Virus record (IMG/VR): IMGVR_UViG_3300007735_000764
Location: 1 to 58,889 of that record
Strand: one strand, 5' to 3'
Source of the DNA: a virus
DNA length: 58,889 nt
The notes below the pieces were generated by a model. The model was not told the origin of the DNA, ran no database searches, and saw only the letters and a list, made by a program, of their open reading frames with translations. The position numbers were made by a program, and so were the translations under genes. This document shows positions 1-58,889 of the stretch, in pieces (position 1 is the first letter of the stretch; each line of letters begins with the position of its first letter).

Positions 1-127
1 CGTAAGCCGCAGCCTCTTGAGAGCGGCCGATGGCTTGAGCTACCGCTTCACGCGACATCCCGCCGGAAGCAATAGCATCGGCCCAAGCTTGCAAGCCGGC
101 ATCATCCGCGCCGGACCGACCCAGCTC
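1..127. repeat. Terminal direct repeat, left copy (circularity signal)
   Basis: Bases 1-127 are identical to bases 58763-58889. A perfect 127-bp match at both ends of an assembled contig is the usual sign of a circular or circularly permuted molecule; 127 is also a common assembler k-mer length, so the overlap need not be a physical terminal repeat. The repeat lies inside a gene that becomes intact only when the ends are joined. Confidence 0.95.
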
Positions 128-172
128 CTGCTGGTAAAGTTGAGCGACATAATCGCGAGCATCATCAGCCAT
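1..172 (-). CDS. DUF4214-type tandem-repeat virion protein, N-terminal part (crosses contig junction)
   Basis: This is the 5' end of the gene that continues at 58762 down to 57951. The ATG at 172-170 has AAGGA upstream on the minus strand and starts MADDARDYVAQLYQQELGRS. Joining the ends gives a 327-residue protein; without the join the gene seems to start at a TTG at 58856. The protein opens with three tandem repeats of about 47 residues, each with an LYQ-ELGRS or LYQSELNRG core followed by a QxW and SGxMT segment. This resembles DUF4214 domains, which occur in surface and adhesive proteins. It lies between the Ala/Gly-rich gene at 200-2047 and the small gene at 57770-57940. A structural or tail-associated role is inferred. 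Confidence 0.8.
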   Translation of the reverse strand, partial: MADDARDYVAQLYQQELGRSGADDAGLQAWADAIASGGMSREAVAQAIGRSQEAAAY

Positions 173-199
173 AGGCTTTGTCCTTCAGATCAAGCTTGT

Positions 200-2047
200 T
201 TACGCACGATACCCTTCACGGGCCGAATAGTCACTATACACAAACGGGGATGTGGAGACGCGCGGTCTTGCGATGAAGTCCGCGATATTGAACGAGTACG
301 GAGAAGGTGCCGCCGCGGGCGCTGCTGAGATGACCTCGGTTCCATATTGCTGCGGTTCGCCGCTCGATGCTTGAATAGTCGGAGCAAGATCTCCGCCACC
401 ACCGTAGCCCTCTGCAACGCCAGCGTTCGACGGTCCTTCGCCGAAGCTTGGGCCAGAGCCGCCCATCAGACCCATCAAACCGCCGCCGGTTTGGAGACCT
501 TGGCCCGTGGCAAGACTGACACCCTGCCCATACAACGACGTTCCGGTGAGGCCGAGGGAGGCCAAGTTGGCCGGACCATATCCCGGAAGGGCTGCGGTCA
601 AACCCGCATTAACAAGGGCGGATGTGATTGGGTTTGACGCAATACTAGCGATACCAGACATCGAACTCGGTGACGGTCCAATTGAAACGGATTCCTGCCC
701 GTTCATGTTGGTGACCGAAACCTGCGCTCCGGTGAGCGGGTCCGTGAAACTGTCCGTTGAAAACGAACTAGCAGAACGACCCGGAGTACCGACAGGAGCA
801 CCCGCTGCAACCGCTGCGAGAGACGACCCTCTGCCGACAGATGGCGTCGATGAAACAGATGGAGCTTGGGATGGAGCCTGAGAGGGAACTGACGAAACAG
901 CAGGGGCTTGAGAAGGGACGGATGCGACCGAAACGGCTGGCGCAACAACTCCGGGGGATCCAACATAGGGACTCCCAAAAGATCTCTGAGCCATGACTGC
1001 GGCTTCTTGAGCCGCAAGATGAGCGGCCTGTTCCGTGCGGGCTTCTGCGCGAGATCCGGGAATACCGGTTGCCCCAAGCATGCCGGTATCGACGCTTGCC
1101 CCGCTATATGGAGCGCCCATGGAAATTCCGGCAGGGCCTACCCCAAAGCCCATACCCATTGAAGGGGAAGAGTATCCTTGAGGATTGCTGCTTGTAGCCG
1201 CGCCACCAAACGGGGTCGAAGATGGGGCCGTGCTGCTGAATCCCTGATCTGTTGCCGCAAAGCCCGCAATGCCTGTGTTACCCAAGGCTTCGCTAAGGCT
1301 TCCGAGTCCGCTTAGACCGCCGGATATATTGCCCGCCCCCATGCCAAGACCGGACACACCCTCGGCGTCCGTCCCGGTGCCTGTGATGCCGCCAAGGCCT
1401 AGACCACCCATGGAAACGTCGGAGATGCCCATCGAAGAAAGCGATGTCGAGACATCTGTAGAAGGGGATACTCCCTGCGAAGCCATAGTCGCGGGAGACG
1501 TGCTGGCACTGACGCCTACTGGGCCGGAAAGACCAAAGGCCCCGGCCTGAGTTGGTCCCAAAGCTTCCGTAACGCCGGCGGCTACGGCTGCGATAGAAGA
1601 CCCAGAGAAAACGCCGCCAAGGCCAAGGGCAGCGAGGGGTCCAGACACCTCTTGGGCGGCGGGAGAAGCGATGTCGGCGGCAGAGACGGAAGGGCTTACT
1701 GAAGTCCCACCAAGCATGCCCGCAACTGCGGCGGCGATGTCTGCGTTTCCCGTAGCCTCGGCGTTGGCCATTGCGGCTTCGGGACTGCCCGATGTCCCAG
1801 CGATGTTGGCTGCGGCTTCGGAAATCGATCCAGGGCCTATGCCGGGAATGCCGTTCTCGCCACCACCAATAGCGGCAACGCCGCTATCGTCTCCGGGATC
1901 ACCTCCGTCACCTTCCCCGCCGGGGCCGTCTGCTCCGGGGCCATCGGATCCGGGGCCATCGGCACCCGGACCACCACTTGGGCCGTCCCCACCAAGGCCA
2001 TCGCGGGGGATGTTACGGAGAAGGAGATGTTCCCAAGGCGCGAGCAT
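200..2047 (-). CDS. Gly/Ala/Ser-rich putative virion protein
   Basis: A 615-residue low-complexity protein directly downstream of the portal gene; its ATG overlaps the portal stop by one base (TAATG), so the two are translationally coupled. Residues about 20-55 form a collagen-like run of G-P-x and G-x-D triplets. The rest alternates Ala/Gly/Ser-rich stretches with Pro/Gln-rich segments, and there is no enzyme motif. Position beside portal and terminase suggests a head or ejection component. The sequence is too low-complexity to assign to a family by eye. Confidence 0.75.
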   Translation of the reverse strand: MLAPWEHLLLRNIPRDGLGGDGPSGGPGADGPGSDGPGADGPGGEGDGGDPGDDSGVAAIGGGENGIPGIGPGSISEAAANIAGTSGSPEAAMANAEATGNADIAAAVAGMLGGTSVSPSVSAADIASPAAQEVSGPLAALGLGGVFSGSSIAAVAAGVTEALGPTQAGAFGLSGPVGVSASTSPATMASQGVSPSTDVSTSLSSMGISDVSMGGLGLGGITGTGTDAEGVSGLGMGAGNISGGLSGLGSLSEALGNTGIAGFAATDQGFSSTAPSSTPFGGAATSSNPQGYSSPSMGMGFGVGPAGISMGAPYSGASVDTGMLGATGIPGSRAEARTEQAAHLAAQEAAVMAQRSFGSPYVGSPGVVAPAVSVASVPSQAPAVSSVPSQAPSQAPSVSSTPSVGRGSSLAAVAAGAPVGTPGRSASSFSTDSFTDPLTGAQVSVTNMNGQESVSIGPSPSSMSGIASIASNPITSALVNAGLTAALPGYGPANLASLGLTGTSLYGQGVSLATGQGLQTGGGLMGLMGGSGPSFGEGPSNAGVAEGYGGGGDLAPTIQASSGEPQQYGTEVISAAPAAAPSPYSFNIADFIARPRVSTSPFVYSDYSAREGYRA

Positions 2048-4491
2048 TACGCGACTCCGGCCCTTTGCAGTGATACGTTAGCGCGAAGCTGCGCGATGTC
2101 TTCGTTTGATTGGATGCGTTCGCGATCAAGCGAGTCTTTCGCCTGAAGCTTGGATTGATCGAAAGCCAGACGCTGTTGATCCGCAACGGCCTTCTGTTGG
2201 AGCTGCTGCGCCTTGAGCTGCAAGTTCTTTTCCTGCAACTGGATCAGCGGATCAGCGCCAGTATCCGGCGGAGGCGGGTTCAACATTTGAATGATCTGCG
2301 CCTGCAACTGCGATTCAAGACGCGCAATGAGCATCGCCTGCTGCTCCGGGTTAGCCGGAGGAGGCGGCATCATCATGGGACGACCAAACTGATCCATGCC
2401 TTGCACAGGCTGTTGCAGTTGCTGCATGCCCTGTTGCTGGGCAAGCAGCGAAATGTGTTCGAATATGTGCGAGAGAAGAACACCCTGCACCTGCGGAGAA
2501 ACCTGAATAAGCGGCAGCATGTAGAACTGAACATGCGCCGTAATGTGTGCTTGATGGTCCTGATCCGGGAAGGCTTGGAGGGGAGCGCCTCCATTAGGAA
2601 TAACAAGCGAGCGAGCATTTTCTTGCGCGGGTCCCTGCGGCTGCGGATTAGGCGGCGGCGGAAGCAGGATGTCGATGCTCTGCACGTTGAGCGCAGCATA
2701 CATACGACGATACGCTTCATAGAGATTGTGCATCTGCGGCGCGGCTTGAGCAAGACGGAGCTGCTCTTGCGCCAACGAAATGCGCTGCGTCATCGAATAG
2801 ATGTTCGGATCCGACACCGGCAAGATGTCAATGCGATCATCGAAGTCAGACGACTTGATCGAACGCTCAGCGTTCGGCACTTCGAAAGGATATTCCGGAG
2901 GAAGCGACTCAGCAAAAACCTTTGCAAGCAGCTTCAATTCTTGCATCTGCGCGTAGTGCATCCGCTTGTGAACAGCGGACATGACGCGCGAGCCGCGTTC
3001 CAAAAGCGCAATGGTAGTACCGACAGGCAGCTCTTGGTTGGTTTCACCCATGCCAAGATCTTTTGTGCCGACGAACTTTTCCGCGGCTCCGATACAGAAG
3101 CCCAAGAGCTGGAAGAGCGTGGCACTTGGTTCTTTGTACGGCAGCGGCAACAGGTTTTCGCGCAGCGAACCACCGGGCGCATCGACATCGCGCCACTCAC
3201 CAGGTTGCAATGGTGCATCCTGATCCTGAACGCGCAGGCCTTTTGCTTTGAAGCCGGCCGGCAAATTCGCCAACGTGCCCGCATCGATCAACTGACGCAG
3301 AATCGACGTGGACGAACGCGACAGATTGCCAAGCAAGTGGACAAGGCCGAAACCATAGAAGCCCATGCCCGGAAGAAACTTGTAGTGAACGAAGTATTGG
3401 CGCTTCTTGCGCAGCGGATCATTCGCTCTGTAGTTGCGACGGATAGCAAGGATCTCACCTGAGTCCTTTTCAATCGTCACGATGTACGGAAGCTTGATGC
3501 CCGTCTCTTTGCCGTCGTTCAAACGGTCCTCGAAACCCGGCAGATCCAAATTGCAATGGCATTCGTACAGCGTGTACTCGTCAGATTCCTCCGACGGCTC
3601 GACGCCGTTGATGCTGTTAATCTTCTCTTGGATCTCGTCTTCTTCCGAGACCCCCGGCTTGCCGAGTTCGATGTCGCGATAGACACCAGCCACCATCTGC
3701 TTGCGCAATTCGTTCGCACTAACGCGGGTGACGTGCGTTACACGCTCCGCGGTCAGCAAATCACGCGCCGTATAGGGGACGATCAGGTCCTTCGGCAGGA
3801 CGTACGGGCTAGTTGCGCGGCCAAGGAAGCCGTCATAGTACACTTTTTTGAAGGCCGACCCGCCATAGCCCACGTAATAGAGCATCTGGTCGAAATCCGG
3901 GTCGTATTCTTCCATCACATGCGTGATTTCGTAGTTCATAAACATCCGAACGCGCTCAGCCTGCGACTCACGCTCCGGTGTCACCGCTCCAACGACCTGT
4001 GTACGTACAGGACCACCGGGCGGAAGCAGCTCTTTGTAGGCTTGGGCTTGGAATTGTACAACCGACTCGTTCAAAATGGGGTGAACGACGCCCGAAGCGC
4101 CATCAAACGGCTCCGTGCGCTCTTCGTACTGCAAGCCGAGCAGGGTCATGCCCTTCTCGTAGGTGTCTTTCCACTCCTGACGGGACGAATCGTCGTCCTC
4201 GATCATGGAAACGAGGTCGGTTGAGATGGACGACAGCTCTTTATCGTCAACATACTCGGCCAAATTGGCGTCGAATGGGGCGTTTGCGGGGTTTTTCTTG
4301 TCCTCGTCGCCACCAAAAGTGATGGTTACACCACCGTCTTCGTCTTCAATGATGTCGAAATCGTCGTCTTCGCCCATCATGTCGTCTTCCATCCCCATAT
4401 CTGGGAGCATCATGTCCCCGACGGGAGGAAGTTCGGACGGGATCTCAGGGTAAACCGCCTTATCGACGTTGTTAAAGGGGTCCGTTGCCAT
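2047..4491 (-). CDS. Portal protein
   Basis: An 814-residue protein immediately after terL, whose stop codon overlaps this ATG. The portal forms the dodecameric ring at one capsid vertex, docks the terminase and passes DNA. The N-terminus (residues about 25-65) is very acidic with repeated Met/Asp/Glu. The middle holds the typical portal core, with the segments YEERTEPFDGASGVVHP and DFDQMLYYVGYGGSAFKK. The C-terminus is Gln/Pro-rich and then coiled-coil-like (QLQEKNLQLKAQQLQQKA). Length and order match portals of podovirus-type phages. Portal identity is confident; subfamily is not resolved. Confidence 0.92.
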   Translation of the reverse strand: MATDPFNNVDKAVYPEIPSELPPVGDMMLPDMGMEDDMMGEDDDFDIIEDEDGGVTITFGGDEDKKNPANAPFDANLAEYVDDKELSSISTDLVSMIEDDDSSRQEWKDTYEKGMTLLGLQYEERTEPFDGASGVVHPILNESVVQFQAQAYKELLPPGGPVRTQVVGAVTPERESQAERVRMFMNYEITHVMEEYDPDFDQMLYYVGYGGSAFKKVYYDGFLGRATSPYVLPKDLIVPYTARDLLTAERVTHVTRVSANELRKQMVAGVYRDIELGKPGVSEEDEIQEKINSINGVEPSEESDEYTLYECHCNLDLPGFEDRLNDGKETGIKLPYIVTIEKDSGEILAIRRNYRANDPLRKKRQYFVHYKFLPGMGFYGFGLVHLLGNLSRSSTSILRQLIDAGTLANLPAGFKAKGLRVQDQDAPLQPGEWRDVDAPGGSLRENLLPLPYKEPSATLFQLLGFCIGAAEKFVGTKDLGMGETNQELPVGTTIALLERGSRVMSAVHKRMHYAQMQELKLLAKVFAESLPPEYPFEVPNAERSIKSSDFDDRIDILPVSDPNIYSMTQRISLAQEQLRLAQAAPQMHNLYEAYRRMYAALNVQSIDILLPPPPNPQPQGPAQENARSLVIPNGGAPLQAFPDQDHQAHITAHVQFYMLPLIQVSPQVQGVLLSHIFEHISLLAQQQGMQQLQQPVQGMDQFGRPMMMPPPPANPEQQAMLIARLESQLQAQIIQMLNPPPPDTGADPLIQLQEKNLQLKAQQLQQKAVADQQRLAFDQSKLQAKDSLDRERIQSNEDIAQLRANVSLQRAGVA

Positions 4492-5957
4492 TAGTAATAC
4501 ACCCTGCGACCGATATGTTCGGTCTGTTCTATCACATAATCTTCAGGATGGGTAATGAACCCGCCCTGGCGGAAGCGCATCAGAGCCTGTGAGCACGCAT
4601 CGACGTGGTCATCATGCGCTCCATACGGGAATGCGGCGATCTCTTCGATTACTTCCTCGGCCCAAGAGGTCTCAGGATACCATACTAGCCCAGCCTCAAA
4701 CAGCGGGGCAATGGAGTTGAGCCGGCTAAACTTGTCATTCCCACGCGACGGCGTGTAGTTCACGACCGGGATGCCCATGTTCCGCAGTTCCTGCGTCAAA
4801 GGCAAGCCCGCCGCCTTACTTTCGATCAAGACCGTCTCCGGGTCCCAGTATTGGTACTCGGACATGGCCACGCGCTTCAGATCCGGAAACTCCCACCGGC
4901 CCTTCTTGGCGTCCAACAGAATGATATTTGCAGGCCCGTCCTCTCGTGGGTAGAATACGCCCCACGTTTGAATCGCACTAAAGTCCGCCGTTCGCGTTTT
5001 CAGGAACGCCGTGTCGTAAGACTGCATGACGTAATGCAGACGCGGGATTTCCTCTTTCTCCCACACCTGCCACCAGTCGCGCTTAACAATAGACGCCGCG
5101 TCCGCCGTGGGCTGCTGCATATACTGCGCTTGCCACTTCGACAGGCTGATCGACGCCTTGATCTTCTCCAGCTCGTCCAGCTTCCAATACTCAGGCCAGA
5201 GCGGTTCGCCACTGTCCAAGATGGCCGGAAACTCCACCACCTCCCACTGATCCGCCTTCGGATCCATGCCCTGCTGTTTCAGAAGCCGCGCCGTGATGTC
5301 GAGTTCACCCCATCGCGTCATGACGACGATGATCGCCCCGCCCGGTTGCAGACGCTGACGGGGACCAGCCTGATACCAATCCCAAGCGTTCTCCAAGGCG
5401 GTCGGCGACTGAGCGTCCTGTTCCGAGTGCGGGTCGTCCACGATGAACAGGTCGGCGCCGCGGCCGGCAATGTTACCGCCCACACCGGCAGCGTAGTATT
5501 CCCCGCCCTCGTCCGTCTCCCAGCGATACGCGGCCTTCGAATCAGAGCGGAGCCGCGCGTCCGGGAAGACCCGCTTATAGTCCTCCGTCTCCATCAGGTT
5601 CTTCACCTTGCGGCCGAATCGGATCGACAGATCCGCGGTATGCGTTGCCTGCATGATCTTCTTGTCAGGCATGCGTCCAATGAACCACGCCGGAAACAGG
5701 TACGAAGCAAACTCTGACTTCGTATGGCGTGGCGGCATGTTGATGATCAGTCTTTTAAGCTCTCCACGAGCAACCGCTTCAAGTTTCTCTGCCACAATCT
5801 TATGATGACGGCCGGCGATAAAGTTCGGCCAGATGAAGCGCACAAAATCAAGAAAGTGCTCACGAGCCCCTTCAACCTGTGTAAGTTGCGCGGCCCGCTT
5901 TTGCAGAGCGAGGTATTGTCGGAGGGTCTCATCGGAGACAGTTGTCGGCAATGCCAT
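4491..5957 (-). CDS. terL: Terminase large subunit
   Basis: A 488-residue DNA-packaging ATPase and nuclease. The N-terminal ATPase has a deviant Walker A at residues 74-81 (MPPRHTKS) and Walker B at 173-179 (VDDPHSE). The C-terminal nuclease half shows the acidic segments SYDTAFLKTRTADFSA and DDHVDACSQALMRF. The ATG overlaps the TGA of the upstream transglycosylase gene (ATGA), and the stop overlaps the portal start. The small subunit is encoded about 5 kb upstream rather than adjacent. Confidence 0.95.
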   Translation of the reverse strand: MALPTTVSDETLRQYLALQKRAAQLTQVEGAREHFLDFVRFIWPNFIAGRHHKIVAEKLEAVARGELKRLIINMPPRHTKSEFASYLFPAWFIGRMPDKKIMQATHTADLSIRFGRKVKNLMETEDYKRVFPDARLRSDSKAAYRWETDEGGEYYAAGVGGNIAGRGADLFIVDDPHSEQDAQSPTALENAWDWYQAGPRQRLQPGGAIIVVMTRWGELDITARLLKQQGMDPKADQWEVVEFPAILDSGEPLWPEYWKLDELEKIKASISLSKWQAQYMQQPTADAASIVKRDWWQVWEKEEIPRLHYVMQSYDTAFLKTRTADFSAIQTWGVFYPREDGPANIILLDAKKGRWEFPDLKRVAMSEYQYWDPETVLIESKAAGLPLTQELRNMGIPVVNYTPSRGNDKFSRLNSIAPLFEAGLVWYPETSWAEEVIEEIAAFPYGAHDDHVDACSQALMRFRQGGFITHPEDYVIEQTEHIGRRVYY

Positions 5958-6529
5958 CAGCGTTTTCTACCCGGCAACATACTAAAGTCCGCCTGCTTGG
6001 GCAGAGTCGATTGGTAATAGTCCGTGATTGCCGAGATCATCCGCTGACGCTGCCTGTTCGATGGTCCTTGGTCCAAGTTCATCCGCTCACGGGCCAAGGC
6101 CAACTCCTCCGCATTCAACGCAGCAATGCCCTCGGCGTCCTGCTCCATGGGCATACCCAGAGCGTTAGCAAACCGACCGACATATTGCGGCACCGACGTT
6201 CCGGTGACATCGGACGCGTTGCCGGCACGATCCATGGGCCGACCAGAAAACCACATGCTCGCCGCGTCATACGGGTTGCCGGTCTTCTCGACGTACTGAC
6301 CAAATTTCGCCGCCGCCACGGCGTCCTGCGCCTCACGGCTGCGCAGGAACTGATCAGGGGTCATCTCCTGGCCAAGGACCTCTTTCGTCCAAACAGGGAT
6401 ATTGAAGTCCATGACCTGATAGCGGCCATACGCCTGATTACCCTTCTCGGTCCTTGGACCAAGGGCCGAGTAGTTATTACCGCTCTCAATCGTACCAAGA
6501 GCATTCAGATATCGCGTAAGCTCGGCCAA
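5957..6529 (-). CDS. Lytic transglycosylase-like muralytic protein
   Basis: A 190-residue protein with the signature of soluble lytic transglycosylase folds: a catalytic-type Glu in GTIESGN (residues about 13-19), followed by a Y-S-A-L-GP segment, AYGRYQVM, and an AA-KFGQY helix. Such enzymes cleave the glycan strand of peptidoglycan, either during DNA entry or at lysis. The start is a TTG at 6529-6527 with GGAG about 10 bases upstream; no ATG fits the conserved N-terminus. It is coupled to terL by a 4-base overlap, so a virion-associated entry enzyme is more likely than the main endolysin, which is at 57039-57773. Confidence 0.8.
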   Translation of the reverse strand: MAELTRYLNALGTIESGNNYSALGPRTEKGNQAYGRYQVMDFNIPVWTKEVLGQEMTPDQFLRSREAQDAVAAAKFGQYVEKTGNPYDAASMWFSGRPMDRAGNASDVTGTSVPQYVGRFANALGMPMEQDAEGIAALNAEELALARERMNLDQGPSNRQRQRMISAITDYYQSTLPKQADFSMLPGRKR

Positions 6530-6595
6530 AAGAAGTATCTCCTCAATCCCGCTACAATTTGCTATAACGCAGCGGCATTACATGGGGATCTGGGT

Positions 6596-7096
6596 TTGGC
6601 GGACGGACCACAACCAGACAAGTATGACATTGCCAGATTCTTTTCCAAGGTCAATGTGCGACCGTCAATGGAAGATTGCTGGGAATGGAAAGGGGCCATG
6701 GGCCGTGGGCACATGGGCTATGGATCATTTTCCGTGGGATCCACCAGTCTCTCCGCTCATCGCTTTTGCTACGAATACTTTCATGGCCGGATCCCGGAGG
6801 GGCTCGTAGTTCGTCACCGCTGCGATAATCCGCTCTGCGTGAACCCTTGGCATCTGGAGACGGGCACCCATCAAGACAACATGCTGGATCGGGTCATCAG
6901 GAACAGAAGTAGTCGTGGGTCTAAAAACGGTAGCGCAAAGCTGACGGAAGATCAGGTGCTCGACATATTCTACGATGACCGCCTGCCGGTAAAGATCGCC
7001 GAGGATTACGGGATCGATCATACTACCGTCCGCAACATCAAGAATGGGAAAAATTGGACCCACCTCACCGGAGCAAGGCGGGTCCAAAGGAAGTAA
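6596..7096 (+). CDS. HNH homing endonuclease (inserted antisense to virion operon)
   Basis: A 166-residue HNH protein on the strand opposite its neighbours. It has a DCWEWKGA segment, a YGSF beta element, and the HNH core HRCDNPLCVNPWHL, followed by a C-terminal helix-turn-helix (AEDYGIDHTTVRNIKNGKNW) typical of free-standing phage homing endonucleases. No ATG fits; the best start is TTG at 6596 with GGGGA seven bases upstream. The gene lies between the transglycosylase and the small genes at 7212-7767, which looks like insertion into an existing operon. Endonuclease identity is confident; the start is not. Confidence 0.8.
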   Translation: MADGPQPDKYDIARFFSKVNVRPSMEDCWEWKGAMGRGHMGYGSFSVGSTSLSAHRFCYEYFHGRIPEGLVVRHRCDNPLCVNPWHLETGTHQDNMLDRVIRNRSSRGSKNGSAKLTEDQVLDIFYDDRLPVKIAEDYGIDHTTVRNIKNGKNWTHLTGARRVQRK

Positions 7097-7191
7097 CCGG
7101 CCAATGGGAGGGGAACCGGTTACCTTCCGCCCGAGGGGAGAGTTCAGGCGGGGATGCAAGTGGAAGTGAAGGCGTTACTAAGGACAATGTG

Positions 7192-7217
7192 CCATGGTCC
7201 TTGGTCCGAGGTCAAGG
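7192..7217. repeat. GGWCC heptamer repeat array (three units)
   Basis: Three head-to-tail 7-bp units, ATGGTCC, TTGGTCC and GAGGTCA, start at 7194, 7201 and 7208. This is one of the clearest members of the degenerate heptamer family described under findings. It overlaps the 3' end of the 35-residue gene at 7212-7319. Confidence 0.8.
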
Positions 7218-7319
7218 CCAGCCGCGGATAGAAAAGAACACGCGGAAGATCGCCAGCATCAGGCACGCGGCCGCGCCGGCAAGGAACAAGAAGACACTGA
7301 GGGCGAGAGCTAGTTCCAT
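7212..7319 (-). CDS. 35-residue membrane miniprotein
   Basis: An ATG at 7319 opens a short frame that is almost entirely hydrophobic: MELALALSVFLFLAGAAA, a second hydrophobic run CLMLAIFRVFF, then SIRGWP and stop at 7212. It starts one base after the stop of the Cys-rich gene at 7321-7767, as expected for an operon member. A single membrane-spanning helix of this size could be a holin or lysis helper, given the transglycosylase gene downstream. There is no homology evidence; the call rests on composition and spacing. Confidence 0.5.
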   Translation of the reverse strand: MELALALSVFLFLAGAAACLMLAIFRVFFSIRGWP

Positions 7320-7320
7320 C

Positions 7321-7767
7321 TTACTTTATAGGGCCGCCCTTTAACCATGCGTCACACGTACGGTCACCGGCACATTTGAAATGAAACAATTGGCAGTAGC
7401 CAAGGTTCGCCGCAGCAGAGACAGCTTCTGCCGCGGTGGTCTCAGCTTTCTTCACGGCCGGCGGTTCGTCTTCGTCTTGCATGCCTTTGGCGATACAGGC
7501 GAGCATGTTTTCAGTTTGGATGAAGGCCGCGCAGTTCCCACAACGGGCTGTCTTGGCTTCTTCAGGAGAGATGTTCCAAAGCTTCGCGAGCCTCTTCCAG
7601 AACTTCTCATTTGCTTCGTCTGGGTTGAGCGGGCCATAGCCATAGTCTTCAATCGCATGGTTGCGGTTAGCTAGATTGATGTGAACATCCAGCGTGGCCG
7701 GGGGACAAGATTTCTTATCGCGGAAGGCCTGCTTCAGTGCAGTGCCGAGGATGGGGCTTTTGGCCAT
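7321..7767 (-). CDS. Cys-rich hypothetical protein
   Basis: A 148-residue protein not assigned to a named family. It has six Cys in two groups: CGNC followed by a Cys about ten residues later (residues about 77-92), and a C-terminal group YCQLFHFKCAGDRTCDAW. The pattern suggests metal or iron-sulfur binding. The middle is Ala/Glu/Lys-rich. The upstream region lacks a clear Shine-Dalgarno and instead holds degenerate GGWCC heptamers (7772-7798). It precedes the 35-residue membrane gene. Confidence 0.7.
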   Translation of the reverse strand: MAKSPILGTALKQAFRDKKSCPPATLDVHINLANRNHAIEDYGYGPLNPDEANEKFWKRLAKLWNISPEEAKTARCGNCAAFIQTENMLACIAKGMQDEDEPPAVKKAETTAAEAVSAAANLGYCQLFHFKCAGDRTCDAWLKGGPIK

Positions 7768-7797
7768 GGGCAGTGGTCCGTGGGGAATGGGTCGTGA

Positions 7798-8313
7798 TTA
7801 AACTACCCTAGAAAACTCCCCGTGCAAAGCTGCGGCGGCTTCAACAAAAGCCTTGTAGGCATCCTCCGGATTATCGAACCAGCCGATGTGTAGGCGCTTG
7901 TTTTCTACCCGTATACGGGCCCGGTACCTTTGCTTCGATAAATCAAAAGTTATCCCCTTGAACCCCGTCCTATTGTCCTTTCTGATGGGGCGATTCCGCA
8001 TCTGCTCACGGACCGTAGCCAGCCTGAGGTTGTTGATGCGGTTGTCATGCTTGTCACAGTTGATGTGGTCAATCTGAAAGCTCTCATCAAAGGGGCCGTG
8101 GTAGTAGAGGTAACAGAGCCGGTGAGTCGGATACGCTGTTTTCCCTATTATTGTAATCCGGTACTTGCTCCGGGGATCCTTAACCTTAGATCTATCAATG
8201 GGGTCCTTGGTCAAAGGACAACGGTGCAAAAACTGCCCGGTTTCTGGGTCGTAAAAGAAGTGCTCCCTCAAAAACTCTTGGCTCGGTAAAAGCCTGTGCG
8301 GTCTGCTCGGCAT
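7798..8313 (-). CDS. HNH endonuclease with AP2 DNA-binding domain
   Basis: 171 residues from the ATG at 8313, chosen because AGGAG lies six bases upstream; an in-frame ATG further upstream (8412) has no comparable site. The HNH_3-type core is HRLCYLYYHGPFDESFQIDH, then NRINNLRLAT. The C-terminus is a typical AP2 domain (GFKGITFDLSKQRYRARI, then AAAALHGEFSRVV). This architecture is common in phage homing endonucleases. It lies upstream of the Cys-rich gene and is read away from the early-region promoter. Confidence 0.88.
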   Translation of the reverse strand: MPSRPHRLLPSQEFLREHFFYDPETGQFLHRCPLTKDPIDRSKVKDPRSKYRITIIGKTAYPTHRLCYLYYHGPFDESFQIDHINCDKHDNRINNLRLATVREQMRNRPIRKDNRTGFKGITFDLSKQRYRARIRVENKRLHIGWFDNPEDAYKAFVEAAAALHGEFSRVV

Positions 8314-8585
8314 GGCGTATCTCCTGAGAATTTTTATTACATACCCCATGTCCGGGACCCTGACAACGTGTTTCACACAGACGGGGACCGGGTAATTTTC
8401 AAAGTTGCTCACATTCCGGGAAAAATCGGATTTTTAGGGCAATCGGCCGATGGCCGGGGGCGAAAAAGGGGGATCGCCTGGCGCGTTCGATTCTCGGATT
8501 CATCTTGGTTCTAGGCAAAGGGACCCGTTCGATTCTCGCAATGGACCGAGAGCAGCATGCCGGCATGGTCGAACACTGCAATGCA

Positions 8586-8614
8586 ATGCGCCTTGTCATT
8601 ATATATAGGCGCAT
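8586..8614. promoter_or_regulatory. Inverted repeat around an AT-rich core
   Basis: ATGCGCC (8586-8592) and GGCGCAT (8608-8614) are perfect inverted arms around the 15-base core TTGTCATTATATATA. This could be an operator or a melting element of an origin. Function is inferred from structure only. Confidence 0.45.
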
Positions 8615-8655
8615 GGACCGTGACCCATAATGGGCCAATCGCTTGATATTAGCTA

Positions 8656-8684
8656 TTGTGAATTGTCAATTTTTTTCTTACATT
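8656..8684 (+). promoter_or_regulatory. Putative sigma70-type promoter for the early block
   Basis: TTGTGA at 8656-8661 and TACATT at 8679-8684 are separated by 17 bases, each matching the consensus at four of six positions. They lie about 70 bases upstream of the first start codon at 8755, in the most AT-rich part of the control region. Confidence 0.45.
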
Positions 8685-8721
8685 CCTAATTGTTCGGGAC
8701 GCAATGTCCTGACCGTTTCCA

Positions 8722-8745
8722 AGAGAGAGAGAGAGAGAGAGAGAG
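8722..8745 (+). repeat. AG microsatellite, 12 units, at the ribosome-binding position
   Basis: Twelve uninterrupted AG dinucleotides end nine bases before the ATG at 8755 and merge into GGGAAA. The whole tract is Shine-Dalgarno-like. Long perfect dinucleotide repeats are rare in phage DNA and prone to slippage. Confidence 0.9.
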
Positions 8746-8754
8746 GGAAAACAA

Positions 8755-9054
8755 ATGACCGACAACATGACACTGGATCAAATGGTCGATGCACTCGGCA
8801 AGCTCAAAGCAAAGATTGCAATCCTGACGGATCAAGAGCGCGACCTAAAAACTAAGCTTTCGGCCTCGGGTTTGAAGGATATCCATGGCAAGCTTTTTTC
8901 GTGCTCGATTAGCTACGATATCGAAACCATGCGCTTCGACTCTGACAAGGTGAAGGCCTTGTTAACACCAGCGCAAATCATTGCCGTGACAAAAACCACA
9001 AAAAGCACGCGCGTCTCGATTAATCCACGCAAGCCTGCATCCGTCGCAAAGTAA
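8755..9054 (+). CDS. Hypothetical early protein, coiled-coil N-terminus
   Basis: 99 residues, first gene after the control region. Residues 1-40 form an amphipathic helix (MTLDQMVDALGKLKAKIAIL then DQERDLKTKL) and the C-terminal half is beta-rich and basic. Family not recognised. The start has the AG tract as ribosome-binding region. Translation is probably strong early after infection, inferred from its promoter-proximal place. Confidence 0.75.
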   Translation: MTDNMTLDQMVDALGKLKAKIAILTDQERDLKTKLSASGLKDIHGKLFSCSISYDIETMRFDSDKVKALLTPAQIIAVTKTTKSTRVSINPRKPASVAK

Positions 9055-9067
9055 GAGGGGGAGAATC

Positions 9068-9307
9068 ATGGACCATCGACCATTGCACACAATCGCCGCT
9101 GAAATATCCCGCGACTGGCGCAAGCCTTACTTTGGCGCCGTGCCATACCTTGACGCAATGCGGCAACTCAACTCAATTCATGGCGCATATTATCAGGACA
9201 GCGCAAAATCCATCGTTGCCTATTTTCTCGCAAACGCGGGGACATGGCGCGGGGATACCGCAAGACGCGTGAAGGCTGAATTGAAAGGCCTAATCGGTCT
9301 AAAATAA
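9068..9307 (+). CDS. Hypothetical early protein
   Basis: 79 residues, 13 bases after the previous gene, with GAGGGGGAG upstream of the ATG. It is helical and aromatic-rich (RDWRKPYFGAVPYLDAM), with a basic C-terminus. The first codons overlap two GGWCC-like heptamers, so the protein begins MDHRPL. No family is recognised. A strong hairpin follows its stop. Confidence 0.75.
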   Translation: MDHRPLHTIAAEISRDWRKPYFGAVPYLDAMRQLNSIHGAYYQDSAKSIVAYFLANAGTWRGDTARRVKAELKGLIGLK

Positions 9308-9324
9308 AATTGACAATTGACCAC

Positions 9325-9356
9325 AAGCCCGGGCACAATGCCCGGGCTTTCGTTGT
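9325..9356 (+). terminator. Hairpin between early genes, terminator-like
   Basis: Perfect 11-bp stem AAGCCCGGGCA / TGCCCGGGCTT (9325-9335 and 9339-9349) with a CAA loop, followed by a short T-rich stretch (TTCGTTGTTT). It is probably an attenuating terminator, since the following gene is in the same direction and has its own ribosome-binding site. Confidence 0.7.
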
Positions 9357-9379
9357 TTCCAAAAGAGAGGGATAGCACA

Positions 9380-10156
9380 ATGATCAGCACAGCACGGGAC
9401 ATGCTCAAAGCTTTGAAGGGTTCAACGCCGCGTTATACCGGCGTCATTCTTTATGAGGGGCGAAGCGCCATTGACGGCGGCCCTATCGTCGTTATCGCGA
9501 ACCGAATCGCGCACGCGTCCGGTAATGAAAAGACCGGGGCCATGGTCCAGACGTTTATCATCCGTCAGGACGTGAGGCCTTTAGAAGCCTTGGCGACAGG
9601 ACTCGACAAGAGCATTTGCGGGACCTGTATTCATAGACCGGCAAACGGCGGGACCTGCTATGTGAATGTGGGAAGATCTGTCGAATCCGTTTATGGGGCA
9701 TACACGCGGGGACGATACGCGCGACCCGGTAAAGATTACGACGCGAACATCCTGCCCGATTTATTTGAGGGGTCTTTATTCCGTCTCGGGACATATGGCG
9801 ATCCGGCGGCTGCGCCTTTCCGGATTTGGGCCAATGCCACAGCAAAAGTCAAAGCACGCACAGGCTATACGCACCAATGGAAACGCAAGGCCTTTGAGGC
9901 TTTCAAATCCATATGCATGGCATCCGTCGACTCGCCGCGTGATCTGGCGCTGGCGCGTGCCATGGGGTGGCGATCCTTTCGAGTCCGGGCTAAGGACGCT
10001 GAGACCATCGAGGGCGAGGTGATTTGCCCAGCATCAAAAGAGGCAGGACAGAAAACTACCTGCGAAGCTTGCAAGGCCTGTGGGGGTCTATCGGCCAAAG
10101 CACGCGCGGACATTGTGATCATGGCACATGGTCCGACAGGCGGGCGGTTCCAATGA
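9380..10156 (+). CDS. Conserved Cys-containing phage/plasmid protein (DUF7227-like)
   Basis: 258 residues from the ATG at 9380, chosen for AGAGAGGGA upstream and because a longer frame would run through the 9325-9356 hairpin. The core CGTCIHRPANGGTCYVNVG, then AYTRGRYAR and LRLGTYGDPAAAPF, is a conserved pattern I recall from proteobacterial plasmid and phage proteins (DUF7227, from memory). The C-terminus has a zinc-like cluster (C-x11-C-x2-C-x2-C around TTCEACKACGG). Function unknown; association with replication regions of mobile elements is an inference. The stop overlaps the next start. Confidence 0.8.
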   Translation: MISTARDMLKALKGSTPRYTGVILYEGRSAIDGGPIVVIANRIAHASGNEKTGAMVQTFIIRQDVRPLEALATGLDKSICGTCIHRPANGGTCYVNVGRSVESVYGAYTRGRYARPGKDYDANILPDLFEGSLFRLGTYGDPAAAPFRIWANATAKVKARTGYTHQWKRKAFEAFKSICMASVDSPRDLALARAMGWRSFRVRAKDAETIEGEVICPASKEAGQKTTCEACKACGGLSAKARADIVIMAHGPTGGRFQ

Positions 10157-10446
10157 TCATCCCCGGCGAAAGCAAACCCGTGGCCGTGCGTAATGAAATT
10201 AGAACCCGAAAAACCGCCCTGCGGAAAGTCATTAGCTCCCGGCCGTTTGGCCGGGGCTTCTCGGACTATCGCGCGGGCAAACCTTTCGACCCTGACGCCT
10301 TCAGATTCACGAATGAACAGTGGGCATATGAACGCGGCCGCATGTTCGCGGCATGGTATGCCGGCGCCTTGCGAATCAATCGGCGCCTATCCCATGACGC
10401 ACAGCATGCGGCATCCGAGGCCTTGCGAATCGGCGCGATGATCTGA
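10153..10446 (+). CDS. Hypothetical early protein
   Basis: 97 residues, start ATG overlapping the upstream TGA (ATGA). Basic N-terminus (RNEIRTRKTALRKVI), then RPFGRGFSDYRAGKPFDPD and an aromatic helix NEQWAYERGRMFAAWYAG. Small proteins with the F-x-x-x-QWAYERGR pattern are common in alphaproteobacterial phages, but I know no function. It is the last gene before the terminator at 10547. Confidence 0.75.
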   Translation: MIIPGESKPVAVRNEIRTRKTALRKVISSRPFGRGFSDYRAGKPFDPDAFRFTNEQWAYERGRMFAAWYAGALRINRRLSHDAQHAASEALRIGAMI

Positions 10447-10546
10447 TACCGTCAGACCTATCGAAACAATAGGACGCAACACCGCCAGGCCTGCACCAGG
10501 CGACTCGGCTTCCGACCTTTCGATTCTCTCCACTGTTCAAACTCAG

Positions 10547-10579
10547 CCCCGCCTGGCCTTCGCCTGGCGGGGTTTTTCT
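10547..10579 (+). terminator. Rho-independent terminator of the early block
   Basis: Stem CCCCGCC (10547-10553) with GGCGGGG (10566-10572), a T-T mismatch, an inner GGC/GCC pairing and a CTTC loop, followed by five T (10573-10577) and CTT. It ends transcription of the 8755-10446 block just before the convergent minus-strand genes. Confidence 0.85.
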
Positions 10580-10595
10580 TTGCCGGCCGGCCGGT

Positions 10596-10751
10596 GGATC
10601 TATCGACCCAGCGGATCTATCGAATCCATCGATGCCGGCGGATCTATCGACTGGCGGATCTGTCGAACCTGTCGAGAGGCGAACAAATCAAGGGCCGTGG
10701 TCCACGGTCCATCGAACGGCAGCACCAGATCTGGATCTGTCGAACCTGTCG
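10596..10751. repeat. TCGA-core short repeat cluster
   Basis: GGATCTATCGA occurs at 10596, 10613 and 10640, with the variant GGATCTGTCGA at 10656 and 10733, often followed by ACCTGTCGA. The cluster overlaps the 3' end of the nuclease gene at 10600-11091 and encodes its repetitive C-terminal tail. The same variant occurs at 15726 and, degenerate, at 15805. Confidence 0.85.
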
Positions 10752-11091
10752 AATCGGTCGATAGACCGGACGTTTTGTCACCTGAATAAATATAAAGGAC
10801 CTCGGCCCGAGGGTGGCTGACCAAGTTCCACACGTTTGCAATAATGCAAGAACGCCTTGTAATGTATGCAATTTGGCAAGGACGCCACAGGTCATTCGTT
10901 TTGTAGGCCTTTGTTCTGCATACCTTCAACTCACACCACACTTCAAAGGCCTGTTGCTGGCCTTCCGGAGGCCACAGGAAGGCTCCGTTTACATCTGGCA
11001 CCCCCGCTCCCACCCAAGCTTCGATCCTCTGCCAGTCCACCTGTGGCAGTTTGCGCTTGAGGTATTTAAATACCGCTGCCTCGGTGTTCAC
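10600..11091 (-). CDS. VRR-NUC-like PD-(D/E)xK nuclease
   Basis: 163 residues, with the ATG overlapping the terS stop (ATGA). The N-terminal 90 residues fit the VRR-NUC fold: an initial helix (EAAVFKYLKRKLP), GAGVPDVNG supplying the Asp, CELKV supplying Glu and Lys, and QIAY. VRR-NUC nucleases act on structured or nicked DNA. From about residue 110 the protein is repeat-derived and rich in S-T-D and R-Q, because the TCGA-core repeat runs through the frame. A role at packaging or recombination is inferred from coupling to terS. Confidence 0.7.
   Translation of the reverse strand: MNTEAAVFKYLKRKLPQVDWQRIEAWVGAGVPDVNGAFLWPPEGQQQAFEVWCELKVCRTKAYKTNDLWRPCQIAYITRRSCIIANVWNLVSHPRAEVLYIYSGDKTSGLSTDSTGSTDPDLVLPFDGPWTTALDLFASRQVRQIRQSIDPPASMDSIDPLGR
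10690..10710. repeat. GGWCC heptamer repeat array (three units)
   Basis: Consecutive units AAGGGCC, GTGGTCC and ACGGTCC start at 10690, 10697 and 10704, embedded in the TCGA-core cluster. A second, more degenerate array (AAGGACC, TCGGCCC, GAGGGTG) starts at 10795. Both lie within the coding sequence of the VRR-NUC-like gene. Confidence 0.75.
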
Positions 11092-11684
11092 TCGTCCAGC
11101 TCCGCAAAGATAGCCTCTTGCTGCGGATCGGAAACGAACGCATCGATGTCGTCCTCGCTCCTCGGTCCTCGGATCATGTCGATGGTGGGCGCTGTCGCGT
11201 TTGCAAGAATGGGAAACTCGGTTTGCAGTTTTGCAATCTCGGCTAGGACTTCCTCGCGAGACATCTGGTCAATCTTTCCGACCAAGATCTCCTGCCGAGT
11301 GACGTATAAACCTGCTGCGGCGCCGCGCGCTTTCTCGGCTGAGACAGCAGCCGGAAAATTACCCTTTTCAAATGCGGCGTCTCGGATCCGGGCAAGCTGT
11401 CGAACGTGGTTGTCGAAAGTGACCTCATACTTTTTCGATAGCTCCTCTTTTATTTCGGCGATCCGGGCGAGGATCTGGGGATAGTCTCGGCCATTCAGAA
11501 AACGAGACCCCGCCCAAGAGGCGGCACTGTCCGAGTATCCGGCAAGCTTTGCTGCCTCGGTCCTCGTCACGTCCTCGGTTGCGTAAATGCGGCAGAATTT
11601 CTCCTGCTTTTCAGTCAGACCCTTGGTCTTGGGGTTCACAAGGATATCAAGCTTGGGCTTGTGCGTGGTTTTGGCTCGCGCCAC
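11088..11684 (-). CDS. terS: Terminase small subunit
   Basis: 198 residues. The N-terminal helix-turn-helix region LTEKQEKFCRIYATEDVTRT then AAKLAGYSD is the Terminase_2-type small-subunit signature, which recognises the packaging site on phage DNA. A long helical segment follows (residues about 75-130), then an acidic tail (PRSEDDIDAFVSDPQQEA) probably contacting TerL. The gene is the first of the minus-strand transcript and is separated from terL by about 5 kb containing the early block and two HNH genes. Confidence 0.88.
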   Translation of the reverse strand: MARAKTTHKPKLDILVNPKTKGLTEKQEKFCRIYATEDVTRTEAAKLAGYSDSAASWAGSRFLNGRDYPQILARIAEIKEELSKKYEVTFDNHVRQLARIRDAAFEKGNFPAAVSAEKARGAAAGLYVTRQEILVGKIDQMSREEVLAEIAKLQTEFPILANATAPTIDMIRGPRSEDDIDAFVSDPQQEAIFAELDE

Positions 11685-11774
11685 GGGGCAACCTCCATTG
11701 GTTGATCGATGTCGCAGTATAACACGGCATCAGTTCTGCTCTAAAGGACACCAACTTATCATAGATTGTAAACT

Positions 11775-11975
11775 TTATACCAGCTAAGTGCTTGAATCTA
11801 GATACTTATCAAAATATCGGGGGTACTTTCAGAATTAGGGTCTTCGCTGCATTAGGCAAATTTTATACGTAGTTTTACGTATGTGATTTGAGGGGGGTCG
11901 GGCCGGAAACCCCGTATTTGAAACAACCCCCTATAATTTGATAACTATTTAGAAACAAGGACTTAGCTGGTATAA
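11775..11975. promoter_or_regulatory. Outward-facing 15-bp inverted repeat pair
   Basis: The 15-mer TTATACCAGCTAAGT (11775-11789) is the exact reverse complement of ACTTAGCTGGTATAA (11961-11975). Each copy is followed, in its own outward direction, by an A/G-G-T-T-T segment, so both strands carry ACTTAGCTGGTATAA ahead of the gene they face. This suits a shared regulator site or phage-specific promoter for both operons. Confidence 0.6.
11865..11882. promoter_or_regulatory. Operator-like palindrome
   Basis: ATACGTA and TACGTAT form perfect 7-bp arms around GTTT, at the middle of the divergent control region. A dimeric repressor or activator site is plausible; no candidate protein can be linked from sequence. 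Confidence 0.5.
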
Positions 11976-12102
11976 GTTTTGATAACCTCGTTTCCTTTAG
12001 ACAAGCTCCATGGTCCAAGGACCCCGTATAACCCCCAACACCCCGTTGACGAATACCAAATAACCGTATATCAGCATGAAACCGCAACAAAACAGGTGTT
12101 CC

Positions 12103-12354
12103 ATGGACCACATCAAGATTGAAAAGAACGTCCCGCTCCCGGATGGGGTCACTGCCTATCGTCGTTATGACTGGGGCAAGCTTTCCATTGGCGACAGTTT
12201 CGTAGTCGATGGATGGTCGGAACGGCTCCGCATCCGCAGTTCCTTCATCCGTTACCGCGACAGCAAGAAGTGCCACTTCCCGCCACGCACTGTCATGGTC
12301 AGCCGGAACATCGGCAACGACCAGTACCGGTTCTGGATCATGCAGAACACTTGA
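12103..12354 (+). CDS. Hypothetical protein, first gene of accessory operon
   Basis: 83 residues from the ATG at 12103 (AGGTG six bases upstream); an in-frame ATG at 12076 lacks a ribosome-binding site. The protein has a short basic N-terminus, then GKLSIGDSFVVDG and a basic stretch RLRIRSSFIRYRDSKKCHF before VSRNIGNDQYRFWIM. The pattern suggests a small beta-barrel, possibly nucleic-acid binding. Family not recognised. Confidence 0.7.
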   Translation: MDHIKIEKNVPLPDGVTAYRRYDWGKLSIGDSFVVDGWSERLRIRSSFIRYRDSKKCHFPPRTVMVSRNIGNDQYRFWIMQNT

Positions 12355-12441
12355 CCCAAAACGGGCCGTGGACGGTTGACAGTGTAAATAGAACCGTGCC
12401 ACGGTCTCCCGGCGTTACCGAGAAACCCTTGTTCGTTGAAA

Positions 12442-12456
12442 GGACCAAGGACCATG
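12442..12456. repeat. GGWCC heptamers at a ribosome-binding site
   Basis: GGACCAAGGACCATG contains two 7-bp units and runs into the start codon at 12454. It provides the AAGGA-type ribosome-binding bases of that gene. The same arrangement recurs at 13693-13707 before the start at 13705. Confidence 0.7.
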
Positions 12457-12663
12457 AACAATGCCGACCGCGCCGACATGGCACATGCCGCCCTGATCCG
12501 TTTCATGACGGACACGGGGCAGACCGAAACCGAGGAGGCCTTGCAGGACCTGATCACCGATCTCTTGCATCTTGCTAACGAGCGCAAGCTTAACGTCCTA
12601 GACATCCTGCAACGCGCCACGCTCGTCTTCTGCGACGAGGCTTCTGAAGAGGAGACTGCCTGA
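12454..12663 (+). CDS. Hypothetical small acidic protein
   Basis: 69 residues, wholly helical (MAHAALIRFMTDTGQTETEE, then DLITDLLHLANERKLNVLDI) with an acidic C-terminus. The start at 12454 is chosen for AAAGGA nine bases upstream; an upstream in-frame ATG at 12436 is poorer. The stop overlaps the next ATG by one base. Function unknown. Confidence 0.7.
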   Translation: MNNADRADMAHAALIRFMTDTGQTETEEALQDLITDLLHLANERKLNVLDILQRATLVFCDEASEEETA

Positions 12664-12818
12664 TGCCCGTCATTCTTGGATACGAGGAAGACGCTGGGTT
12701 TTACTTGTTGGACCGCTGGGGCACGCCTCTGTCTGCGTGCTGGTTTGCGACCATCGAAGACGTAATCGAATACTGCAACGAACAAGGCTTTGACCTGTTT
12801 GAACGTGAGGAGGACTGA
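12663..12818 (+). CDS. Hypothetical 51-residue protein
   Basis: A short gene coupled to its neighbour (TGATG) and followed four bases later by the next start. The sequence begins MPVILGYEEDAGFYLLDRWG, then an Ala-Cys-Trp strand and an acidic helix ending in EREED. No family is recognised. Tight packing and an AAGAGGAG-like site upstream support it as real. Confidence 0.65.
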   Translation: MPVILGYEEDAGFYLLDRWGTPLSACWFATIEDVIEYCNEQGFDLFEREED

Positions 12819-12821
12819 CCA

Positions 12822-13082
12822 ATGACCGAGATCGAAACCCGCTGGACCAACGAAGCCACCCGCGCCTTGGTGGGCCGCAAGATCGTCAAGGTCCAATACC
12901 TTGGCAAGAAGGACTGCGAGAACATGGGCTGGGACGATTCGGGCATCGCCCTGATCCTCGACAATGGCAACACCGTGATCGTGCAACAGGACGACGAGGG
13001 CAATGGTCCGGGGGCCTTGCTGATCCTATCGAAGACCACGGAAGTGATCCTGCCGACTCTCTATGTGGGGAGCGTGTCATGA
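12822..13082 (+). CDS. Hypothetical protein
   Basis: 86 residues, start preceded by GAGGAGGAC. It is beta-rich, with VGRKIVKVQYLGKKDCENMG and GIALILDNGNTVIVQQDDEG, a pattern of small phage beta-sandwich proteins. It overlaps the next gene by four bases. Function unknown. Confidence 0.72.
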   Translation: MTEIETRWTNEATRALVGRKIVKVQYLGKKDCENMGWDDSGIALILDNGNTVIVQQDDEGNGPGALLILSKTTEVILPTLYVGSVS

Positions 13083-13297
13083 AACCGGGAGACCGCGTCT
13101 GCTTTGCCCGCCACTTCCTCCGCAACACCATGCAGTACACGGGCGATGTCCCGTTCGCTGTGGGCACTGTCGAAGAGATCAACGACTATGGCGATTACTC
13201 GATTGTGCGGGTGAAGTGGGACAACCTGTCGGGCCACAAGTCCGTCAACATGAACAACCTGATCCTCGCGGATCGTAAGCATCTGGAGAAAGTCTGA
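13079..13297 (+). CDS. Hypothetical KOW-like small protein
   Basis: 72 residues beginning KPGDRVCFARHFLRNT, with a later strand pattern GTVEEINDYGDYSIVRVKWD that looks like an SH3 or KOW-type small barrel. The start overlaps the preceding TGA and the stop overlaps the next ATG. A nucleic-acid or ribosome contact is conceivable but not shown. Confidence 0.7.
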   Translation: MKPGDRVCFARHFLRNTMQYTGDVPFAVGTVEEINDYGDYSIVRVKWDNLSGHKSVNMNNLILADRKHLEKV

Positions 13298-13500
13298 TGA
13301 AGGTCTTCAAGGTTTGCACCCGATGCGGATCGGATCGCATCTCTGCCCAGATCTCGGATGCCACGGCCATCTGGGACTACGACATGCAGGAATGGATCAT
13401 CAGCGAAGATGTGGTCGAACGATCACCTGCCTACTGCGCGGAATGTGACGACGATTGCGAAGTCCTCAACACCGTGGATGCACCCAATGACAAGACTTAA
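13297..13500 (+). CDS. Small zinc-ribbon protein
   Basis: 67 residues with two CxxC knuckles: CTRCG (residues 7-11) and YCAEC (about 46-50), the spacing of a zinc ribbon. The middle is acidic and Trp-containing. Such small zinc ribbons in phage accessory operons may modulate host proteins or bind nucleic acids; the target is unknown. It overlaps the next gene by 14 bases. Confidence 0.75.
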   Translation: MKVFKVCTRCGSDRISAQISDATAIWDYDMQEWIISEDVVERSPAYCAECDDDCEVLNTVDAPNDKT

Positions 13501-13702
13501 TCTGCAACCCACCCTCGGCAAAACTGTCGAGCATTGGCTCGGCACCGAACGGCATGAGACGGACATGGTCTTGGAGATCATGGAAGAGCTGGCCCGCGAT
13601 CAGGAGATCGATCTGGAAGAGGCCTCGACGGCCCAGATCCGCAAGCTTGCAGACGAGGCCTTCCGCTGGTGCGAAGACGAACATTGGTTCAAGGACCGTT
13701 GA
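13487..13702 (+). CDS. Hypothetical acidic helical protein
   Basis: 71 residues from the ATG at 13487 inside the end of the zinc-ribbon gene. Mostly helical and acidic (MVLEIMEELARDQEIDLEEA), ending EAFRWCEDEHWFKDR. No family recognised. The 3' end runs into a degenerate GGWCC heptamer pair at 13693. Confidence 0.68.
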   Translation: MTRLNLQPTLGKTVEHWLGTERHETDMVLEIMEELARDQEIDLEEASTAQIRKLADEAFRWCEDEHWFKDR

Positions 13703-13704
13703 CC

Positions 13705-13911
13705 ATGAACAACGATCAACGCAGCAAGCACGCCTTCTTCACTGCCGTGCAACGCATGGAGCGTGAGTCGAAGGGCCGTCGAGAGCACGACATCGAACAC
13801 CGCAAGCGATGGCTATTGAAGAGCATGACGGGCGGGTTCGGGAGGCACCAAGGCTCGCGGCCCAAGACGGTCACACTGGCGAAGCTATCGATCTTAGAGG
13901 ACAAGGAATGA
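13705..13911 (+). CDS. Hypothetical basic protein
   Basis: 68 residues, start at 13705 after a short AAGGACCGTTGACC leader. Basic helix-rich protein (KHAFFTAVQRMERESKGRRE, then RKRWLLKSMTGGFGRH). It ends in the overlap with the first cassette gene (ATGA). Nucleic-acid binding is possible on charge alone. Confidence 0.68.
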   Translation: MNNDQRSKHAFFTAVQRMERESKGRREHDIEHRKRWLLKSMTGGFGRHQGSRPKTVTLAKLSILEDKE

Positions 13912-14159
13912 GTGACAACCTCACAAAGCAAATCACAACTATGATTGAGATAATAACAGCGCAAAGCAGTGCAACGCCAATTGAAAAGTCAGTGATTGGC
14001 TTACTTTCTGATTGCCGTCACGAAGTAGATTTGGCGAACGCCGAAATAGAGCGGCTGCGCGATGCGCTGCGTGACATTATCGCAATTCCAAACAGCGAAG
14101 CTGCACAAGGAATTATGAAGGTGATTGCCCGCGCCGCGCTTGGGGAGGACAAGAAATGA
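13908..14159 (+). CDS. Cassette-array protein 1 (IERLR / ARAALGE family)
   Basis: 83 residues: variable N-terminus, then a helix with AEIERLRDALRDI and the shared tail ARAALGEDKK. The 17-mer GAAATAGAGCGGCTGCG at 14043-14059 and the 3' block at 14127-14159 recur almost unchanged in later genes. The tail block also contains the ribosome-binding site and overlapping start of the next gene. Function unknown; a coiled-coil is likely. Confidence 0.75.
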   Translation: MSDNLTKQITTMIEIITAQSSATPIEKSVIGLLSDCRHEVDLANAEIERLRDALRDIIAIPNSEAAQGIMKVIARAALGEDKK

Positions 14160-14434
14160 TAGACATTGTTGAACGGCTGCGGGTTTTTATCCGCTTTGAG
14201 CATCCAAAGAATTACGAAACGCACATCGTATGGCAAGCCGCCGACGAAATAGAGCGGCTGCGTGCTGCGCTGCGGGAAATAGCAAAGACAGACGTTCAAA
14301 CATGGGCAAAGGCCGCGCTTGAAAAACGCGATTGGGCAATTGTGGAGCGTATTTCCGAAGTCGATCAGCAGGGCATCGCTTGCCGTGCTTTGGCAGAAGT
14401 AGGAGCCCGCGCCGCGCTTGGGGAGAAAGAGTGA
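14156..14434 (+). CDS. Cassette-array protein 2
   Basis: 92 residues starting MIDIVERLRVFIRFEH, a head shared with cassette protein 6 (MTDIVERVRALL). It carries ADEIERLRAALREI in the middle and the tail ARAALGEKE. ATGA overlap with the upstream gene. Probably helical throughout; no known function. Confidence 0.75.
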   Translation: MIDIVERLRVFIRFEHPKNYETHIVWQAADEIERLRAALREIAKTDVQTWAKAALEKRDWAIVERISEVDQQGIACRALAEVGARAALGEKE

Positions 14435-14670
14435 TGACTGATTATGATCTAAGCATCCACAGCAACCCCGATGCTATGGCGTGGGCGAAGTTTTTTGTTG
14501 AAACAACAAAAGATTGGGACCGGGATTTATTCCGTGATGAAGAACTGATGGTGTCGTGGTTCGCAAACGCCATGATGGCAATGCACGATCATTTGATGGG
14601 TGGCCCTATTAATGGGGATCACGCGCAATGGCTGCTAGACCGCGCCGCGCTTGGGGAGGGGAAGGAATGA
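14434..14670 (+). CDS. Cassette-array protein 3
   Basis: 78 residues with a different body (HSNPDAMAWAKFFVETTKDW, then MVSWFANAMMAMHDHLMGG). It lacks the IERLR helix but ends with the array tail DRAALGEGKE. The body resembles small phage proteins described by the pattern PDAxAWAxxFxET, but no function is known. TGATG junction with the previous gene. It shows that the tail module can be attached to an unrelated head. Confidence 0.75.
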   Translation: MTDYDLSIHSNPDAMAWAKFFVETTKDWDRDLFRDEELMVSWFANAMMAMHDHLMGGPINGDHAQWLLDRAALGEGKE

Positions 14671-14927
14671 GTGATATAGCAACATCACTGATTAGTGATG
14701 AAGAACGCGAATATCTGATTTTGAAGAACCGCGCCAATACAGCGGCGGATGACGGAACATATGAATGGGCGCTTAACGAAATAGAGCGGCTGCGTGAGGC
14801 GCTGTGTGACTGCCATCATGTTCTGCATAAACTGATGGCTATCGTCCCCGGAAACGATGCGGCTGTTGATGAAATGGCAAAGGTAATGAAAAAGGCCCGC
14901 GCCGCACTTGGGGAGGGGAAGGAATGA
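14667..14927 (+). CDS. Cassette-array protein 4
   Basis: 86 residues; unique N-terminus (SDIATSLISDEEREYLILK), NEIERLREALCDCHHVLH helix, then ARAALGEGKE. Overlaps its neighbours by four bases on each side. Function unknown. Confidence 0.75.
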   Translation: MSDIATSLISDEEREYLILKNRANTAADDGTYEWALNEIERLREALCDCHHVLHKLMAIVPGNDAAVDEMAKVMKKARAALGEGKE

Positions 14928-15211
14928 GGGACATGATGGACTATTACGAGGAACTGGTCGCTGAAAACGACAGGCTGAAGGCTGTCCTCGATATCAAGGA
15001 ACGGGAATTAAAGGCGGCGCGGAAGGTTGTCTACGAGGCATACTGGCACTTGGCCTATCAGTGGCAGTCGCACCTGTTTGAGGCTCCTCCGACGAAGCCG
15101 TGGCACGTGGACATGTCGGTCTTTGCCCCGGAGGTTTATCCGATGATGACAAAGTCGGAGCAGGAACTGTTCAACGCCTTGAAGGTCTATGAGGGGGCAA
15201 TGAAGTCATGA
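14924..15211 (+). CDS. Hypothetical coiled-coil protein within the cassette array
   Basis: 95 residues. A long N-terminal coiled coil (YYEELVAENDRLKAVLDIKE, then RELKAARKVVYEAYWHLAYQ) precedes a Pro/aromatic segment (FEAPPTKPWHVDM). This is the only gene of the array without the R-A-A-L-G-E tail, ending GAMKS. It keeps the ATGA coupling on both sides. Confidence 0.72.
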   Translation: MRDMMDYYEELVAENDRLKAVLDIKERELKAARKVVYEAYWHLAYQWQSHLFEAPPTKPWHVDMSVFAPEVYPMMTKSEQELFNALKVYEGAMKS

Positions 15212-15486
15212 CGGATATTGTGGAACGTGTCCGCGCTTTGCTTGGCGATACCAATGAAGAGCAGGACACCATCAACGAAGCCGCCGACGAAATAGAGCGG
15301 CTGCGTGAGGCGCTGCGGGAGATGCTTTCAGTGGCAGAGGTGGATCAGTTGGAAAACCTTTCGATCTGCGACATTGGAAGTGAACGATCAAAGATGAAAA
15401 GCCGCGCTGTGGCATCAAGGTGCGGAATGTTGCTTGGGAAACTACGCAAGATTGCCCGGGCCGCGCTTGGGGAGGACGAGAAATGA
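15208..15486 (+). CDS. Cassette-array protein 6
   Basis: 92 residues combining the head DIVERVRALLGD, the shared helix AADEIERLREALREML and the tail ARAALGEDEK. Head and helix are shared with cassette protein 2, while the middle differs, which suggests exchange of segments. ATGA overlap on both sides. Confidence 0.75.
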   Translation: MTDIVERVRALLGDTNEEQDTINEAADEIERLREALREMLSVAEVDQLENLSICDIGSERSKMKSRAVASRCGMLLGKLRKIARAALGEDEK

Positions 15487-15866
15487 CATGCGTCACAGTC
15501 CTCCTCCTCAACCTGATCTGCGGCACGCCTTACGCTGTCGATGGGGACACGCTGCGATTCGGTAAGCTATCCGTCCGGCTATGGGGTGTCGATGCTGCCG
15601 AGTTGCATGAACCCGGAGGGGCAAACGCTCGCCAGGTTTTGCAAAACCTGGCCGGCCGGAAGACCGTTTGGTGTCGAGTCCGAACGATGGACGGCTATGG
15701 CCGGCACGTCGCCCGCTGCTATGTCGGATCTGTCGAAATCAATCGAGAGGTCGTGGCCCGCGGCGCCGCATTGGATTGCCGGCGCTACTCGGGCGGGGCC
15801 TTCGCATCTGTCGAACCTGTCGGGGTCAGGCTCAGATTGAGCCAGAAGCCCTACTGTAAGGCTTGA
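15483..15866 (+). CDS. Staphylococcal nuclease-like (SNase) protein
   Basis: 127 residues from the ATG overlapping the cassette stop. The SNase core is visible: VDGDT (19-23), R32, a GVDAAE segment with D37 and E40, and YGRHVARCY with R74, matching the calcium and catalytic layout of thermonucleases. The first 15 residues (MTCVTVLLLNLICGT) are hydrophobic and could export or anchor it. A TCGA-core repeat runs through codons near 15726-15736 and 15805-15822. Role may be host DNA degradation or nucleotide scavenging. Confidence 0.8.
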   Translation: MTCVTVLLLNLICGTPYAVDGDTLRFGKLSVRLWGVDAAELHEPGGANARQVLQNLAGRKTVWCRVRTMDGYGRHVARCYVGSVEINREVVARGAALDCRRYSGGAFASVEPVGVRLRLSQKPYCKA

Positions 15867-15973
15867 CTAAAAGTTTACAATCCTCACAATCACGAGGAAC
15901 TACAACGCAGGGTTACAGAAAGTCTCGTAATCCTCACGACCATACGGACTCTAGTCATCGAAAGGACTAACCC
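15867..15973. promoter_or_regulatory. Intergenic gap with possible internal promoter
   Basis: A 107-bp gap in an otherwise tightly packed operon. It contains TTGACT with ACAATC 17 bases later (weak -10), a repeated AATCCTCAC element and one GANTC site at 15947. It ends with GAAAGGAC before the start at 15974. A secondary promoter is possible. Confidence 0.4.
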
Positions 15974-16255
15974 ATGTCGAATTTCCGCATCTCATTCCGC
16001 GCCTTTGACGCCTTGTTCACCAAGTTCAACGCGGCCATCGAGCGCAGCGCCTTGTCCAAGGGCCATGGACCGATGATCTTGGACAACTACAAGCTGGGCT
16101 ACATGCAATCGTTCTTTGCCATGGAGTTCGCGAGCCTGAGCGAAGAGGATCAGGTCAAGCTGTTCGATGCCATCGAAGAGCGGATCGTCAGCCTCAATCA
16201 GAAGAGCATGACCCTAGAGCTGAGGGCCAATGACCGAGAGGTAAAGATTGCATGA
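15974..16255 (+). CDS. Hypothetical helical protein
   Basis: 93 residues, good ribosome-binding site (AAAGGA). Helix-rich with aromatic residues (FRAFDALFTKFNAAIERSAL) and an acidic central part. No family recognised. A GGWCC heptamer pair (16061-16074) encodes GHGP near residue 30. Overlaps the next start by four bases. Confidence 0.7.
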   Translation: MSNFRISFRAFDALFTKFNAAIERSALSKGHGPMILDNYKLGYMQSFFAMEFASLSEEDQVKLFDAIEERIVSLNQKSMTLELRANDREVKIA

Positions 16256-16344
16256 AATATGTGAACCTCGTCACCGACGTTGTCTACATCCTAACCATAC
16301 TCACCTTGTTCACGACCATCTTGATGGTCCTCTATCCCAACTAA
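16252..16344 (+). CDS. 30-residue transmembrane miniprotein
   Basis: ATG overlaps the upstream TGA (ATGA). The sequence is MKYVNLVTDVVYILTILTLF followed by TTILMVLYPN: a single membrane helix flanked by a short N-terminus and a Pro-Asn end. Too short for homology, but translational coupling and composition support it. It could modulate host membrane proteins or lysis timing. Confidence 0.55.
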   Translation: MKYVNLVTDVVYILTILTLFTTILMVLYPN

Positions 16345-16362
16345 CGCAAAAGGAAGAAAGCC

Positions 16363-16677
16363 ATGCGTAATCTCGATGCCATCATCAACCAACTCTCCGT
16401 CGAACAGCAACGCTGCGAGCACCTCTTGATCGAAGATCTTGAGGGCGTGAAGAAAGCCACGCAATTATTCTTTGACAAGCAGTCGCGTGAAGCTGACGCC
16501 TTCGTCGCCCTGCTCAGTCAGACGCTGTCCGATATCGAAGTCAAGATAAAGAACGGTTACCCGCGTGATCGCAAACCGTCTGATGAAACGGATCCGCTGC
16601 CGGCCATTGTCACGGGCCGCGTGCTGACAGACGAAGAGCGTGACGAGATCCTCAAGAAGGTTGGAGAAGCTGCGTGA
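16363..16677 (+). CDS. Hypothetical coiled-coil protein
   Basis: 104 residues with a long helical region (AIINQLSVEQQRCEHLLIED to VKIKNGYPRDRKP) and the ending LTDEERDEILKKVGEAA. GGAAGAAAG lies upstream of the start. No family recognised; overlaps the following gene by four bases. Confidence 0.7.
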   Translation: MRNLDAIINQLSVEQQRCEHLLIEDLEGVKKATQLFFDKQSREADAFVALLSQTLSDIEVKIKNGYPRDRKPSDETDPLPAIVTGRVLTDEERDEILKKVGEAA

Positions 16678-17015
16678 ACGATGACGCAATCAAATTGCGG
16701 GAGGCTCTGTTCGCAGCAGAGCCTTTCCTTACCTACATGCTGGCCGAGGGCGAAGCTCCGAGGAACAACAAGCTCCTGCGCGAAGCATTGACCATGGTCC
16801 GTGGTGCGTTGGACATGGACCCACCCAAGCCAGAACCAAAGGGAAAATATTACGAGGCCGAAGACCTGCTCGATGATCGGATCGTGGTCGTGGGTTACAA
16901 AGAACACGACGATGGGTCGGCGACAGTTGAATTGGATCTCGGCATCGATGCCGCAAAACTGTTGCTACACATAGGTTTTTCGGCACTCATCAAAGGGATG
17001 ACGGAAACAAAATGA
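16674..17015 (+). CDS. Hypothetical protein
   Basis: 113 residues. Helical N-terminus (REALFAAEPFLTYMLAEGEA), Pro/Lys linker, then a beta-rich C-terminal half (DRIVVVGYKEHDDGSATVEL). Two degenerate GGWCC arrays run through codons at 16794-16822. Function unknown. Confidence 0.7.
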   Translation: MNDDAIKLREALFAAEPFLTYMLAEGEAPRNNKLLREALTMVRGALDMDPPKPEPKGKYYEAEDLLDDRIVVVGYKEHDDGSATVELDLGIDAAKLLLHIGFSALIKGMTETK

Positions 17016-17455
17016 CGATGACAAAGATCCGACGCCAGATGCGAAACATGATTCGCAAGGTTGTCGATAACACAGATCAGTACACAACAGGCCATCCTCT
17101 GAGGATCATGACGGAGTATCAGGATGACCGTGGATCGTGGCTCTATGTCTCATTCGAAGACATGGACGACTGCGCCCTTACCCCCTATTCTTTTACGGCT
17201 TACAGCCGCATCGATGACAGGGGTATGTACCTTGAAGAGATGGACGCAGAGATCTTTGAGAAGGCTTATGCGAGAGCGACAGGTTTCCGCATCGTCCTCA
17301 ACGAAGTTCACGAAGAACCTTCTCCGATACGTAAAAAACAAAACAACACAATCGCCGCCGCTCAAACGTACTGGCAAAAAAGACAAACGCCTGTCCGACT
17401 CAGAGTTATACGTGGATCACGAGATACCGTGGATGTGGATCAAGAAAGGACCTGA
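17012..17455 (+). CDS. Hypothetical protein
   Basis: 147 residues, overlapping the previous gene by four bases. Alpha/beta pattern (MRNMIRKVVDNTDQY, WLYVSFEDMDDC, YSFTAYSRIDDRG) and a basic, Gln/Thr-rich C-terminus. Not recognised. Confidence 0.68.
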   Translation: MTMTKIRRQMRNMIRKVVDNTDQYTTGHPLRIMTEYQDDRGSWLYVSFEDMDDCALTPYSFTAYSRIDDRGMYLEEMDAEIFEKAYARATGFRIVLNEVHEEPSPIRKKQNNTIAAAQTYWQKRQTPVRLRVIRGSRDTVDVDQERT

Positions 17456-17457
17456 CG

Positions 17458-17679
17458 ATGCCGATTGAGAAAGCAACTCTCATTGATACCCTGATCGACG
17501 CTGCGGAGTTTGCGGCCGAGGTCTTGGAAAACTATGCCGATGTCGAGGATGGGGATGACGGAGTCCCCATACCTAACCGCGCTATGCTCGCTTACAGCGA
17601 TCTCGAAAGAGCATTAGAGATCTTCCGCTTCCATCGCAGGGAGGAGGAAGAAAGAACCAAGATGGGGACACGATTCTGA
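17458..17679 (+). CDS. Hypothetical acidic helical protein
   Basis: 73 residues: helix TLIDTLIDAAEFAAEVLENY, an acidic loop (VEDGDDGVP) and a second helix ending in a Lys/Arg/Glu tail. Starts two bases after the previous stop and ends in the next ATG. Function unknown. Confidence 0.68.
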   Translation: MPIEKATLIDTLIDAAEFAAEVLENYADVEDGDDGVPIPNRAMLAYSDLERALEIFRFHRREEEERTKMGTRF

Positions 17680-17924
17680 TGGGCTGGAATTACAGAGTCA
17701 TGCGACACAAGAGCGCACAGGGACAGGTCTGGTTGGGCATCCACGAGGCCTACTACAACGACGAGGGGGAGGTCACGGCATGGACCGATGAACCCTCTCA
17801 GCCCTGCGGGGAGACGATGGAGGAGCTGAAGAACGATCTGGATCGGATGCTCCGGGCCACCGACTATCCGGTCATTGATGTTCCACACGAGCCGGTTAAA
17901 GATAGGGGCTGCGGCAATGACTAA
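17679..17924 (+). CDS. Conserved small hypothetical protein (GWNYRVMRH type)
   Basis: 81 residues with the compact pattern MGWNYRVMRHKSAQGQVWLG, IHEAYYNDEGEVTAWTDEP, then ETMEELKNDLDRMLRA. This type is frequent in phages and bacterial mobile DNA, and I recall no assigned function. Residues suggest a small beta-alpha fold. Confidence 0.72.
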   Translation: MGWNYRVMRHKSAQGQVWLGIHEAYYNDEGEVTAWTDEPSQPCGETMEELKNDLDRMLRATDYPVIDVPHEPVKDRGCGND

Positions 17925-18138
17925 GGAACCCACCCCCATGTCCGATGACTTCGACGACTTCGATGAGGATCCGGTGAAGTGCCGGGAGGCTCAGTTTGCA
18001 GACGCCCTCGTGGACTTGTCCCGAGCCGTCGACCTCTCCCGTAACGACGAGGCCAGAAGCCTTCTGCTCAAGGCCATGGATTCCTTGGTTTACCAACTCA
18101 ACCCGCCACGCGGGGAGCTGAAGCCCGTTAGAAAGTAA
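17917..18138 (+). CDS. Hypothetical acidic protein
   Basis: 73 residues from the ATG at 17917, overlapping the previous stop by eight bases; a second ATG at 17938 is an alternative. The N-terminus is Asp/Phe-rich (DDFDDFDEDP), the rest helical (LVDLSRAVDLSRNDEARSLL). No family known. Confidence 0.65.
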   Translation: MTKEPTPMSDDFDDFDEDPVKCREAQFADALVDLSRAVDLSRNDEARSLLLKAMDSLVYQLNPPRGELKPVRK

Positions 18139-18143
18139 ACGCC

Positions 18144-18626
18144 ATGTACACTAGACCGTGGACGGAGGAAGAAAGAGCCGTCCTCCAGAAGAACGCGCTT
18201 GCCGGCATGTCTGCCAACCAGGTCGCCTTCCTTCTGAAACGCAGCAAGGGGTCCGTTCTGGGCTTCGCTCACAGACAGTTTGGAGGGTACGAAATGATCA
18301 GTTCCAAACCCCCCAAGCCCATGAAGGAGCCGAAGCCGAAGGCCCCGCGCAAGGATGGGCTTAGCCCGTCTGGCCGGTCTACCAAGCGCCTGGAACCGGA
18401 GGTCGTCCAAGCCCTGTTCCCAGAGCCGCCGCCGGCACCAGAACAAAAGCCTGTCCGGATGATGGATTCCGGCCGGTTCCAATGTAAGTTCGTCGTCAGC
18501 GATGTGCCGAAGGATCCCAATCCGTGGATGTGCGGGGCGCCGGTCAAAGGAACATCAAGCTGGTGTCCTTACCATCACCGCATCGTCCTCGTCCCGTTCT
18601 CCTCGATGAAGAAGGTTAAGACATGA
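18144..18626 (+). CDS. GcrA-family transcriptional regulator
   Basis: 160 residues with both hallmarks of alphaproteobacterial GcrA. The N-terminal DNA-binding segment WTEEERAVLQKNALAGMSAN then QVAFLLKRSKGSVLGFAHR covers residues 6-44. The C-terminal Cys/His cluster (C114, C130, C141, H144, H145) lies in QCKFVV, WMCGAPV and SWCPYHH. A Pro/Lys-rich linker joins them. Cellular GcrA binds sigma70-RNA polymerase and promoters carrying CcrM-methylated GANTC sites, controlling cell-cycle genes. A phage copy could direct host polymerase to phage promoters or alter the host cycle. Length is close to the host family. Coupled to the next gene by a 4-base overlap. Confidence 0.85.
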   Translation: MYTRPWTEEERAVLQKNALAGMSANQVAFLLKRSKGSVLGFAHRQFGGYEMISSKPPKPMKEPKPKAPRKDGLSPSGRSTKRLEPEVVQALFPEPPPAPEQKPVRMMDSGRFQCKFVVSDVPKDPNPWMCGAPVKGTSSWCPYHHRIVLVPFSSMKKVKT

Positions 18627-18940
18627 ACGAAGAAGAGATGAACGCCCTGCTCAAAAACTGGGGCGACGAGTTCGAAACAGTCGAGGAGTTCAAGAACGAG
18701 ATCCCGCCCACCTTGCAGGGCGTGCTCGACATTATGCTGGAGGTGGCCGAGAGCCGGGGCTTCTTGGTCCCCGATGTCTTCCGCCAGATCGTGATGTTCC
18801 TATCCTACACCAACTGCCACCTGTGTGCCGATGTCCTGAATCTCGACAAGACCGAGTACCTTCGCATGTGCGAGATCAGCTACGACGCCTTCGTCAATAT
18901 GACCGCAACCCATGAGACAAGTGACAGGAGAGATCACTGA
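18623..18940 (+). CDS. Hypothetical acidic protein
   Basis: 105 residues, ATGA-coupled to the GcrA-like gene. Mixed helical protein (MNALLKNWGDEFETVEEFKN, GVLDIMLEVAESRGFLVPDV) with a Cys pair (NCHLC) about two thirds in. Because it is translated with GcrA it may act with it, but there is no motif evidence. Confidence 0.7.
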   Translation: MNEEEMNALLKNWGDEFETVEEFKNEIPPTLQGVLDIMLEVAESRGFLVPDVFRQIVMFLSYTNCHLCADVLNLDKTEYLRMCEISYDAFVNMTATHETSDRRDH

Positions 18941-19212
18941 TGATCCGGACAAAGCATGTTGACTTTGATACCGAAGAGCTGGTGAAAGATCTGCGTGACA
19001 AGATCCAAAACTATGAGCCCCTCATTAGAAGAAAGCTTGGCCGTCTGAGTGAGGAAGCTTTGATTCGACGGGCATACACAATGCTCACCTGCATTGAGAT
19101 GGCTTCCCGTGATTACGAAGAAGAGATCTACGATCTTGAACGTCGAGCAGAACGATTAGAGGACGAAGTAGAAAACCTTCGTTGGCAATTAGAGGAGAAG
19201 CGCAGTGCCTGA
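18940..19212 (+). CDS. Hypothetical coiled-coil protein
   Basis: 90 residues; the C-terminal half is a strongly charged coiled coil (YEEEIYDLERRAERLEDEVE then NLRWQLEEKRSA). Starts on the last base of the previous stop and overlaps the next gene by eight bases. Function unknown. Confidence 0.7.
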   Translation: MIRTKHVDFDTEELVKDLRDKIQNYEPLIRRKLGRLSEEALIRRAYTMLTCIEMASRDYEEEIYDLERRAERLEDEVENLRWQLEEKRSA

Positions 19213-19645
19213 GATTGAAGACATCCTGAAGGACCGTGGATCAAGGTACGGGGACTACCGGGTTCAAGCCGAGACCGCGCAGCGCATCCGTGACGCCTTC
19301 GAAGATTCTCCCAACTGGGAGATCCTTCCCGGCTACATGAAGGAAGCCCTGAGCCTGATGACGACGAAGTTCTCGCGCATGCTGACGGGCGACATGATGT
19401 ACATGGACAACGTGGTGGACCTGATCGGGTACATGACTCTGATGCAGACGGAGATGGAGAAAGACCATGCGGATTATGAAAAGCATATGGAAGAAGTTCG
19501 CTCGTCCAAGGAAGCGTATCGCGGTCCGCCTCGGGGAGTTGCGTGGGAACAACTGTACCAAGATAGCCCGGACGCATCTGATGCTACCAGGAACACCAGT
19601 CCTCTCAATTGGGCCGGCCCTTTCTGTGATCGCTATCCCGGTTGA
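19205..19645 (+). CDS. DUF6378-like conserved phage protein
   Basis: 146 residues. The segment RGSRYGDYRVQAETAQRIRD, then MKEALSLMTTKFSRMLTGD and VVDLIGYMTLM, matches a phage family I know as DUF6378, whose RGxRYGxF motif and helical bundle suggest a nucleotide-pyrophosphohydrolase-like fold. The last 40 residues are unlike the family and may be a variable tail. A GGWCC heptamer pair at 19231-19244 encodes residues near DRGS. Family assignment is from memory. Confidence 0.72.
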   Translation: MPEIEDILKDRGSRYGDYRVQAETAQRIRDAFEDSPNWEILPGYMKEALSLMTTKFSRMLTGDMMYMDNVVDLIGYMTLMQTEMEKDHADYEKHMEEVRSSKEAYRGPPRGVAWEQLYQDSPDASDATRNTSPLNWAGPFCDRYPG

Positions 19646-19691
19646 CAATTAGACTGCACGTTGACAATGTCTCGTAGAAAGTGAGACGAAA

Positions 19692-19937
19692 ATGCCTGAG
19701 ATTATTGAACAAATCAGAAAGGACGTGGGCCTAACGAAGGCTCTGGCAGAGCATCTCTACCAGCTCTTAACGAATGAGTACGTCCAACTGCCGCGCATGG
19801 AAGCGTATCGCTTGCGCCGTTACATGAAACAGCACAACACCATCATCTTCTCTGGTTATGGCAAAGGCTACTACATGATGCCGGAGGACAAGCGGGTGTA
19901 CCAAGATTGGTTTAATCTTCCTCAAACACATCGCTGA
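19692..19937 (+). CDS. Hypothetical protein, last gene of accessory operon
   Basis: 81 residues: two helices (IRKDVGLTKALAEHLYQLLT, MEAYRLRRYMKQHN) and an aromatic Gly-rich end (GYGKGYYMMPEDKRVY). It follows a 46-bp gap with two TTGACAAT copies (19642, 19661). Its 3' end overlaps the 3' end of the convergent DNA polymerase gene by 26 bases. Not recognised. Confidence 0.68.
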   Translation: MPEIIEQIRKDVGLTKALAEHLYQLLTNEYVQLPRMEAYRLRRYMKQHNTIIFSGYGKGYYMMPEDKRVYQDWFNLPQTHR

Positions 19938-21825
19938 TCGATAGCTTAGCTTCGCCCCACGAGGGGCCAAGCTCTGCGTCCACGACCGATGGGATCTCCA
20001 TCTCGACGCAGTTCTCCATGATCTCCACAACCTGACGTGCCTGTTCCGCATCACGAACGGACACGGCTAGTTCGTCGTGGATCTGGACCATGGGCGGTAT
20101 GCCGGCGGCATGCAGCTCCACCATCGCCCGCTTCGTTTGATCGGCCGCGGATCCTTGGATCAGTTTGTTCAGCGCCTTGTAGGTGAAGGCCCGCTTGAGG
20201 GGATGGCCGTACTCACGCAGCGCATCTTCGAAGACCATGGGCTTGTGAACACCGAAGGACTTCGGCTCCCACTTATCAAAGCGTCCTTTACGACCAAGCA
20301 GCGTACGGATGTGACCGTTCTTCTCGGCCCGCTCCATGACGTAGTTCGACATCTCACGGACGAAGGGCACAGCATCGTGATACTGCTTGAACAGCTCCTT
20401 GCCCGACGCCAGGTCCAAGCCAAGCTGCTCGCTCAGTTTGTTGACGCCCATGCCATAGAAGAGTCCAAGGTTGATGGTCTTCGCTTGCTTGCGCGAGACG
20501 CCCACGATGTCGGCCGCGAGCTGGTGGAAGTCCGTCCGCGGATCCTCCCGATACTTCTCCACGAAGGTATCCGCTCCGTTCATGGGGTAGCGGGCTTTGC
20601 CTTCAAGGAAGTTCTTGTGAACGATGGATGCGTAGTGGACCACGATGCGTGGCTCCTGCGACGAGTAGTCGAAGCTGCCCCACACATCGCCCTCCTCGGG
20701 GAGGAACAGGCCACGGATCAAGGGCGAGATGAAATCGTCGCGCGACGGAAGCTGCTGGAGGTTCGGGTTCGAATAGCTGAACCGCCCGGTGATCGTGCCG
20801 CCCTCGTCACCCCGGAGCTGGTGGATGTCCGCGTGGATGCGCCCGTTGTGCGAGTGCCTGGTGATTGAATCAATGAAGGTGGTGCGGGCCTTGTTCAACT
20901 CACGCGCCCGGACGATCTTCTTTGGTAGATCGTGGGCGTGGTTGGCAAGGAAGTTCTTGGTGAAGGACGGCTGGTCGGTGGCAGTGCGGGGATATTCCAG
21001 ACCGGCGGCATCGAACGCCAGGGCGACGGACTTCGCAGCCCAAAGGTTAACGTCCGCCCCGTACTCTTTCTTAATCGCTGAAAGAATCTGCTCTTCTTCT
21101 TTCATGAGAAACTTCTTAACGCCCTCGGCCTTCTCCATATCGACGCGCACACCCTTGGTCCGCATGTCGAGGATAACCCGGAACACCTTGCTCTCCAGTT
21201 CGAAGATCGATGTGAGCTGGTCCTCATGAATGATGCCGCGCAGGTGATGCCAGAGGCGCAGGGTCAGAGCCGCGTCCTGCTCAGCGTACGTTCCGACGAA
21301 GTGCGCCGGCAGCTTGTACATCTCGCTCTTCGGATTGAGGCCCATGCTCTTGGCCGCTTCAGTCAGCGTCCGCTCGCTCTTGGTTTCCTTGAGGTAGTCC
21401 CGGCCAAGCGCATTGAGCGAATAGCTGAAGCGGTTCTCGTCGATCAGCGGCGCCGCGATCATGGTGTCCACGATCTGACCGGCCACTTCGATCCCTTCGC
21501 AGCGCAGCCAGCCAACGTCGTACATCGCATTGTGAAAGACGTAGGTGGTGTCGGGCTGGTTGCAGACATCCTTCAGCCACCGCAAGGTTGCTTTGACATC
21601 GAAGTTCGCACCGTTCTCATGGCGGATCGGGAAGTACCAAGCCTTGCCAGGAATCGCGACGGCCACACCAATGATGTGCCCCTGCCTGGTTGCCCAGCCG
21701 GATCCCGTTTCTTTCAGGTGAGGGTCGTAGGTTTCAAGATCGATTGCTATCTCCGGGATCCCCGTCAGATCCGGGTACTCCTCCGGCATCACCCATTCCG
21801 TCTCGTGCTCGTACTGAAACGACAT
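19912..21825 (-). CDS. Family A DNA polymerase with 3'-5' exonuclease
   Basis: 637 residues, the replicative polymerase. The proofreading exonuclease has DLE at 29-31, NAMYDVGWL and YAEQDAALTL. Polymerase motif A is DYSSQEPR with the catalytic Asp at 386; motif B is RKQAKTINLGLFYG; motif C is VQIHDELAV with Asp at 584. There is no 5'-3' exonuclease domain, as usual for phage enzymes. The ATG at 21825 has GAGGA upstream. It is the last gene of the replication operon. Confidence 0.95.
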   Translation of the reverse strand: MSFQYEHETEWVMPEEYPDLTGIPEIAIDLETYDPHLKETGSGWATRQGHIIGVAVAIPGKAWYFPIRHENGANFDVKATLRWLKDVCNQPDTTYVFHNAMYDVGWLRCEGIEVAGQIVDTMIAAPLIDENRFSYSLNALGRDYLKETKSERTLTEAAKSMGLNPKSEMYKLPAHFVGTYAEQDAALTLRLWHHLRGIIHEDQLTSIFELESKVFRVILDMRTKGVRVDMEKAEGVKKFLMKEEEQILSAIKKEYGADVNLWAAKSVALAFDAAGLEYPRTATDQPSFTKNFLANHAHDLPKKIVRARELNKARTTFIDSITRHSHNGRIHADIHQLRGDEGGTITGRFSYSNPNLQQLPSRDDFISPLIRGLFLPEEGDVWGSFDYSSQEPRIVVHYASIVHKNFLEGKARYPMNGADTFVEKYREDPRTDFHQLAADIVGVSRKQAKTINLGLFYGMGVNKLSEQLGLDLASGKELFKQYHDAVPFVREMSNYVMERAEKNGHIRTLLGRKGRFDKWEPKSFGVHKPMVFEDALREYGHPLKRAFTYKALNKLIQGSAADQTKRAMVELHAAGIPPMVQIHDELAVSVRDAEQARQVVEIMENCVEMEIPSVVDAELGPSWGEAKLSISDVFEED

Positions 21826-21952
21826 CTGCGGTAATCCTCATAGGCTGATTGCAATTACAGAAAGGCCACTTGTTCTTGACCTTCTGAAGGGTGGTGATTT
21901 CTTCCATGCGGCCGCATAGGCAATAGGCCAACACTTCGCGATTCTTTTTCAT
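21734..21952 (-). CDS. Small zinc-finger-like protein overlapping the polymerase gene
   Basis: 72 residues beginning MKKNREVLAYCLCGRMEEIT. Two Cys pairs (CLCG and CNCNQP) are spaced like a zinc finger. The start overlaps the helicase stop by four bases (ATGA), which supports translation. The 3' part overlaps the first 92 bases of the polymerase gene in another frame. Without it, a 123-bp gap would separate helicase and polymerase. Confidence 0.6.
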   Translation of the reverse strand: MKKNREVLAYCLCGRMEEITTLQKVKNKWPFCNCNQPMRITADVVSVRARDGMGDAGGVPGSDGDPGDSNRS

Positions 21953-23463
21953 GGGATTGGATAACCCTTGCCGCTCATTGGATGGATCAGGTGAAGCTCT
22001 TTCTTCGCCCGAGTCAGCCCCACATAAAAGACGCGGGCTTCGTCGTCCTCAGAGTGTATACCCTTTCGCACCGAGTTTACAGCTTTAGATGGATAATCCG
22101 TCATGAGCATGACATTGGTAGCCTCTGCTCCCTTTGCCGTGTGGATTGTTGAGATCCGAATACGAGGCTTCGCATCAACACGCTCGCCTCGACGGATGCA
22201 CGCCCGGAAGTAACGCTTGTCTTCCTCGGGGATTGCGCCGAGTGCTTCGTCCCATGGAGCCTTGGTCATTAGTCCATGGTCCGAGGTCAGTTGCTCGATG
22301 CTCAAGAGCTGATCGCCTTCAACATTCGGCAGCGTCTTGTGGCCGCGTTTGATCTGCTCGTGAAGATTCATGTGCCGATAGACATGGCGAACATCTGCGG
22401 CTGACAGCAACTCACCGTTGCGCAGTTGCTCCCACATGCGGATTGCGTTGAGTGCTCCACTGTCTACGTCAGAGCTGAGGTTGAACGAGTATAACAAACC
22501 GCGCTGCCGCACTTCTTGTTCGATTTGTTTTGCGCCCCTACGTGTGCGGGACAGCAATAGCCAATCACCATTTTCTAGGTTAACTTCCTCGCTGTGGCGA
22601 TGCCACTCGACTAAACCCTCCTCGTCGCGCGGACGAAACTCTTTCTGCCGGCGATGATGAACCTGGTGGATGAGGCGCTGGCTGATCGCATGATGACTGG
22701 CAGGAATACGAAAGCTCTGTCCCAATATCTCTTGTGTCCCGGCGAGACGAATGAAGTAGTCTACGTCCGCCCCCGCCCATCTATAAATCGCCTGATCATC
22801 GTCTCCTGCCACGATAACCTGTTTGGAAAACTTCGAGATGAGTTCGACCATGCGCCATTGGATTGGCGACAGATCTTGGACCTCATCTACAAACACGACA
22901 TCGAACTGTGGGGAGAGCTGCTGTTCGATGAACATCTCGATCATGTCGGTGAAATCATAAAGGTTATTGGTTTTCTTGAAGAACCGAAGGCCCCGGTCAA
23001 CATAATCGACCTTGGCCCAGTCCGTAGTCATTGGCACGGAGGAGCGGTTGTAGACTTCCCGAAGTGGCAAGAGGCAGATGCGCGACATGTTGATCACCTC
23101 AAGGAAGCGATCACCGAAGCCGTATTCTTGATACGGTCCGTCAGAGGGCGGGGCCAGTTCTTGAAACTGCCCGATGCGGAGCCAGTTCGCGGCCTCTTCG
23201 TAGTGCTTCCACGTCATGACATTCTTTTTGTCAATGCCACAGCGAAGCATTGCGAAACTGTGGAGAGTGCGGAAGTAGGGCAGATCCTTGGGCGACAAGC
23301 GGAAGCGGCGGACCGCGCGACTGATCGCTTCCATTGCAGCTTGCCTGGTGAAACTGAAGTATCCGATACGATCTGGCGGGACACCACGGTCCATGAACTC
23401 CTCGACTAGCGTCAGGAGTTTCGTTGTCTTCCCTGTGCCAGGCGGGCCGAGGATGATGTGCAT
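21949..23463 (-). CDS. UvrD/Rep-type superfamily 1 helicase
   Basis: 504 residues from the ATG at 23463, which overlaps the primase stop (ATGA); a longer frame upstream is only primase DNA read in another frame. Walker A is GPPGTGKTT near residue 6, then SFTRQAAMEA, DEVQD at 193-197, GDDDQAIYRWAGAD, and near the C-terminus STIHTAKGAEATNV and FYVGLTRAKKEL. Superfamily 1A helicases move 3'-5'. A GGWCC array of four heptamers (22262-22289) encodes TSDHGLMTK. Probably the unwinding partner of the primase and polymerase. Confidence 0.92.
   Translation of the reverse strand: MHIILGPPGTGKTTKLLTLVEEFMDRGVPPDRIGYFSFTRQAAMEAISRAVRRFRLSPKDLPYFRTLHSFAMLRCGIDKKNVMTWKHYEEAANWLRIGQFQELAPPSDGPYQEYGFGDRFLEVINMSRICLLPLREVYNRSSVPMTTDWAKVDYVDRGLRFFKKTNNLYDFTDMIEMFIEQQLSPQFDVVFVDEVQDLSPIQWRMVELISKFSKQVIVAGDDDQAIYRWAGADVDYFIRLAGTQEILGQSFRIPASHHAISQRLIHQVHHRRQKEFRPRDEEGLVEWHRHSEEVNLENGDWLLLSRTRRGAKQIEQEVRQRGLLYSFNLSSDVDSGALNAIRMWEQLRNGELLSAADVRHVYRHMNLHEQIKRGHKTLPNVEGDQLLSIEQLTSDHGLMTKAPWDEALGAIPEEDKRYFRACIRRGERVDAKPRIRISTIHTAKGAEATNVMLMTDYPSKAVNSVRKGIHSEDDEARVFYVGLTRAKKELHLIHPMSGKGYPIP
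22262..22289. repeat. GGWCC heptamer repeat array (four units)
   Basis: Units TTGGTCA, TTAGTCC, ATGGTCC and GAGGTCA start at 22262, 22269, 22276 and 22283 without gaps. The array sits inside the helicase coding sequence and is the longest clear run of the family. Confidence 0.85.
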
Positions 23464-24992
23464 CAGAGAATGTCCGCTTCCTCGCTGCGCAGCGGCGGCA
23501 GCTCCATCACCACCTCTTGATGTCCGTCGAATGATTTCTGTGGCATGCCCCACACATGGACACCGCGGCCTTTAATATTCCAAAAGGTTTTCTCTGCGCC
23601 CATCTCTTTTAGGCGGAGGCCAATCTTGACGGCGGTGTATGAGGTGAATTGATATTGAGCCAGATGCTTCTTGAGATCCTTGACTTGAAAGTAGACGCGG
23701 CCGTCGGTCCACACGGCAATGCCTTGCAGGATGTCTTCTCGATCAACACCCTTCGCTCGGTCGCAACAGAAGGTGGTGAGGAGATCAAAGAACTCACCCT
23801 TGCTTGTGGCTTCAGGCGGAACTTCAACAATCGTCAGGCTGGCCAGCATCACTTGGATGCGTGCCTCCCACGCCTTCGCACTCATGGTGCGGGGCATGAC
23901 GTTGATCTGGTTCATGCAGTCACGCTGGAACGCCTTCTGATTAACGAAGGCATCAGTGCCAAGTTCGACACGCTTGCCGTCCACGTCGAGGATCCAGACC
24001 GGAGGATCGCCGTCGATCTTGGTCAGTGAGCCAAGGTCATTGGACCGTTGGCCGGGGCCGATGCCGAACTTGCGCGTGATGCACACGTCCTTGTTGCAGA
24101 AGGACACGATGGGTTGGTCTTCGCACTTGTAGAAGTATTCCTTCTTGCGAAGCTGGCTGATGACGATCTCCACCTCTTTGCTATCGAGCGGCGGCACCAT
24201 GTATTTCATATTGTACTTGTGCAGATCCTCTTCCCACTTGTCGGGGTTGGACATGCGGCAGTAGACGCCAAGGTTGAACAGTGCGTTGTTGCGCGAGCCT
24301 TCACCAAACCCCTGCGCGGCAAGATGCTGCAAGCATGGCGGTCCTTTGGGCAGCAGCTCTTCTGCTTTCTTGGGCTGTGTGCGTAGCTCCAAGAATGTGT
24401 CGGGTGCAATGGTTCGGCTCTCGGCAAACTCGATGAACTCCGCCGGTCCGAGACTTTCGTTCTGGTTGTTGTAGCCGTAACGTGTCGTGCGAGTGCCAGA
24501 GAAGTACGGCATGTTAAGGAAGTTGCCTGTGTCACCACGATCAGCAAGGATCTTCTGCTGCTTCGGGAACACTTCGGATCCACCGTAACCAAGCATTGCA
24601 GCAATGCTGATTAGCTTTGGTTGAAGGTCCTCGGCCGGAACTTCCTTGTCGAAAAAGAAAAACAGGTGAGCGCCGCCGGATTTACTACGGCAGACAATGC
24701 CCGGTAGGTTGTGCTTCTCGACCTGCTTGATTAGTGCAGCGTGGTCAAGATTGTACACATCGATATCGATGGCGCCCCAATGACAGCAGTTGTTGTCCTT
24801 GATTGGGATGATGCCAAGACCCGACTCACCCTTGAGGTGCTTAGACCAAAGGTCCGTGGTCGGAGGTTCACGGAGGACTCGCGCAGTACCGGTTTTCTTT
24901 CCGTCTGTAGCGCGGTCAGCGTTGACGCTGAACGTCCCGTGCGCTCTCTCATTCCCAGCAAACAGCGAATGGAATCGTGCTGCGAGTTCCAT
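23463..24992 (-). CDS. Archaeo-eukaryotic-type primase (TOTE-primase-like)
   Basis: 509 residues. The primase core shows the catalytic pair DID (76-78) in HWGAIDIDVY, CRSKSGGAHLFFFF (101-114) and GSEVFPKQ (138-145), the three motifs of the AEP superfamily as found in TOTE-type primases. The remaining 350 residues include a Cys-containing segment (FYKCEDQPIVSFCNKDVCI) and a winged-helix-like end. It would make primers, and perhaps extend them, for the family A polymerase. Coupled to the UvrD-like helicase gene by a 4-base overlap. It carries a GGWCC array at 24849-24869. Confidence 0.85.
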   Translation of the reverse strand: MELAARFHSLFAGNERAHGTFSVNADRATDGKKTGTARVLREPPTTDLWSKHLKGESGLGIIPIKDNNCCHWGAIDIDVYNLDHAALIKQVEKHNLPGIVCRSKSGGAHLFFFFDKEVPAEDLQPKLISIAAMLGYGGSEVFPKQQKILADRGDTGNFLNMPYFSGTRTTRYGYNNQNESLGPAEFIEFAESRTIAPDTFLELRTQPKKAEELLPKGPPCLQHLAAQGFGEGSRNNALFNLGVYCRMSNPDKWEEDLHKYNMKYMVPPLDSKEVEIVISQLRKKEYFYKCEDQPIVSFCNKDVCITRKFGIGPGQRSNDLGSLTKIDGDPPVWILDVDGKRVELGTDAFVNQKAFQRDCMNQINVMPRTMSAKAWEARIQVMLASLTIVEVPPEATSKGEFFDLLTTFCCDRAKGVDREDILQGIAVWTDGRVYFQVKDLKKHLAQYQFTSYTAVKIGLRLKEMGAEKTFWNIKGRGVHVWGMPQKSFDGHQEVVMELPPLRSEEADIL

Positions 24993-25048
24993 GGTAAATC
25001 ATTCCGAACAGGTGGGGAAAGGGGAGGCACGAGGCCTCCCCAGTACAA

Positions 25049-25852
25049 TCAGAACGGCGCGTCTTCGTCGCCGCCAGAGGAGCGGCGGGTGTCGTCCGAA
25101 CCCTGCTCTTCCTTCACCTGAACTTCGCCCTTGGCTACCGACTTCGAGAACTCGACAGCAAGGTTGAAGAGGTTCTTGTCTTCGACTGGACCCACGCGTG
25201 AGATCTCCCAGCCGAACCACGAACCCTTGTCGTTACGCTCTTCAGTTGTGCGCAGACGATATACCTGCGACATCATTGGCAACGTGAACAGGTTCCCGTT
25301 CTTTCCGGTAGCTGTCAGCGATTGCATCTGCGTCACCCACTTGCGGGCTTTCTTGAGCTGCGTGCTGGTCATGGTGATCAGGCAACGCTGCGGTCCCATC
25401 GTTGGGTGCATAAGGATCACGAAGAACTGTGCTGTGTTCGACAACAGGTTGCCGTTCGGCAGCACATCGTTACCGCGATCATCACGGTATGTCGTGTTCG
25501 CAATCGGATCCGTAGCAGCATAGCTGCCCACATACCCGCCGCCTTTCTCACGCGGCTTCCACTCAACAAGGCGACGGCTGTAGTAGCACGGAATCACTTG
25601 GATGCCGGCGTCCCCATCGTATGCCTCGTTGGCGACAGTGTTGTAGATGAAGCCGGGTTCGGCTCCCTCAACATACGCACCATCGCGCTTGTTCACCTGC
25701 GGTGAAAGCTGAGCAAGGATGCGGAGGAACGGCACCGACATATCTTCGGTGCCAACTTGCTCCATGCCCATGCCGGCGAACGCTTCGAAGTCAGAGGCAA
25801 TCGCAACAGCGGTGCTCTTCTCTTCCTTTACTGCAACAGCATTCTTAGACAT
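25049..25852 (-). CDS. Single-stranded DNA-binding protein (phage type)
   Basis: 267 residues. The body has the beta-rich pattern of phage ssDNA-binding proteins (VPFLRILAQLSPQVNKRDGA, PGFIYNT, IQVIPCYYSRRLVEWKPRE) and ends in an acidic tail, GGDEDAPF, the typical SSB tail with a terminal aromatic residue for contacting polymerase and helicase. Its place directly upstream of the primase, helicase and polymerase supports the role. Assignment rests on fold pattern and tail, not on a named family. Confidence 0.75.
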   Translation of the reverse strand: MSKNAVAVKEEKSTAVAIASDFEAFAGMGMEQVGTEDMSVPFLRILAQLSPQVNKRDGAYVEGAEPGFIYNTVANEAYDGDAGIQVIPCYYSRRLVEWKPREKGGGYVGSYAATDPIANTTYRDDRGNDVLPNGNLLSNTAQFFVILMHPTMGPQRCLITMTSTQLKKARKWVTQMQSLTATGKNGNLFTLPMMSQVYRLRTTEERNDKGSWFGWEISRVGPVEDKNLFNLAVEFSKSVAKGEVQVKEEQGSDDTRRSSGGDEDAPF

Positions 25853-25853
25853 C

Positions 25854-26405
25854 TTACTTGCCTTTCTTGATCACGGCTTTTTTGCCGATGAAGATACCGA
25901 ACAGGTCAGACGGGATTTCTGCGCCCTTCTCCACCTGCTCCTTGACGAACGCTTTCAACGTAGACGGATGGACAGACTGCTTGTTCTGTGGCCAGTAGCC
26001 ACGGTTTGTCAGCGCCTCCATTACATCGCGGGCGTGATCGTCTTCGCCCTTGCCGAACTCCAATGACACGACGTTCTTGATCAAGTCATCGAAGTCATGA
26101 TCACGCAACCAATCAAAGGCTTCTTCCTGCTTCTCTTTCGAGATGTGTGCCTGGATGAATTGCGAGACGGTGATCTTAGAACCGTCTTCCATTTTAAGCT
26201 CGGATAGTCCGTGTTCCGCAAGAGCCTCGGGCAAGATCTCCTGAGAAATCTTTGCGAGGTTTTGTTGCGTACGTTTCAGCTCGTCCTCAAGATCCTCGAT
26301 GCGTCTCTCAAGCACGAGCTGCTGGCGGACCAGATCAGCCACAGCCTTCAGGTCCTTGTCGCCTACTTGCGTAAGCTCTATTACGGCGTCTTCGAAATCA
26401 ATCAT
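25854..26405 (-). CDS. Hypothetical replication-operon coiled-coil protein
   Basis: 183 residues from the ATG at 26405, which has GGAGAG nine bases upstream; upstream in-frame codons belong to the overlapping gene. Residues 20-70 are a coiled coil (LVRQQLVLERRIEDLEDELK), followed by a domain with GLSELKMEDGSKITV and SKEKQEEAFDWLRDHDFDDL. Similar proteins sit next to SSB genes in many podoviruses. Function unknown. It starts two bases before the SSB gene in transcription order. Confidence 0.75.
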   Translation of the reverse strand: MIDFEDAVIELTQVGDKDLKAVADLVRQQLVLERRIEDLEDELKRTQQNLAKISQEILPEALAEHGLSELKMEDGSKITVSQFIQAHISKEKQEEAFDWLRDHDFDDLIKNVVSLEFGKGEDDHARDVMEALTNRGYWPQNKQSVHPSTLKAFVKEQVEKGAEIPSDLFGIFIGKKAVIKKGK

Positions 26406-26731
26406 GGGAATCTCTCCTCGTTCCACATGTCCAATTGGATCGGCAGGTATCTCTCCTCTAGCCGATCCCACTTTAGCACCCGGAAACGTCCCGAGTTGTA
26501 CTCGGCCGCCCAAGCGCATGCGAGCCCGATGAAAACTGGATCTCCAGCTAACAGCAGGTAGTCTTCGTCGTTGAAACCCTCCAACCCATCTGCAATCATA
26601 TCGCTGACAGCAATCATGTCGCTGCCTTCGAACGCTTGCCGATCTGCGGGAACAAGGATTTCAAGATCTCCGAACGACAAGGCGTTCGACAGATCGCGTC
26701 CTCTAACTTCATGTGTGATGTAAACAGTCAC
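26402..26731 (-). CDS. Hypothetical protein, first gene of replication operon
   Basis: 109 residues with a GTG start at 26731 and GGGAGAGAG just upstream. Starts MTVYITHEVRGRDLSNALSF; the end is Trp/Asp/Glu-rich (LKWDRLEERYLPIQLDMW). Overlaps the following gene by four bases. A T4-style modulator fold is possible but I do not recognise the family. Confidence 0.7.
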   Translation of the reverse strand: MTVYITHEVRGRDLSNALSFGDLEILVPADRQAFEGSDMIAVSDMIADGLEGFNDEDYLLLAGDPVFIGLACAWAAEYNSGRFRVLKWDRLEERYLPIQLDMWNEERFP

Positions 26732-26757
26732 GGCTCTCTCCCGTCAGGGTGACTAAC

Positions 26758-26778
26758 GTGGACCGTGGACCGTGATTC
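26758..26778. repeat. GGWCC heptamer repeat array in the replication promoter region
   Basis: Units GTGGACC, GTGGACC and GTGATTC start at 26758, 26765 and 26772. They lie between the divergent starts at 26731 (minus) and 26853 (plus), where they could form part of an operator. A GANTC site is at 26774-26778. Confidence 0.8.
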
Positions 26779-26792
26779 GTCAAGCGGGGGTC

Positions 26793-26820
26793 TTGAAATT
26801 TTTTTCGGCCTCACTATTCT
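26793..26820 (+). promoter_or_regulatory. Putative sigma70-type promoter of the SNF2 helicase gene
   Basis: TTGAAA (26793-26798) and TATTCT (26815-26820) with 16-bp spacing, in a T-rich patch (seven T at 26799-26805) 33 bases upstream of the start codon. GAAAGG precedes the ATG at 26853. Confidence 0.55.
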
Positions 26821-26852
26821 GAGGATCAGCCGATAGAAAGGGGCAACCAATC

Positions 26853-28307
26853 ATGAGCACCGTGACCTACGACAATTACCCATTCAAGTTCAAACCGTAC
26901 CGGCATCAGCAAGACGCCCTTGCACGTTCTTGGAAGAAGTCGGACTACGCATTGTTTGCGGAGATGGGGACAGGCAAATCAAAGATCCTTATCGATTCGC
27001 TGGCTTTCCTTTGGGACGCAAACGAAATCGAAGCTGCGCTAATCGTAGCGCCCAAGGGCGTCTACAAAAACTGGCAGCTCACTGAACTTCCCAAGCACTT
27101 GCCGGACCACGTACCACTAGATGTTGTGGTCTGGTCGCCATCAAACACTAAGAAGCAGGAAGCGGAACTCAAGCGAGGGCTTGAGAAGGACGGCAAGTTC
27201 AAGGTTCTGATCATGAACGTCGAGGCCTTCTCGACGCAGCGCGGCACCAACTACGCGATGGACTTCCTCCGCAAGCACGGCGCCCTCATGGCCATAGACG
27301 AAAGTACGACGATCAAGAATGGTCAGGCTAAGCGCACGAAGAACTGCATCCGCGTCGGCATGCTGGCCAAGTACAAGCGAATCATGACGGGGTCCCCAAT
27401 CACCAAGAGCCCCATGGATCTTTACAGCCAGTGCGGTTTCTTGGATCCAAGTCTGCTCGGATTCAACTCCTTCTACTCATTTCAGGCGCGGTACTGCCGG
27501 CTGCAAAAGCGCAGCGTCGGATCGCACTCTTTCAATCAGGTCGTCGGGTATCAGAACCTGAGCGAGCTGACGGACAAGTTGGACCGATTCTCGTACCGCA
27601 TCCTGAAGAAGGACTGCTTGGATCTGCCCGAAAAGATCTACATGAAGCGCAGCGTGGAGCTGACAGACGAGCAAGCTCTGCTCTACGCGCGGATCAAGAA
27701 GCAAGCTATTGCAGAATTGGATGGCAAGCTGCTCACCGCGCAGAACGTCCTGACCCAGATCCTTCGTTTGCAACAGATCTGCTCCGGCTATTTCAAGGCG
27801 GACGACGGTACGGTCATCAACATGCACAGCAACAAGTTCGATGAGTTGATGGACGTGCTGGAGGAAGTGGACGGCAAGGTCATCATCTGGGCCAACTACA
27901 CCTACGATCTGGAAATGATTCGCGACAAGCTGGCCAAGGAGTACGGTGAGGAATCCGTTCGCGTGTACTACGGTGAGACGAAGGCCGATGACCGGCAGAA
28001 GATGGTGATCGACTTCCAGAATCCGGATCACCCGCTGCGGTTCTTCGTGGGCCAGCCACGGACCGGGGGCTATGGGCTGACGCTCACCGAAGCTTCGACC
28101 ATGGTGTACTTCTCGAACAACTACGATCTGGAAGTGCGCCTACAGTCCGAGGACCGTTGTCATCGTATCGGCCAGAAGAAGGCCGTGACTTATATCGACA
28201 TCGTCACGGAAGGCACGGTCGATGAGAAGATCCTCAAGGCCCTCCGCGAGAAGATCAACATTGCGTCTGAGGTTCTCGCGGAAGGTTATAAGGACTGGCT
28301 TATCTGA
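26853..28307 (+). CDS. SNF2-family DNA helicase/ATPase
   Basis: 484 residues. The N-terminal RecA domain has YRHQQDALARSWKKS, Walker A EMGTGKSKI (GTGKS at 39-43), IDEST as motif II and TGSPITKSP as motif III. The C-terminal domain has GGYGLTLTEASTMVYFSN and RCHRIGQKKAV, both SNF2 hallmarks. Small phage SNF2 proteins are usually part of the replication module. It is monocistronic and divergent from the replication operon, and ends next to the convergent ejection-protein gene (no terminator seen). Confidence 0.92.
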   Translation: MSTVTYDNYPFKFKPYRHQQDALARSWKKSDYALFAEMGTGKSKILIDSLAFLWDANEIEAALIVAPKGVYKNWQLTELPKHLPDHVPLDVVVWSPSNTKKQEAELKRGLEKDGKFKVLIMNVEAFSTQRGTNYAMDFLRKHGALMAIDESTTIKNGQAKRTKNCIRVGMLAKYKRIMTGSPITKSPMDLYSQCGFLDPSLLGFNSFYSFQARYCRLQKRSVGSHSFNQVVGYQNLSELTDKLDRFSYRILKKDCLDLPEKIYMKRSVELTDEQALLYARIKKQAIAELDGKLLTAQNVLTQILRLQQICSGYFKADDGTVINMHSNKFDELMDVLEEVDGKVIIWANYTYDLEMIRDKLAKEYGEESVRVYYGETKADDRQKMVIDFQNPDHPLRFFVGQPRTGGYGLTLTEASTMVYFSNNYDLEVRLQSEDRCHRIGQKKAVTYIDIVTEGTVDEKILKALREKINIASEVLAEGYKDWLI

Positions 28308-31300
28308 TCACTTACCGGTCTTATCGATCAGGTTCTCCGTCATGACCTTGCCAATTTGACGGCGGGCCTCGCGGATCTGTTCGACCTGAGTTTCCTTTTG
28401 ATCCTGCGGGATGTTCGGATTGTTTACGATCATCCGCTCGTTGCGGCTTAGCGTGTTGAGCTGAGTGCGGAGACCGGTAACGGACTGCTTCATTGCTAGC
28501 AGGCCTTCGTTCTTCTTCATCAGTTCCTGCGCGAGATCCGCACGACCCTGTGCAACGTAGGTGTTGATGGCCGTGGTCACCCCTTGGATCTCTGCCGACA
28601 GACGGTAGATGTCAGCAACGCCTTTCGGGTTGGTGTTCTGCGCCGTCTTTAGGAACGTCGAGATTGTGGGGTATTGTGTCCAATCCTTCTCGACGCCCGT
28701 GCCGGTGGCAGAACGGTACATGCCGTCCACCAGACCCAGAACGCTGGTGACGATCTGACCGCCATAGCCTTTGATCAACGCTTCGACCTGCACCGGGGAC
28801 AGGCCCGCGGCACCGGCCAGATTCTTCACTACGTCGGAGGTTGCCGATGTGTATTGCAGTTCGGCCGGCAGGTTCTTCTGCGCCTCAGTAACGATGGGCA
28901 GACCCGTCAAGCTAGAACGGTTAAACGCAAGTTCAAACAGCGGAGCCGCAATCTGTGGGAACGGGCTGACCCCGAATGTTGACTTGAGCTGTTCCCATGC
29001 AGCCTTCGGAATGTCGCGGTTTTCAATGTTACCCATTGCCGCTTGAACAAGGATCTCCGGGAATGTCTGGAAAACGAACCCGATTTCAAACGATTTTGGA
29101 ATCGCAAGAAAGCCCCCGTCAAAACCCAAAAGCTTTAGGGGAATAGGAAGAGATCCGTAGCGAACATAATCGGGGAGCTGCTTGTATTCGTCATCGTCTC
29201 CGAACATGGCTTGCAGCGCCATGGATACACCGAAGAGATACCCGCCTTTGATCATCGTGTTGGCGAAGGCCTTGGGTCCAAACGCACGAGCCGTCACGTC
29301 CATACCTTGCAGACGCCCGTTAACGAACGGGATCATGATGGACATGTAGCGAACGATGGAACTTGCGCCCTGCTTGCGGAAGTTAATCACCTCCTGCGCA
29401 CGGAACGCAGCTTCGGCTTCGTTGCCTGTCTTTTCCAAAACCTGCCGGTAAATTTCCGTACGAGTGGCCGCGTCGGAAGCCTCGGAGATATCGCCAAGCT
29501 TGTTCCAAACCTTTGAGATAATCCCGCTTAGAACGCGACCGTTAGGGACAACGTAAACCCCGTTCGAGGTGGGCTTGAAGTTCTCGTTGAGAAGTTGTGT
29601 CGCATCCTCGACGCCGGGGATAGAACGATAACCGCCCTTGATACCCCAGTTCTGGATGGCCTGCATCTCCGTCATGGACTGTGGATCAGTGACGCCTTTG
29701 ACAAAACGCTGGATCGCGTTGAACGGGTTGAACGATACGCCGCTCGTAACAAACGCTTGAACGGGATCACGGATCACGTTCTTTAAGATGAAGTCCGGGG
29801 ACCGTGTCACAAGCTCACGATAGAACTGCGTGAACTTGCCAGGAATCCTTGTCCAGTTTGGAAGCTGGTAAGCCCCCGTTGTTTCAAGGGCCGCGGCCAT
29901 AACGGGATCTTTCAAAGCATAATACTGCTCGACACCGTTGACACGGGTAACACCTTCGCTCTGATCAGGAGGAAGCTTCGCGCCCTTCTTGATCTTCTGT
30001 GCTTCTCCCAAACCTTCCATCATCGTGAAGATCTTGTTCGACGCAAGATTCTTGGAGGCCGAGTGCATCCAGAACTGTGCGTTCTTCATGATGACTTCAA
30101 CGGGATCAGCCTGTAGCTGCTCCGTTCCGCCCATCGCCTGCTGGATCTTGGTCCGTGTGAGGACGCCCGAGGTGAAGAGTGGCCCGGTGTAACGACCCGT
30201 CTCATCCATCTCACGATAGAAGGGGTAATAGTCGTTGTGCTTTGTGAATTCGTTGGCGACATCTTGTGAGATCACACCAGCGTCCACGGCCATTTGCATC
30301 AAGGCCTTGTTGAAATTCTGATAATCTTGATAGGCCTTCGTGACAACAGGATCTTTGCCGTAGTGATCAATAATCGCTTGGGCTTCGGCCTTGGTGATGG
30401 GGGCCTGCTTGTCTGCGTAGCGGCCAAGGACACGCTTTGCCATTGAGTAATATTTGAAGGCGTCGAGCTTCTCTGCCCGGATGAGATCCGCCAAGAAGGT
30501 AAGACCAACCTTGTTGTTCGTGTTGTCAACGAGAAGCATGCCGTCGAGCGATTGCTCAAGCGGATCTTTTGACTTGGAAAACTTCTTGATAACCGGAACG
30601 CCGCCAAACTTGATCAGCGTCTCTAACATGCCGAGGACGTTCTCGCGTCCAAGGATCGCAGCGTACGGAGACAGGTTTGCTGCAAGCGCATGACGATCAT
30701 CGTATGCGGCTTCCAGCTTCAAACCCTGTTTCTTTAGGAAGTCAACGTAACGCTCTTGCATCCGCTTCACATAAATAAAGCGGTCCGTCAGAGCGTAAGC
30801 AATTTTGTCTCCGAGATTCTTATAAGAACCAGAGTCGTAAGCTTCTTTGACAGCCTTCAAGAAACCTTTGAATCCCATGGATTCTGGCTTCGTATAAACC
30901 TTCGCCAGCTTCTGTGTGGCAGACTCAACATCGGCAGGAGCTTCCGCAGCGGTTGTGTCTTGATCAGTAACGACAGCAGTCTGCGCCCCGGCCTCAAGAG
31001 CCTTGCCCTTTTTTCCGATGTACTCAGGCCTTAACTGCAATAGTTCCAGTGCAACAACCGTAGCGTTCGGAGTTCTCTTAACCTTACCGTACTTATCTTT
31101 CATCAGACGCTCAAATGCGCCTTCTGTTTCCGGCATGCCAAGCATCTTGGCGATGCGTGAATAAAGATCGCGGAGAAGTTCCAAGATGTCTTTCTGAAAC
31201 TTTTCGAACACAGTCTTCGGAACAAGCTGATCCAAGTTCTTCGTGTAGAACTCAGCACCCTTCTCAGCCACCCATTCAGAGAACGAGCGTTGATAGCGAG

Positions 31301-33629
31301 AAGCAAACTCCTGCTTGCGAACAAGCGCATCGCCTGTTGTCTTGGATTCGCTCGCAAGGAAAGTTTCGTACTGCTTGCGTGACAGTCCTGTCGCTTTCAG
31401 CATCCGGTCAAGCACAGGACCAAGATCGCCACCCTTACGGGTTTCGATCAATCCCTTAACGAGAAGGGAACGCTGCATCGAACTCGGGTTACGATCCTTG
31501 ACGTATTGCTGAAGGATCGCGGACAGAGTTTCGTTGTCGGCATTGGCCACGTAGAAATACTCTACGGGATGGGCCATCTCGTGGAAGATCGTATGAAGAA
31601 GTTTCGCTTTGAAAGCTTCTGGCTTTCCAGCGAACTCCTTTTTCAAAGCGTCTACGTTAAGACGCATGACCATGTTATTGGCATTCCATCCGCCCATGAA
31701 CGTAGTCATCTTGCCGCGATGACGGGCGCGTTCTTGCGAACGTGTGACGTTCAGCTCTGTACCGGGGAACAGATTCTGCTGAATCTCTCGCAGAACCCCA
31801 CCGATGCCCGGGATGTACCCTTCAAGTTCCTGTTCGAACTTCGGAGAAATCTTAAACGTAGACGGGGCGCGAGTGAACGGCGCCGTCTGCGGAGGAGGCG
31901 GAGCTGGTTGTGCTTGGACCGTGGTCGGAGGAGCTTGCTCCACGGGCGGTGTTGCGGGTTCTGCCACAACAGGAACTGGCGTCTCAGCGGGTGGCGGAGT
32001 TTCCGCAATAGCTGCCGGAGCTGTTTGAACAGGGCGTGGTGCAGCAGGAGTGAACGGCTGCACAACCATAGGTGTCGTGGCCGGTTCATTCTTCATGCCG
32101 CGGAACTGCTGCTTCAATTGTGCGCGAAGCTGCTTACCGTAGTCCGTGATCTGTGGGTCTGTCAGACCTTGGCCCTTGAGCCAATCGCGGTATTCCAGAT
32201 CAAGCTTCGTCGGGTTCGCTTTAGAAATCTGGAACAGTGCCCGCTCAATTCCGGACGGGAACTGCAAGCGGAACTTGTCATACTTTGGATCGCCTGCGGC
32301 CAACTTCTTCGGGAGCGGCGGGACGTTCTCAAGTTTGAACGGCTCAACGACTTCACCCGGAAGAGGGGCGGCTTGTGCAGGAGCTGGACCTTGGACCGTG
32401 GTCGAAGGAACAGGTTCAACGCTAACGGGTTCGGGCGCAGCGGCAGGTTCTGTAGCAACCGGTTCGGGCGCTGCACGCGGAGCTGGCGCCATAGCCGGAG
32501 GTTCGGAGACGGGGGTTTCCGCAACAGGTGTTTCAGAGATCGGTGCCGCAGCACCTTCTACCGGAGGAGGAGTTGCCCCCTCAACAACGGCTTCGCCACC
32601 GGGAGGAGGAGCTGCGCCTTCAACAACGGCTTCGCCTTCACCCGTTGCGGCCGCACCCTCGCCTTCCGCAGCCGGGGCTTCTGCTTCCATGCCGGGTTTG
32701 ACGGGAGTTTCTGTGCGTGGCTTGCGGTATGAGATCGCACCACCTGCGCCACCAAGCGCACCACCCAACAGGCCGCCGGCAATAGCGGCTTCTTTGAGTT
32801 CGTTCTGAACCTCCGGGCTAAAGCTCATGAGCTTTTCCGGGTTGGCTTGCAGGATCTCAAGAGCCTGCTGACCAGATTCTGTCAGAGCTTCTGTTGCGCC
32901 GCCTTCAACACCACGGCGGACTGCTGCCGCAACACGACTGCCAGCCTGACCCGCAGACAAGCCAGGGAATCCACGAAGGATGGTTGCAAGAGACAGCGTG
33001 TCCAGCGCCGACTGGCCAAGAGCCGCAGCACCAGCAGCGCCCAAGGACGTTTCCTCAAACGGAGTGCCTTCCTCCATTTGACGTTGGATATTGTAGCCGG
33101 TGTACGCACCCGTACCCGCGGCTGTCGCGCCAAGTGACGCAGCGGCTGTTGGCGAAAGGCCGCGAGCCGCAGCAAGACCAACGGCGCCAGCAGCACCACG
33201 CAATGCCAGACCACCAATGCCGCCGCCAACTTGTAGAAGCATTTGCGGGGCCGATTCGCCAAAGCGTTCATAAAGATAGCGGCCGAACTTGTACGCACTG
33301 TCTACGTCTTCAAAGCTGCGGGTCTCAGGCTGGTAGCGGGCAGCAATATCTGCCTGTCGCTCCTCCGCCCGACCAAGATATTCTTTGGCGGTCTCTTCTG
33401 CGCCAAGAGCTTGAGCGCCACGGGCAACCGCCGTTTCGGCTGCGCCCTTCAGGCCTTCGATGCCTGCACGGAATGGGCCTACCCTTGGACCACGGCCTTG
33501 GAGTTCCAAGTTGAAGTCGGCTTTCTCTTGATCGCCGCCGTACTTTTTGAAAAGGGCGTCAGACAGGACATCGTCCGGGACGGAGGCGTACTCAGGAAAC
33601 GCCTGCCGAATTTCCTTCAATGTCGCCAT
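28308..33629 (-). CDS. Giant internal virion (ejection) protein with HExxH and LPD38-like region
   Basis: 1773 residues, the largest gene. Order: an N-terminal helical part with Gly/Ala-rich hydrophobic runs (residues about 130-320), a long Pro/Ala/Glu/Val-rich disordered linker (about 320-600), a zinc-metallopeptidase motif HEMAH at 683-687 within IFHEMAHPVEYFY, a large helical region, and around 1270-1480 the segment SPDFILKNVIRDPVQAFV with later RTEIYRQVLEKTGNEAEAAF, which resembles the LPD38 domain of polyvalent proteins. Such proteins are packed in the capsid and injected with DNA in podoviruses. GGWCC arrays at 31914 and 32384 encode T-T-V-Q. Confidence 0.88.
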   Translation of the reverse strand: MATLKEIRQAFPEYASVPDDVLSDALFKKYGGDQEKADFNLELQGRGPRVGPFRAGIEGLKGAAETAVARGAQALGAEETAKEYLGRAEERQADIAARYQPETRSFEDVDSAYKFGRYLYERFGESAPQMLLQVGGGIGGLALRGAAGAVGLAAARGLSPTAAASLGATAAGTGAYTGYNIQRQMEEGTPFEETSLGAAGAAALGQSALDTLSLATILRGFPGLSAGQAGSRVAAAVRRGVEGGATEALTESGQQALEILQANPEKLMSFSPEVQNELKEAAIAGGLLGGALGGAGGAISYRKPRTETPVKPGMEAEAPAAEGEGAAATGEGEAVVEGAAPPPGGEAVVEGATPPPVEGAAAPISETPVAETPVSEPPAMAPAPRAAPEPVATEPAAAPEPVSVEPVPSTTVQGPAPAQAAPLPGEVVEPFKLENVPPLPKKLAAGDPKYDKFRLQFPSGIERALFQISKANPTKLDLEYRDWLKGQGLTDPQITDYGKQLRAQLKQQFRGMKNEPATTPMVVQPFTPAAPRPVQTAPAAIAETPPPAETPVPVVAEPATPPVEQAPPTTVQAQPAPPPPQTAPFTRAPSTFKISPKFEQELEGYIPGIGGVLREIQQNLFPGTELNVTRSQERARHRGKMTTFMGGWNANNMVMRLNVDALKKEFAGKPEAFKAKLLHTIFHEMAHPVEYFYVANADNETLSAILQQYVKDRNPSSMQRSLLVKGLIETRKGGDLGPVLDRMLKATGLSRKQYETFLASESKTTGDALVRKQEFASRYQRSFSEWVAEKGAEFYTKNLDQLVPKTVFEKFQKDILELLRDLYSRIAKMLGMPETEGAFERLMKDKYGKVKRTPNATVVALELLQLRPEYIGKKGKALEAGAQTAVVTDQDTTAAEAPADVESATQKLAKVYTKPESMGFKGFLKAVKEAYDSGSYKNLGDKIAYALTDRFIYVKRMQERYVDFLKKQGLKLEAAYDDRHALAANLSPYAAILGRENVLGMLETLIKFGGVPVIKKFSKSKDPLEQSLDGMLLVDNTNNKVGLTFLADLIRAEKLDAFKYYSMAKRVLGRYADKQAPITKAEAQAIIDHYGKDPVVTKAYQDYQNFNKALMQMAVDAGVISQDVANEFTKHNDYYPFYREMDETGRYTGPLFTSGVLTRTKIQQAMGGTEQLQADPVEVIMKNAQFWMHSASKNLASNKIFTMMEGLGEAQKIKKGAKLPPDQSEGVTRVNGVEQYYALKDPVMAAALETTGAYQLPNWTRIPGKFTQFYRELVTRSPDFILKNVIRDPVQAFVTSGVSFNPFNAIQRFVKGVTDPQSMTEMQAIQNWGIKGGYRSIPGVEDATQLLNENFKPTSNGVYVVPNGRVLSGIISKVWNKLGDISEASDAATRTEIYRQVLEKTGNEAEAAFRAQEVINFRKQGASSIVRYMSIMIPFVNGRLQGMDVTARAFGPKAFANTMIKGGYLFGVSMALQAMFGDDDEYKQLPDYVRYGSLPIPLKLLGFDGGFLAIPKSFEIGFVFQTFPEILVQAAMGNIENRDIPKAAWEQLKSTFGVSPFPQIAAPLFELAFNRSSLTGLPIVTEAQKNLPAELQYTSATSDVVKNLAGAAGLSPVQVEALIKGYGGQIVTSVLGLVDGMYRSATGTGVEKDWTQYPTISTFLKTAQNTNPKGVADIYRLSAEIQGVTTAINTYVAQGRADLAQELMKKNEGLLAMKQSVTGLRTQLNTLSRNERMIVNNPNIPQDQKETQVEQIREARRQIGKVMTENLIDKTGK
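31914..31934. repeat. GGWCC heptamer repeat array
   Basis: Units TTGGACC, GTGGTCG and GAGGAGC start at 31914, 31921 and 31928, within the disordered linker of the giant virion protein. The array at 32384 shares the same first two units in the same order. Confidence 0.75.
32384..32411. repeat. GGWCC heptamer repeat array (four units)
   Basis: Units CTGGACC, TTGGACC, GTGGTCG and AAGGAAC start at 32384, 32391, 32398 and 32405. The middle two equal those at 31914, so both arrays translate to the same T-T-V-Q residues. Confidence 0.75.
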
Positions 33630-33632
33630 GTC

Positions 33633-35135
33633 TTAGTCCCCGAGGTCGTATTCGTCAGGCAAATCTAACCCGAGACCGCCCGTTCCACCAGAGGCAGAAG
33701 GCATGCTCCCGCCTTTTGTCTGAGCGTACTCACGCTGCCTAGCGGCGATTTCAGTTTGAATTTTAAGCTGATCCGGTTTGCCGTCCTTGCCCGTGTAGTT
33801 CATGGGGTTCTTTTGAACCTCCGCCCGAACATCTCGGATCGCTTGAAGCCTAGCGTTGCCAAGCGCCTTGTTTAAATCTGCTTGCGTACGTGCTGCGGCA
33901 ATCTGAGCCCGAATCACCGGAGACATCGCCTGCGCTTGATAAACAGGCTCCATCATATTCAAGCGGCGTTCCTGCAATTGATACTCACGCTGCGCCAAGT
34001 CACGGCGCACAGCGGCATCTTCGTCGCGGCGGCGCTGCTGTTCCAAAGCGACGAAAGAAGCAAGGCCCGCTTGACCACCCTGACCAATGTTGGTGATGGC
34101 GTTCGAGCTTTTGCCTCCGGCAATAGCAAGACCGGCCTGCATAAGAGCAAGCCACATGTTTTCACGACGGGCCTCTTCCGCTTTTGCAGCGCGTTCGGCC
34201 TTGATGTCGGACAGATCCGTTCTCTTGTCAGATCCCTGTTTCTTTTCATCTTCTCCCGGAGGAAGATCGATCTTTTTCTTTTCTTTTTCAGTGGGGCTAA
34301 ACGGGAGAGATCCAAGACTTTTGGCGCGAGAGGCTTCCCGTTCATACTCACTACGAGGAATATCATTTGCCCCGGATAAGTAACGGGCTTCTCTAACGGC
34401 GTCTTCCTGTCTTTTGATTGCCGCAGCTCGTTCTTCTTCCGAGGCTTCAGTAAAGATTCCTGGAACGGGGTTTTTGTTTCTTGCCTCTTCAATAGCTTGT
34501 TGGCGCCGCATTTCCTCTTGAGACTTATCCACCGCAGCAAGGCGACTTGGGGTTGCAGCGATCAAGCTGTATAAGCCACGACCGGCGGCTGTCTTTGGAA
34601 CATATGGACGAGCTTCAGCAGCAGGTTCGCGACCATCCATCACCGGGGGAGGAATGTCTAACGGGATAGAAGGAGCGCCCATTTCTGCGGGGGCAGCAAA
34701 GGGATCTTGTCCTGGGACGAGGACTGGAACACTGTCGCCTATTACACCCATCCCAGAGGTGGCGAGACCGCCCCTCTGAAAGCGGGGAATCATCCCCATC
34801 TGAGCCATGCGCTGCATCTGCATCGCCTGCATCTGCTGCGGATTCGGCTGGGGCTGCGGAACCATACCGGGGGCCGTGGCCGGAGGACGGTACATCTGCG
34901 GACGCTCGCCTTCGGCAAACGTCTGATAGTCGCTGTTCTCGTCGCGGTTCTCGTCGCGGTTCTGTTCAAGAAGCTGACGCGCAAGACGCTCGCGCTCTGT
35001 GCGGTCGTCCGTAACCTCGCCGCCTTCGGCGTAGCCCGCTAGGTCGTCCATCAGACCGGACGTGATACCGACCCCCTTAGACGAACGCTTCGGGGCCTTC
35101 TTCTTAAACATTGGACGGGCGAGAACGCGGCTCAT
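33633..35135 (-). CDS. Internal virion protein
   Basis: 500 residues. Basic N-terminus (MFKKKAPKRSSKGVG) followed by a YAEGGEV motif, a Gln/Met/Pro-rich stretch (residues about 85-125) with a QRGGLA motif, charged helical repeats, and a hydrophobic helix (WLALMQAGLAIAGGKSSNAI) near the middle. It ends LPDEYDLGD. The position directly upstream of the giant protein and the amphipathic composition fit an ejection or core protein. No enzyme motif. Confidence 0.78.
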   Translation of the reverse strand: MSRVLARPMFKKKAPKRSSKGVGITSGLMDDLAGYAEGGEVTDDRTERERLARQLLEQNRDENRDENSDYQTFAEGERPQMYRPPATAPGMVPQPQPNPQQMQAMQMQRMAQMGMIPRFQRGGLATSGMGVIGDSVPVLVPGQDPFAAPAEMGAPSIPLDIPPPVMDGREPAAEARPYVPKTAAGRGLYSLIAATPSRLAAVDKSQEEMRRQQAIEEARNKNPVPGIFTEASEEERAAAIKRQEDAVREARYLSGANDIPRSEYEREASRAKSLGSLPFSPTEKEKKKIDLPPGEDEKKQGSDKRTDLSDIKAERAAKAEEARRENMWLALMQAGLAIAGGKSSNAITNIGQGGQAGLASFVALEQQRRRDEDAAVRRDLAQREYQLQERRLNMMEPVYQAQAMSPVIRAQIAAARTQADLNKALGNARLQAIRDVRAEVQKNPMNYTGKDGKPDQLKIQTEIAARQREYAQTKGGSMPSASGGTGGLGLDLPDEYDLGD

Positions 35136-35142
35136 AGAGGCC

Positions 35143-36504
35143 TCACTTCATCAAGTTGTAGGCGGACAGACCAGCGATGCCGAGACCCGTGGCCTGAGAA
35201 ATCGGGGACGCTGTCGGAGCAGTCGATGTTGCAATCGTCTGCTGCGAAGACGGCGCACCCTTGTAGATGTCCGACATGAAGGAGATACGCTGGAACGGCT
35301 CGTACTGCGCTTGCAAATCGCTGGCACGCTGAGCGTCGAGCTGCTTTTGGTTGAGGTTCTGGACCTGCTGACCGAGGTTGTACATGAAGGACGTGTCGCC
35401 CTGCACCAAGCCCGAGGACGTTTGACCAAGGTTCTGGAGCTGCGTCCCGAGACCCGCAATGCCACCGGCACCCGCCTGCTGGAGCTGGCCGGCCGACACT
35501 TCTGCCTGACCAAGAGCTTGGCCCGCCGACAAGCCGAGCTGGCCTGCCTGCAATCCGAGGGATCCTGTTCCCTGTGAGGCCTGTTGCGCAAGCTGTCCCA
35601 TGTTTTGATAAGCTTGCGAAGCCATCTGCCCGCTAGACGCAATGCCCTGACCAGCGTTCTGCGCAGCATTTGTCTGAAGCTGACCGGCGCCAAGCGCCAG
35701 ATTGCCAGCCTGCTGCATGCGAGCCTGCTGGTTCTGGAAGGCGTTCATCGAAGCCTGCTGCGCTTGCAGGTAGTTCTGAGCGTAGTCGGCCTGCGCCGTG
35801 CGGGCCATCTGATCCTGCACGTTGCGCTCGTACTCCGAACGCTGGATGCCTTCACGCGAACCACCGAACGCGCCAGAGCGAACAGCCTGCGCGGCCAACT
35901 GACCACGGCCGATATCCGCCTGACGGCGCATTTCACGCAGGGTGTTTTCCGTCACAGCCTGCTGATACGGGTTCATGTAAGATGCGCTCATGTTGGGGTC
36001 GTACCCCTGCGCACCCATGAAGCCCGCTTGAGAAGCGCCGGAACCGTAGATGTTGGCGATGTCAGAGCCGTACTGAGCGTAGCCGCCCGCCGTCGTTCCG
36101 GCCGTCCCAGCAATACGTGCAGCTTCCTGCCCGTAGCCAAGACCCAAGGCCGACAGTTCGTTGGCGCTGCGCAGTGCTTGTCCAGCCTGACCCGTCGCGT
36201 AGTTACGCGCTTCTTGTAGAGCGCCGCGAGCTTGCAAGCCGTACATGGGCAAGCCGGCGTACATACCGCCAGCTTGCTGAATTGCATTCTGCGATTGCAT
36301 GAGGAACGGGAGATAGGTCCCGACCCCAAGCTGGGCCATTTCAAAAGCTTGTCTTTGCTCCGGAGAAAACCCTGCAACCTGATAGTCCGGAAGCGTTACA
36401 GGAATCGCTCCACGTTCTTTCGCAAGCTGAAGAAGCCCAAGCTTATAGGCTTCAATCTCTGGGGCTTCGCGAACGATTTGCGTTTGGGTTGTAGTATCCG
36501 CCAC
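35143..36504 (-). CDS. Gln/Ala/Gly-rich internal virion protein
   Basis: 453 residues, strongly biased to Gln, Ala and Gly, with repeated helical segments such as QQASMNAFQNQQARMQQAGN and SAGQALGQAEVSAGQLQQAG. The N-terminus has the conserved-looking LPDYQVAGFSPEQRQAFE. Long helical rods of this type occur in podovirus core or ejection proteins. A GSREG motif is present (about 217). Function inferred from context. Confidence 0.78.
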   Translation of the reverse strand: MADTTTQTQIVREAPEIEAYKLGLLQLAKERGAIPVTLPDYQVAGFSPEQRQAFEMAQLGVGTYLPFLMQSQNAIQQAGGMYAGLPMYGLQARGALQEARNYATGQAGQALRSANELSALGLGYGQEAARIAGTAGTTAGGYAQYGSDIANIYGSGASQAGFMGAQGYDPNMSASYMNPYQQAVTENTLREMRRQADIGRGQLAAQAVRSGAFGGSREGIQRSEYERNVQDQMARTAQADYAQNYLQAQQASMNAFQNQQARMQQAGNLALGAGQLQTNAAQNAGQGIASSGQMASQAYQNMGQLAQQASQGTGSLGLQAGQLGLSAGQALGQAEVSAGQLQQAGAGGIAGLGTQLQNLGQTSSGLVQGDTSFMYNLGQQVQNLNQKQLDAQRASDLQAQYEPFQRISFMSDIYKGAPSSQQTIATSTAPTASPISQATGLGIAGLSAYNLMK

Positions 36505-36506
36505 GA

Positions 36507-38018
36507 TCAGGCCCTCTTTTCGAGATCATTCATGAGTTTGTAGAGCTTCTTGGCACCCTCGTGCCGGCTACCATTGCCTGCTCCACGAACGGCTTTGGCC
36601 GTCAAAACAAATTCGCCGTCGCTCAGCATAGCCGGGACATCGTCGCTAGTGCCCGTGCCTGGACCAGAAATGTGGCCACCAGACGCAGCAAAGCGCGGTC
36701 CGTACATCATCGCGTTTCCAGTCGGAACGATCTGAGCATTGACCGGCTGGGCTTGGAAGTTAGCAACATTGAAGCCGTACTGAGCGGGGTTCTGCTGCAA
36801 GAGTTGCACGCCCGTTGGACCAAGGTCCGTGGGCGCTGCTGCTCCCTGCTTGCCCGAACCGCCAAAGGCCATGCCCGCTGCGCCTGCAAGACCAAGCGCC
36901 ATGAGCGGATTCTTCGCGACGAAGTTACCGACGCCGCCAAACAGATTGCCCAGTCCCCCGCTGACACCTGCCGCGTCGGTAGCGGCTTGGGCCATCGGGG
37001 CGCTAATAGCCACATCAGGGCGACCAACCGGGGGAAGGGGAACGGTGGCGCGAACGGCATTAGAAGCCGTGGACGCCGCCCCGGTAGTGGGATCGACTCC
37101 GACGGTGGGGTTAGCCCCGCTAGGACCAGATTGAAACAAGGAAGCTGCATTCTCTGCGCCTTCGGCTCCTGTCGCTCCGCCCGAGAACAAGCCGGACAGT
37201 CCACCCGGTGCAAACTGAGACGCGGCATACCCGCCAAGACCACCAAGGGCCGCGGACAAAAGAGCTTGCCCCGGCTTCTGACCAGCAATCAAGCCACCGA
37301 CACCCGCACCAACCGCACCAAGAATGGTGCTGCCGGCCGTCGCAGCAGCAGCTCCGGAGAAGCCGACAGCAGCACCGAGTGCAGGGCCAATGCCGGGGAT
37401 AAAGCTCAAGGCCACCGGAAGAATGACCGGCGCGGCCTTTTTCAAGAAGCTGCCGACCTTGGACCAGAAGCTCTTGTATTCAACAAGACCCGTTGCCGGG
37501 TTGATGGTGCCTGCGCCACCGGCCTGCTTCAGCATGGCAGCTTCACGCGGCGTGATGTGCGCCAGCATCGTGTCCCCGTGCCGACCAGCTTTCGCCACCT
37601 TCTTGGCCATATCGACCAGACCGCCCTTAGCAAAGGCAGGCATCTCGGCGCCCATCTCTTCGCCTTGCATAGCGGTGACAATCATCTGGCGAAGAATAGC
37701 GTAGAAGGTCGGGATGTAATCAGCAGGAAGATCGCCAGGTTCAACAATCCCGCGCGAGATCAGATTGCGCACAGATTGCTTATAGTTCCCAGCGTTCTGC
37801 ATGATATAGTCAACGCCGCCGAGGAAGTCCTTCAACTCGGGCAGCGAAAATTCTTTAAGATCGTCGGACAGCTCACGGAGCTGGGTTATCTCATCCTGAG
37901 ATACTTTGGTCAGCAGACGGCCAAGCGTTGCCGCTTCTTGGGCGGACAAGGCTCCGATGGCTGGTTCTTCTGCCCCGCCGGGGGCCATGCCGCTAGGAAG
38001 TGCTGCGATACCCTGCAT
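36507..38018 (-). CDS. Membrane-active internal virion protein
   Basis: 503 residues from the ATG at 38018, preceded by GAGGA nine bases upstream; an upstream in-frame TTG overlaps that site and is rejected. Residues about 120-130 contain FAKGGLV. A large hydrophobic Gly/Ala region follows (VILPVALSFIPGIGPALGAA and beyond). The C-terminus carries GPGTGTSDDVPAMLSDGEFV, a motif seen near the end of many phage virion proteins, then AKKLYKLMNDLEKRA. Likely part of the ejected complex that crosses the cell envelope. Confidence 0.78.
   Translation of the reverse strand: MQGIAALPSGMAPGGAEEPAIGALSAQEAATLGRLLTKVSQDEITQLRELSDDLKEFSLPELKDFLGGVDYIMQNAGNYKQSVRNLISRGIVEPGDLPADYIPTFYAILRQMIVTAMQGEEMGAEMPAFAKGGLVDMAKKVAKAGRHGDTMLAHITPREAAMLKQAGGAGTINPATGLVEYKSFWSKVGSFLKKAAPVILPVALSFIPGIGPALGAAVGFSGAAAATAGSTILGAVGAGVGGLIAGQKPGQALLSAALGGLGGYAASQFAPGGLSGLFSGGATGAEGAENAASLFQSGPSGANPTVGVDPTTGAASTASNAVRATVPLPPVGRPDVAISAPMAQAATDAAGVSGGLGNLFGGVGNFVAKNPLMALGLAGAAGMAFGGSGKQGAAAPTDLGPTGVQLLQQNPAQYGFNVANFQAQPVNAQIVPTGNAMMYGPRFAASGGHISGPGTGTSDDVPAMLSDGEFVLTAKAVRGAGNGSRHEGAKKLYKLMNDLEKRA
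36815..36835. repeat. GGWCC heptamer repeat array
   Basis: Units TTGGACC, AAGGTCC and GTGGGCG start at 36815, 36822 and 36829. This is the rightmost clear array; none was seen between here and the end of the window. Confidence 0.7.
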
Positions 38019-38086
38019 ACCTAATGTCCTCAATTGGGTAAAAGCAGGGGCCGTACTCCTGAAATCGGCCCCTCAACCTACCCTTT

Positions 38087-38380
38087 TTACACCGTCACAG
38101 CAACCGTTCCGACCGCACCTGTAGCAGAAGTGCCTGCCAGAAAAGCCTTGTATAACACGCTCACATAAAGGACCCCGTCTACTTGGAACGTGGTCCCCGG
38201 CTCAAGGCCCTGATCGTTCGTGGGCAAGTCCGTCAAGACGATAATGGTCTGTCGTCCTTCGCCCGGTGTGATCAGGACTCGCGTCAGACGATTCAGCGCA
38301 CCCATCAGATCGTTGAAGTAGACCTGTGAGTAGTTGGCCGGAGCCGCTGGAAAGAGCGGTAGCTGGACCCGAACATCCAT
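38087..38380 (-). CDS. Hypothetical structural protein
   Basis: 97 residues, one-base overlap with the upstream tail gene. Mostly beta (RQTIIVLTDLPTNDQGLEPG, TFQVDGVLYVSV) with an Ala/Gly/Val end. Small beta proteins at this place usually belong to the tail or fibre. Family not recognised. Confidence 0.7.
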   Translation of the reverse strand: MDVRVQLPLFPAAPANYSQVYFNDLMGALNRLTRVLITPGEGRQTIIVLTDLPTNDQGLEPGTTFQVDGVLYVSVLYKAFLAGTSATGAVGTVAVTV

Positions 38381-40251
38381 TAGCGTCGCCCATCCGGTAT
38401 GAGGTCAAGACGTGGGCTGCCCAAACGCCAGCCCATCTCAGCTTCATTGCTCTCGACGCGCATCACAACGGAGCGCCCGCGCAAACGAACGAAGCACTGA
38501 TTGGTGTACTGCTCAATCGGAACACGAGCGGTACGAGTCACAGGAGACGAATCCGTTTGGGTGTAGTTCTGCCCTGGATAGTCCTGCATCTTGAGGCTCA
38601 TCGTCACCGTCGGGCTGACGGCATCCACGCCTTGGATTGCAAGATCGGGGATGATGCGGCGGAGCAGCATGAACTGATCGCCGTCACCGATATCAATGGG
38701 CGAACTTTCAATGAAGGCCGGGAGCGGGCCGGGGGGATTTGTGCTGCCGTCGCTGCGCCCCAACTCATGGTTGTACATGTAGTTGTAGGTCTCGCCCGTC
38801 GTCGTTGCGACAGGATAAGTTCGCAGGCCGCGATCAATCCACGCCGTGCGGGACAGCGTGCCGTAGGTCCACGCCTTTTCCTGATAGTTGAACGTGACGT
38901 AGCTATCGTTTTCCTCAGAATCCAAGGACGGATAAAACCACGTCACCTCGTTGAACGAAGAGTTCAAGGAAGCAAACACCTTGTCGCTTTGGGCGGTGTT
39001 CAAGTCGTGGAACACAAACTCCTTCAGCGGGCATTCGATCTGTAAGGTCTGGCCGCTGTAGGCGTAGAAGTTGTCTTTGCCCATCCAGAAGACGTTGTCG
39101 TCCACCGCCACGGCGGAGTTGTACCCCATCAGCGTGACGTTAGACGAGATCTGTTCGACACCAAACGTGTAGGGCGGACCAATGAATTGCAGCGAATAGA
39201 GCGCCGAATCGGTGAAGACCAGAACGGCACGCTTGGTTTCGACAGCACGGATGATCTCACTGCCGTTGCCCAAGCGCAGGTCACCCGCCGTATTGGTGGG
39301 AGCAGGGGTCCAAAGATAGGGATCTTCCTGACCGCTGAACCGGATGCTCATCGGGTCCTGAACGCCGTCTCCGTAGTCGGCACCAAACACCATGACATGC
39401 CGATCACGGTCAGAGACCAGAACCTGCTTGGCAATCGTCGGGCACATCGGGTCAGACGAAAGGCTATCAAGTTCGACGCCGCGCGTTGTAATGCTGGACC
39501 CGGTAACCCCCGAAGCGTCCCAATAATAAATGCCGCCGTTACGGATGCAGAAGATCAGGTCTTCACCGTAGTTGTCTTGCGACCAAATACGGAGGGTGTT
39601 CGTGGCTGAAACCGTTGTGGCACTGCCCCACGTACCACGGCCCCAAGTGCCGGCGCCCCAGCCGACACCGCCAACCTGCGTATCTAGGCCGGTGTTGATT
39701 TCATAGGTGGCCGTAACCGGGTTCCCGCCGTTGCCCGTATCGGAAGCATTGGCTGTAACGGAGAGGGTAACTTCGTACTGGCTGCTGCTGTTAACCTTGG
39801 AGACCTGATAAGTCCGATTCAAGATGCCTGCCGTCACATTGCCGCCGAGGGACGACGCACCCGAGAAGGTGACGAAGTCGTTTTCAACAGCGCCATGAGC
39901 CACGTCATTTACGACGAGCGTGCTCGAACCGTTCGTGGCAACAAACGGATTGTTCAAAGAAGCTGTGGCGCGGATAGGGGTGACATTATAAAATTGCCCG
40001 CCCCATTCAATGTAGTAGCGAAGGTTTGTTCCCACAGCCATGTAGTCATGGCTATCCAAACTCATCCAGTTATGGAGAGCACGGCAAGACCCTTGGAAGG
40101 TGTAGGTGGATGCCTTCTGCCAGCCACCAATAGTTTCCGGGAAACCAAGGCGGAAGCGAACGAGGTTACTGGACCTCCAACCGCCTTCATTGGTGTAGGC
40201 CGTCTGATCCCTAACAACCCCTGGGCGTAGCTGGATTTTCTGTAGGGCCAT
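38380..40251 (-). CDS. Tail protein, P22 gp10-like stabilisation/needle-hub type
   Basis: 623 residues, beta-rich. The N-terminal segment QKIQLRPGVVRDQTAYTNEG then GGWRSSNLVRFRLGFPETIG is characteristic of the tail-nozzle or stabilisation protein of P22-like podoviruses. The middle has Trp-rich turns (WGAGTWGRGTWGSA). It would form the beta-propeller nozzle below the adaptor. The gene starts 23 bases after the chaperone-like gene. The gp10-like call rests on pattern memory. Confidence 0.78.
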   Translation of the reverse strand: MALQKIQLRPGVVRDQTAYTNEGGWRSSNLVRFRLGFPETIGGWQKASTYTFQGSCRALHNWMSLDSHDYMAVGTNLRYYIEWGGQFYNVTPIRATASLNNPFVATNGSSTLVVNDVAHGAVENDFVTFSGASSLGGNVTAGILNRTYQVSKVNSSSQYEVTLSVTANASDTGNGGNPVTATYEINTGLDTQVGGVGWGAGTWGRGTWGSATTVSATNTLRIWSQDNYGEDLIFCIRNGGIYYWDASGVTGSSITTRGVELDSLSSDPMCPTIAKQVLVSDRDRHVMVFGADYGDGVQDPMSIRFSGQEDPYLWTPAPTNTAGDLRLGNGSEIIRAVETKRAVLVFTDSALYSLQFIGPPYTFGVEQISSNVTLMGYNSAVAVDDNVFWMGKDNFYAYSGQTLQIECPLKEFVFHDLNTAQSDKVFASLNSSFNEVTWFYPSLDSEENDSYVTFNYQEKAWTYGTLSRTAWIDRGLRTYPVATTTGETYNYMYNHELGRSDGSTNPPGPLPAFIESSPIDIGDGDQFMLLRRIIPDLAIQGVDAVSPTVTMSLKMQDYPGQNYTQTDSSPVTRTARVPIEQYTNQCFVRLRGRSVVMRVESNEAEMGWRLGSPRLDLIPDGRR

Positions 40252-40273
40252 CTTTGCTCACGCCTATGGAGGA

Positions 40274-40813
40274 TTACGGGGTCACCGTAGCCCATACCTC
40301 GTCAGGTTCAACCGGCCAAGATTGTACCACAACCGGGGGGTTGATGGCGATGGCGCGGAGCTGATTGCGGTATTCAAGAAAGGCCGCTTGGTTGGCCAGA
40401 TACGGATTGGACTGAGCGGGGTCCGCAACTGTCGGAATGGCTGTCCAGTCGGAAGCCGACAGGAGAGAGGAAGCCTGCTGCTTGTTGGCCTGCTTGCGCT
40501 GGTCGTCGTAGTAAGCCTGCTGCTCAGGATCGTATGTTCCAACAACCCATGTCTGATACCACTGGCCGCGCGTCTCTTCTGGCGCACCCTGCACAACGTA
40601 TTGCGTCAAAGGGTCATACGGAGGTTGTGGTGATTCCAGCACTGGAAACAGTTGGTAGCCCCGTTCCGTAGCCGCATTAGTCTGAGGAAACCAGTAAGCC
40701 ACATCCTGATTATCGCCAAAGTTGGTGTACGGGTTCTCTGCCTGCAAATCAGAGAATGTGTACGGGTAAGCGATGATTTGATTCTGTGCGTTTAGTTCAA
40801 CGTAGTTTGTCAT
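40274..40813 (-). CDS. Tail fibre assembly chaperone-like protein
   Basis: 179 residues downstream of the fibre gene. C-terminal part LLSASDWTAIPTVADPAQSN then AAFLEYRNQLRAIAINPP is the tail-assembly-chaperone signature (D-W-P..YRxxLR) known from phage tail APC domains. The N-terminal half is Gln/Tyr/Pro-rich. Position directly after a tail fibre gene agrees. Confidence 0.78.
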   Translation of the reverse strand: MTNYVELNAQNQIIAYPYTFSDLQAENPYTNFGDNQDVAYWFPQTNAATERGYQLFPVLESPQPPYDPLTQYVVQGAPEETRGQWYQTWVVGTYDPEQQAYYDDQRKQANKQQASSLLSASDWTAIPTVADPAQSNPYLANQAAFLEYRNQLRAIAINPPVVVQSWPVEPDEVWATVTP

Positions 40814-40824
40814 TGTCCTACCCT

Positions 40825-43800
40825 CTACGCGATGGCTAGAAAGATGTATGTGCCGCCGTTGTTGTTTATTGAGCTAGTTCCAGCAGTAACTTGAAACCCA
40901 CCCGTCGTAGTAAAAACATCATCATAATTTTGTTCGGCAGTTATATCATTAGGCGTTATGCGAAGATCATTTCCGGATATCATCCCGCGCGCCGTGTCCC
41001 AAATCCACCAATTATCTGTGTTTGATGCAGTGGCGTTTTTAATCATTACAAATCTTGCTCCCCCAGAAAAGCCGCAACTAATTGTTTGCGTCCCGCCATT
41101 TCCTGTATAGGAACCGACCTTCGATACGCCAGCGCATGTTGCAAATAAATATGCAACATAAGTGTTTCCAGAAGCATTTACTTGGCTTCCTGTTCCAACC
41201 GAAAAAACGGACGCTGTTGGCGTAGTATTGTTCCAAGCTGTAGAGCTTGTTTGTGGAGCACCTGCCCCGTTAAAAATCATGTATTTTGTATTTCCGAGCG
41301 CGGAATGATAAGCCCACCAATCTAAGCCTGAGTTTCTGCACTTTACAATCATCATTTCTGGGGCGATACCAAGGTTGTGGCTTATCGTGGTATTGCTTCC
41401 GGAACCTGAATAACAGACACTGTCATATACTTGCGGCGCTCTTCTAAACATCCAATAAATAGATGAGGTACTTACACCGAGCTGAGATACAAAAAAATCA
41501 TCTTGAAACCCTGTGTTTGCATTACTCGCATTGTAATAAACAGGATCCGTTCCGAGAGCGGTGTTCTCAGATGCAGTTGCGTTAGTTCTTAAAAGAGGCG
41601 TATTGCCACGTAACCTATCTGTTACCCAAGTAGAAGTTGTCGCAGATCTATTTCTTTGAGCTTGAATAACGGTGTCCGTTACAAACCCGGAGGTTACGGT
41701 TGTCAGCCCACTGGGAGTTTGAACAACGGGTCTAAACACCGTCGTTGCATCCGTAGGCACCTTCATAGGGCCACGGCGGATAGCCATGTAGATGAATGTT
41801 TGCGGTGTAGCGCCCCACCCAGATAACTGAAAACCAGTAGCCAATGGATTAGCATATCCATAGCTTTGTGATTCTGCTCCAGCAGTGTTTGCGCTTAAAA
41901 GTGCTTCTGTGTTTGTTGTTCCATTTAATGCTGCATTTCCCCTCATGCTATCAAGCATAACCCAACCGCCAGTGCTGACAGTTTTTATCAAAACAAATTG
42001 TGGTTCATACCCAAGGTTAACAGTAGCAACACCAGATGAGTTTGTTGTTACCGATCCACAGCTAATAACATTCTGCGTTCCGTCTAAGCCAAAGCCTCCT
42101 GCGTCGTGGGCAAAGAGATAAGCGACGTAGGTGTCGCCGTTAGTATTTACGCTATCGTCATTATTAACTGTAAATTGTGTTGATGTTGGAGCTGTACTTG
42201 CCCATCTTCCACCACCTTGGGCGACAGATAAATTTAAATAAATTGCAAAATTTTGGGGGTTTACTCCACCGTTTAATCCACGATGATAAACTGCCCAATT
42301 TGTCGCGCCTGTTGATGTACATTTAAAAATAATCATCCCCGGAACGGATTCAAGGTTATGATTTATTTGGCGGTTAGATGATCCATTACCGGTATAGGTA
42401 ACTACATCAAAAAATTTAGGAGCTTTTCTCCATGTCCATGAAGCATAAGTAGCAGAGCTTGTATTGATTTTAGCAAGAGAGCCAATGTTAAAACCAGATG
42501 CGGTAAAGGAGGTTAACCCCGTAGTTTGGGTTGTTTGTGCGGCTGTTGAGTTAGAAACAAGATCAAACGTCGCGCCACGGGCAGTGTCATACAAAGCATG
42601 ATCTGTGGCTGCACTGCGTGATTTTATCCATACAAGGCCACCCGTGCCGGTGATGGAAGATTGGGTTGCAATAGAAGAGGTAGCGGCTCCGGCGCTATCC
42701 GTAGCGGTTCCTGCCGCATCCACAGCAGGCCCAGCGGCATCCGTACCGCTATTAGCGCCTTCTGATAGCGTGCTTGTTGCGCTTGTTGCAGAACCGGGGA
42801 TCATTGTAACAAACGCGTTCCCGGATAAAGTAGTCCCATCCTGCGCTAATTTTACTATATAAAAATAAGAAACACCGTCGTTGGACTGTCCAACAGAATA
42901 CACGTTTCCGGAACTGTCAGCTTTAATACCAAATCCATTGCTACTCACACCGGGAGTAAATATTTTTCTTTGCCACTGTATGGTTCCGGAGGAATTATAT
43001 TTTGCAACTATTGTATAAACGAGACTTGCTGAATCTTGCAAAATACCGGTAATGTAAATATTACCTGATGAATCCGTAGTTATGGCGTTGCCATAACTAC
43101 CGGAGTAGGTAGCATCAATTAAAGTTCTTTGCCATTGAATAACACCCGATGTGTTGTATTTTGCCAAAAGAATTTTTGCGGACGAGTCCCCTTTTCCGAC
43201 GACATAAATGTTGTCAGATGAATCTACGGTTACGGCTCTCCCATCTCCGTTAGAGGAGTCTAACACCCGTTGCCATTGAATAGCCCCTGATGAATTGTAT
43301 TTATTTATAGAAAATCCAGCGTTATTTCCAACAGTATAGACATTCAAAGAAGAATCTACTGATACACCGTACCCGCTCTGAGTAACAGCACCAACGTTAA
43401 ATCTTCTCTGCCACTGAATGGTTCCAGAAGAGTTATATTTTGCAACAACGGAATAGGTAGAGGTGTCATATGTGCCAATTACATATACATTTGAAGAGGA
43501 ATCAACCGCCATACCGTTGGGGGTGAAAGTCGAAGTCGAAGCATGAGACAATTTTCTTTGCCACTGCAAAGAACCTGATGTGTCGTATTTCAACAATGCC
43601 GCATAATTTGAAGTCCCATTGTTAGCTATTCCAACTACATAGACGTTTCCAGAGCCATCGACGCTTACACGTCCGCTAGAAGAAGCGTTTTGACGAATTT
43701 TTCTTTGCCACTGTAGTGACCCAGAAGAATCATACTTTGCCAAAAGAATATAGTTTGTTCCATCATTAGATGTTCCGGCAACGTAAACATTGCCCGTAGA

Positions 43801-44028
43801 ATCAATAGAAACGCTTCTTCCAAGCCCGCTATTTTCACGGAGTTTTACCGTGTACCAAGAAGCCGTGTCGGAAAGCGCAATATTATTACCGATTGTTTGT
43901 GTAAAACCACTACCCGTATATAGGTATGTGGAAAAATAATCTTCGATATACTTTACGCTTGCACCGGACTGAGCAAACTGACCGAAGCCCCGTGACGATG
44001 CTGCACCGAGAGTGGAAATGAGCGGCAT
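40825..44028 (-). CDS. Receptor-binding tail fibre with seven-blade SBBP beta-propeller
   Basis: 1067 residues. Residues about 50-400 hold seven repeats with D-S-S-G-N-V-Y-V-x-G and Q-W-Q-R, matching SBBP beta-propeller repeats; seven copies suit a complete seven-bladed propeller. A short Ala/Ser/Thr linker follows, then several copies of a domain with YTGNGSSNRQINHNL and YVAYLFA, common in marine phage fibres (I recall it as DUF7483). The gene is visibly AT-richer than its neighbours, a sign of recent acquisition. It probably binds host surface glycans or proteins. AGAGG lies upstream of the ATG. Confidence 0.85.
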   Translation of the reverse strand: MPLISTLGAASSRGFGQFAQSGASVKYIEDYFSTYLYTGSGFTQTIGNNIALSDTASWYTVKLRENSGLGRSVSIDSTGNVYVAGTSNDGTNYILLAKYDSSGSLQWQRKIRQNASSSGRVSVDGSGNVYVVGIANNGTSNYAALLKYDTSGSLQWQRKLSHASTSTFTPNGMAVDSSSNVYVIGTYDTSTYSVVAKYNSSGTIQWQRRFNVGAVTQSGYGVSVDSSLNVYTVGNNAGFSINKYNSSGAIQWQRVLDSSNGDGRAVTVDSSDNIYVVGKGDSSAKILLAKYNTSGVIQWQRTLIDATYSGSYGNAITTDSSGNIYITGILQDSASLVYTIVAKYNSSGTIQWQRKIFTPGVSSNGFGIKADSSGNVYSVGQSNDGVSYFYIVKLAQDGTTLSGNAFVTMIPGSATSATSTLSEGANSGTDAAGPAVDAAGTATDSAGAATSSIATQSSITGTGGLVWIKSRSAATDHALYDTARGATFDLVSNSTAAQTTQTTGLTSFTASGFNIGSLAKINTSSATYASWTWRKAPKFFDVVTYTGNGSSNRQINHNLESVPGMIIFKCTSTGATNWAVYHRGLNGGVNPQNFAIYLNLSVAQGGGRWASTAPTSTQFTVNNDDSVNTNGDTYVAYLFAHDAGGFGLDGTQNVISCGSVTTNSSGVATVNLGYEPQFVLIKTVSTGGWVMLDSMRGNAALNGTTNTEALLSANTAGAESQSYGYANPLATGFQLSGWGATPQTFIYMAIRRGPMKVPTDATTVFRPVVQTPSGLTTVTSGFVTDTVIQAQRNRSATTSTWVTDRLRGNTPLLRTNATASENTALGTDPVYYNASNANTGFQDDFFVSQLGVSTSSIYWMFRRAPQVYDSVCYSGSGSNTTISHNLGIAPEMMIVKCRNSGLDWWAYHSALGNTKYMIFNGAGAPQTSSTAWNNTTPTASVFSVGTGSQVNASGNTYVAYLFATCAGVSKVGSYTGNGGTQTISCGFSGGARFVMIKNATASNTDNWWIWDTARGMISGNDLRITPNDITAEQNYDDVFTTTGGFQVTAGTSSINNNGGTYIFLAIA

Positions 44029-44043
44029 TACTCTAGCCTCTTG

Positions 44044-45420
44044 TTACGCGAACTTCGTTTGCGAAGCGAAAACGGTGAAGGCTGCGGAGCCTGTCTTTAC
44101 AATGGTAAAGACATAGGCATCCACGGAACTTGCGTTGCCAGACGTTGGGGCGGAACCGCCCTGCCATTCTGGTGTGACAGAAGACCCGTCAACTCGGACA
44201 GCGGAGTTGTAGTAGGCTGTTCCACCGTTTGTATTAAGGAAAGCCACCGTAACGCTGTCGCCCGTATTCATCGCCGTGTTCAACGTCGTGCCGCTGCTAG
44301 CGCGGAAGTTGAGCGTGAAGTTACCCGAGGCATTGGTGGTGTAATACAGCACGGCTTGCGTTGTGATGTCGAAGTTGATTGTACCAGTTGCGGCCGTGGC
44401 CGAAACTGTCGCCAACTCGGCGGCGTTTTCGATACCCATGGCAAGGACAGAAGTGGATCCTTGGAATGTCTGACGCGCCGTGAAAGTGTTGGCCGTCGAG
44501 GTAGAGAGCGCCGATGCCCAAGACAAAGTCGCGGACCCGTTCGTAGACAAGACCTGCCCGCTAGTGCCGTCCGCCGAAGGGAGCGTATAGGTCGTGCTGC
44601 CCGCCGCCGAAGCCGGGGCCAAGCCAACGTAACCAGAGGACGAACCGGAAAGGCGGAGTGTGCCCTTCACATCCAGCTTTGAACCAGGCGTAGCCGTACC
44701 GATGCCGACAGCGTCGGCAGAGGCGTCAGCCGTGATCAGGTTTGCGTCGGTGTCGCCTTCGACGCGGAAGTCCTTATCCGCTCCCGCTTCGTTAATGACG
44801 ACCGCCCCGTTGAGTGACGAATCGCCAGACACGTCCAGCTTTACAGTGGGGGTGTTCGTGCCGATGCCAACACGATCCGTGGAGGCGTCGGCAAAAATTA
44901 AGTTTGCGTCACCGTCACCTTCGACACGGAAGTCCTTGTCCGCCCCGCTCTCATTAACGACGACAGCGCCATCCAAGGAGATGTTGCCGGTGAATGTCGG
45001 ATCCGTGGTGTCGTTGACGTTTGCTGCCAACTCGACGTTCGTGCCATCGCAATAGACCAGTGCCGTCGTGCCATTGGCGACAGACACTCCGGTGCCGGCC
45101 GATGTCTTGATCGTAATGGCGAAGCCACCCGTGGTGGAGTTCTTTACGACATAAACCTTTTGGCTGCTGGGGCAGATCACGTTACGTGCTGCCGTCAACG
45201 TACCGGCCATGACCAACACCGCCTTACGGGACTGGTCGGTCGCGCCGTCGGCAACTGTCAGCGTATAGTTGGCATCCGACATGGTAATAGCGGCAACGCC
45301 GGCAATCGCCTCATCAATGAGGGTGCCAAGGTTGGTGTTTGTTGTATCGCCCCAGATACCGGACTGTTCACCGGTTCCGATCAGCTCAATTCGTAAGCGG
45401 CTTGAATATGTACTGGCCAT
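44044..45420 (-). CDS. Tail fibre protein with internal duplication
   Basis: 458 residues. The N-terminus (SSRLRIELIGTGEQSGIWGD then TNTNLGTLIDEAIAG) is a virion-attachment module common in phage fibres. The middle is a duplicated unit of about 50 residues with VNESGADKDFRVEGD, then DRVGIGTNTPTVKLDVSG, repeated once as VINEAGADKDFRVEGD. The end is a beta-rich tip. The fibre probably trimerises at the tail and carries host-range determinants. Confidence 0.85.
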   Translation of the reverse strand: MASTYSSRLRIELIGTGEQSGIWGDTTNTNLGTLIDEAIAGVAAITMSDANYTLTVADGATDQSRKAVLVMAGTLTAARNVICPSSQKVYVVKNSTTGGFAITIKTSAGTGVSVANGTTALVYCDGTNVELAANVNDTTDPTFTGNISLDGAVVVNESGADKDFRVEGDGDANLIFADASTDRVGIGTNTPTVKLDVSGDSSLNGAVVINEAGADKDFRVEGDTDANLITADASADAVGIGTATPGSKLDVKGTLRLSGSSSGYVGLAPASAAGSTTYTLPSADGTSGQVLSTNGSATLSWASALSTSTANTFTARQTFQGSTSVLAMGIENAAELATVSATAATGTINFDITTQAVLYYTTNASGNFTLNFRASSGTTLNTAMNTGDSVTVAFLNTNGGTAYYNSAVRVDGSSVTPEWQGGSAPTSGNASSVDAYVFTIVKTGSAAFTVFASQTKFA

Positions 45421-45430
45421 CGTGGAACCT

Positions 45431-46102
45431 TTATGCGGCTATCTGTGTCCAATTGGGGTTTTGCCCCGGAGAAACCTGTGCCCAAGAGGGGTTTTGATTG
45501 GGCGTGATATTACCCCAAACAAGGACGTTTGACACTAGGCCTTGAGCAGAAACACCCGTGACGTAGGCAGTTGCTCCGCCCGTAGCTACGGCAGATCCAA
45601 CAAGAGCTGTCCCCTCGACCCCCGTTACGAAGACGCGGTTAATGGATTTGGCTATGACGGTGCCAACATCCCCGGTTGCCGAAACGCCCGTGACCTCAAC
45701 ATTGGCTAGAGCGGTGACGGTTACGGAATCAACAAGGCCGTCTGCAAAGACCCCGGATACTTCGGCATTGCTGTCACCCTCGGCCGTGGCAGACCCAACG
45801 GATCCCGTGGCCTCCAGCCCCGTCACATCGACGTTGGCTTTCAGGCTGACGGTGACAGAGCCGACGGAACCCGTGGCAGAAACGCCCGATAGATCGGCAT
45901 TGGCCGTTGTAGTAACGGAGACGGAGCCTACAGAGGATGTCGCCCCAAGACCTGTGACTGGGACAACGGCCACGGCTGTGACCGTAACCGTCCCGACAGC
46001 GCCCGTAGCAAGACCAATAGCGACCGCGCCCTGGCCAAACGGGAGTTGACCCCATCCGGCAGAGCGCGACCAGCCTTCAAATGCTACGGTTGCATCAGCC
46101 AC
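45431..46102 (-). CDS. Beta-repeat virion protein
   Basis: 223 residues made almost entirely of 23-24-residue repeats of the form VTGVSATGxVGSVTVTA, about seven to eight copies, with a Trp-containing N-terminus (FEGWSRSAGWGQLPFGQG) and the ending QNPSWAQVSPGQNPNWTQIA. A beta-solenoid or stacked adhesive filament fits. Similar repeat proteins occur beside fibres in aquatic phages. No enzyme motif. Confidence 0.78.
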   Translation of the reverse strand: MADATVAFEGWSRSAGWGQLPFGQGAVAIGLATGAVGTVTVTAVAVVPVTGLGATSSVGSVSVTTTANADLSGVSATGSVGSVTVSLKANVDVTGLEATGSVGSATAEGDSNAEVSGVFADGLVDSVTVTALANVEVTGVSATGDVGTVIAKSINRVFVTGVEGTALVGSAVATGGATAYVTGVSAQGLVSNVLVWGNITPNQNPSWAQVSPGQNPNWTQIAA

Positions 46103-46697
46103 TATTGGTCCTAAACCTCTGAGCCTTCGGCCTTGTTATGGCGCTGACCAAGTCCTCGCCTTTTGAGATCCTGCGATAGACAGATCCAGCCGACAGTCCG
46201 TAAACATCACACCAATCGTACAGGCATTTGGTAACTCCGTCTATCTCGACCCAAATGTTCTGACGCGTGTTTCTGGACTGCACCGAACGAACCGCCCACC
46301 TTACGTTATCTTTATAGTACCCCTTCGAGTTATCTATTCGGTCTATGCTATGTCGGTCTGAGGGAGGTTCCCCGACATCGGCAGAAAACACCGAAAAGTC
46401 TTCCCAAGAAGGATCGTAGTCTATCCCCCTACCCCCGTAGTTTTTGTAGGAGGGGTGTTTTTCATTTCGGCATCTTTGTCGCACATTCATCCAAGTGTTG
46501 TAGAGTTTGGTTCCGTGCTTGTTATGGGTGCGGCGATTGCCTGCTCTTTTGAGGTGGCCGCAGGAGCGGGTTCTTCCCGACTTCACCAGACTAGCTACGG
46601 CAGTGGTCTCCCGACCACAACTACAAACAAGCCGCCACAAAACCTTGTTGTGTTTGTTTTTTCCGGCTTTGCACAAAAACGTCAGTTCCCCGTACAT
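46095..46697 (-). CDS. HNH-type homing endonuclease (YGGRGI family)
   Basis: 200 residues. The conserved block YNTWMNVRQRC, YKNYGGRGIDYDPSWEDFS and SIDRIDNSKGYYKDNVRWA identifies a free-standing phage endonuclease family. The N-terminus has a Cys-rich zinc element (LVCSCGRET, SCGH) and the C-terminus a DNA-binding helix (DWCDVYGLSAGSVYRRIS). The ATG at 46697 lies at the foot of a 13-bp hairpin that covers the ribosome-binding site. It sits between a virion gene and the beta-repeat gene, overlapping the latter by eight bases. Confidence 0.87.
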   Translation of the reverse strand: MYGELTFLCKAGKNKHNKVLWRLVCSCGRETTAVASLVKSGRTRSCGHLKRAGNRRTHNKHGTKLYNTWMNVRQRCRNEKHPSYKNYGGRGIDYDPSWEDFSVFSADVGEPPSDRHSIDRIDNSKGYYKDNVRWAVRSVQSRNTRQNIWVEIDGVTKCLYDWCDVYGLSAGSVYRRISKGEDLVSAITRPKAQRFRTNSG

Positions 46698-46729
46698 ATC
46701 CTACAGCTCCTTGAAAGAGCTGTAGGATA
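46697..46729 (-). promoter_or_regulatory. Hairpin sequestering the homing-endonuclease translation start
   Basis: Arms TATCCTACAGCTC (46697-46709) and GAGCTGTAGGATA (46717-46729) pair perfectly over 13 bp around a 7-base loop. On the minus-strand transcript the Shine-Dalgarno AAGGAG spans loop and stem, and the first base of the start codon closes it. Read-through mRNA would hide the start. Confidence 0.8.
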
Positions 46730-46753
46730 ACACGGTGACGCGAGTAATGCAAT

Positions 46754-47206
46754 TTATGCTATACGTAATATGGCATTGCTGGCATCCGCCGTCGGGAAGA
46801 TGACGGTGAAGTCCCCCGCCGAAGCGGTTTTGTCCGAGCCGAAATCCAGAACCACAACCGACGGGTTGGTGTAGGTGTGAGCCGGAGTGGTGTTATAGAT
46901 CAAAGCGCCACGGGCAGTGAACGAGGCGGTGGACCAGACCTCATCCGCAAAATCGGTGAACGCTGTCGTGCCAGAAGAAGTTGGGTTGACGTTCGCGAGA
47001 GCCTGACCACCGGCAACGTAAGCCGACCCGGAGGTGTTAGTCGTCTCTCCGGATGTGGTGTAGGCCGTCGTGGAAGCATCCAACGTGGCGGAGTTGGTGT
47101 ACAGCGCCATGTAAAAAATGTCTCCGCCCGAAGCGCGGAAATCGTGGGCGCCTTCAAGAAGCTGCTTCTTGAAAGACGTGCACATGAAGTTACCGGTAAA
47201 AGCCAT
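46754..47206 (-). CDS. Hypothetical virion protein
   Basis: 150 residues, Thr/Ser/Ala-rich and beta-structured. Starts FTGNFMCTSFKKQLLEGAHD and includes FYMALYTNSATLDASTTAYT and a PSVVVLDFGSDKTAS strand. The family is widespread in podovirus structural blocks. A role in the tail or as a fibre connector is inferred from place. Confidence 0.78.
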   Translation of the reverse strand: MAFTGNFMCTSFKKQLLEGAHDFRASGGDIFYMALYTNSATLDASTTAYTTSGETTNTSGSAYVAGGQALANVNPTSSGTTAFTDFADEVWSTASFTARGALIYNTTPAHTYTNPSVVVLDFGSDKTASAGDFTVIFPTADASNAILRIA

Positions 47207-47207
47207 G

Positions 47208-47501
47208 TTACGGCCTCCTAAGAAGTTCGGCTAGGTTCGGCTGACCCGCCTCAAGGACAAGATTATAGACTGTTGTTCGATCAGATTGAATGGCCCGCTT
47301 CATGTAAAGCAGAACAACCTGTTCCACCTTATCCTTGAAAGCCAAGGCCTGTTCCCGGATAGCCGGGTGCGCGGTGTCCGACACTTGGACGATGCGATCT
47401 GTAGCTAGTTTAGCCCAAAACTCAGGAGGATGCCCGCGATTTGATGTTGTTTGTACATCAACCTGCATGACCGTGGCAACGACGGGATCAGTCCAAGCCA
47501 T
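47208..47501 (-). CDS. Hypothetical structural-block protein
   Basis: 97 residues, one base before the adaptor stop in transcription order. Helical, with HPPEFWAKLATDRIVQVSD and KDKVEQVVLLYMKRAIQSDR. A conserved small protein of podovirus adaptor clusters; function not known to me. Confidence 0.72.
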   Translation of the reverse strand: MAWTDPVVATVMQVDVQTTSNRGHPPEFWAKLATDRIVQVSDTAHPAIREQALAFKDKVEQVVLLYMKRAIQSDRTTVYNLVLEAGQPNLAELLRRP

Positions 47502-48136
47502 TAGGTAGCTCTCACTCTAACGAGACCGTCGCGGTAGGCGTCGGTATTCTCGCGGCCTTCGCCGAAGTTCTTGAGGCGGGTCAAGGCTTCTGCATAACGC
47601 TGGTTGTAGACGTTCAGCAGATCCTGCTCACCCTTCATGAAGGTATAGGCTTCGAACAGGCAGGCATAGAATAGCGCCTGCTCAGCATTATCGCCAAGCC
47701 ACGACGTTCCTGTCTGGATGATAGAAGCGGGCTTATAGTAATAGTGCATCTCAACAGCGTAGTTCCCGGCAGGGACCGGGGCTAGGATGAAGTTGTTTAT
47801 ATCAAAAAGAGCATAATACTTTGGGGTGCCGGTGGCGCCAGTGGGGTTATACTCTTGTAGATACTCAACGTCCTTGTTGAGCAAGAACGATGTCGATCCG
47901 CTTATTGTCACCGCCAGAGAGAAAGGGGACAAGAAGTCGGATGGCACCGCCAAGTACTTGTTGCCGCTGGTGGTCGTGCCGGAGACGTTCTTACGAAACA
48001 CATCCAGATCGACAGAGTACAAGATCCGCTCTTCAGCATTGCGGATAAAGTTGTCGATCTGACTGTTGAAGGTGGTTTCGTCGTACTGTGTCCAGTCCTT
48101 AATGGCCTGAACAAGTGTCGCATAGGTCCAAGCCAT
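47501..48136 (-). CDS. Head-tail adaptor-like protein
   Basis: 211 residues. N-terminal helices (VQAIKDWTQYDETTFNSQID then NFIRNAEERI) and the beta segment VPSDFLSPFSLAVT resemble phage adaptor proteins. The C-terminus is helical (NVYNQRYAEALTRLKNFGEG). It would join portal and tail. The start overlaps the stop of the next upstream gene by one base. Confidence 0.75.
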   Translation of the reverse strand: MAWTYATLVQAIKDWTQYDETTFNSQIDNFIRNAEERILYSVDLDVFRKNVSGTTTSGNKYLAVPSDFLSPFSLAVTISGSTSFLLNKDVEYLQEYNPTGATGTPKYYALFDINNFILAPVPAGNYAVEMHYYYKPASIIQTGTSWLGDNAEQALFYACLFEAYTFMKGEQDLLNVYNQRYAEALTRLKNFGEGRENTDAYRDGLVRVRAT

Positions 48137-48441
48137 CAGGTGATACTCACTGTCACGATGCCCACCTGAGTAATACCTTGAATGAGATCATTCTCAAGGG
48201 GCGGGAAGATTGAAACGCCAACGGGCACGTCCATAGGTTCAATACGATCAGGGCGCGGCTCGTACAAGGCTTGCGGCTCCGGCGGCGGGTAGGTGGGATC
48301 AAGCTGCGGATGCTTGGGTTCCCAGCACTCTTCGCAAGTGCGAAAGCCGTTCCACTCCTTCTTCAAGGACGTGTAGTCGTACTGCATACCGCAGCGGTCG
48401 CAGATAGCTTGGGAGTAGGCTCCGTTTGCGTACCGAGCCAT
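48136..48441 (-). CDS. Zinc-ribbon structural protein
   Basis: 101 residues: CDRCGMQYDYTSLKKEWNG then CEECW gives a classic two-knuckle zinc ribbon (residues 14-42), followed by a Pro-rich arm (PTYPPPEPQALYEPRPD) and a beta end. I recall this compact protein from the adaptor region of many podovirus-type phages. It probably fits into the head-tail connector. Confidence 0.75.
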   Translation of the reverse strand: MARYANGAYSQAICDRCGMQYDYTSLKKEWNGFRTCEECWEPKHPQLDPTYPPPEPQALYEPRPDRIEPMDVPVGVSIFPPLENDLIQGITQVGIVTVSIT

Positions 48442-48442
48442 C

Positions 48443-49129
48443 TCACACCACCCGATAGAAGTCCCTGACCGGAGTCAGTTGAAGAGGAGCGCGGTCGCGG
48501 TCTTCCTGCGCTGCGCGTTCGAACTCTTCGTCGTAGATGATTTTCAGCATCTGTGAGCGTTCCGGGGCCTTCTTCAAAGAGATGTAGTAGGCCAAGCCGG
48601 CAGCGAGACAGGGGTAGAAGCGAAACGGAATCTGGAGCGTGTTGACGCTGGCATTCACGTCATCCATGCGGACCAGCTTGTCGATGATCAGGTAGTAGGT
48701 CTGATCCGGGGCCGGCCACACGGTAACCTGTGGGGCGATCTGTCGTTCAACAACGAACTGCACCGGACGTGCGCGGGTGAGCTTGTTCGGAATATTGAGA
48801 TACTGATCGCGGCTGATGCGATCAATCGTCAGGTCCGTCTGGTTCTGGGTGCCGACATCCTGAGCGCTGCGAATCGCGGCCGACAAGATATCGATTGTCG
48901 GCTCGCCGAGAGCGTAGGAAGTCGTGCCAGCGACCATCGTGATCGTAGCACGCTCAATGGTCCACTGGTTCAGGCCGCGATTAGCCCATTCGGCAAGAAG
49001 AAGGTTCAAGCTGCGACGAGCTGTGCGCTGATCGTATCCGGTCCGGATCTCAATCCCACAGCGTTCGAACGCTTCTTCGATGTACTCAGCGACATCTAGC
49101 TCGAATGTCTTCGTGCCGGAAAGGGCCAT
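48443..49129 (-). CDS. P22 gp4-like head completion/adaptor protein
   Basis: 228 residues. The pattern VAEYIEEAFERCGIEIRTGY then DQRTARRSLNLLLAEWANRG and QWTIERATI is the phage P22 gp4-like (tail accessory factor) signature. This protein docks on the portal and closes the packaged head. One-base overlap with the upstream stop. Confidence 0.85.
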   Translation of the reverse strand: MALSGTKTFELDVAEYIEEAFERCGIEIRTGYDQRTARRSLNLLLAEWANRGLNQWTIERATITMVAGTTSYALGEPTIDILSAAIRSAQDVGTQNQTDLTIDRISRDQYLNIPNKLTRARPVQFVVERQIAPQVTVWPAPDQTYYLIIDKLVRMDDVNASVNTLQIPFRFYPCLAAGLAYYISLKKAPERSQMLKIIYDEEFERAAQEDRDRAPLQLTPVRDFYRVV

Positions 49130-49404
49130 TACGCACCATACTTTGCTTTAGTGAGTGCAACAGAAGCTTCGTACGAAGAGACCGGGAGCGACTGGAGATC
49201 GCTCTTGAGCTGGCCCTTAGACACAACACCGCCCGCGGCCATCTTCTTCGGCTTAGACATACCGGCTTCCGAAAGAGCAATGGCAATCGCCTGCTTCGGC
49301 GACTTCACCACAGGACCCTTCTTACCGGAATGAAGCTTTCCGGCCTTGAACTCACGGTATACTTTTGCTATTTTCTTTTGAGCTTTGGTAGGAGTTTTAG
49401 CCAT
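49129..49404 (-). CDS. DUF6496-like small basic virion protein
   Basis: 91 residues, Lys-rich. [20 protein letters not shown] then [20 protein letters not shown] is a conserved phage pattern I know as DUF6496; [10 protein letters not shown] is a variant of the recurring K-G-G motif. Its start codon overlaps, on the opposite strand, the start of the HNH gene at 49403, so its normal upstream region has been replaced. Virion or DNA-binding function is inferred from charge. Confidence 0.78.
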
Positions 49405-49924
49405 GGAAGCGCCCGATGAAATGTGGAAGCCGGTTGATGGGTACGACGGGTATTACGAAGTAAGCAGCCTCGGAAGGTTTGCCGCGATCAAAAACGGAGA
49501 GCGTTTTCTCCGCAAGATCAATTACGCAACACATTACCCTAGTGTGTCCTTTAAGAAAAGGCCGCAGGACAAAGCTCAAAAGTCTGCAACAATGCATAGC
49601 TTGGTAGCGAAAGCATTTCTGGGAGAACGCCCTTCTGGTTATGTGGTTCGGCACTTGGATGGGGATAGACACAACAACCGAGCTGATAATCTGGCTTATG
49701 GTTTGCCGGAAGAGAACTACGCGGATACGAAGAAGCACGGAACACACAGAAGAGAGAACAACGGGCGAGCCTTGTTTAACGAGCTTGGTGTAAAAGCTGT
49801 GCGACTTTTAATAGAGAAAGATGTTTCTCTATCGGAAATAGCCCGACACCTTGGGGTGTCCGTGGGGACAATACATGCAATTAAGACCGGTCGTAATTGG
49901 TCCGATCTTACTTGCTCTTCTTAG
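49403..49924 (+). CDS. NUMOD4/HNH homing endonuclease (antisense insertion)
   Basis: 173 residues from the ATG at 49403 (GGAG nine bases upstream). NUMOD4 element [19 protein letters not shown], then the HNH_3 core [20 protein letters not shown] and a C-terminal helix-turn-helix ([20 protein letters not shown]). It is on the strand opposite to the virion operon. Its start is back-to-back with the DUF6496-like start (shared CCATGG), and its 3' end overlaps the next minus-strand gene by 17 bases. Confidence 0.88.
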
Positions 49925-50069
49925 CCGCCCGCATATTGTCAATTAAATTGGGATAGGGGCGACCGGCCTTCTTAGCCGCGGCCTTTGCCGATGCCTTTTG
50001 AGCAGGCGTCAGGGCCTTCGGTTTCCCGAGGCCCTTCGGACGCTTCTTATCCCAGACCGGCTTCTTCAC
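49908..50069 (-). CDS. Small basic virion protein (GTG start)
   Basis: 53 residues, beginning at GTG 50069 that overlaps the upstream TGA (GTGA). Lys/Ala/Pro-rich: [20 protein letters not shown], then [20 protein letters not shown]. This compact pattern is one I have seen in other podovirus structural clusters. The 3' end overlaps the HNH gene's 3' end by 17 bases, which dates the HNH insertion after this gene. Function unknown. Confidence 0.72.
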
Positions 50070-50203
50070 TTGCCGCTCTTCTTGAGGCCCATGGCCATCA
50101 TCTTACGGGGCGAGCACATCATGCCGCCCTTGGCCATCTTCTTGACGGCACCCTTCTTGACCATGCCGCCCTTAGCCATTTTCTTTGAACCACAACCAGC
50201 CAT
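50066..50203 (-). CDS. 45-residue K-G-G-motif protein
   Basis: ATG at 50203 with AGGAGG seven bases upstream. The sequence is MAGCGSKKMAKGGMVKKGAV then KKMAKGGMMCSPRKMMAMGL and KKSGK: two copies of MAKGGM in 45 residues, very basic and Met-rich. It is coupled to the next gene by a GTGA overlap. A nucleoprotein or capsid-internal peptide is plausible. Confidence 0.72.
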   Translation of the reverse strand: MAGCGSKKMAKGGMVKKGAVKKMAKGGMMCSPRKMMAMGLKKSGK

Positions 50204-50215
50204 GTCGGCCTCCTG

Positions 50216-50509
50216 TCAGCAAATCTTGCAAGGCTTTGAGCGGGCCTTGCCATAACCGCGAACCTGAACCATGCCACCTTTAGCGTAACCACGGACCATG
50301 CCGCCTTTAGCCATGGCGGGACGAGAAGCCTCCATGTCATCGCGGATCATACGGTCAAGGGCTTCGCGGTCTTCCGGGCTGACGTTGTCCATGGGGGACC
50401 GAGCCGGCATTTCATCACGCCCTTCTTCGCGGCGCATAGTGTCGCGGAAACGGCGGCGCACGCCTTCCGGAACGACAGAGAACTTTTCGCTGGGCTTCAT
50501 ACCGGGCAT
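50216..50509 (-). CDS. K-G-G-motif basic protein
   Basis: 97 residues. An Arg-rich N-terminal half (KFSVVPEGVRRRFRDTMRRE) and an acidic middle are followed by MAKGGMVRGYAKGGMVQVRG near the C-terminus. It ends CKIC. Two bases separate it from the preceding gene. Function unknown; shares the recurring motif with its neighbours. Confidence 0.7.
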   Translation of the reverse strand: MPGMKPSEKFSVVPEGVRRRFRDTMRREEGRDEMPARSPMDNVSPEDREALDRMIRDDMEASRPAMAKGGMVRGYAKGGMVQVRGYGKARSKPCKIC

Positions 50510-50510
50510 C

Positions 50511-50858
50511 TTACTTCCCCTTCTTCTTACCGAGAATGATCATGATGCCGAGGCCGGCCTTCGGGGCCTTAGCGGCAGGCAAGGGCTTCTTACCCGCAGC
50601 CTTCATTTTCTTTTCGTAGTCTGAGCGAGCTGCGGCAGGAGTCTTGCCCGTGCCCATGATTGCTCCGCCCTTGGCCATCTTTTTAACCGCGCCACCCTTC
50701 TTCATACCCGGCATGCCTTGCGGCATCGGGCCAGCCATCGGGGGAACTTGGCCTTCCATCTCCGTAGGCTTCATCGCCTTCGGTGCAGCCATCGTCTTGG
50801 GCATCGGGGCGCCGCGCTTGCGAGCACCGACCATGCGCTTCATGCCAATCTTCTTCAT
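50511..50858 (-). CDS. K-G-G-motif basic Met/Pro-rich protein
   Basis: 115 residues rich in Met, Lys and Pro (RGAPMPKTMAAPKAMKPTEM, then MPQGMPGMKKGGAVKKMAKG). Residues about 50-68 carry KKGGAVKKMAKGGAI, then the charged segment ARSDYEKKMKAAGKKP. It overlaps the upstream gene by one base. No enzyme motif; composition suggests a DNA- or scaffold-associated virion protein. Confidence 0.7.
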   Translation of the reverse strand: MKKIGMKRMVGARKRGAPMPKTMAAPKAMKPTEMEGQVPPMAGPMPQGMPGMKKGGAVKKMAKGGAIMGTGKTPAAARSDYEKKMKAAGKKPLPAAKAPKAGLGIMIILGKKKGK

Positions 50859-51100
50859 TACCGGGCTCCTGTGATGCGGTCGATCTTCTCTTCAAGACGA
50901 TCAAACCGCTGCATGATGCGGTTCAGGTCGTTGTGCAGATCCACCTTTGTAACATATGTCTTCGCGATTTCCTCACGAGTATCGGAAAGAGTTGTCGTCA
51001 ACCGCTCCTGCTTAGTGTTCAAATGAACAAGCGCCCATGCCGCCGGAGCGACGATAAGGGTCAGGAGGGTGTTCCAAATAAATTCAATGCTCGCCATCAT
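50858..51100 (-). CDS. Membrane/coiled-coil protein
   Basis: 80 residues. A single hydrophobic helix (FIWNTLLTLIVAPAAWALVH, residues 7-26) is followed by a coiled coil (DLHNDLNRIMQRFDRLEEKI). This layout is widespread in phages; some members are called holin-like, others tail-associated. The start lies within an ATGATG that overlaps the upstream stop, so either ATG may be used. Confidence 0.7.
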   Translation of the reverse strand: MMASIEFIWNTLLTLIVAPAAWALVHLNTKQERLTTTLSDTREEIAKTYVTKVDLHNDLNRIMQRFDRLEEKIDRITGAR

Positions 51101-51432
51101 TTGAACCTACTCCCACCAGGAGGGGCCTTCTTAGATCCGCCCGGTCCAGCCCAGAGGACTTTGCGAGCCCAGTAATTGGCAGAGAACTTGTCGTCCTTAC
51201 CTTTGATCCCAGCACTGCGGGCAAGATAATTCTTACGCGCTTCGGCAGAATAGTTGTGGCCCATGCTGGCATCACCGAAGTGAACGACCTTCACCTCGTC
51301 GCCCTTCTTAGCAAGGACCATCTTTTTCTTCTTGGGATTCGTGCTGGCCCGCGGCTTGTTAAAGCCTGCGTAGGTCACGCCTCGGTAGGTGATGCCCTTG
51401 CCTGTGCGCTTGATGCCAGATGCCTTGGCCAT
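51097..51432 (-). CDS. Conserved phage structural-block protein
   Basis: 111 residues from the ATG at 51432, which overlaps the stop of the next upstream gene (ATGA). Conserved blocks GKGITYRGVTYAGFNKPR, KKKMVLAKKGDEVKVVHFGD and SAEARKNYLARSAGI are shared by many tailed phages. The C-terminus is Gly/Pro/Lys-rich. Role unknown, perhaps virion-associated. Confidence 0.75.
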   Translation of the reverse strand: MAKASGIKRTGKGITYRGVTYAGFNKPRASTNPKKKKMVLAKKGDEVKVVHFGDASMGHNYSAEARKNYLARSAGIKGKDDKFSANYWARKVLWAGPGGSKKAPPGGSRFK

Positions 51433-52217
51433 CAGGGTGTCCCCGCATCGTTCTTGATGAGAAGGATAATGAACATCGAGGAACAAGAGTTGTTCGCAGC
51501 CGCCCCAACGGCCTGCGCTTCAATGGTCGTTTTCTCAGGGACAACGATGGGGTATTCAAAAGCGTAGTCCGCAGAGCCATTGTTTACGGTGACTATCGCA
51601 GCAGTGAGGCGGATGTCATTGACCCCACGCGTCATGAGGCGCCCTGTCACCGCGTTCGATCCGGAAACCTGACCAGAAGAAAACAAGCCCTGAGAAACGT
51701 ACGCCGTATATCCGGCAGGCACTGTATAGCTCCCGGTTATCCGGGAGTTGTAGTCCAACTGGATCACGTCATAGACCGTAGCAGGTACGCCCGCCGTGAC
51801 GGTGCCCGTGCCAAAATAAATTGTCCCGGCAGCGGAATTACCAGATCCGGCAGTCATCACGTAGCAGTTATTAATGTGAAGGTACGAATTCGTGGTCGTA
51901 ACGGCCGTCTGACCGTTGAGAGTCACGGTTTCGCTGATAACATTGTGATTCGCATTAAGACCTTCGAGATAGACAGTGCGAGCGCCTGTCCCGTTGGCCG
52001 TGTCGTTGGCGCTGCCTGAACTGACAGAAAGTTGAAGAGCCGCAGCGGGGAAAGTTAGAATGCCGCCATGTGGCCATACAGTTTCAACCGCCGTATCAAC
52101 GTCCGCGTTGTACCCAAAGACGACTATGGACCGGTGCCAAGAGATTTGCCCCCGAGCTACTTGTAGCTCGAAGGGCTCATTCTTGCCGGCCTTCGTTGTA
52201 GAAGACGGTGCCGCCAT
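51432..52217 (-). CDS. Beta-rich head decoration or fibre-like protein
   Basis: 261 residues, Thr/Ala/Val/Gly-rich beta protein. The N-terminus is basic then aromatic (QVARGQISWHRSIVVFGYNA). Typical patterns include TVYLEGLNANHNVISETVTL and GTVTAGVPATVYDVIQLDYN. It lies within the capsid cluster, so head decoration is more likely than tail. No motif of catalysis. Confidence 0.72.
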   Translation of the reverse strand: MAAPSSTTKAGKNEPFELQVARGQISWHRSIVVFGYNADVDTAVETVWPHGGILTFPAAALQLSVSSGSANDTANGTGARTVYLEGLNANHNVISETVTLNGQTAVTTTNSYLHINNCYVMTAGSGNSAAGTIYFGTGTVTAGVPATVYDVIQLDYNSRITGSYTVPAGYTAYVSQGLFSSGQVSGSNAVTGRLMTRGVNDIRLTAAIVTVNNGSADYAFEYPIVVPEKTTIEAQAVGAAANNSCSSMFIILLIKNDAGTP

Positions 52218-52223
52218 GACTTA

Positions 52224-52625
52224 TCACCCGTATGACTTGAGGACCTCTATCACGACGGTGTACCGGTCGCCGTTTGCGGCGCCGACTGTCGTGAAAAGAA
52301 GATCCCCGGTCTTGCCCGTACCGGCATTGTTGATGATTCCACCAAACCGGGAGAAGTCTAACGAAACGAAATCGGCTTCCCCAAATGTCATGGCCACAAC
52401 GTCTGTCGTTGCATCCCACAACATGTTGAGGCCCATGCCCGCCGTGATGACATCGATCTTTTGGATCGACACGCCCGTGCAAGCTGCGCCCTGAAAAGAT
52501 TTGAGCGCGGACACGTCGATCTTCACGACGCCGCTTTCTCCCGTTCCATCGGATATATTAGTGAACTTGAAGACGGCACGTTGAGTGCCGTCAAACAAGG
52601 TTTGCGAAGTTACTGCGTCAGCCAT
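52224..52625 (-). CDS. Conserved virion structural protein
   Basis: 133 residues. Sequence features: SQTLFDGTQRAVFKFTNISD, VKIDVSALKSFQGAACTGVS, then DFVSLDFSRFGGIINNAGTG. This beta-rich family is common near capsid genes of podovirus-type phages. Function unknown; decoration or minor capsid protein is inferred. Confidence 0.78.
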   Translation of the reverse strand: MADAVTSQTLFDGTQRAVFKFTNISDGTGESGVVKIDVSALKSFQGAACTGVSIQKIDVITAGMGLNMLWDATTDVVAMTFGEADFVSLDFSRFGGIINNAGTGKTGDLLFTTVGAANGDRYTVVIEVLKSYG

Positions 52626-52652
52626 CTCAGGCCTCCTGTTTTAGGAGCCGGA

Positions 52653-52922
52653 TTACGAGGCCGAAATAGCAGCCAGCGTGTCGCAGCGGAGCCAGTTGGT
52701 GCCGTTCGAGAAAGCGACAACCGGGGAACCCGCAGCGCCATTCGACACGTAGATCAGACGACGAGCGTTGGTGGAAGCCGCCGGAACACCCGAAACGGTG
52801 TACGTCGGGAGCACAACGCTGCCCGTGACGTTACCCGTGACGTTACCCGTGACGTTACCCGTGACAGCGCCAACGAAGCCATTCTGAGAGGTAACTGGAC
52901 CCGAAAAAGTGGTGGAAGCCAT
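52653..52922 (-). CDS. Small virion protein with G-N-V-T repeats
   Basis: 89 residues. After SGPVTSQNGFVGAVT come three perfect copies of G-N-V-T, encoded by identical 12-bp units, then a beta C-terminus (AARRLIYVSN-like: STNARRLIYVSNGAAGSPVV). G-N-V-x-G-N-V repeats occur in phage fibre tips and decoration proteins. Start has a strong ribosome-binding context. Confidence 0.75.
   Translation of the reverse strand: MASTTFSGPVTSQNGFVGAVTGNVTGNVTGNVTGSVVLPTYTVSGVPAASTNARRLIYVSNGAAGSPVVAFSNGTNWLRCDTLAAISAS
52825..52860. repeat. Perfect 12-bp tandem repeat (three copies)
   Basis: GTGACGTTACCC is repeated exactly three times (52825, 52837, 52849) and begins a fourth time at 52861. It encodes G-N-V-T units on the minus strand. 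Perfect identity suggests recent expansion and a possibly variable copy number. Confidence 0.92.
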
Positions 52923-53023
52923 TGCTTCAACTCCTGCACGATGAGGCCCAGTAGTCTGTGCAGCGTCCGCCGGGACGGTCTACAGGGCCGGATTACCCGG
53001 TAAGAAACTGTGCCATATCTGGC

Positions 53024-53056
53024 GTGTAAAAGAAAGGCCCCGCCGAAGCGGGGCCT
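53024..53056 (-). terminator. Rho-independent terminator after the major capsid gene
   Basis: Stem GGCCCCGC (53036-53043) pairs with GCGGGGCC (53048-53055) around a 4-base loop. On the minus strand a T-rich tail follows (TTTCTTTT). It lies just downstream of the capsid stop at 53072, so it may cap the abundant capsid transcript while allowing partial read-through. Confidence 0.85.
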
Positions 53057-53071
53057 CCTTGGTCTGGCTTA

Positions 53072-53980
53072 TTAGGCCGCGCCTTCCGAGCCGTAGATGG
53101 CGCGGAAGTCCGACCAGCCGAACGAGTAACGCTCACGCGCCTTGTAGCGCACGTTGCCCGTTTCGAAGTCGCCTTCCATTGCCGTCTTGATCGGCGAACG
53201 GACGAAGTGTTTCATGCCGTTCGGAGCATCCGTCTTGATGAACCAAGCATCCGGATCGGTCAGGAAGTGGTTGACCGTGTAGCCCTGCGGCAGCATGCCC
53301 ATATTCTTCATCGCGTTGATGTCGTTGTCGGCAGTACCGACGCGGAGATCCGAGACGAGAATGCGCTCAGCGGTGAACTGGAGCGCCGGGGGAACGATCA
53401 GCTTCATGCCACGGAGGGCAATCTTCAGACCGCGTTCGTCAACGAAAGCCGAAATGTCGATGAGCGCCTGCTCAAGCGACGTTTCGTTCAAGTCGGCCGG
53501 AGTGGCCGGCTCGTTGACGACGTTGCCGCCACCAACCGTCGAGTGGGTGCCGCAAAGCTCAGTGCCGTCACCGCCCTTGTAGGACGAGTTGAAGGCGTTG
53601 TTGAGCACCGAAGCCGCCTTGACCTGCTTCGTGTTCGCCATGGAGCGAGCAAGAGCGCGGGTGTAGCGAGCCGAGAGACGGTCGTAGAGGTTGTCTTCGA
53701 CAGCTTCTTCCGTGATGGCGAATGCGAGAGCAATCGTCTCATGGGTATAGCGAGCCGTCCAAGCTTCACCAGCCGTGTCGTAGGAGACGGCAGCGCCTTC
53801 ACCCTTGACCGGAGCCTGACCGAAACCCGAGAGCATGACTTCTTCTTCAAACGCACGATCCGAAGATTCGGTGTCGAAGATTTCAGCATGCTCGTTGTCG
53901 TAGCGGTCGTACTCAAGACCGAACAAGGCGTTAAGGCCTGGTTCCAGTTCTTTAAGGAGTTGGGAACGTGTAATAGCCAT
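53072..53980 (-). CDS. Major capsid protein
   Basis: 302 residues. Characteristic stretches: HETIALAFAITEEAVEDNLY, ARYTRALARSMANTKQVKAA and AALQF-like VPPALQFTAERIL, with the C-terminal RYKARERYSFGWSDFRAIYG, typical of HK97-fold capsid proteins of podovirus-type phages (Mu gpT-like branch). Good ribosome-binding site (GGAGG nine bases upstream) and a dedicated terminator mark it as highly expressed. Scaffold and GroES-like genes lie upstream. Confidence 0.92.
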   Translation of the reverse strand: MAITRSQLLKELEPGLNALFGLEYDRYDNEHAEIFDTESSDRAFEEEVMLSGFGQAPVKGEGAAVSYDTAGEAWTARYTHETIALAFAITEEAVEDNLYDRLSARYTRALARSMANTKQVKAASVLNNAFNSSYKGGDGTELCGTHSTVGGGNVVNEPATPADLNETSLEQALIDISAFVDERGLKIALRGMKLIVPPALQFTAERILVSDLRVGTADNDINAMKNMGMLPQGYTVNHFLTDPDAWFIKTDAPNGMKHFVRSPIKTAMEGDFETGNVRYKARERYSFGWSDFRAIYGSEGAA

Positions 53981-53996
53981 CTGTCATAGCCTCCGA

Positions 53997-54614
53997 TCAG
54001 ACGCCCGCACCCGTACCGTTCGCATTGTAACGGTAGAAGTGGTTGTTGATCATGACGATAGCCAGACGCCCAGCGGCCGCTGCATCATCGTTGGCTGGCG
54101 AGTTTTCGAAGCCAATGATGCGGAGGTTGAGGGTGTTCGTGGTGTTCGCCGTCGAAACTGCAAGTTCACCCGAAGACATGCCGCTTGTCGCGTTGCCAGA
54201 AGTGGCGGTCGCGAAGTTGGCGTTGGCGTGAACAAGCGAGTCAGCAGCAGCCGCATCGCAGTTGATGAGGAAGAGCTGATCCGGATGCGCGGCGATAAGC
54301 GCCGTAGCTTCCGTGCCCGACTTCACAGCAGCCGTACCAGGCCACTTATTGGCGTAGGTGGGGGTGCCGTTGAGGTCGATGTAGTTGCAGCCGAGGAACG
54401 CGCCCAGAAGAGGGACCGTACCACCGTTCGCATTGCCGACGATGTCGATAAGACCATTGGCGAGCGGGATGACCGGGGTGCCTTCATAGATAACGCTAGA
54501 AGTGCCCGCAGTCCCCGTCGTCTGGATCTTATACGTGCTAACACCGTTGGTGTTAGCGCCTTCGCCGAGCATCTTATACGGGCGGAGCCCGAAAGCGGCA
54601 TCGATATTTGCCAT
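53997..54614 (-). CDS. Head decoration-like protein
   Basis: 205 residues directly upstream of the capsid gene. Starts ANIDAAFGLRPYKMLGEGAN, then beta-rich Thr/Asn/Ala segments with NGLIDIVGNANGGTVPLLGA and a GFENSPANDDAAAA loop. The initial D-A-x-x-G-L-R-P motif is common in capsid-adjacent decoration proteins. AAGGA lies ten bases before the ATG. Confidence 0.8.
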   Translation of the reverse strand: MANIDAAFGLRPYKMLGEGANTNGVSTYKIQTTGTAGTSSVIYEGTPVIPLANGLIDIVGNANGGTVPLLGAFLGCNYIDLNGTPTYANKWPGTAAVKSGTEATALIAAHPDQLFLINCDAAAADSLVHANANFATATSGNATSGMSSGELAVSTANTTNTLNLRIIGFENSPANDDAAAAGRLAIVMINNHFYRYNANGTGAGV

Positions 54615-54632
54615 TGCTCAGATCCTTGTGAC

Positions 54633-55088
54633 TTAATCGGAGGAACGATTTCCCCCGAAGGTGACTCTGCTTTGCCGTTCAGGTTTAGTGATCGGCATTG
54701 TGGGATTGCTCTCACGCATCAGGTCGTTGTCCACCGCAGCAAGCTGCTCATTGGTCTGACGACGGTAATACGCGTTGCGTTGTTGTGCCAGTTCAAGAGG
54801 GATCCGGGCCAACACAAGGCCACCGACACCAATAACTCCGGCATGTTTGCCGTCTTGGATCGATGGGAGTTCCCAATCCGGATATTCCTCGGCGCGAACA
54901 AGTTCAAAACCTTCGCGGAGACGTGCGGATAGATTCTTCCGGTCATCTTGCCCGTTGGCTTCCATACGGATCCAACGATGAGCAAAGCCCTCCGGTGCAG
55001 GAGGTGCGTCCAGTGAGGACGGGGGCTTCCACGCTTTGGGGCGGGAAGACTTGGCACGGCTGGTTTCAGCGCGCGGGGTTCGTTCCAT
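54633..55088 (-). CDS. Conserved capsid-cluster protein
   Basis: 151 residues from the ATG at 55088, chosen for AGAGGA upstream; an in-frame TTG at 55106 overlaps that site. Basic N-terminus (SRAKSSRPKAWKPPSSLD), central AHRWIRMEANGQDDRKNLSA and GVGGLVLARIPLELAQQRNA. This family sits between scaffold and capsid genes in related phages. Function unknown, probably an assembly or minor virion protein. Confidence 0.75.
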   Translation of the reverse strand: MERTPRAETSRAKSSRPKAWKPPSSLDAPPAPEGFAHRWIRMEANGQDDRKNLSARLREGFELVRAEEYPDWELPSIQDGKHAGVIGVGGLVLARIPLELAQQRNAYYRRQTNEQLAAVDNDLMRESNPTMPITKPERQSRVTFGGNRSSD

Positions 55089-55102
55089 GGCAGCAATCCT
55101 CT

Positions 55103-55993
55103 TCAACGAGCGAGTTTCTGAAGTTGCCGCGCATAATCTTTTACACTAACTCCAAGCTTGCGGGCAATCTCAATTTGTGAACGGGTCAACTTCACCTGTT
55201 TGGGGTTGCTGTCAGACCGTCCGGTGGGACGCGCAGACGCGACAGCCGCGGGGGCAGGCGCCTCTGGTTTCTTGAAGCGTTGCGGAAACTCCGTCCGAAT
55301 ACGCTTGTCGAGTTCGGAGTAATAATCGTCTCCGGTCGGGTCAAAACCCTCCTCTTCCACAAGCTGGCTGTGGATGACAAAGGCTGTCGCCGTCATGGCC
55401 TTGTCCTGACCAAACCATTCATTGCGCTCAGCCCATGCTTCAGCGCGGGGATCCGGACGGGCCGGGGCACGCTGCTGGGGAACAGGTTGTTGGACAGGTT
55501 GCTGCTGGGGCTGCGGCCGGTTCTTCACGACGCGGACGCGCTCTTCCTCCACGGCCAGCGTAGAGAGGAGCTTCTGAGCATCGATCTGCGCGTCAACATC
55601 CCCTGATTCAACGGCCGATTTGAGCTTATCTACGACAAGCTGCTGCTGTGTCTTGATCCGGTTTTCATACTCGCTGATCAAGCTCTGGTCGAGCTGAGCG
55701 GCCTTCTGTTTGAAGGCTTGGCTTTCCGCCTGCAAGCTGCGGGCATAGTCCAAAGCGGCTTGCTCCCGGCGTTCGGCCTCACGCATCTTGAAGGTGAGCT
55801 TGTCAATCCGCTTCTTGACGGATTCGCTGATGCCGCCAAGTTCGTCGTCAGACTTCTTAGCTGACTCCGGTTCTTCTTTTTCAGCCTTCTCCCCGGAGGC
55901 TTTCTCCGGTTCAGGCTTGGCCTCTTCTTCGGCCTCTTCGATAACTTCGATATCTTCTTCGTCGTCTTTTTTGAGGACTTCCGTCTCGTTCAT
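55103..55993 (-). CDS. Scaffolding protein
   Basis: 296 residues. The first 55 residues are almost all acidic (EEDIEVIEEAEEEAKPEPEK), followed by a long coiled coil (residues about 60-155), a Pro/Gln/Arg linker (QQPVQQPVPQQRAPARPDPR) and a basic C-terminal helix (KLTRSQIEIARKLGVSVKDY). Acidic coiled coil plus basic C-terminal capsid-binding helix is the standard scaffold layout, and it is two genes upstream of the major capsid gene. Confidence 0.85.
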   Translation of the reverse strand: MNETEVLKKDDEEDIEVIEEAEEEAKPEPEKASGEKAEKEEPESAKKSDDELGGISESVKKRIDKLTFKMREAERREQAALDYARSLQAESQAFKQKAAQLDQSLISEYENRIKTQQQLVVDKLKSAVESGDVDAQIDAQKLLSTLAVEEERVRVVKNRPQPQQQPVQQPVPQQRAPARPDPRAEAWAERNEWFGQDKAMTATAFVIHSQLVEEEGFDPTGDDYYSELDKRIRTEFPQRFKKPEAPAPAAVASARPTGRSDSNPKQVKLTRSQIEIARKLGVSVKDYARQLQKLAR

Positions 55994-56015
55994 AGGATTT
56001 TCCCTATTGCGCAGA

Positions 56016-56501
56016 TCAGACGTTCAGAACGTCTTTGGGGTCTGCGATGGTTGCGATGATCTCGTCATCGTTGAGGATGCGGACTTCCCCGCCCTCAATC
56101 TTGAAGCGGGCGCCGGCATAACGACCGAACAGCACCCAGTCACCCTTCTTGCACCACGGCCCGCCAGGGAACTTGTCCTTGTCGGTGTAGCAATCCGCGC
56201 CCATGTGCAGCACGTAGCCGACCACAGTCGCCAGAGTCTGACGCTCCACGTACTCGTCGGGGAGGTAGACGTTGCCCTGCGTCTTGCCCTGACCGCGGAA
56301 CGGCAGAACAAGCATGCGCCAGCCTGTCGGCTTCGGGAGCCGCTCGATGGCAGTCATGTCCATTTTGGTGGGGTCTAGGTAGAGTTCTTCCTGCTTAACG
56401 TAGGCTGACTCTACAGGGGAGACGCTCTCTGCGGCCGGCGCTTCAGGGGCCTTGGCCTTTACTTTCCGGGCTACATGCTCCGGCAGGATGAGTTCACTCA
56501 T
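56016..56501 (-). CDS. GroES-like co-chaperonin domain protein
   Basis: 161 residues from the ATG at 56501 (an in-frame GTG lies at 56513). After an Ala/Glu-rich leader, residues about 55-160 follow the Cpn10 fold: LPKPTGWRMLVLPFRGQG, YLPDEYVERQTLATVVGYVL, KKGDWVLFGRYAGARFKIEG, EVRILNDDEIIATIADP. Phage GroES homologues (T4 gp31 type) let GroEL fold large capsid proteins. Placement beside scaffold and capsid fits. The Cys-rich GADCYTDKDKFPGGPWCKKG insert is unusual for the family. Confidence 0.85.
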   Translation of the reverse strand: MSELILPEHVARKVKAKAPEAPAAESVSPVESAYVKQEELYLDPTKMDMTAIERLPKPTGWRMLVLPFRGQGKTQGNVYLPDEYVERQTLATVVGYVLHMGADCYTDKDKFPGGPWCKKGDWVLFGRYAGARFKIEGGEVRILNDDEIIATIADPKDVLNV

Positions 56502-56691
56502 CGTCAATTTCACTCTGTTTTAGCAGAAGACGGATTTCAGATTCGATCTCGTTCCAAGCTTCAAGCTTGCCCCGAAGATGCCGAAAAGCGGCGAAGTCGT
56601 GGACGCTGCCTTCTGTTAAAGCTTCCACAACAACGCTACGCCGCTCACGCACAATCTTGTACAATTTTTCTACAATGTAAAGATCATCCAT
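56494..56691 (-). CDS. Hypothetical coiled-coil protein
   Basis: 65 residues, helical throughout (MDDLYIVEKLYKIVRERRSV then EIESEIRLLLKQSEIDDE). Small proteins of this kind are common in the same place in podovirus genomes. The 3' end overlaps the co-chaperonin start by eight bases. Function unknown. Confidence 0.7.
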   Translation of the reverse strand: MDDLYIVEKLYKIVRERRSVVVEALTEGSVHDFAAFRHLRGKLEAWNEIESEIRLLLKQSEIDDE

Positions 56692-56702
56692 AAATAAAAA
56701 CC

Positions 56703-56885
56703 TCAGTCCTTACAGAAAGCTTCACGACGAGCATTGTGAACTTTCACCTGCTCGATAGTCTTGTCCGTGTCTTTCTGGCTCCATGTAATGTAGCCAAACA
56801 CCGAGCAGCTAGTCTCTATTGAACCTGTCCTTGTCGCGCAGCCGCTCAGGATCAGTAATAACGGCATCACCAGCAATAATCGCAT
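56703..56885 (-). CDS. Rz1-like outer-membrane lipoprotein (o-spanin candidate)
   Basis: 60 residues. MRLLLVMPLLLILSGCATRT is a clear lipoprotein signal peptide with lipobox L-S-G-C (Cys 16). The mature part ends SQKDTDKTIEQVKVHNARRE then AFCKD. It starts inside the 77-residue gene in another frame, the nested or overlapping layout of Rz/Rz1 spanin pairs, which fuse inner and outer membranes at the last step of lysis. Pro content is low for Rz1, so the call is provisional. Confidence 0.6.
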   Translation of the reverse strand: MRLLLVMPLLLILSGCATRTGSIETSCSVFGYITWSQKDTDKTIEQVKVHNARREAFCKD

Positions 56886-57042
56886 TTTTAATCCTCTCTA
56901 GTTCGATTTCCATACGACGTGCTTCGGCCAAGGCCACGGCATCAGATCGGATCTTCCAATAAAGCCCGGTGCATAGGACCACAGCTATAGCACCGAGTGC
57001 TACATACCGGCCAATCGGGGATAGGAGAAAGGGGAGAATCAC
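56809..57042 (-). CDS. Rz-like inner-membrane protein (i-spanin candidate)
   Basis: 77 residues from GTG 57042, which has AGGAG eight bases upstream and overlaps the endolysin stop (GTGA). A single N-terminal membrane helix (GRYVALGAIAVVLCTGLYWK) precedes a coiled coil (AEARRMEIELERIKNAIIAG) and an R-D-K-D ending. Combined with the overlapping lipoprotein gene it fits a two-component spanin. The coiled coil is shorter than in lambda Rz. Confidence 0.6.
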   Translation of the reverse strand: MILPFLLSPIGRYVALGAIAVVLCTGLYWKIRSDAVALAEARRMEIELERIKNAIIAGDAVITDPERLRDKDRFNRD

Positions 57043-57773
57043 TCGCCCGTCTCCTCCAAACGCTGACGACGCCAGTACCAAATGGCACCGGCAGCCAGAA
57101 CAATGGCAACCAAAAGTAGAAACGTAGGATCTTTTACTAGATCCAACACGCTAGTTAAGGAATCGCCCGTATCCTTTACTTGGCGGGACACTTCGCCCGC
57201 CGCAGACAAGGCCGCAGCACCGCCCGTAAAGATGGCGGCATTGCCTTCCTTAGACTTGGACATCGTCTTAGCAGGCTTCTGAGGATCCGGCTTGACGCGG
57301 GCTTCATCGACATCAATGTCCGACCTGTCGTTGACCGAGCGCCACAAGGCGCATTCCGCACGACGACGGCGCACCAGACCGGGCAGCTCCCGACCACCGC
57401 CCTTGGTCCACTTCATCAGCTCCGCAGGAACTTCGCTGTACTTCCCAGCGTTGAGCTTCTTGAGCAGTGTGGACTTGGCCAACGCTCCTTCGCCCACGTT
57501 AAACGTGAACGATACCAGAGCGTCGAACTGGTTCTGAGAAAGCGGGACCGTAACAAGACGATCCACCGCGGACTCGTATTTAACGAGATCTCGGGCCAAG
57601 ATCTCGTTGGCTTCCTGATAGGTGATCTTCATTTTAGGCACGACTTTAGGCGGACCGGCAGCGGAGGTATGCCCCACGCCAATCGTGAGTATCCCTGCGG
57701 GACACACATAGCTTTCTAAGCGTACGCCCTCGAACTGTTTAATCAGATCGATGCCGGCCTGAGATGTTTTCAC
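57039..57773 (-). CDS. Endolysin (GH24 lysozyme) with C-terminal membrane segment
   Basis: 244 residues, GTG start at 57773 overlapping the upstream stop. The GH24 domain has the catalytic triad E15-C24-T30 with spacing E-8-C-5-T (FEGVRLESYVCPAGILTIGV), a known variant with Cys for Asp, and TFNVGEGALAKSTLLKKLN. It cleaves peptidoglycan glycan strands. A linker of about 60 residues ends in a hydrophobic helix (FLLLVAIVLAAGAIWYW, about 214-233) and a basic tail, so it is probably membrane-tethered. Next genes are the spanin candidates. Confidence 0.92.
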   Translation of the reverse strand: MKTSQAGIDLIKQFEGVRLESYVCPAGILTIGVGHTSAAGPPKVVPKMKITYQEANEILARDLVKYESAVDRLVTVPLSQNQFDALVSFTFNVGEGALAKSTLLKKLNAGKYSEVPAELMKWTKGGGRELPGLVRRRRAECALWRSVNDRSDIDVDEARVKPDPQKPAKTMSKSKEGNAAIFTGGAAALSAAGEVSRQVKDTGDSLTSVLDLVKDPTFLLLVAIVLAAGAIWYWRRQRLEETGE

Positions 57774-57940
57774 CGTACAACGAAGCCCTTGTTACGGAGC
57801 ATGGCGCCCTGACCAAGGAACTTCTGACGGCCCTTCGGGGCAGCTTCCACCTTAACGGCGGATTCCTGAGCGAGAGGCACGGACCCCTGACCAACGATGG
57901 TCTGCGAGGTTTCAACGGCGGGGGTGGAGGACTTTTTCAT
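57770..57940 (-). CDS. Small 56-residue protein upstream of endolysin
   Basis: Starts at ATG 57940 and ends in the GTGA overlap with the endolysin start. Sequence MKKSSTPAVETSQTIVGQGS, then a Val/Ala/Glu middle and KGRQKFLGQGAMLRNKGFVV. Short and basic, without a membrane segment. Translational coupling to the endolysin suggests it is a real gene; function unknown. Confidence 0.65.
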   Translation of the reverse strand: MKKSSTPAVETSQTIVGQGSVPLAQESAVKVEAAPKGRQKFLGQGAMLRNKGFVVR

Positions 57941-57950
57941 GGCAAACCTC

Positions 57951-58889
57951 TTAGCTGGTAGTTGTCGGAACGGGGGTGGTCATGGCCGCAGTGGGGAGAG
58001 CCGGCGGAGCATAGCTGTATCCCTGCTGCGGGGCGCCACCTTGGCCACGCATAGCGATTGAGTAATACGACTCAAACGGACTCTGATAGGGGCCTTCGAA
58101 CGGAGAAAACCCGCGATATTGCGGAGGAGGCGGAGCAAAGTATGTCTGCGGGATGGGGGCCGGGGTCGGTGCCGGAGGGGGCGGATTTGCTGCAAAAGTT
58201 CCATCCGGAGCGCCCATAACGCCTGCTGTGGCAGTTCCTGCTGGGGCTCCTGCAACACCTGCGGTAGCGCCTCCCACAGGAGCGGCCATAGTCAACGGGG
58301 CTGTGGGGGTAAAGCTGCCCTGCATTGCATTCTTTAATGCCTGATCTTGCAGGGTTTTGATCTGCGTTTCATACCGCGCCATGGCGTCAGCGCGCATCTT
58401 CTCGTACCGTTCTTCCTGTGTGGGAAGGGTCGGGGTCGGAGTCGGAGTTGGTTTGGGAGCGTTGAGACGCTTGTATTCTTCCGATGCGCGAATTGCCTCA
58501 AGCAAACCCTGTTCGGTGAGCTCGCCGCTCATAAGGGCCTTGTCCCAACCCTGAGAGGCTACGTCTTTCTCGCGGCCGCGGTTCAGTTCTGATTGATACA
58601 GGCGATTGACATCATAGGCCGCGCCTTCCTGAGAACGGCCAAGAGCCTGTTGAAGCTGAGCTTCCGTCATTGCGCCGGAGGTAAGAGCACTAACCCAATT
58701 CTGGGCGGCAGCATCATCCTTCGTGGAACGGCCCAACTCCTGCTGGTAAAGACGGTTCACGTCGTAAGCCGCAGCCTCTTGAGAGCGGCCGATGGCTTGA
58801 GCTACCGCTTCACGCGACATCCCGCCGGAAGCAATAGCATCGGCCCAAGCTTGCAAGCCGGCATCATCCGCGCCGGACCGACCCAGCTC
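57951..58889 (-). CDS. DUF4214-type tandem-repeat virion protein, main part (continues at 1-172)
   Basis: This is the 3' portion of the 327-residue gene whose ATG is at 172; bases 58763-58889 duplicate bases 1-127. After three N-terminal repeats the protein has a Pro-Thr linker (KPTPTPTPTLPT), a coiled coil (YEKMRADAMARYETQIKTLQ) and a Pro/Ala/Gly C-terminus (NPPPPAPTPAPIPQTYFAPP). DUF4214-like repeats suggest surface attachment or structural packing. Upstream is the Ala/Gly-rich gene; downstream are the 57770 gene and the lysis cassette. Confidence 0.8.
   Translation of the reverse strand, partial: ELGRSGADDAGLQAWADAIASGGMSREAVAQAIGRSQEAAAYDVNRLYQQELGRSTKDDAAAQNWVSALTSGAMTEAQLQQALGRSQEGAAYDVNRLYQSELNRGREKDVASQGWDKALMSGELTEQGLLEAIRASEEYKRLNAPKPTPTPTPTLPTQEERYEKMRADAMARYETQIKTLQDQALKNAMQGSFTPTAPLTMAAPVGGATAGVAGAPAGTATAGVMGAPDGTFAANPPPPAPTPAPIPQTYFAPPPPQYRGFSPFEGPYQSPFESYYSIAMRGQGGAPQQGYSYAPPALPTAAMTTPVPTTTS
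58763..58889. repeat. Terminal direct repeat, right copy
   Basis: Identical to bases 1-127; see the left copy. It lies in the middle of the tandem-repeat gene. The repeat units within the gene are diverged (for example 58735-58755 compared with 124-140 differ), so the perfect match is not explained by internal repeats of the gene. Confidence 0.95.

Follow-up and report, generated by a model that had tools for sequence, protein, structure and literature searches.

A locus in a virus genome probably serves as a cassette site, at which small accessory genes appear to be assembled from interchangeable halves at two joints, with crossovers that would arise by pairing between copies of these joints. 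The window, that is the whole stretch of DNA analysed, comprises the 58,889 bp of one virus record, and the locus consists of six small overlapping genes at 13908-15486 with one conserved flank gene on either side (Table 1). Neighbouring array genes overlap by ATGA, with the exception of genes 2 and 3, for which the overlap is TGATG. The initial annotation had described an identical end block in five of the six genes, an exact 17-mer in four, a third gene (14434) without the shared helix and a fifth gene (14924) without the tail, all of which was found again: the block is present at the ends of genes 1, 2, 3, 4 and 6, and four copies of the 17-mer were located. The joints also close the array at both ends, as the upstream flank gene terminates in a tail-like sequence and the last tail enters the fixed nuclease gene. 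The G+C content of the array is 52%, lower than that of the whole window (55%) and of the two flank genes (58% and 62%).

Table 1. Coordinates of the cassette array, its flank genes and its putative joints in the window.
Feature	Position	Strand	Remarks
Upstream flank gene, conserved	13705..13911	+	terminates in GAGGACAAGGAATGA; marks the left boundary of the exchangeable interval
Array gene 1, 83 aa	13908..14159	+	front half, helix joint, back half and tail joint (from ORF and repeats)
Array gene 2, 92 aa	14156..14434	+	back half in common with L039
Array gene 3, 78 aa	14434..14670	+	no helix joint; N-terminal core of about residues 1-54
Array gene 4, 86 aa	14667..14927	+	back half also in L010 and L044
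Array gene 5, 95 aa	14924..15211	+	whole-gene cassette without tail joint or helix joint
Array gene 6, 92 aa	15208..15486	+	back half also in L019 and L006
Downstream flank gene, conserved, SNase-like nuclease	15483..15866	+	Pfam SNase, 2.6e-8
Helix joint copy 1	14043..14059	+	exact 17-mer
Helix joint copy 2	14246..14262	+	exact 17-mer
Helix joint copy 3	14778..14794	+	exact 17-mer
Helix joint copy 4	15289..15305	+	exact 17-mer
Tail joint 1	14127..14159	+	RAALGE codons, Shine-Dalgarno and ATGA
Tail joint 2	14405..14437	+	end of gene 2
Tail joint 3	14638..14670	+	end of gene 3
Tail joint 4	14895..14927	+	end of gene 4
Tail joint 5	15454..15486	+	end of gene 6; right edge of the exchangeable interval

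The tail joint is a block of 33 bp, which combines the codons for R-A-A-L-G-E, a GGGGAGG Shine-Dalgarno sequence and the ATGA start of the next gene. Four independent encodings of A-R-A-A-L would agree by chance at these five tail codons with a probability of only ~3e-9. When the comparison was restricted to cases with unrelated neighbouring sequence, tail joints were closer to each other within arrays (distance 0.156) than between arrays (0.236; permutation p 0.0005), and for helix joints the difference in likeness within and between arrays was not significant (p 0.13). In L010 (3532-4002), a tail joint without a stop codon has apparently fused two cassettes, and the resulting long gene still ends in a second tail.

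The 17-mer GAAATAGAGCGGCTGCG lies within a conserved stretch of ~30 bp, ADEIERLREALR, and no further copy with up to three mismatches was found elsewhere in the window, while shuffled sequence contained 0.16 copies on average and never reached four. Codon identity exceeds what the shared peptide accounts for, as Ile is encoded by ATA and Arg by CGG in all four copies, codons that account for 6.9% and 14% of the Ile and Arg codons of the phage, respectively; had E-I-E-R-L been encoded independently four times, all five codons would coincide with a probability of ~1e-6. At loci fetched solely by tail patterns, seven of nine helix Ile codons are ATA, compared with 54 of the 250 Ile codons outside the helix in tail genes. 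Judged on DNA identity, the 17-mer helix is a second joint that lies within the gene, so that what is exchanged is in many cases a half-gene. Two helix joints per gene are present in L019 (3968-4381) and in L013 (2194-2532, reverse strand), as if a segment had been inserted at the helix. A third joint variant is possible in L063, L069 and L075, which carry a AADRIDALEKAL helix with an RAALGEGE tail; L069 and L075 have a common back half and different front halves, and L075 may be an isolate genome, judging by its contig name.

The relatives of this locus that were compared come from metagenomic virus contigs, except for a few with contig names that suggest isolates; a DNA search of the locus against a named phage collection gave no match, and protein searches for relatives returned one weak match or none. 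With the downstream nuclease gene as query, five loci were retrieved from viral contigs (L019 and L273-L276), all of which encode a nuclease 97-98% identical to that of the window, and L016, L028 and L078 were found with both flank proteins as queries, while L070, L076 and L077 contain the left flank gene alone in the available sequence. L273, L274 and L275 represent one arrangement recovered from three metagenomes at 99.9-100% identity, and L276 and L019 are different phages. The interval between the same flanks spans 1572 bp in the window, 1310 bp in L019, 777 bp in L078, 387 bp in L016 and L028, 284 bp in L276 and 257 bp in L273-L275, and these intervals of differing length hold different genes. 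Alignments of related phage loci with the window stop at 13911 or a few bases from it, which in the comparison with L274 is where the stop codon of the upstream flank gene overlaps the next start; homology with relatives returns on the right at 15449-15460, within the last tail; along the edges, identity is lost and regained at GGAGGACAAGGAATGA and at GCGCTTGGGGAGG. As the same arrangement was assembled independently more than once (L273/L274/L275 and L018/L050/L054), these are not assembly chimaeras. As read from these alignments, a fixed site undergoes gain, loss and replacement of cassettes. A second variable site lies just upstream, between 13696 and 13705 of the window, and holds a gene resembling a DNA cytosine methyltransferase in L276 (3106-3975) and an HTH-regulator-like gene with two other small genes in L019 (3114-3768), with the translations judged by eye in both cases.

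The exchange of half-genes is seen most directly between L274 and L276, which are ~95% identical around the locus and have a single array gene each: the front halves of these genes are nearly identical and the back halves unrelated, with identity fading within the joint near GGCTGCGTGAGGCG and resuming at GCCCGCG of the tail. In the reciprocal arrangement, gene 4 of the window and its counterpart in L010 have unrelated front halves between an identical CTTGGGGAGGGGAAGGAATGAG and an identical GAAATAGAGCGGCTGCG; the preceding tail and ribosome-binding block is also the same, as is the back half, with identity beginning at CGAAATAGAGCGG. The back half of gene 4 is joined to three unrelated front halves (window, L010 and L044). 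The back half of gene 6 recurs in L019 (97% DNA identity over 191 bp, with an unrelated front half) and in L006 (95% DNA identity), and that of gene 2 in a gene of L039 (2081-2374; 88% DNA identity, again with an unrelated front half), while two genes of one phage, L036, have a common front half and differing back halves. Gene 5 travels whole, and its match to the relative in L044 starts at the preceding tail joint (14897); for the front half of gene 1 no relative was found among the fetched loci. L018 and L039 are collinear at 92-93% identity on both sides of a replaced block of 1.1 kb, the joints of which are at tail modules, and in their last gene the back half is replaced from helix to tail. 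These alignments show half-genes and whole genes of near-identical DNA in differing combinations and numbers across related and less related phages. The initial annotation had proposed a set of exchangeable cassettes, to be supported if relatives had cassette-level gain, loss or replacement with breakpoints inside the shared modules and refuted if they had a fixed order with collinear point divergence only; the former is what the relatives contain and the latter is not, hence the proposal is supported, with an amended unit, which is often the half-gene, and its premise that homology at the joints is the cause remains an inference.

For a survey across arrays, 48 array regions were reduced to 35 by removal of near-copies, and joints were defined with genes taken from ORFs and helices from protein similarity, since DNA patterns alone miss diverged joints. 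The two joint kinds make up 33% of array sequence and account for 138 of 175 distinct shared-block ends, compared with 57 expected (nominal p ~4e-36, the ends not being fully independent), and of 183 end pairs, 137 have both members at one and the same kind of joint (93 junction-junction, 44 helix-helix). With joints called in this way, shared-block ends are shown to concentrate at the joints. Splitting the 65 distinct helix genes at the helix gives 35 clusters of front halves and 43 of back halves, which occur in 58 different pairings; ten of the front clusters are paired with more than one back cluster, although at least one of these ten is broad and owes its cohesion to a common DIVERLR start, and eight of the back clusters are found with two to five front clusters.

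Under the favoured reading, crossovers would occur when one joint copy pairs by homology with another on the DNA of a co-infecting or resident phage, by means of phage or host annealing or by template switching. As both joints preserve reading frame, helix register and start signal, most exchanges should yield an expressed, foldable small protein, and the products may be early accessory proteins under selection for diversity, for example by hosts or competing phages, a function that is inferred. That joint homology directs the crossovers is likewise inferred, on the basis of in-register joins and identity at synonymous positions. The length of the joints, ~30 bp, is near the minimum usually given for homologous recombination, and no recombinase was recognised among the proteins scanned, which were a subset of the ORFs.

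The same joins could have been produced by selection only, if illegitimate recombination occurs anywhere and the survivors are those joined at the helix or at the gene end, with joints kept for folding and translational coupling and not for pairing. Such conservation could be understood from the Shine-Dalgarno sequence and overlapping start held by the tail and from the position of the other joint within a predicted helix (at low to moderate confidence), and breakpoints at gene borders also occur outside the array, in the adjacent early region, where no tail module was noted, hence exchange between genes does not need the module. Three observations speak against it: joint copies agree even at synonymous positions, one of them in a rare codon, joins are in register as predicted by homologous pairing, and tail joints resemble each other more within an array than between arrays. 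Selection acting on illegitimate recombinants therefore cannot be dismissed, but we regard it as an unlikely reading. A dedicated site-specific system, integron-like or shufflon-like, could move the cassettes and would fit their constant boundaries, yet the joints are inside coding sequence, block ends are scattered across each ~30-bp joint instead of being fixed at one base, and no site-specific recombinase was recognised among the scanned subset of ORFs, which makes such a system very improbable. Local duplication of one ancestor, with helix and tail conserved and bodies diverged beyond recognition, would yield a tandem array with common motifs, and duplications do occur (as the front half common to the two L036 genes indicates), but it is ruled out as the main explanation and has almost no standing left, since shared halves are 88-100% DNA-identical next to unrelated partner halves and gene number and identity differ between phages that are ~95% identical around the locus.

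A second set of joints, unrelated in sequence and arranged in the same way, was encountered in other phages through gene 3. The N-terminal core of this gene (window 14434-14594, SDYD-SIHSNPDA-AWAKFF...AMMAMHDH) has 107 relatives in viral contigs with many different C-termini, and 56 unique core sequences were compared by C-terminus: only four, including the gene of the window, have an AALG/AALK-type tail under a strict pattern, others have an IERLR helix and various ends, and still others continue from the core into R-T-W-V-G-L-T ... A-K-L-K-E-K-N. The K-L-K-E-K-N ending is encoded by GCCAAACTAAAGGAGAAGAACACATGA, which contains the residues, the Shine-Dalgarno sequence and the overlapping start in one block. 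In this second pool (L143-L158 and loci from L277 on), a W-V-G-L-T-D-E-E-I joint is combined with an E-A-K-L-K-E-K-N-T tail and AAGGAG plus ATGA. Among the matches listed, at least 138 W-joint genes form 77 clusters by front half and 116 by back half, with 134 pairings between them, and, again among the matches listed, 83 block ends fall at the tail (25 expected) and 45 at the W joint (22 expected) out of 229 sites. At least two of the joint systems use the gene 3 core as a front cassette, and further joints of the second pool are possible at E-P-V-A-W and L-Y-T-A-P-P. The identical layout built from unrelated sequence suggests convergence. A broader reading, offered tentatively and held with less than even confidence, is that phages have repeatedly evolved a combinatorial small-protein format, in which pools of half-genes have pool-specific joints that are DNA-identical because they promote exchange, and in which a lineage could continually obtain new genes, in frame and coupled in translation, from a library held in common. 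Two or more joint sets unrelated in sequence do exist (IERLR/RAALGE and WVGLT/KLKEKN).

The array proteins gave no convincing family in Pfam, PHROGs, NCBIfam or PADLOC, and none had any Pfam match above the curated cut-off, the Ead/Ea22 and DUF551 profiles included; an AbiEi assignment for gene 1, the best family match, was rejected as chance at E = 0.003. Single-sequence structure models are all helical at low to moderate confidence (pLDDT 59 and 74), and they place the joint mid-way along one long predicted helix in gene 2 and in a predicted helix of 21 residues in gene 6. The array sits among small rightward genes with replication genes further on, a position that fits an early accessory region. 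The Pelagibacter phages HTVC027P and HTVC023P are distant relatives of the phage (terminase identity 61% and 56%, polymerase 50% and 52%, respectively). A 20-mer genome scan matched five MAG contigs, but as these are labelled as several different phyla, the host is not identified.

Recombination at boundary sequences has precedents. In the linker model of phage mosaicism, short conserved DNA at module borders was proposed to allow exchange by homologous recombination (cited in PMC3029335), with the remark that such sequences cannot be found at most mosaic borders, for which reason mosaicism is often ascribed to illegitimate recombination. The arrays do have short conserved sequences where the exchanged modules meet, but, unlike in the linker model, the boundary is repeated at five of six genes, encodes a protein tail together with the ribosome-binding site and start, and is accompanied by a second joint that splits genes in half. 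In T4-type phages, promoter-terminator cassettes termed PeSLs are repeated expression signals thought to mediate the shuffling of modules (Arbiol 2010 and Comeau 2014, via PMC4503421), which resembles the arrays; going by that secondary account, PeSLs are promoter-terminator motifs, whereas the array joints are coding, carry a Shine-Dalgarno sequence and couple translation instead of transcription. The small early protein Ea22, known from lambda and Stx phages, has a common N-terminal and coiled-coil part and unrelated C-terminal parts (PMC10834534, PMC7093339), similar to the constant helical middle and exchangeable C-terminal part of array genes (helix prediction of low to moderate confidence), but Ea22 is a single gene with few variants and does not form a tandem array whose members end in a repeated module. 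Smug et al. (PMC10684548) described domain shuffling, with fragments common to otherwise unrelated phage proteins; their sequence-based measure requires 50 or more aligned residues, and the emphasis is on proteins of receptor binding, lysis and replication, whereas most array halves are shorter than 50 residues. The initial annotation knew of no defined system of recombination by boundaries; the principle of exchange at short conserved boundaries is, however, a known idea in phage genomics (cited in PMC3029335). No description of genes arrayed in tandem with one joint inside the gene and another at its end was found in open-licence literature, and an earlier one may exist. Boundary-sequence recombination and C-terminal swapping, as in Ea22, are known, and the two-joint combinatorial array is, as far as found, undescribed.

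The origin and function of most small early phage genes are unknown, and the arrays show one concrete route by which such genes are made and exchanged: half-genes are joined in frame at helices identical in DNA, and the tail brings along the start signal for the gene that follows. Unlike at most phage mosaic borders, boundary homology is present at most borders of these arrays, and it can be recoded. This organisation may also explain why family databases fail on such proteins, as the family would be the half and not the gene.
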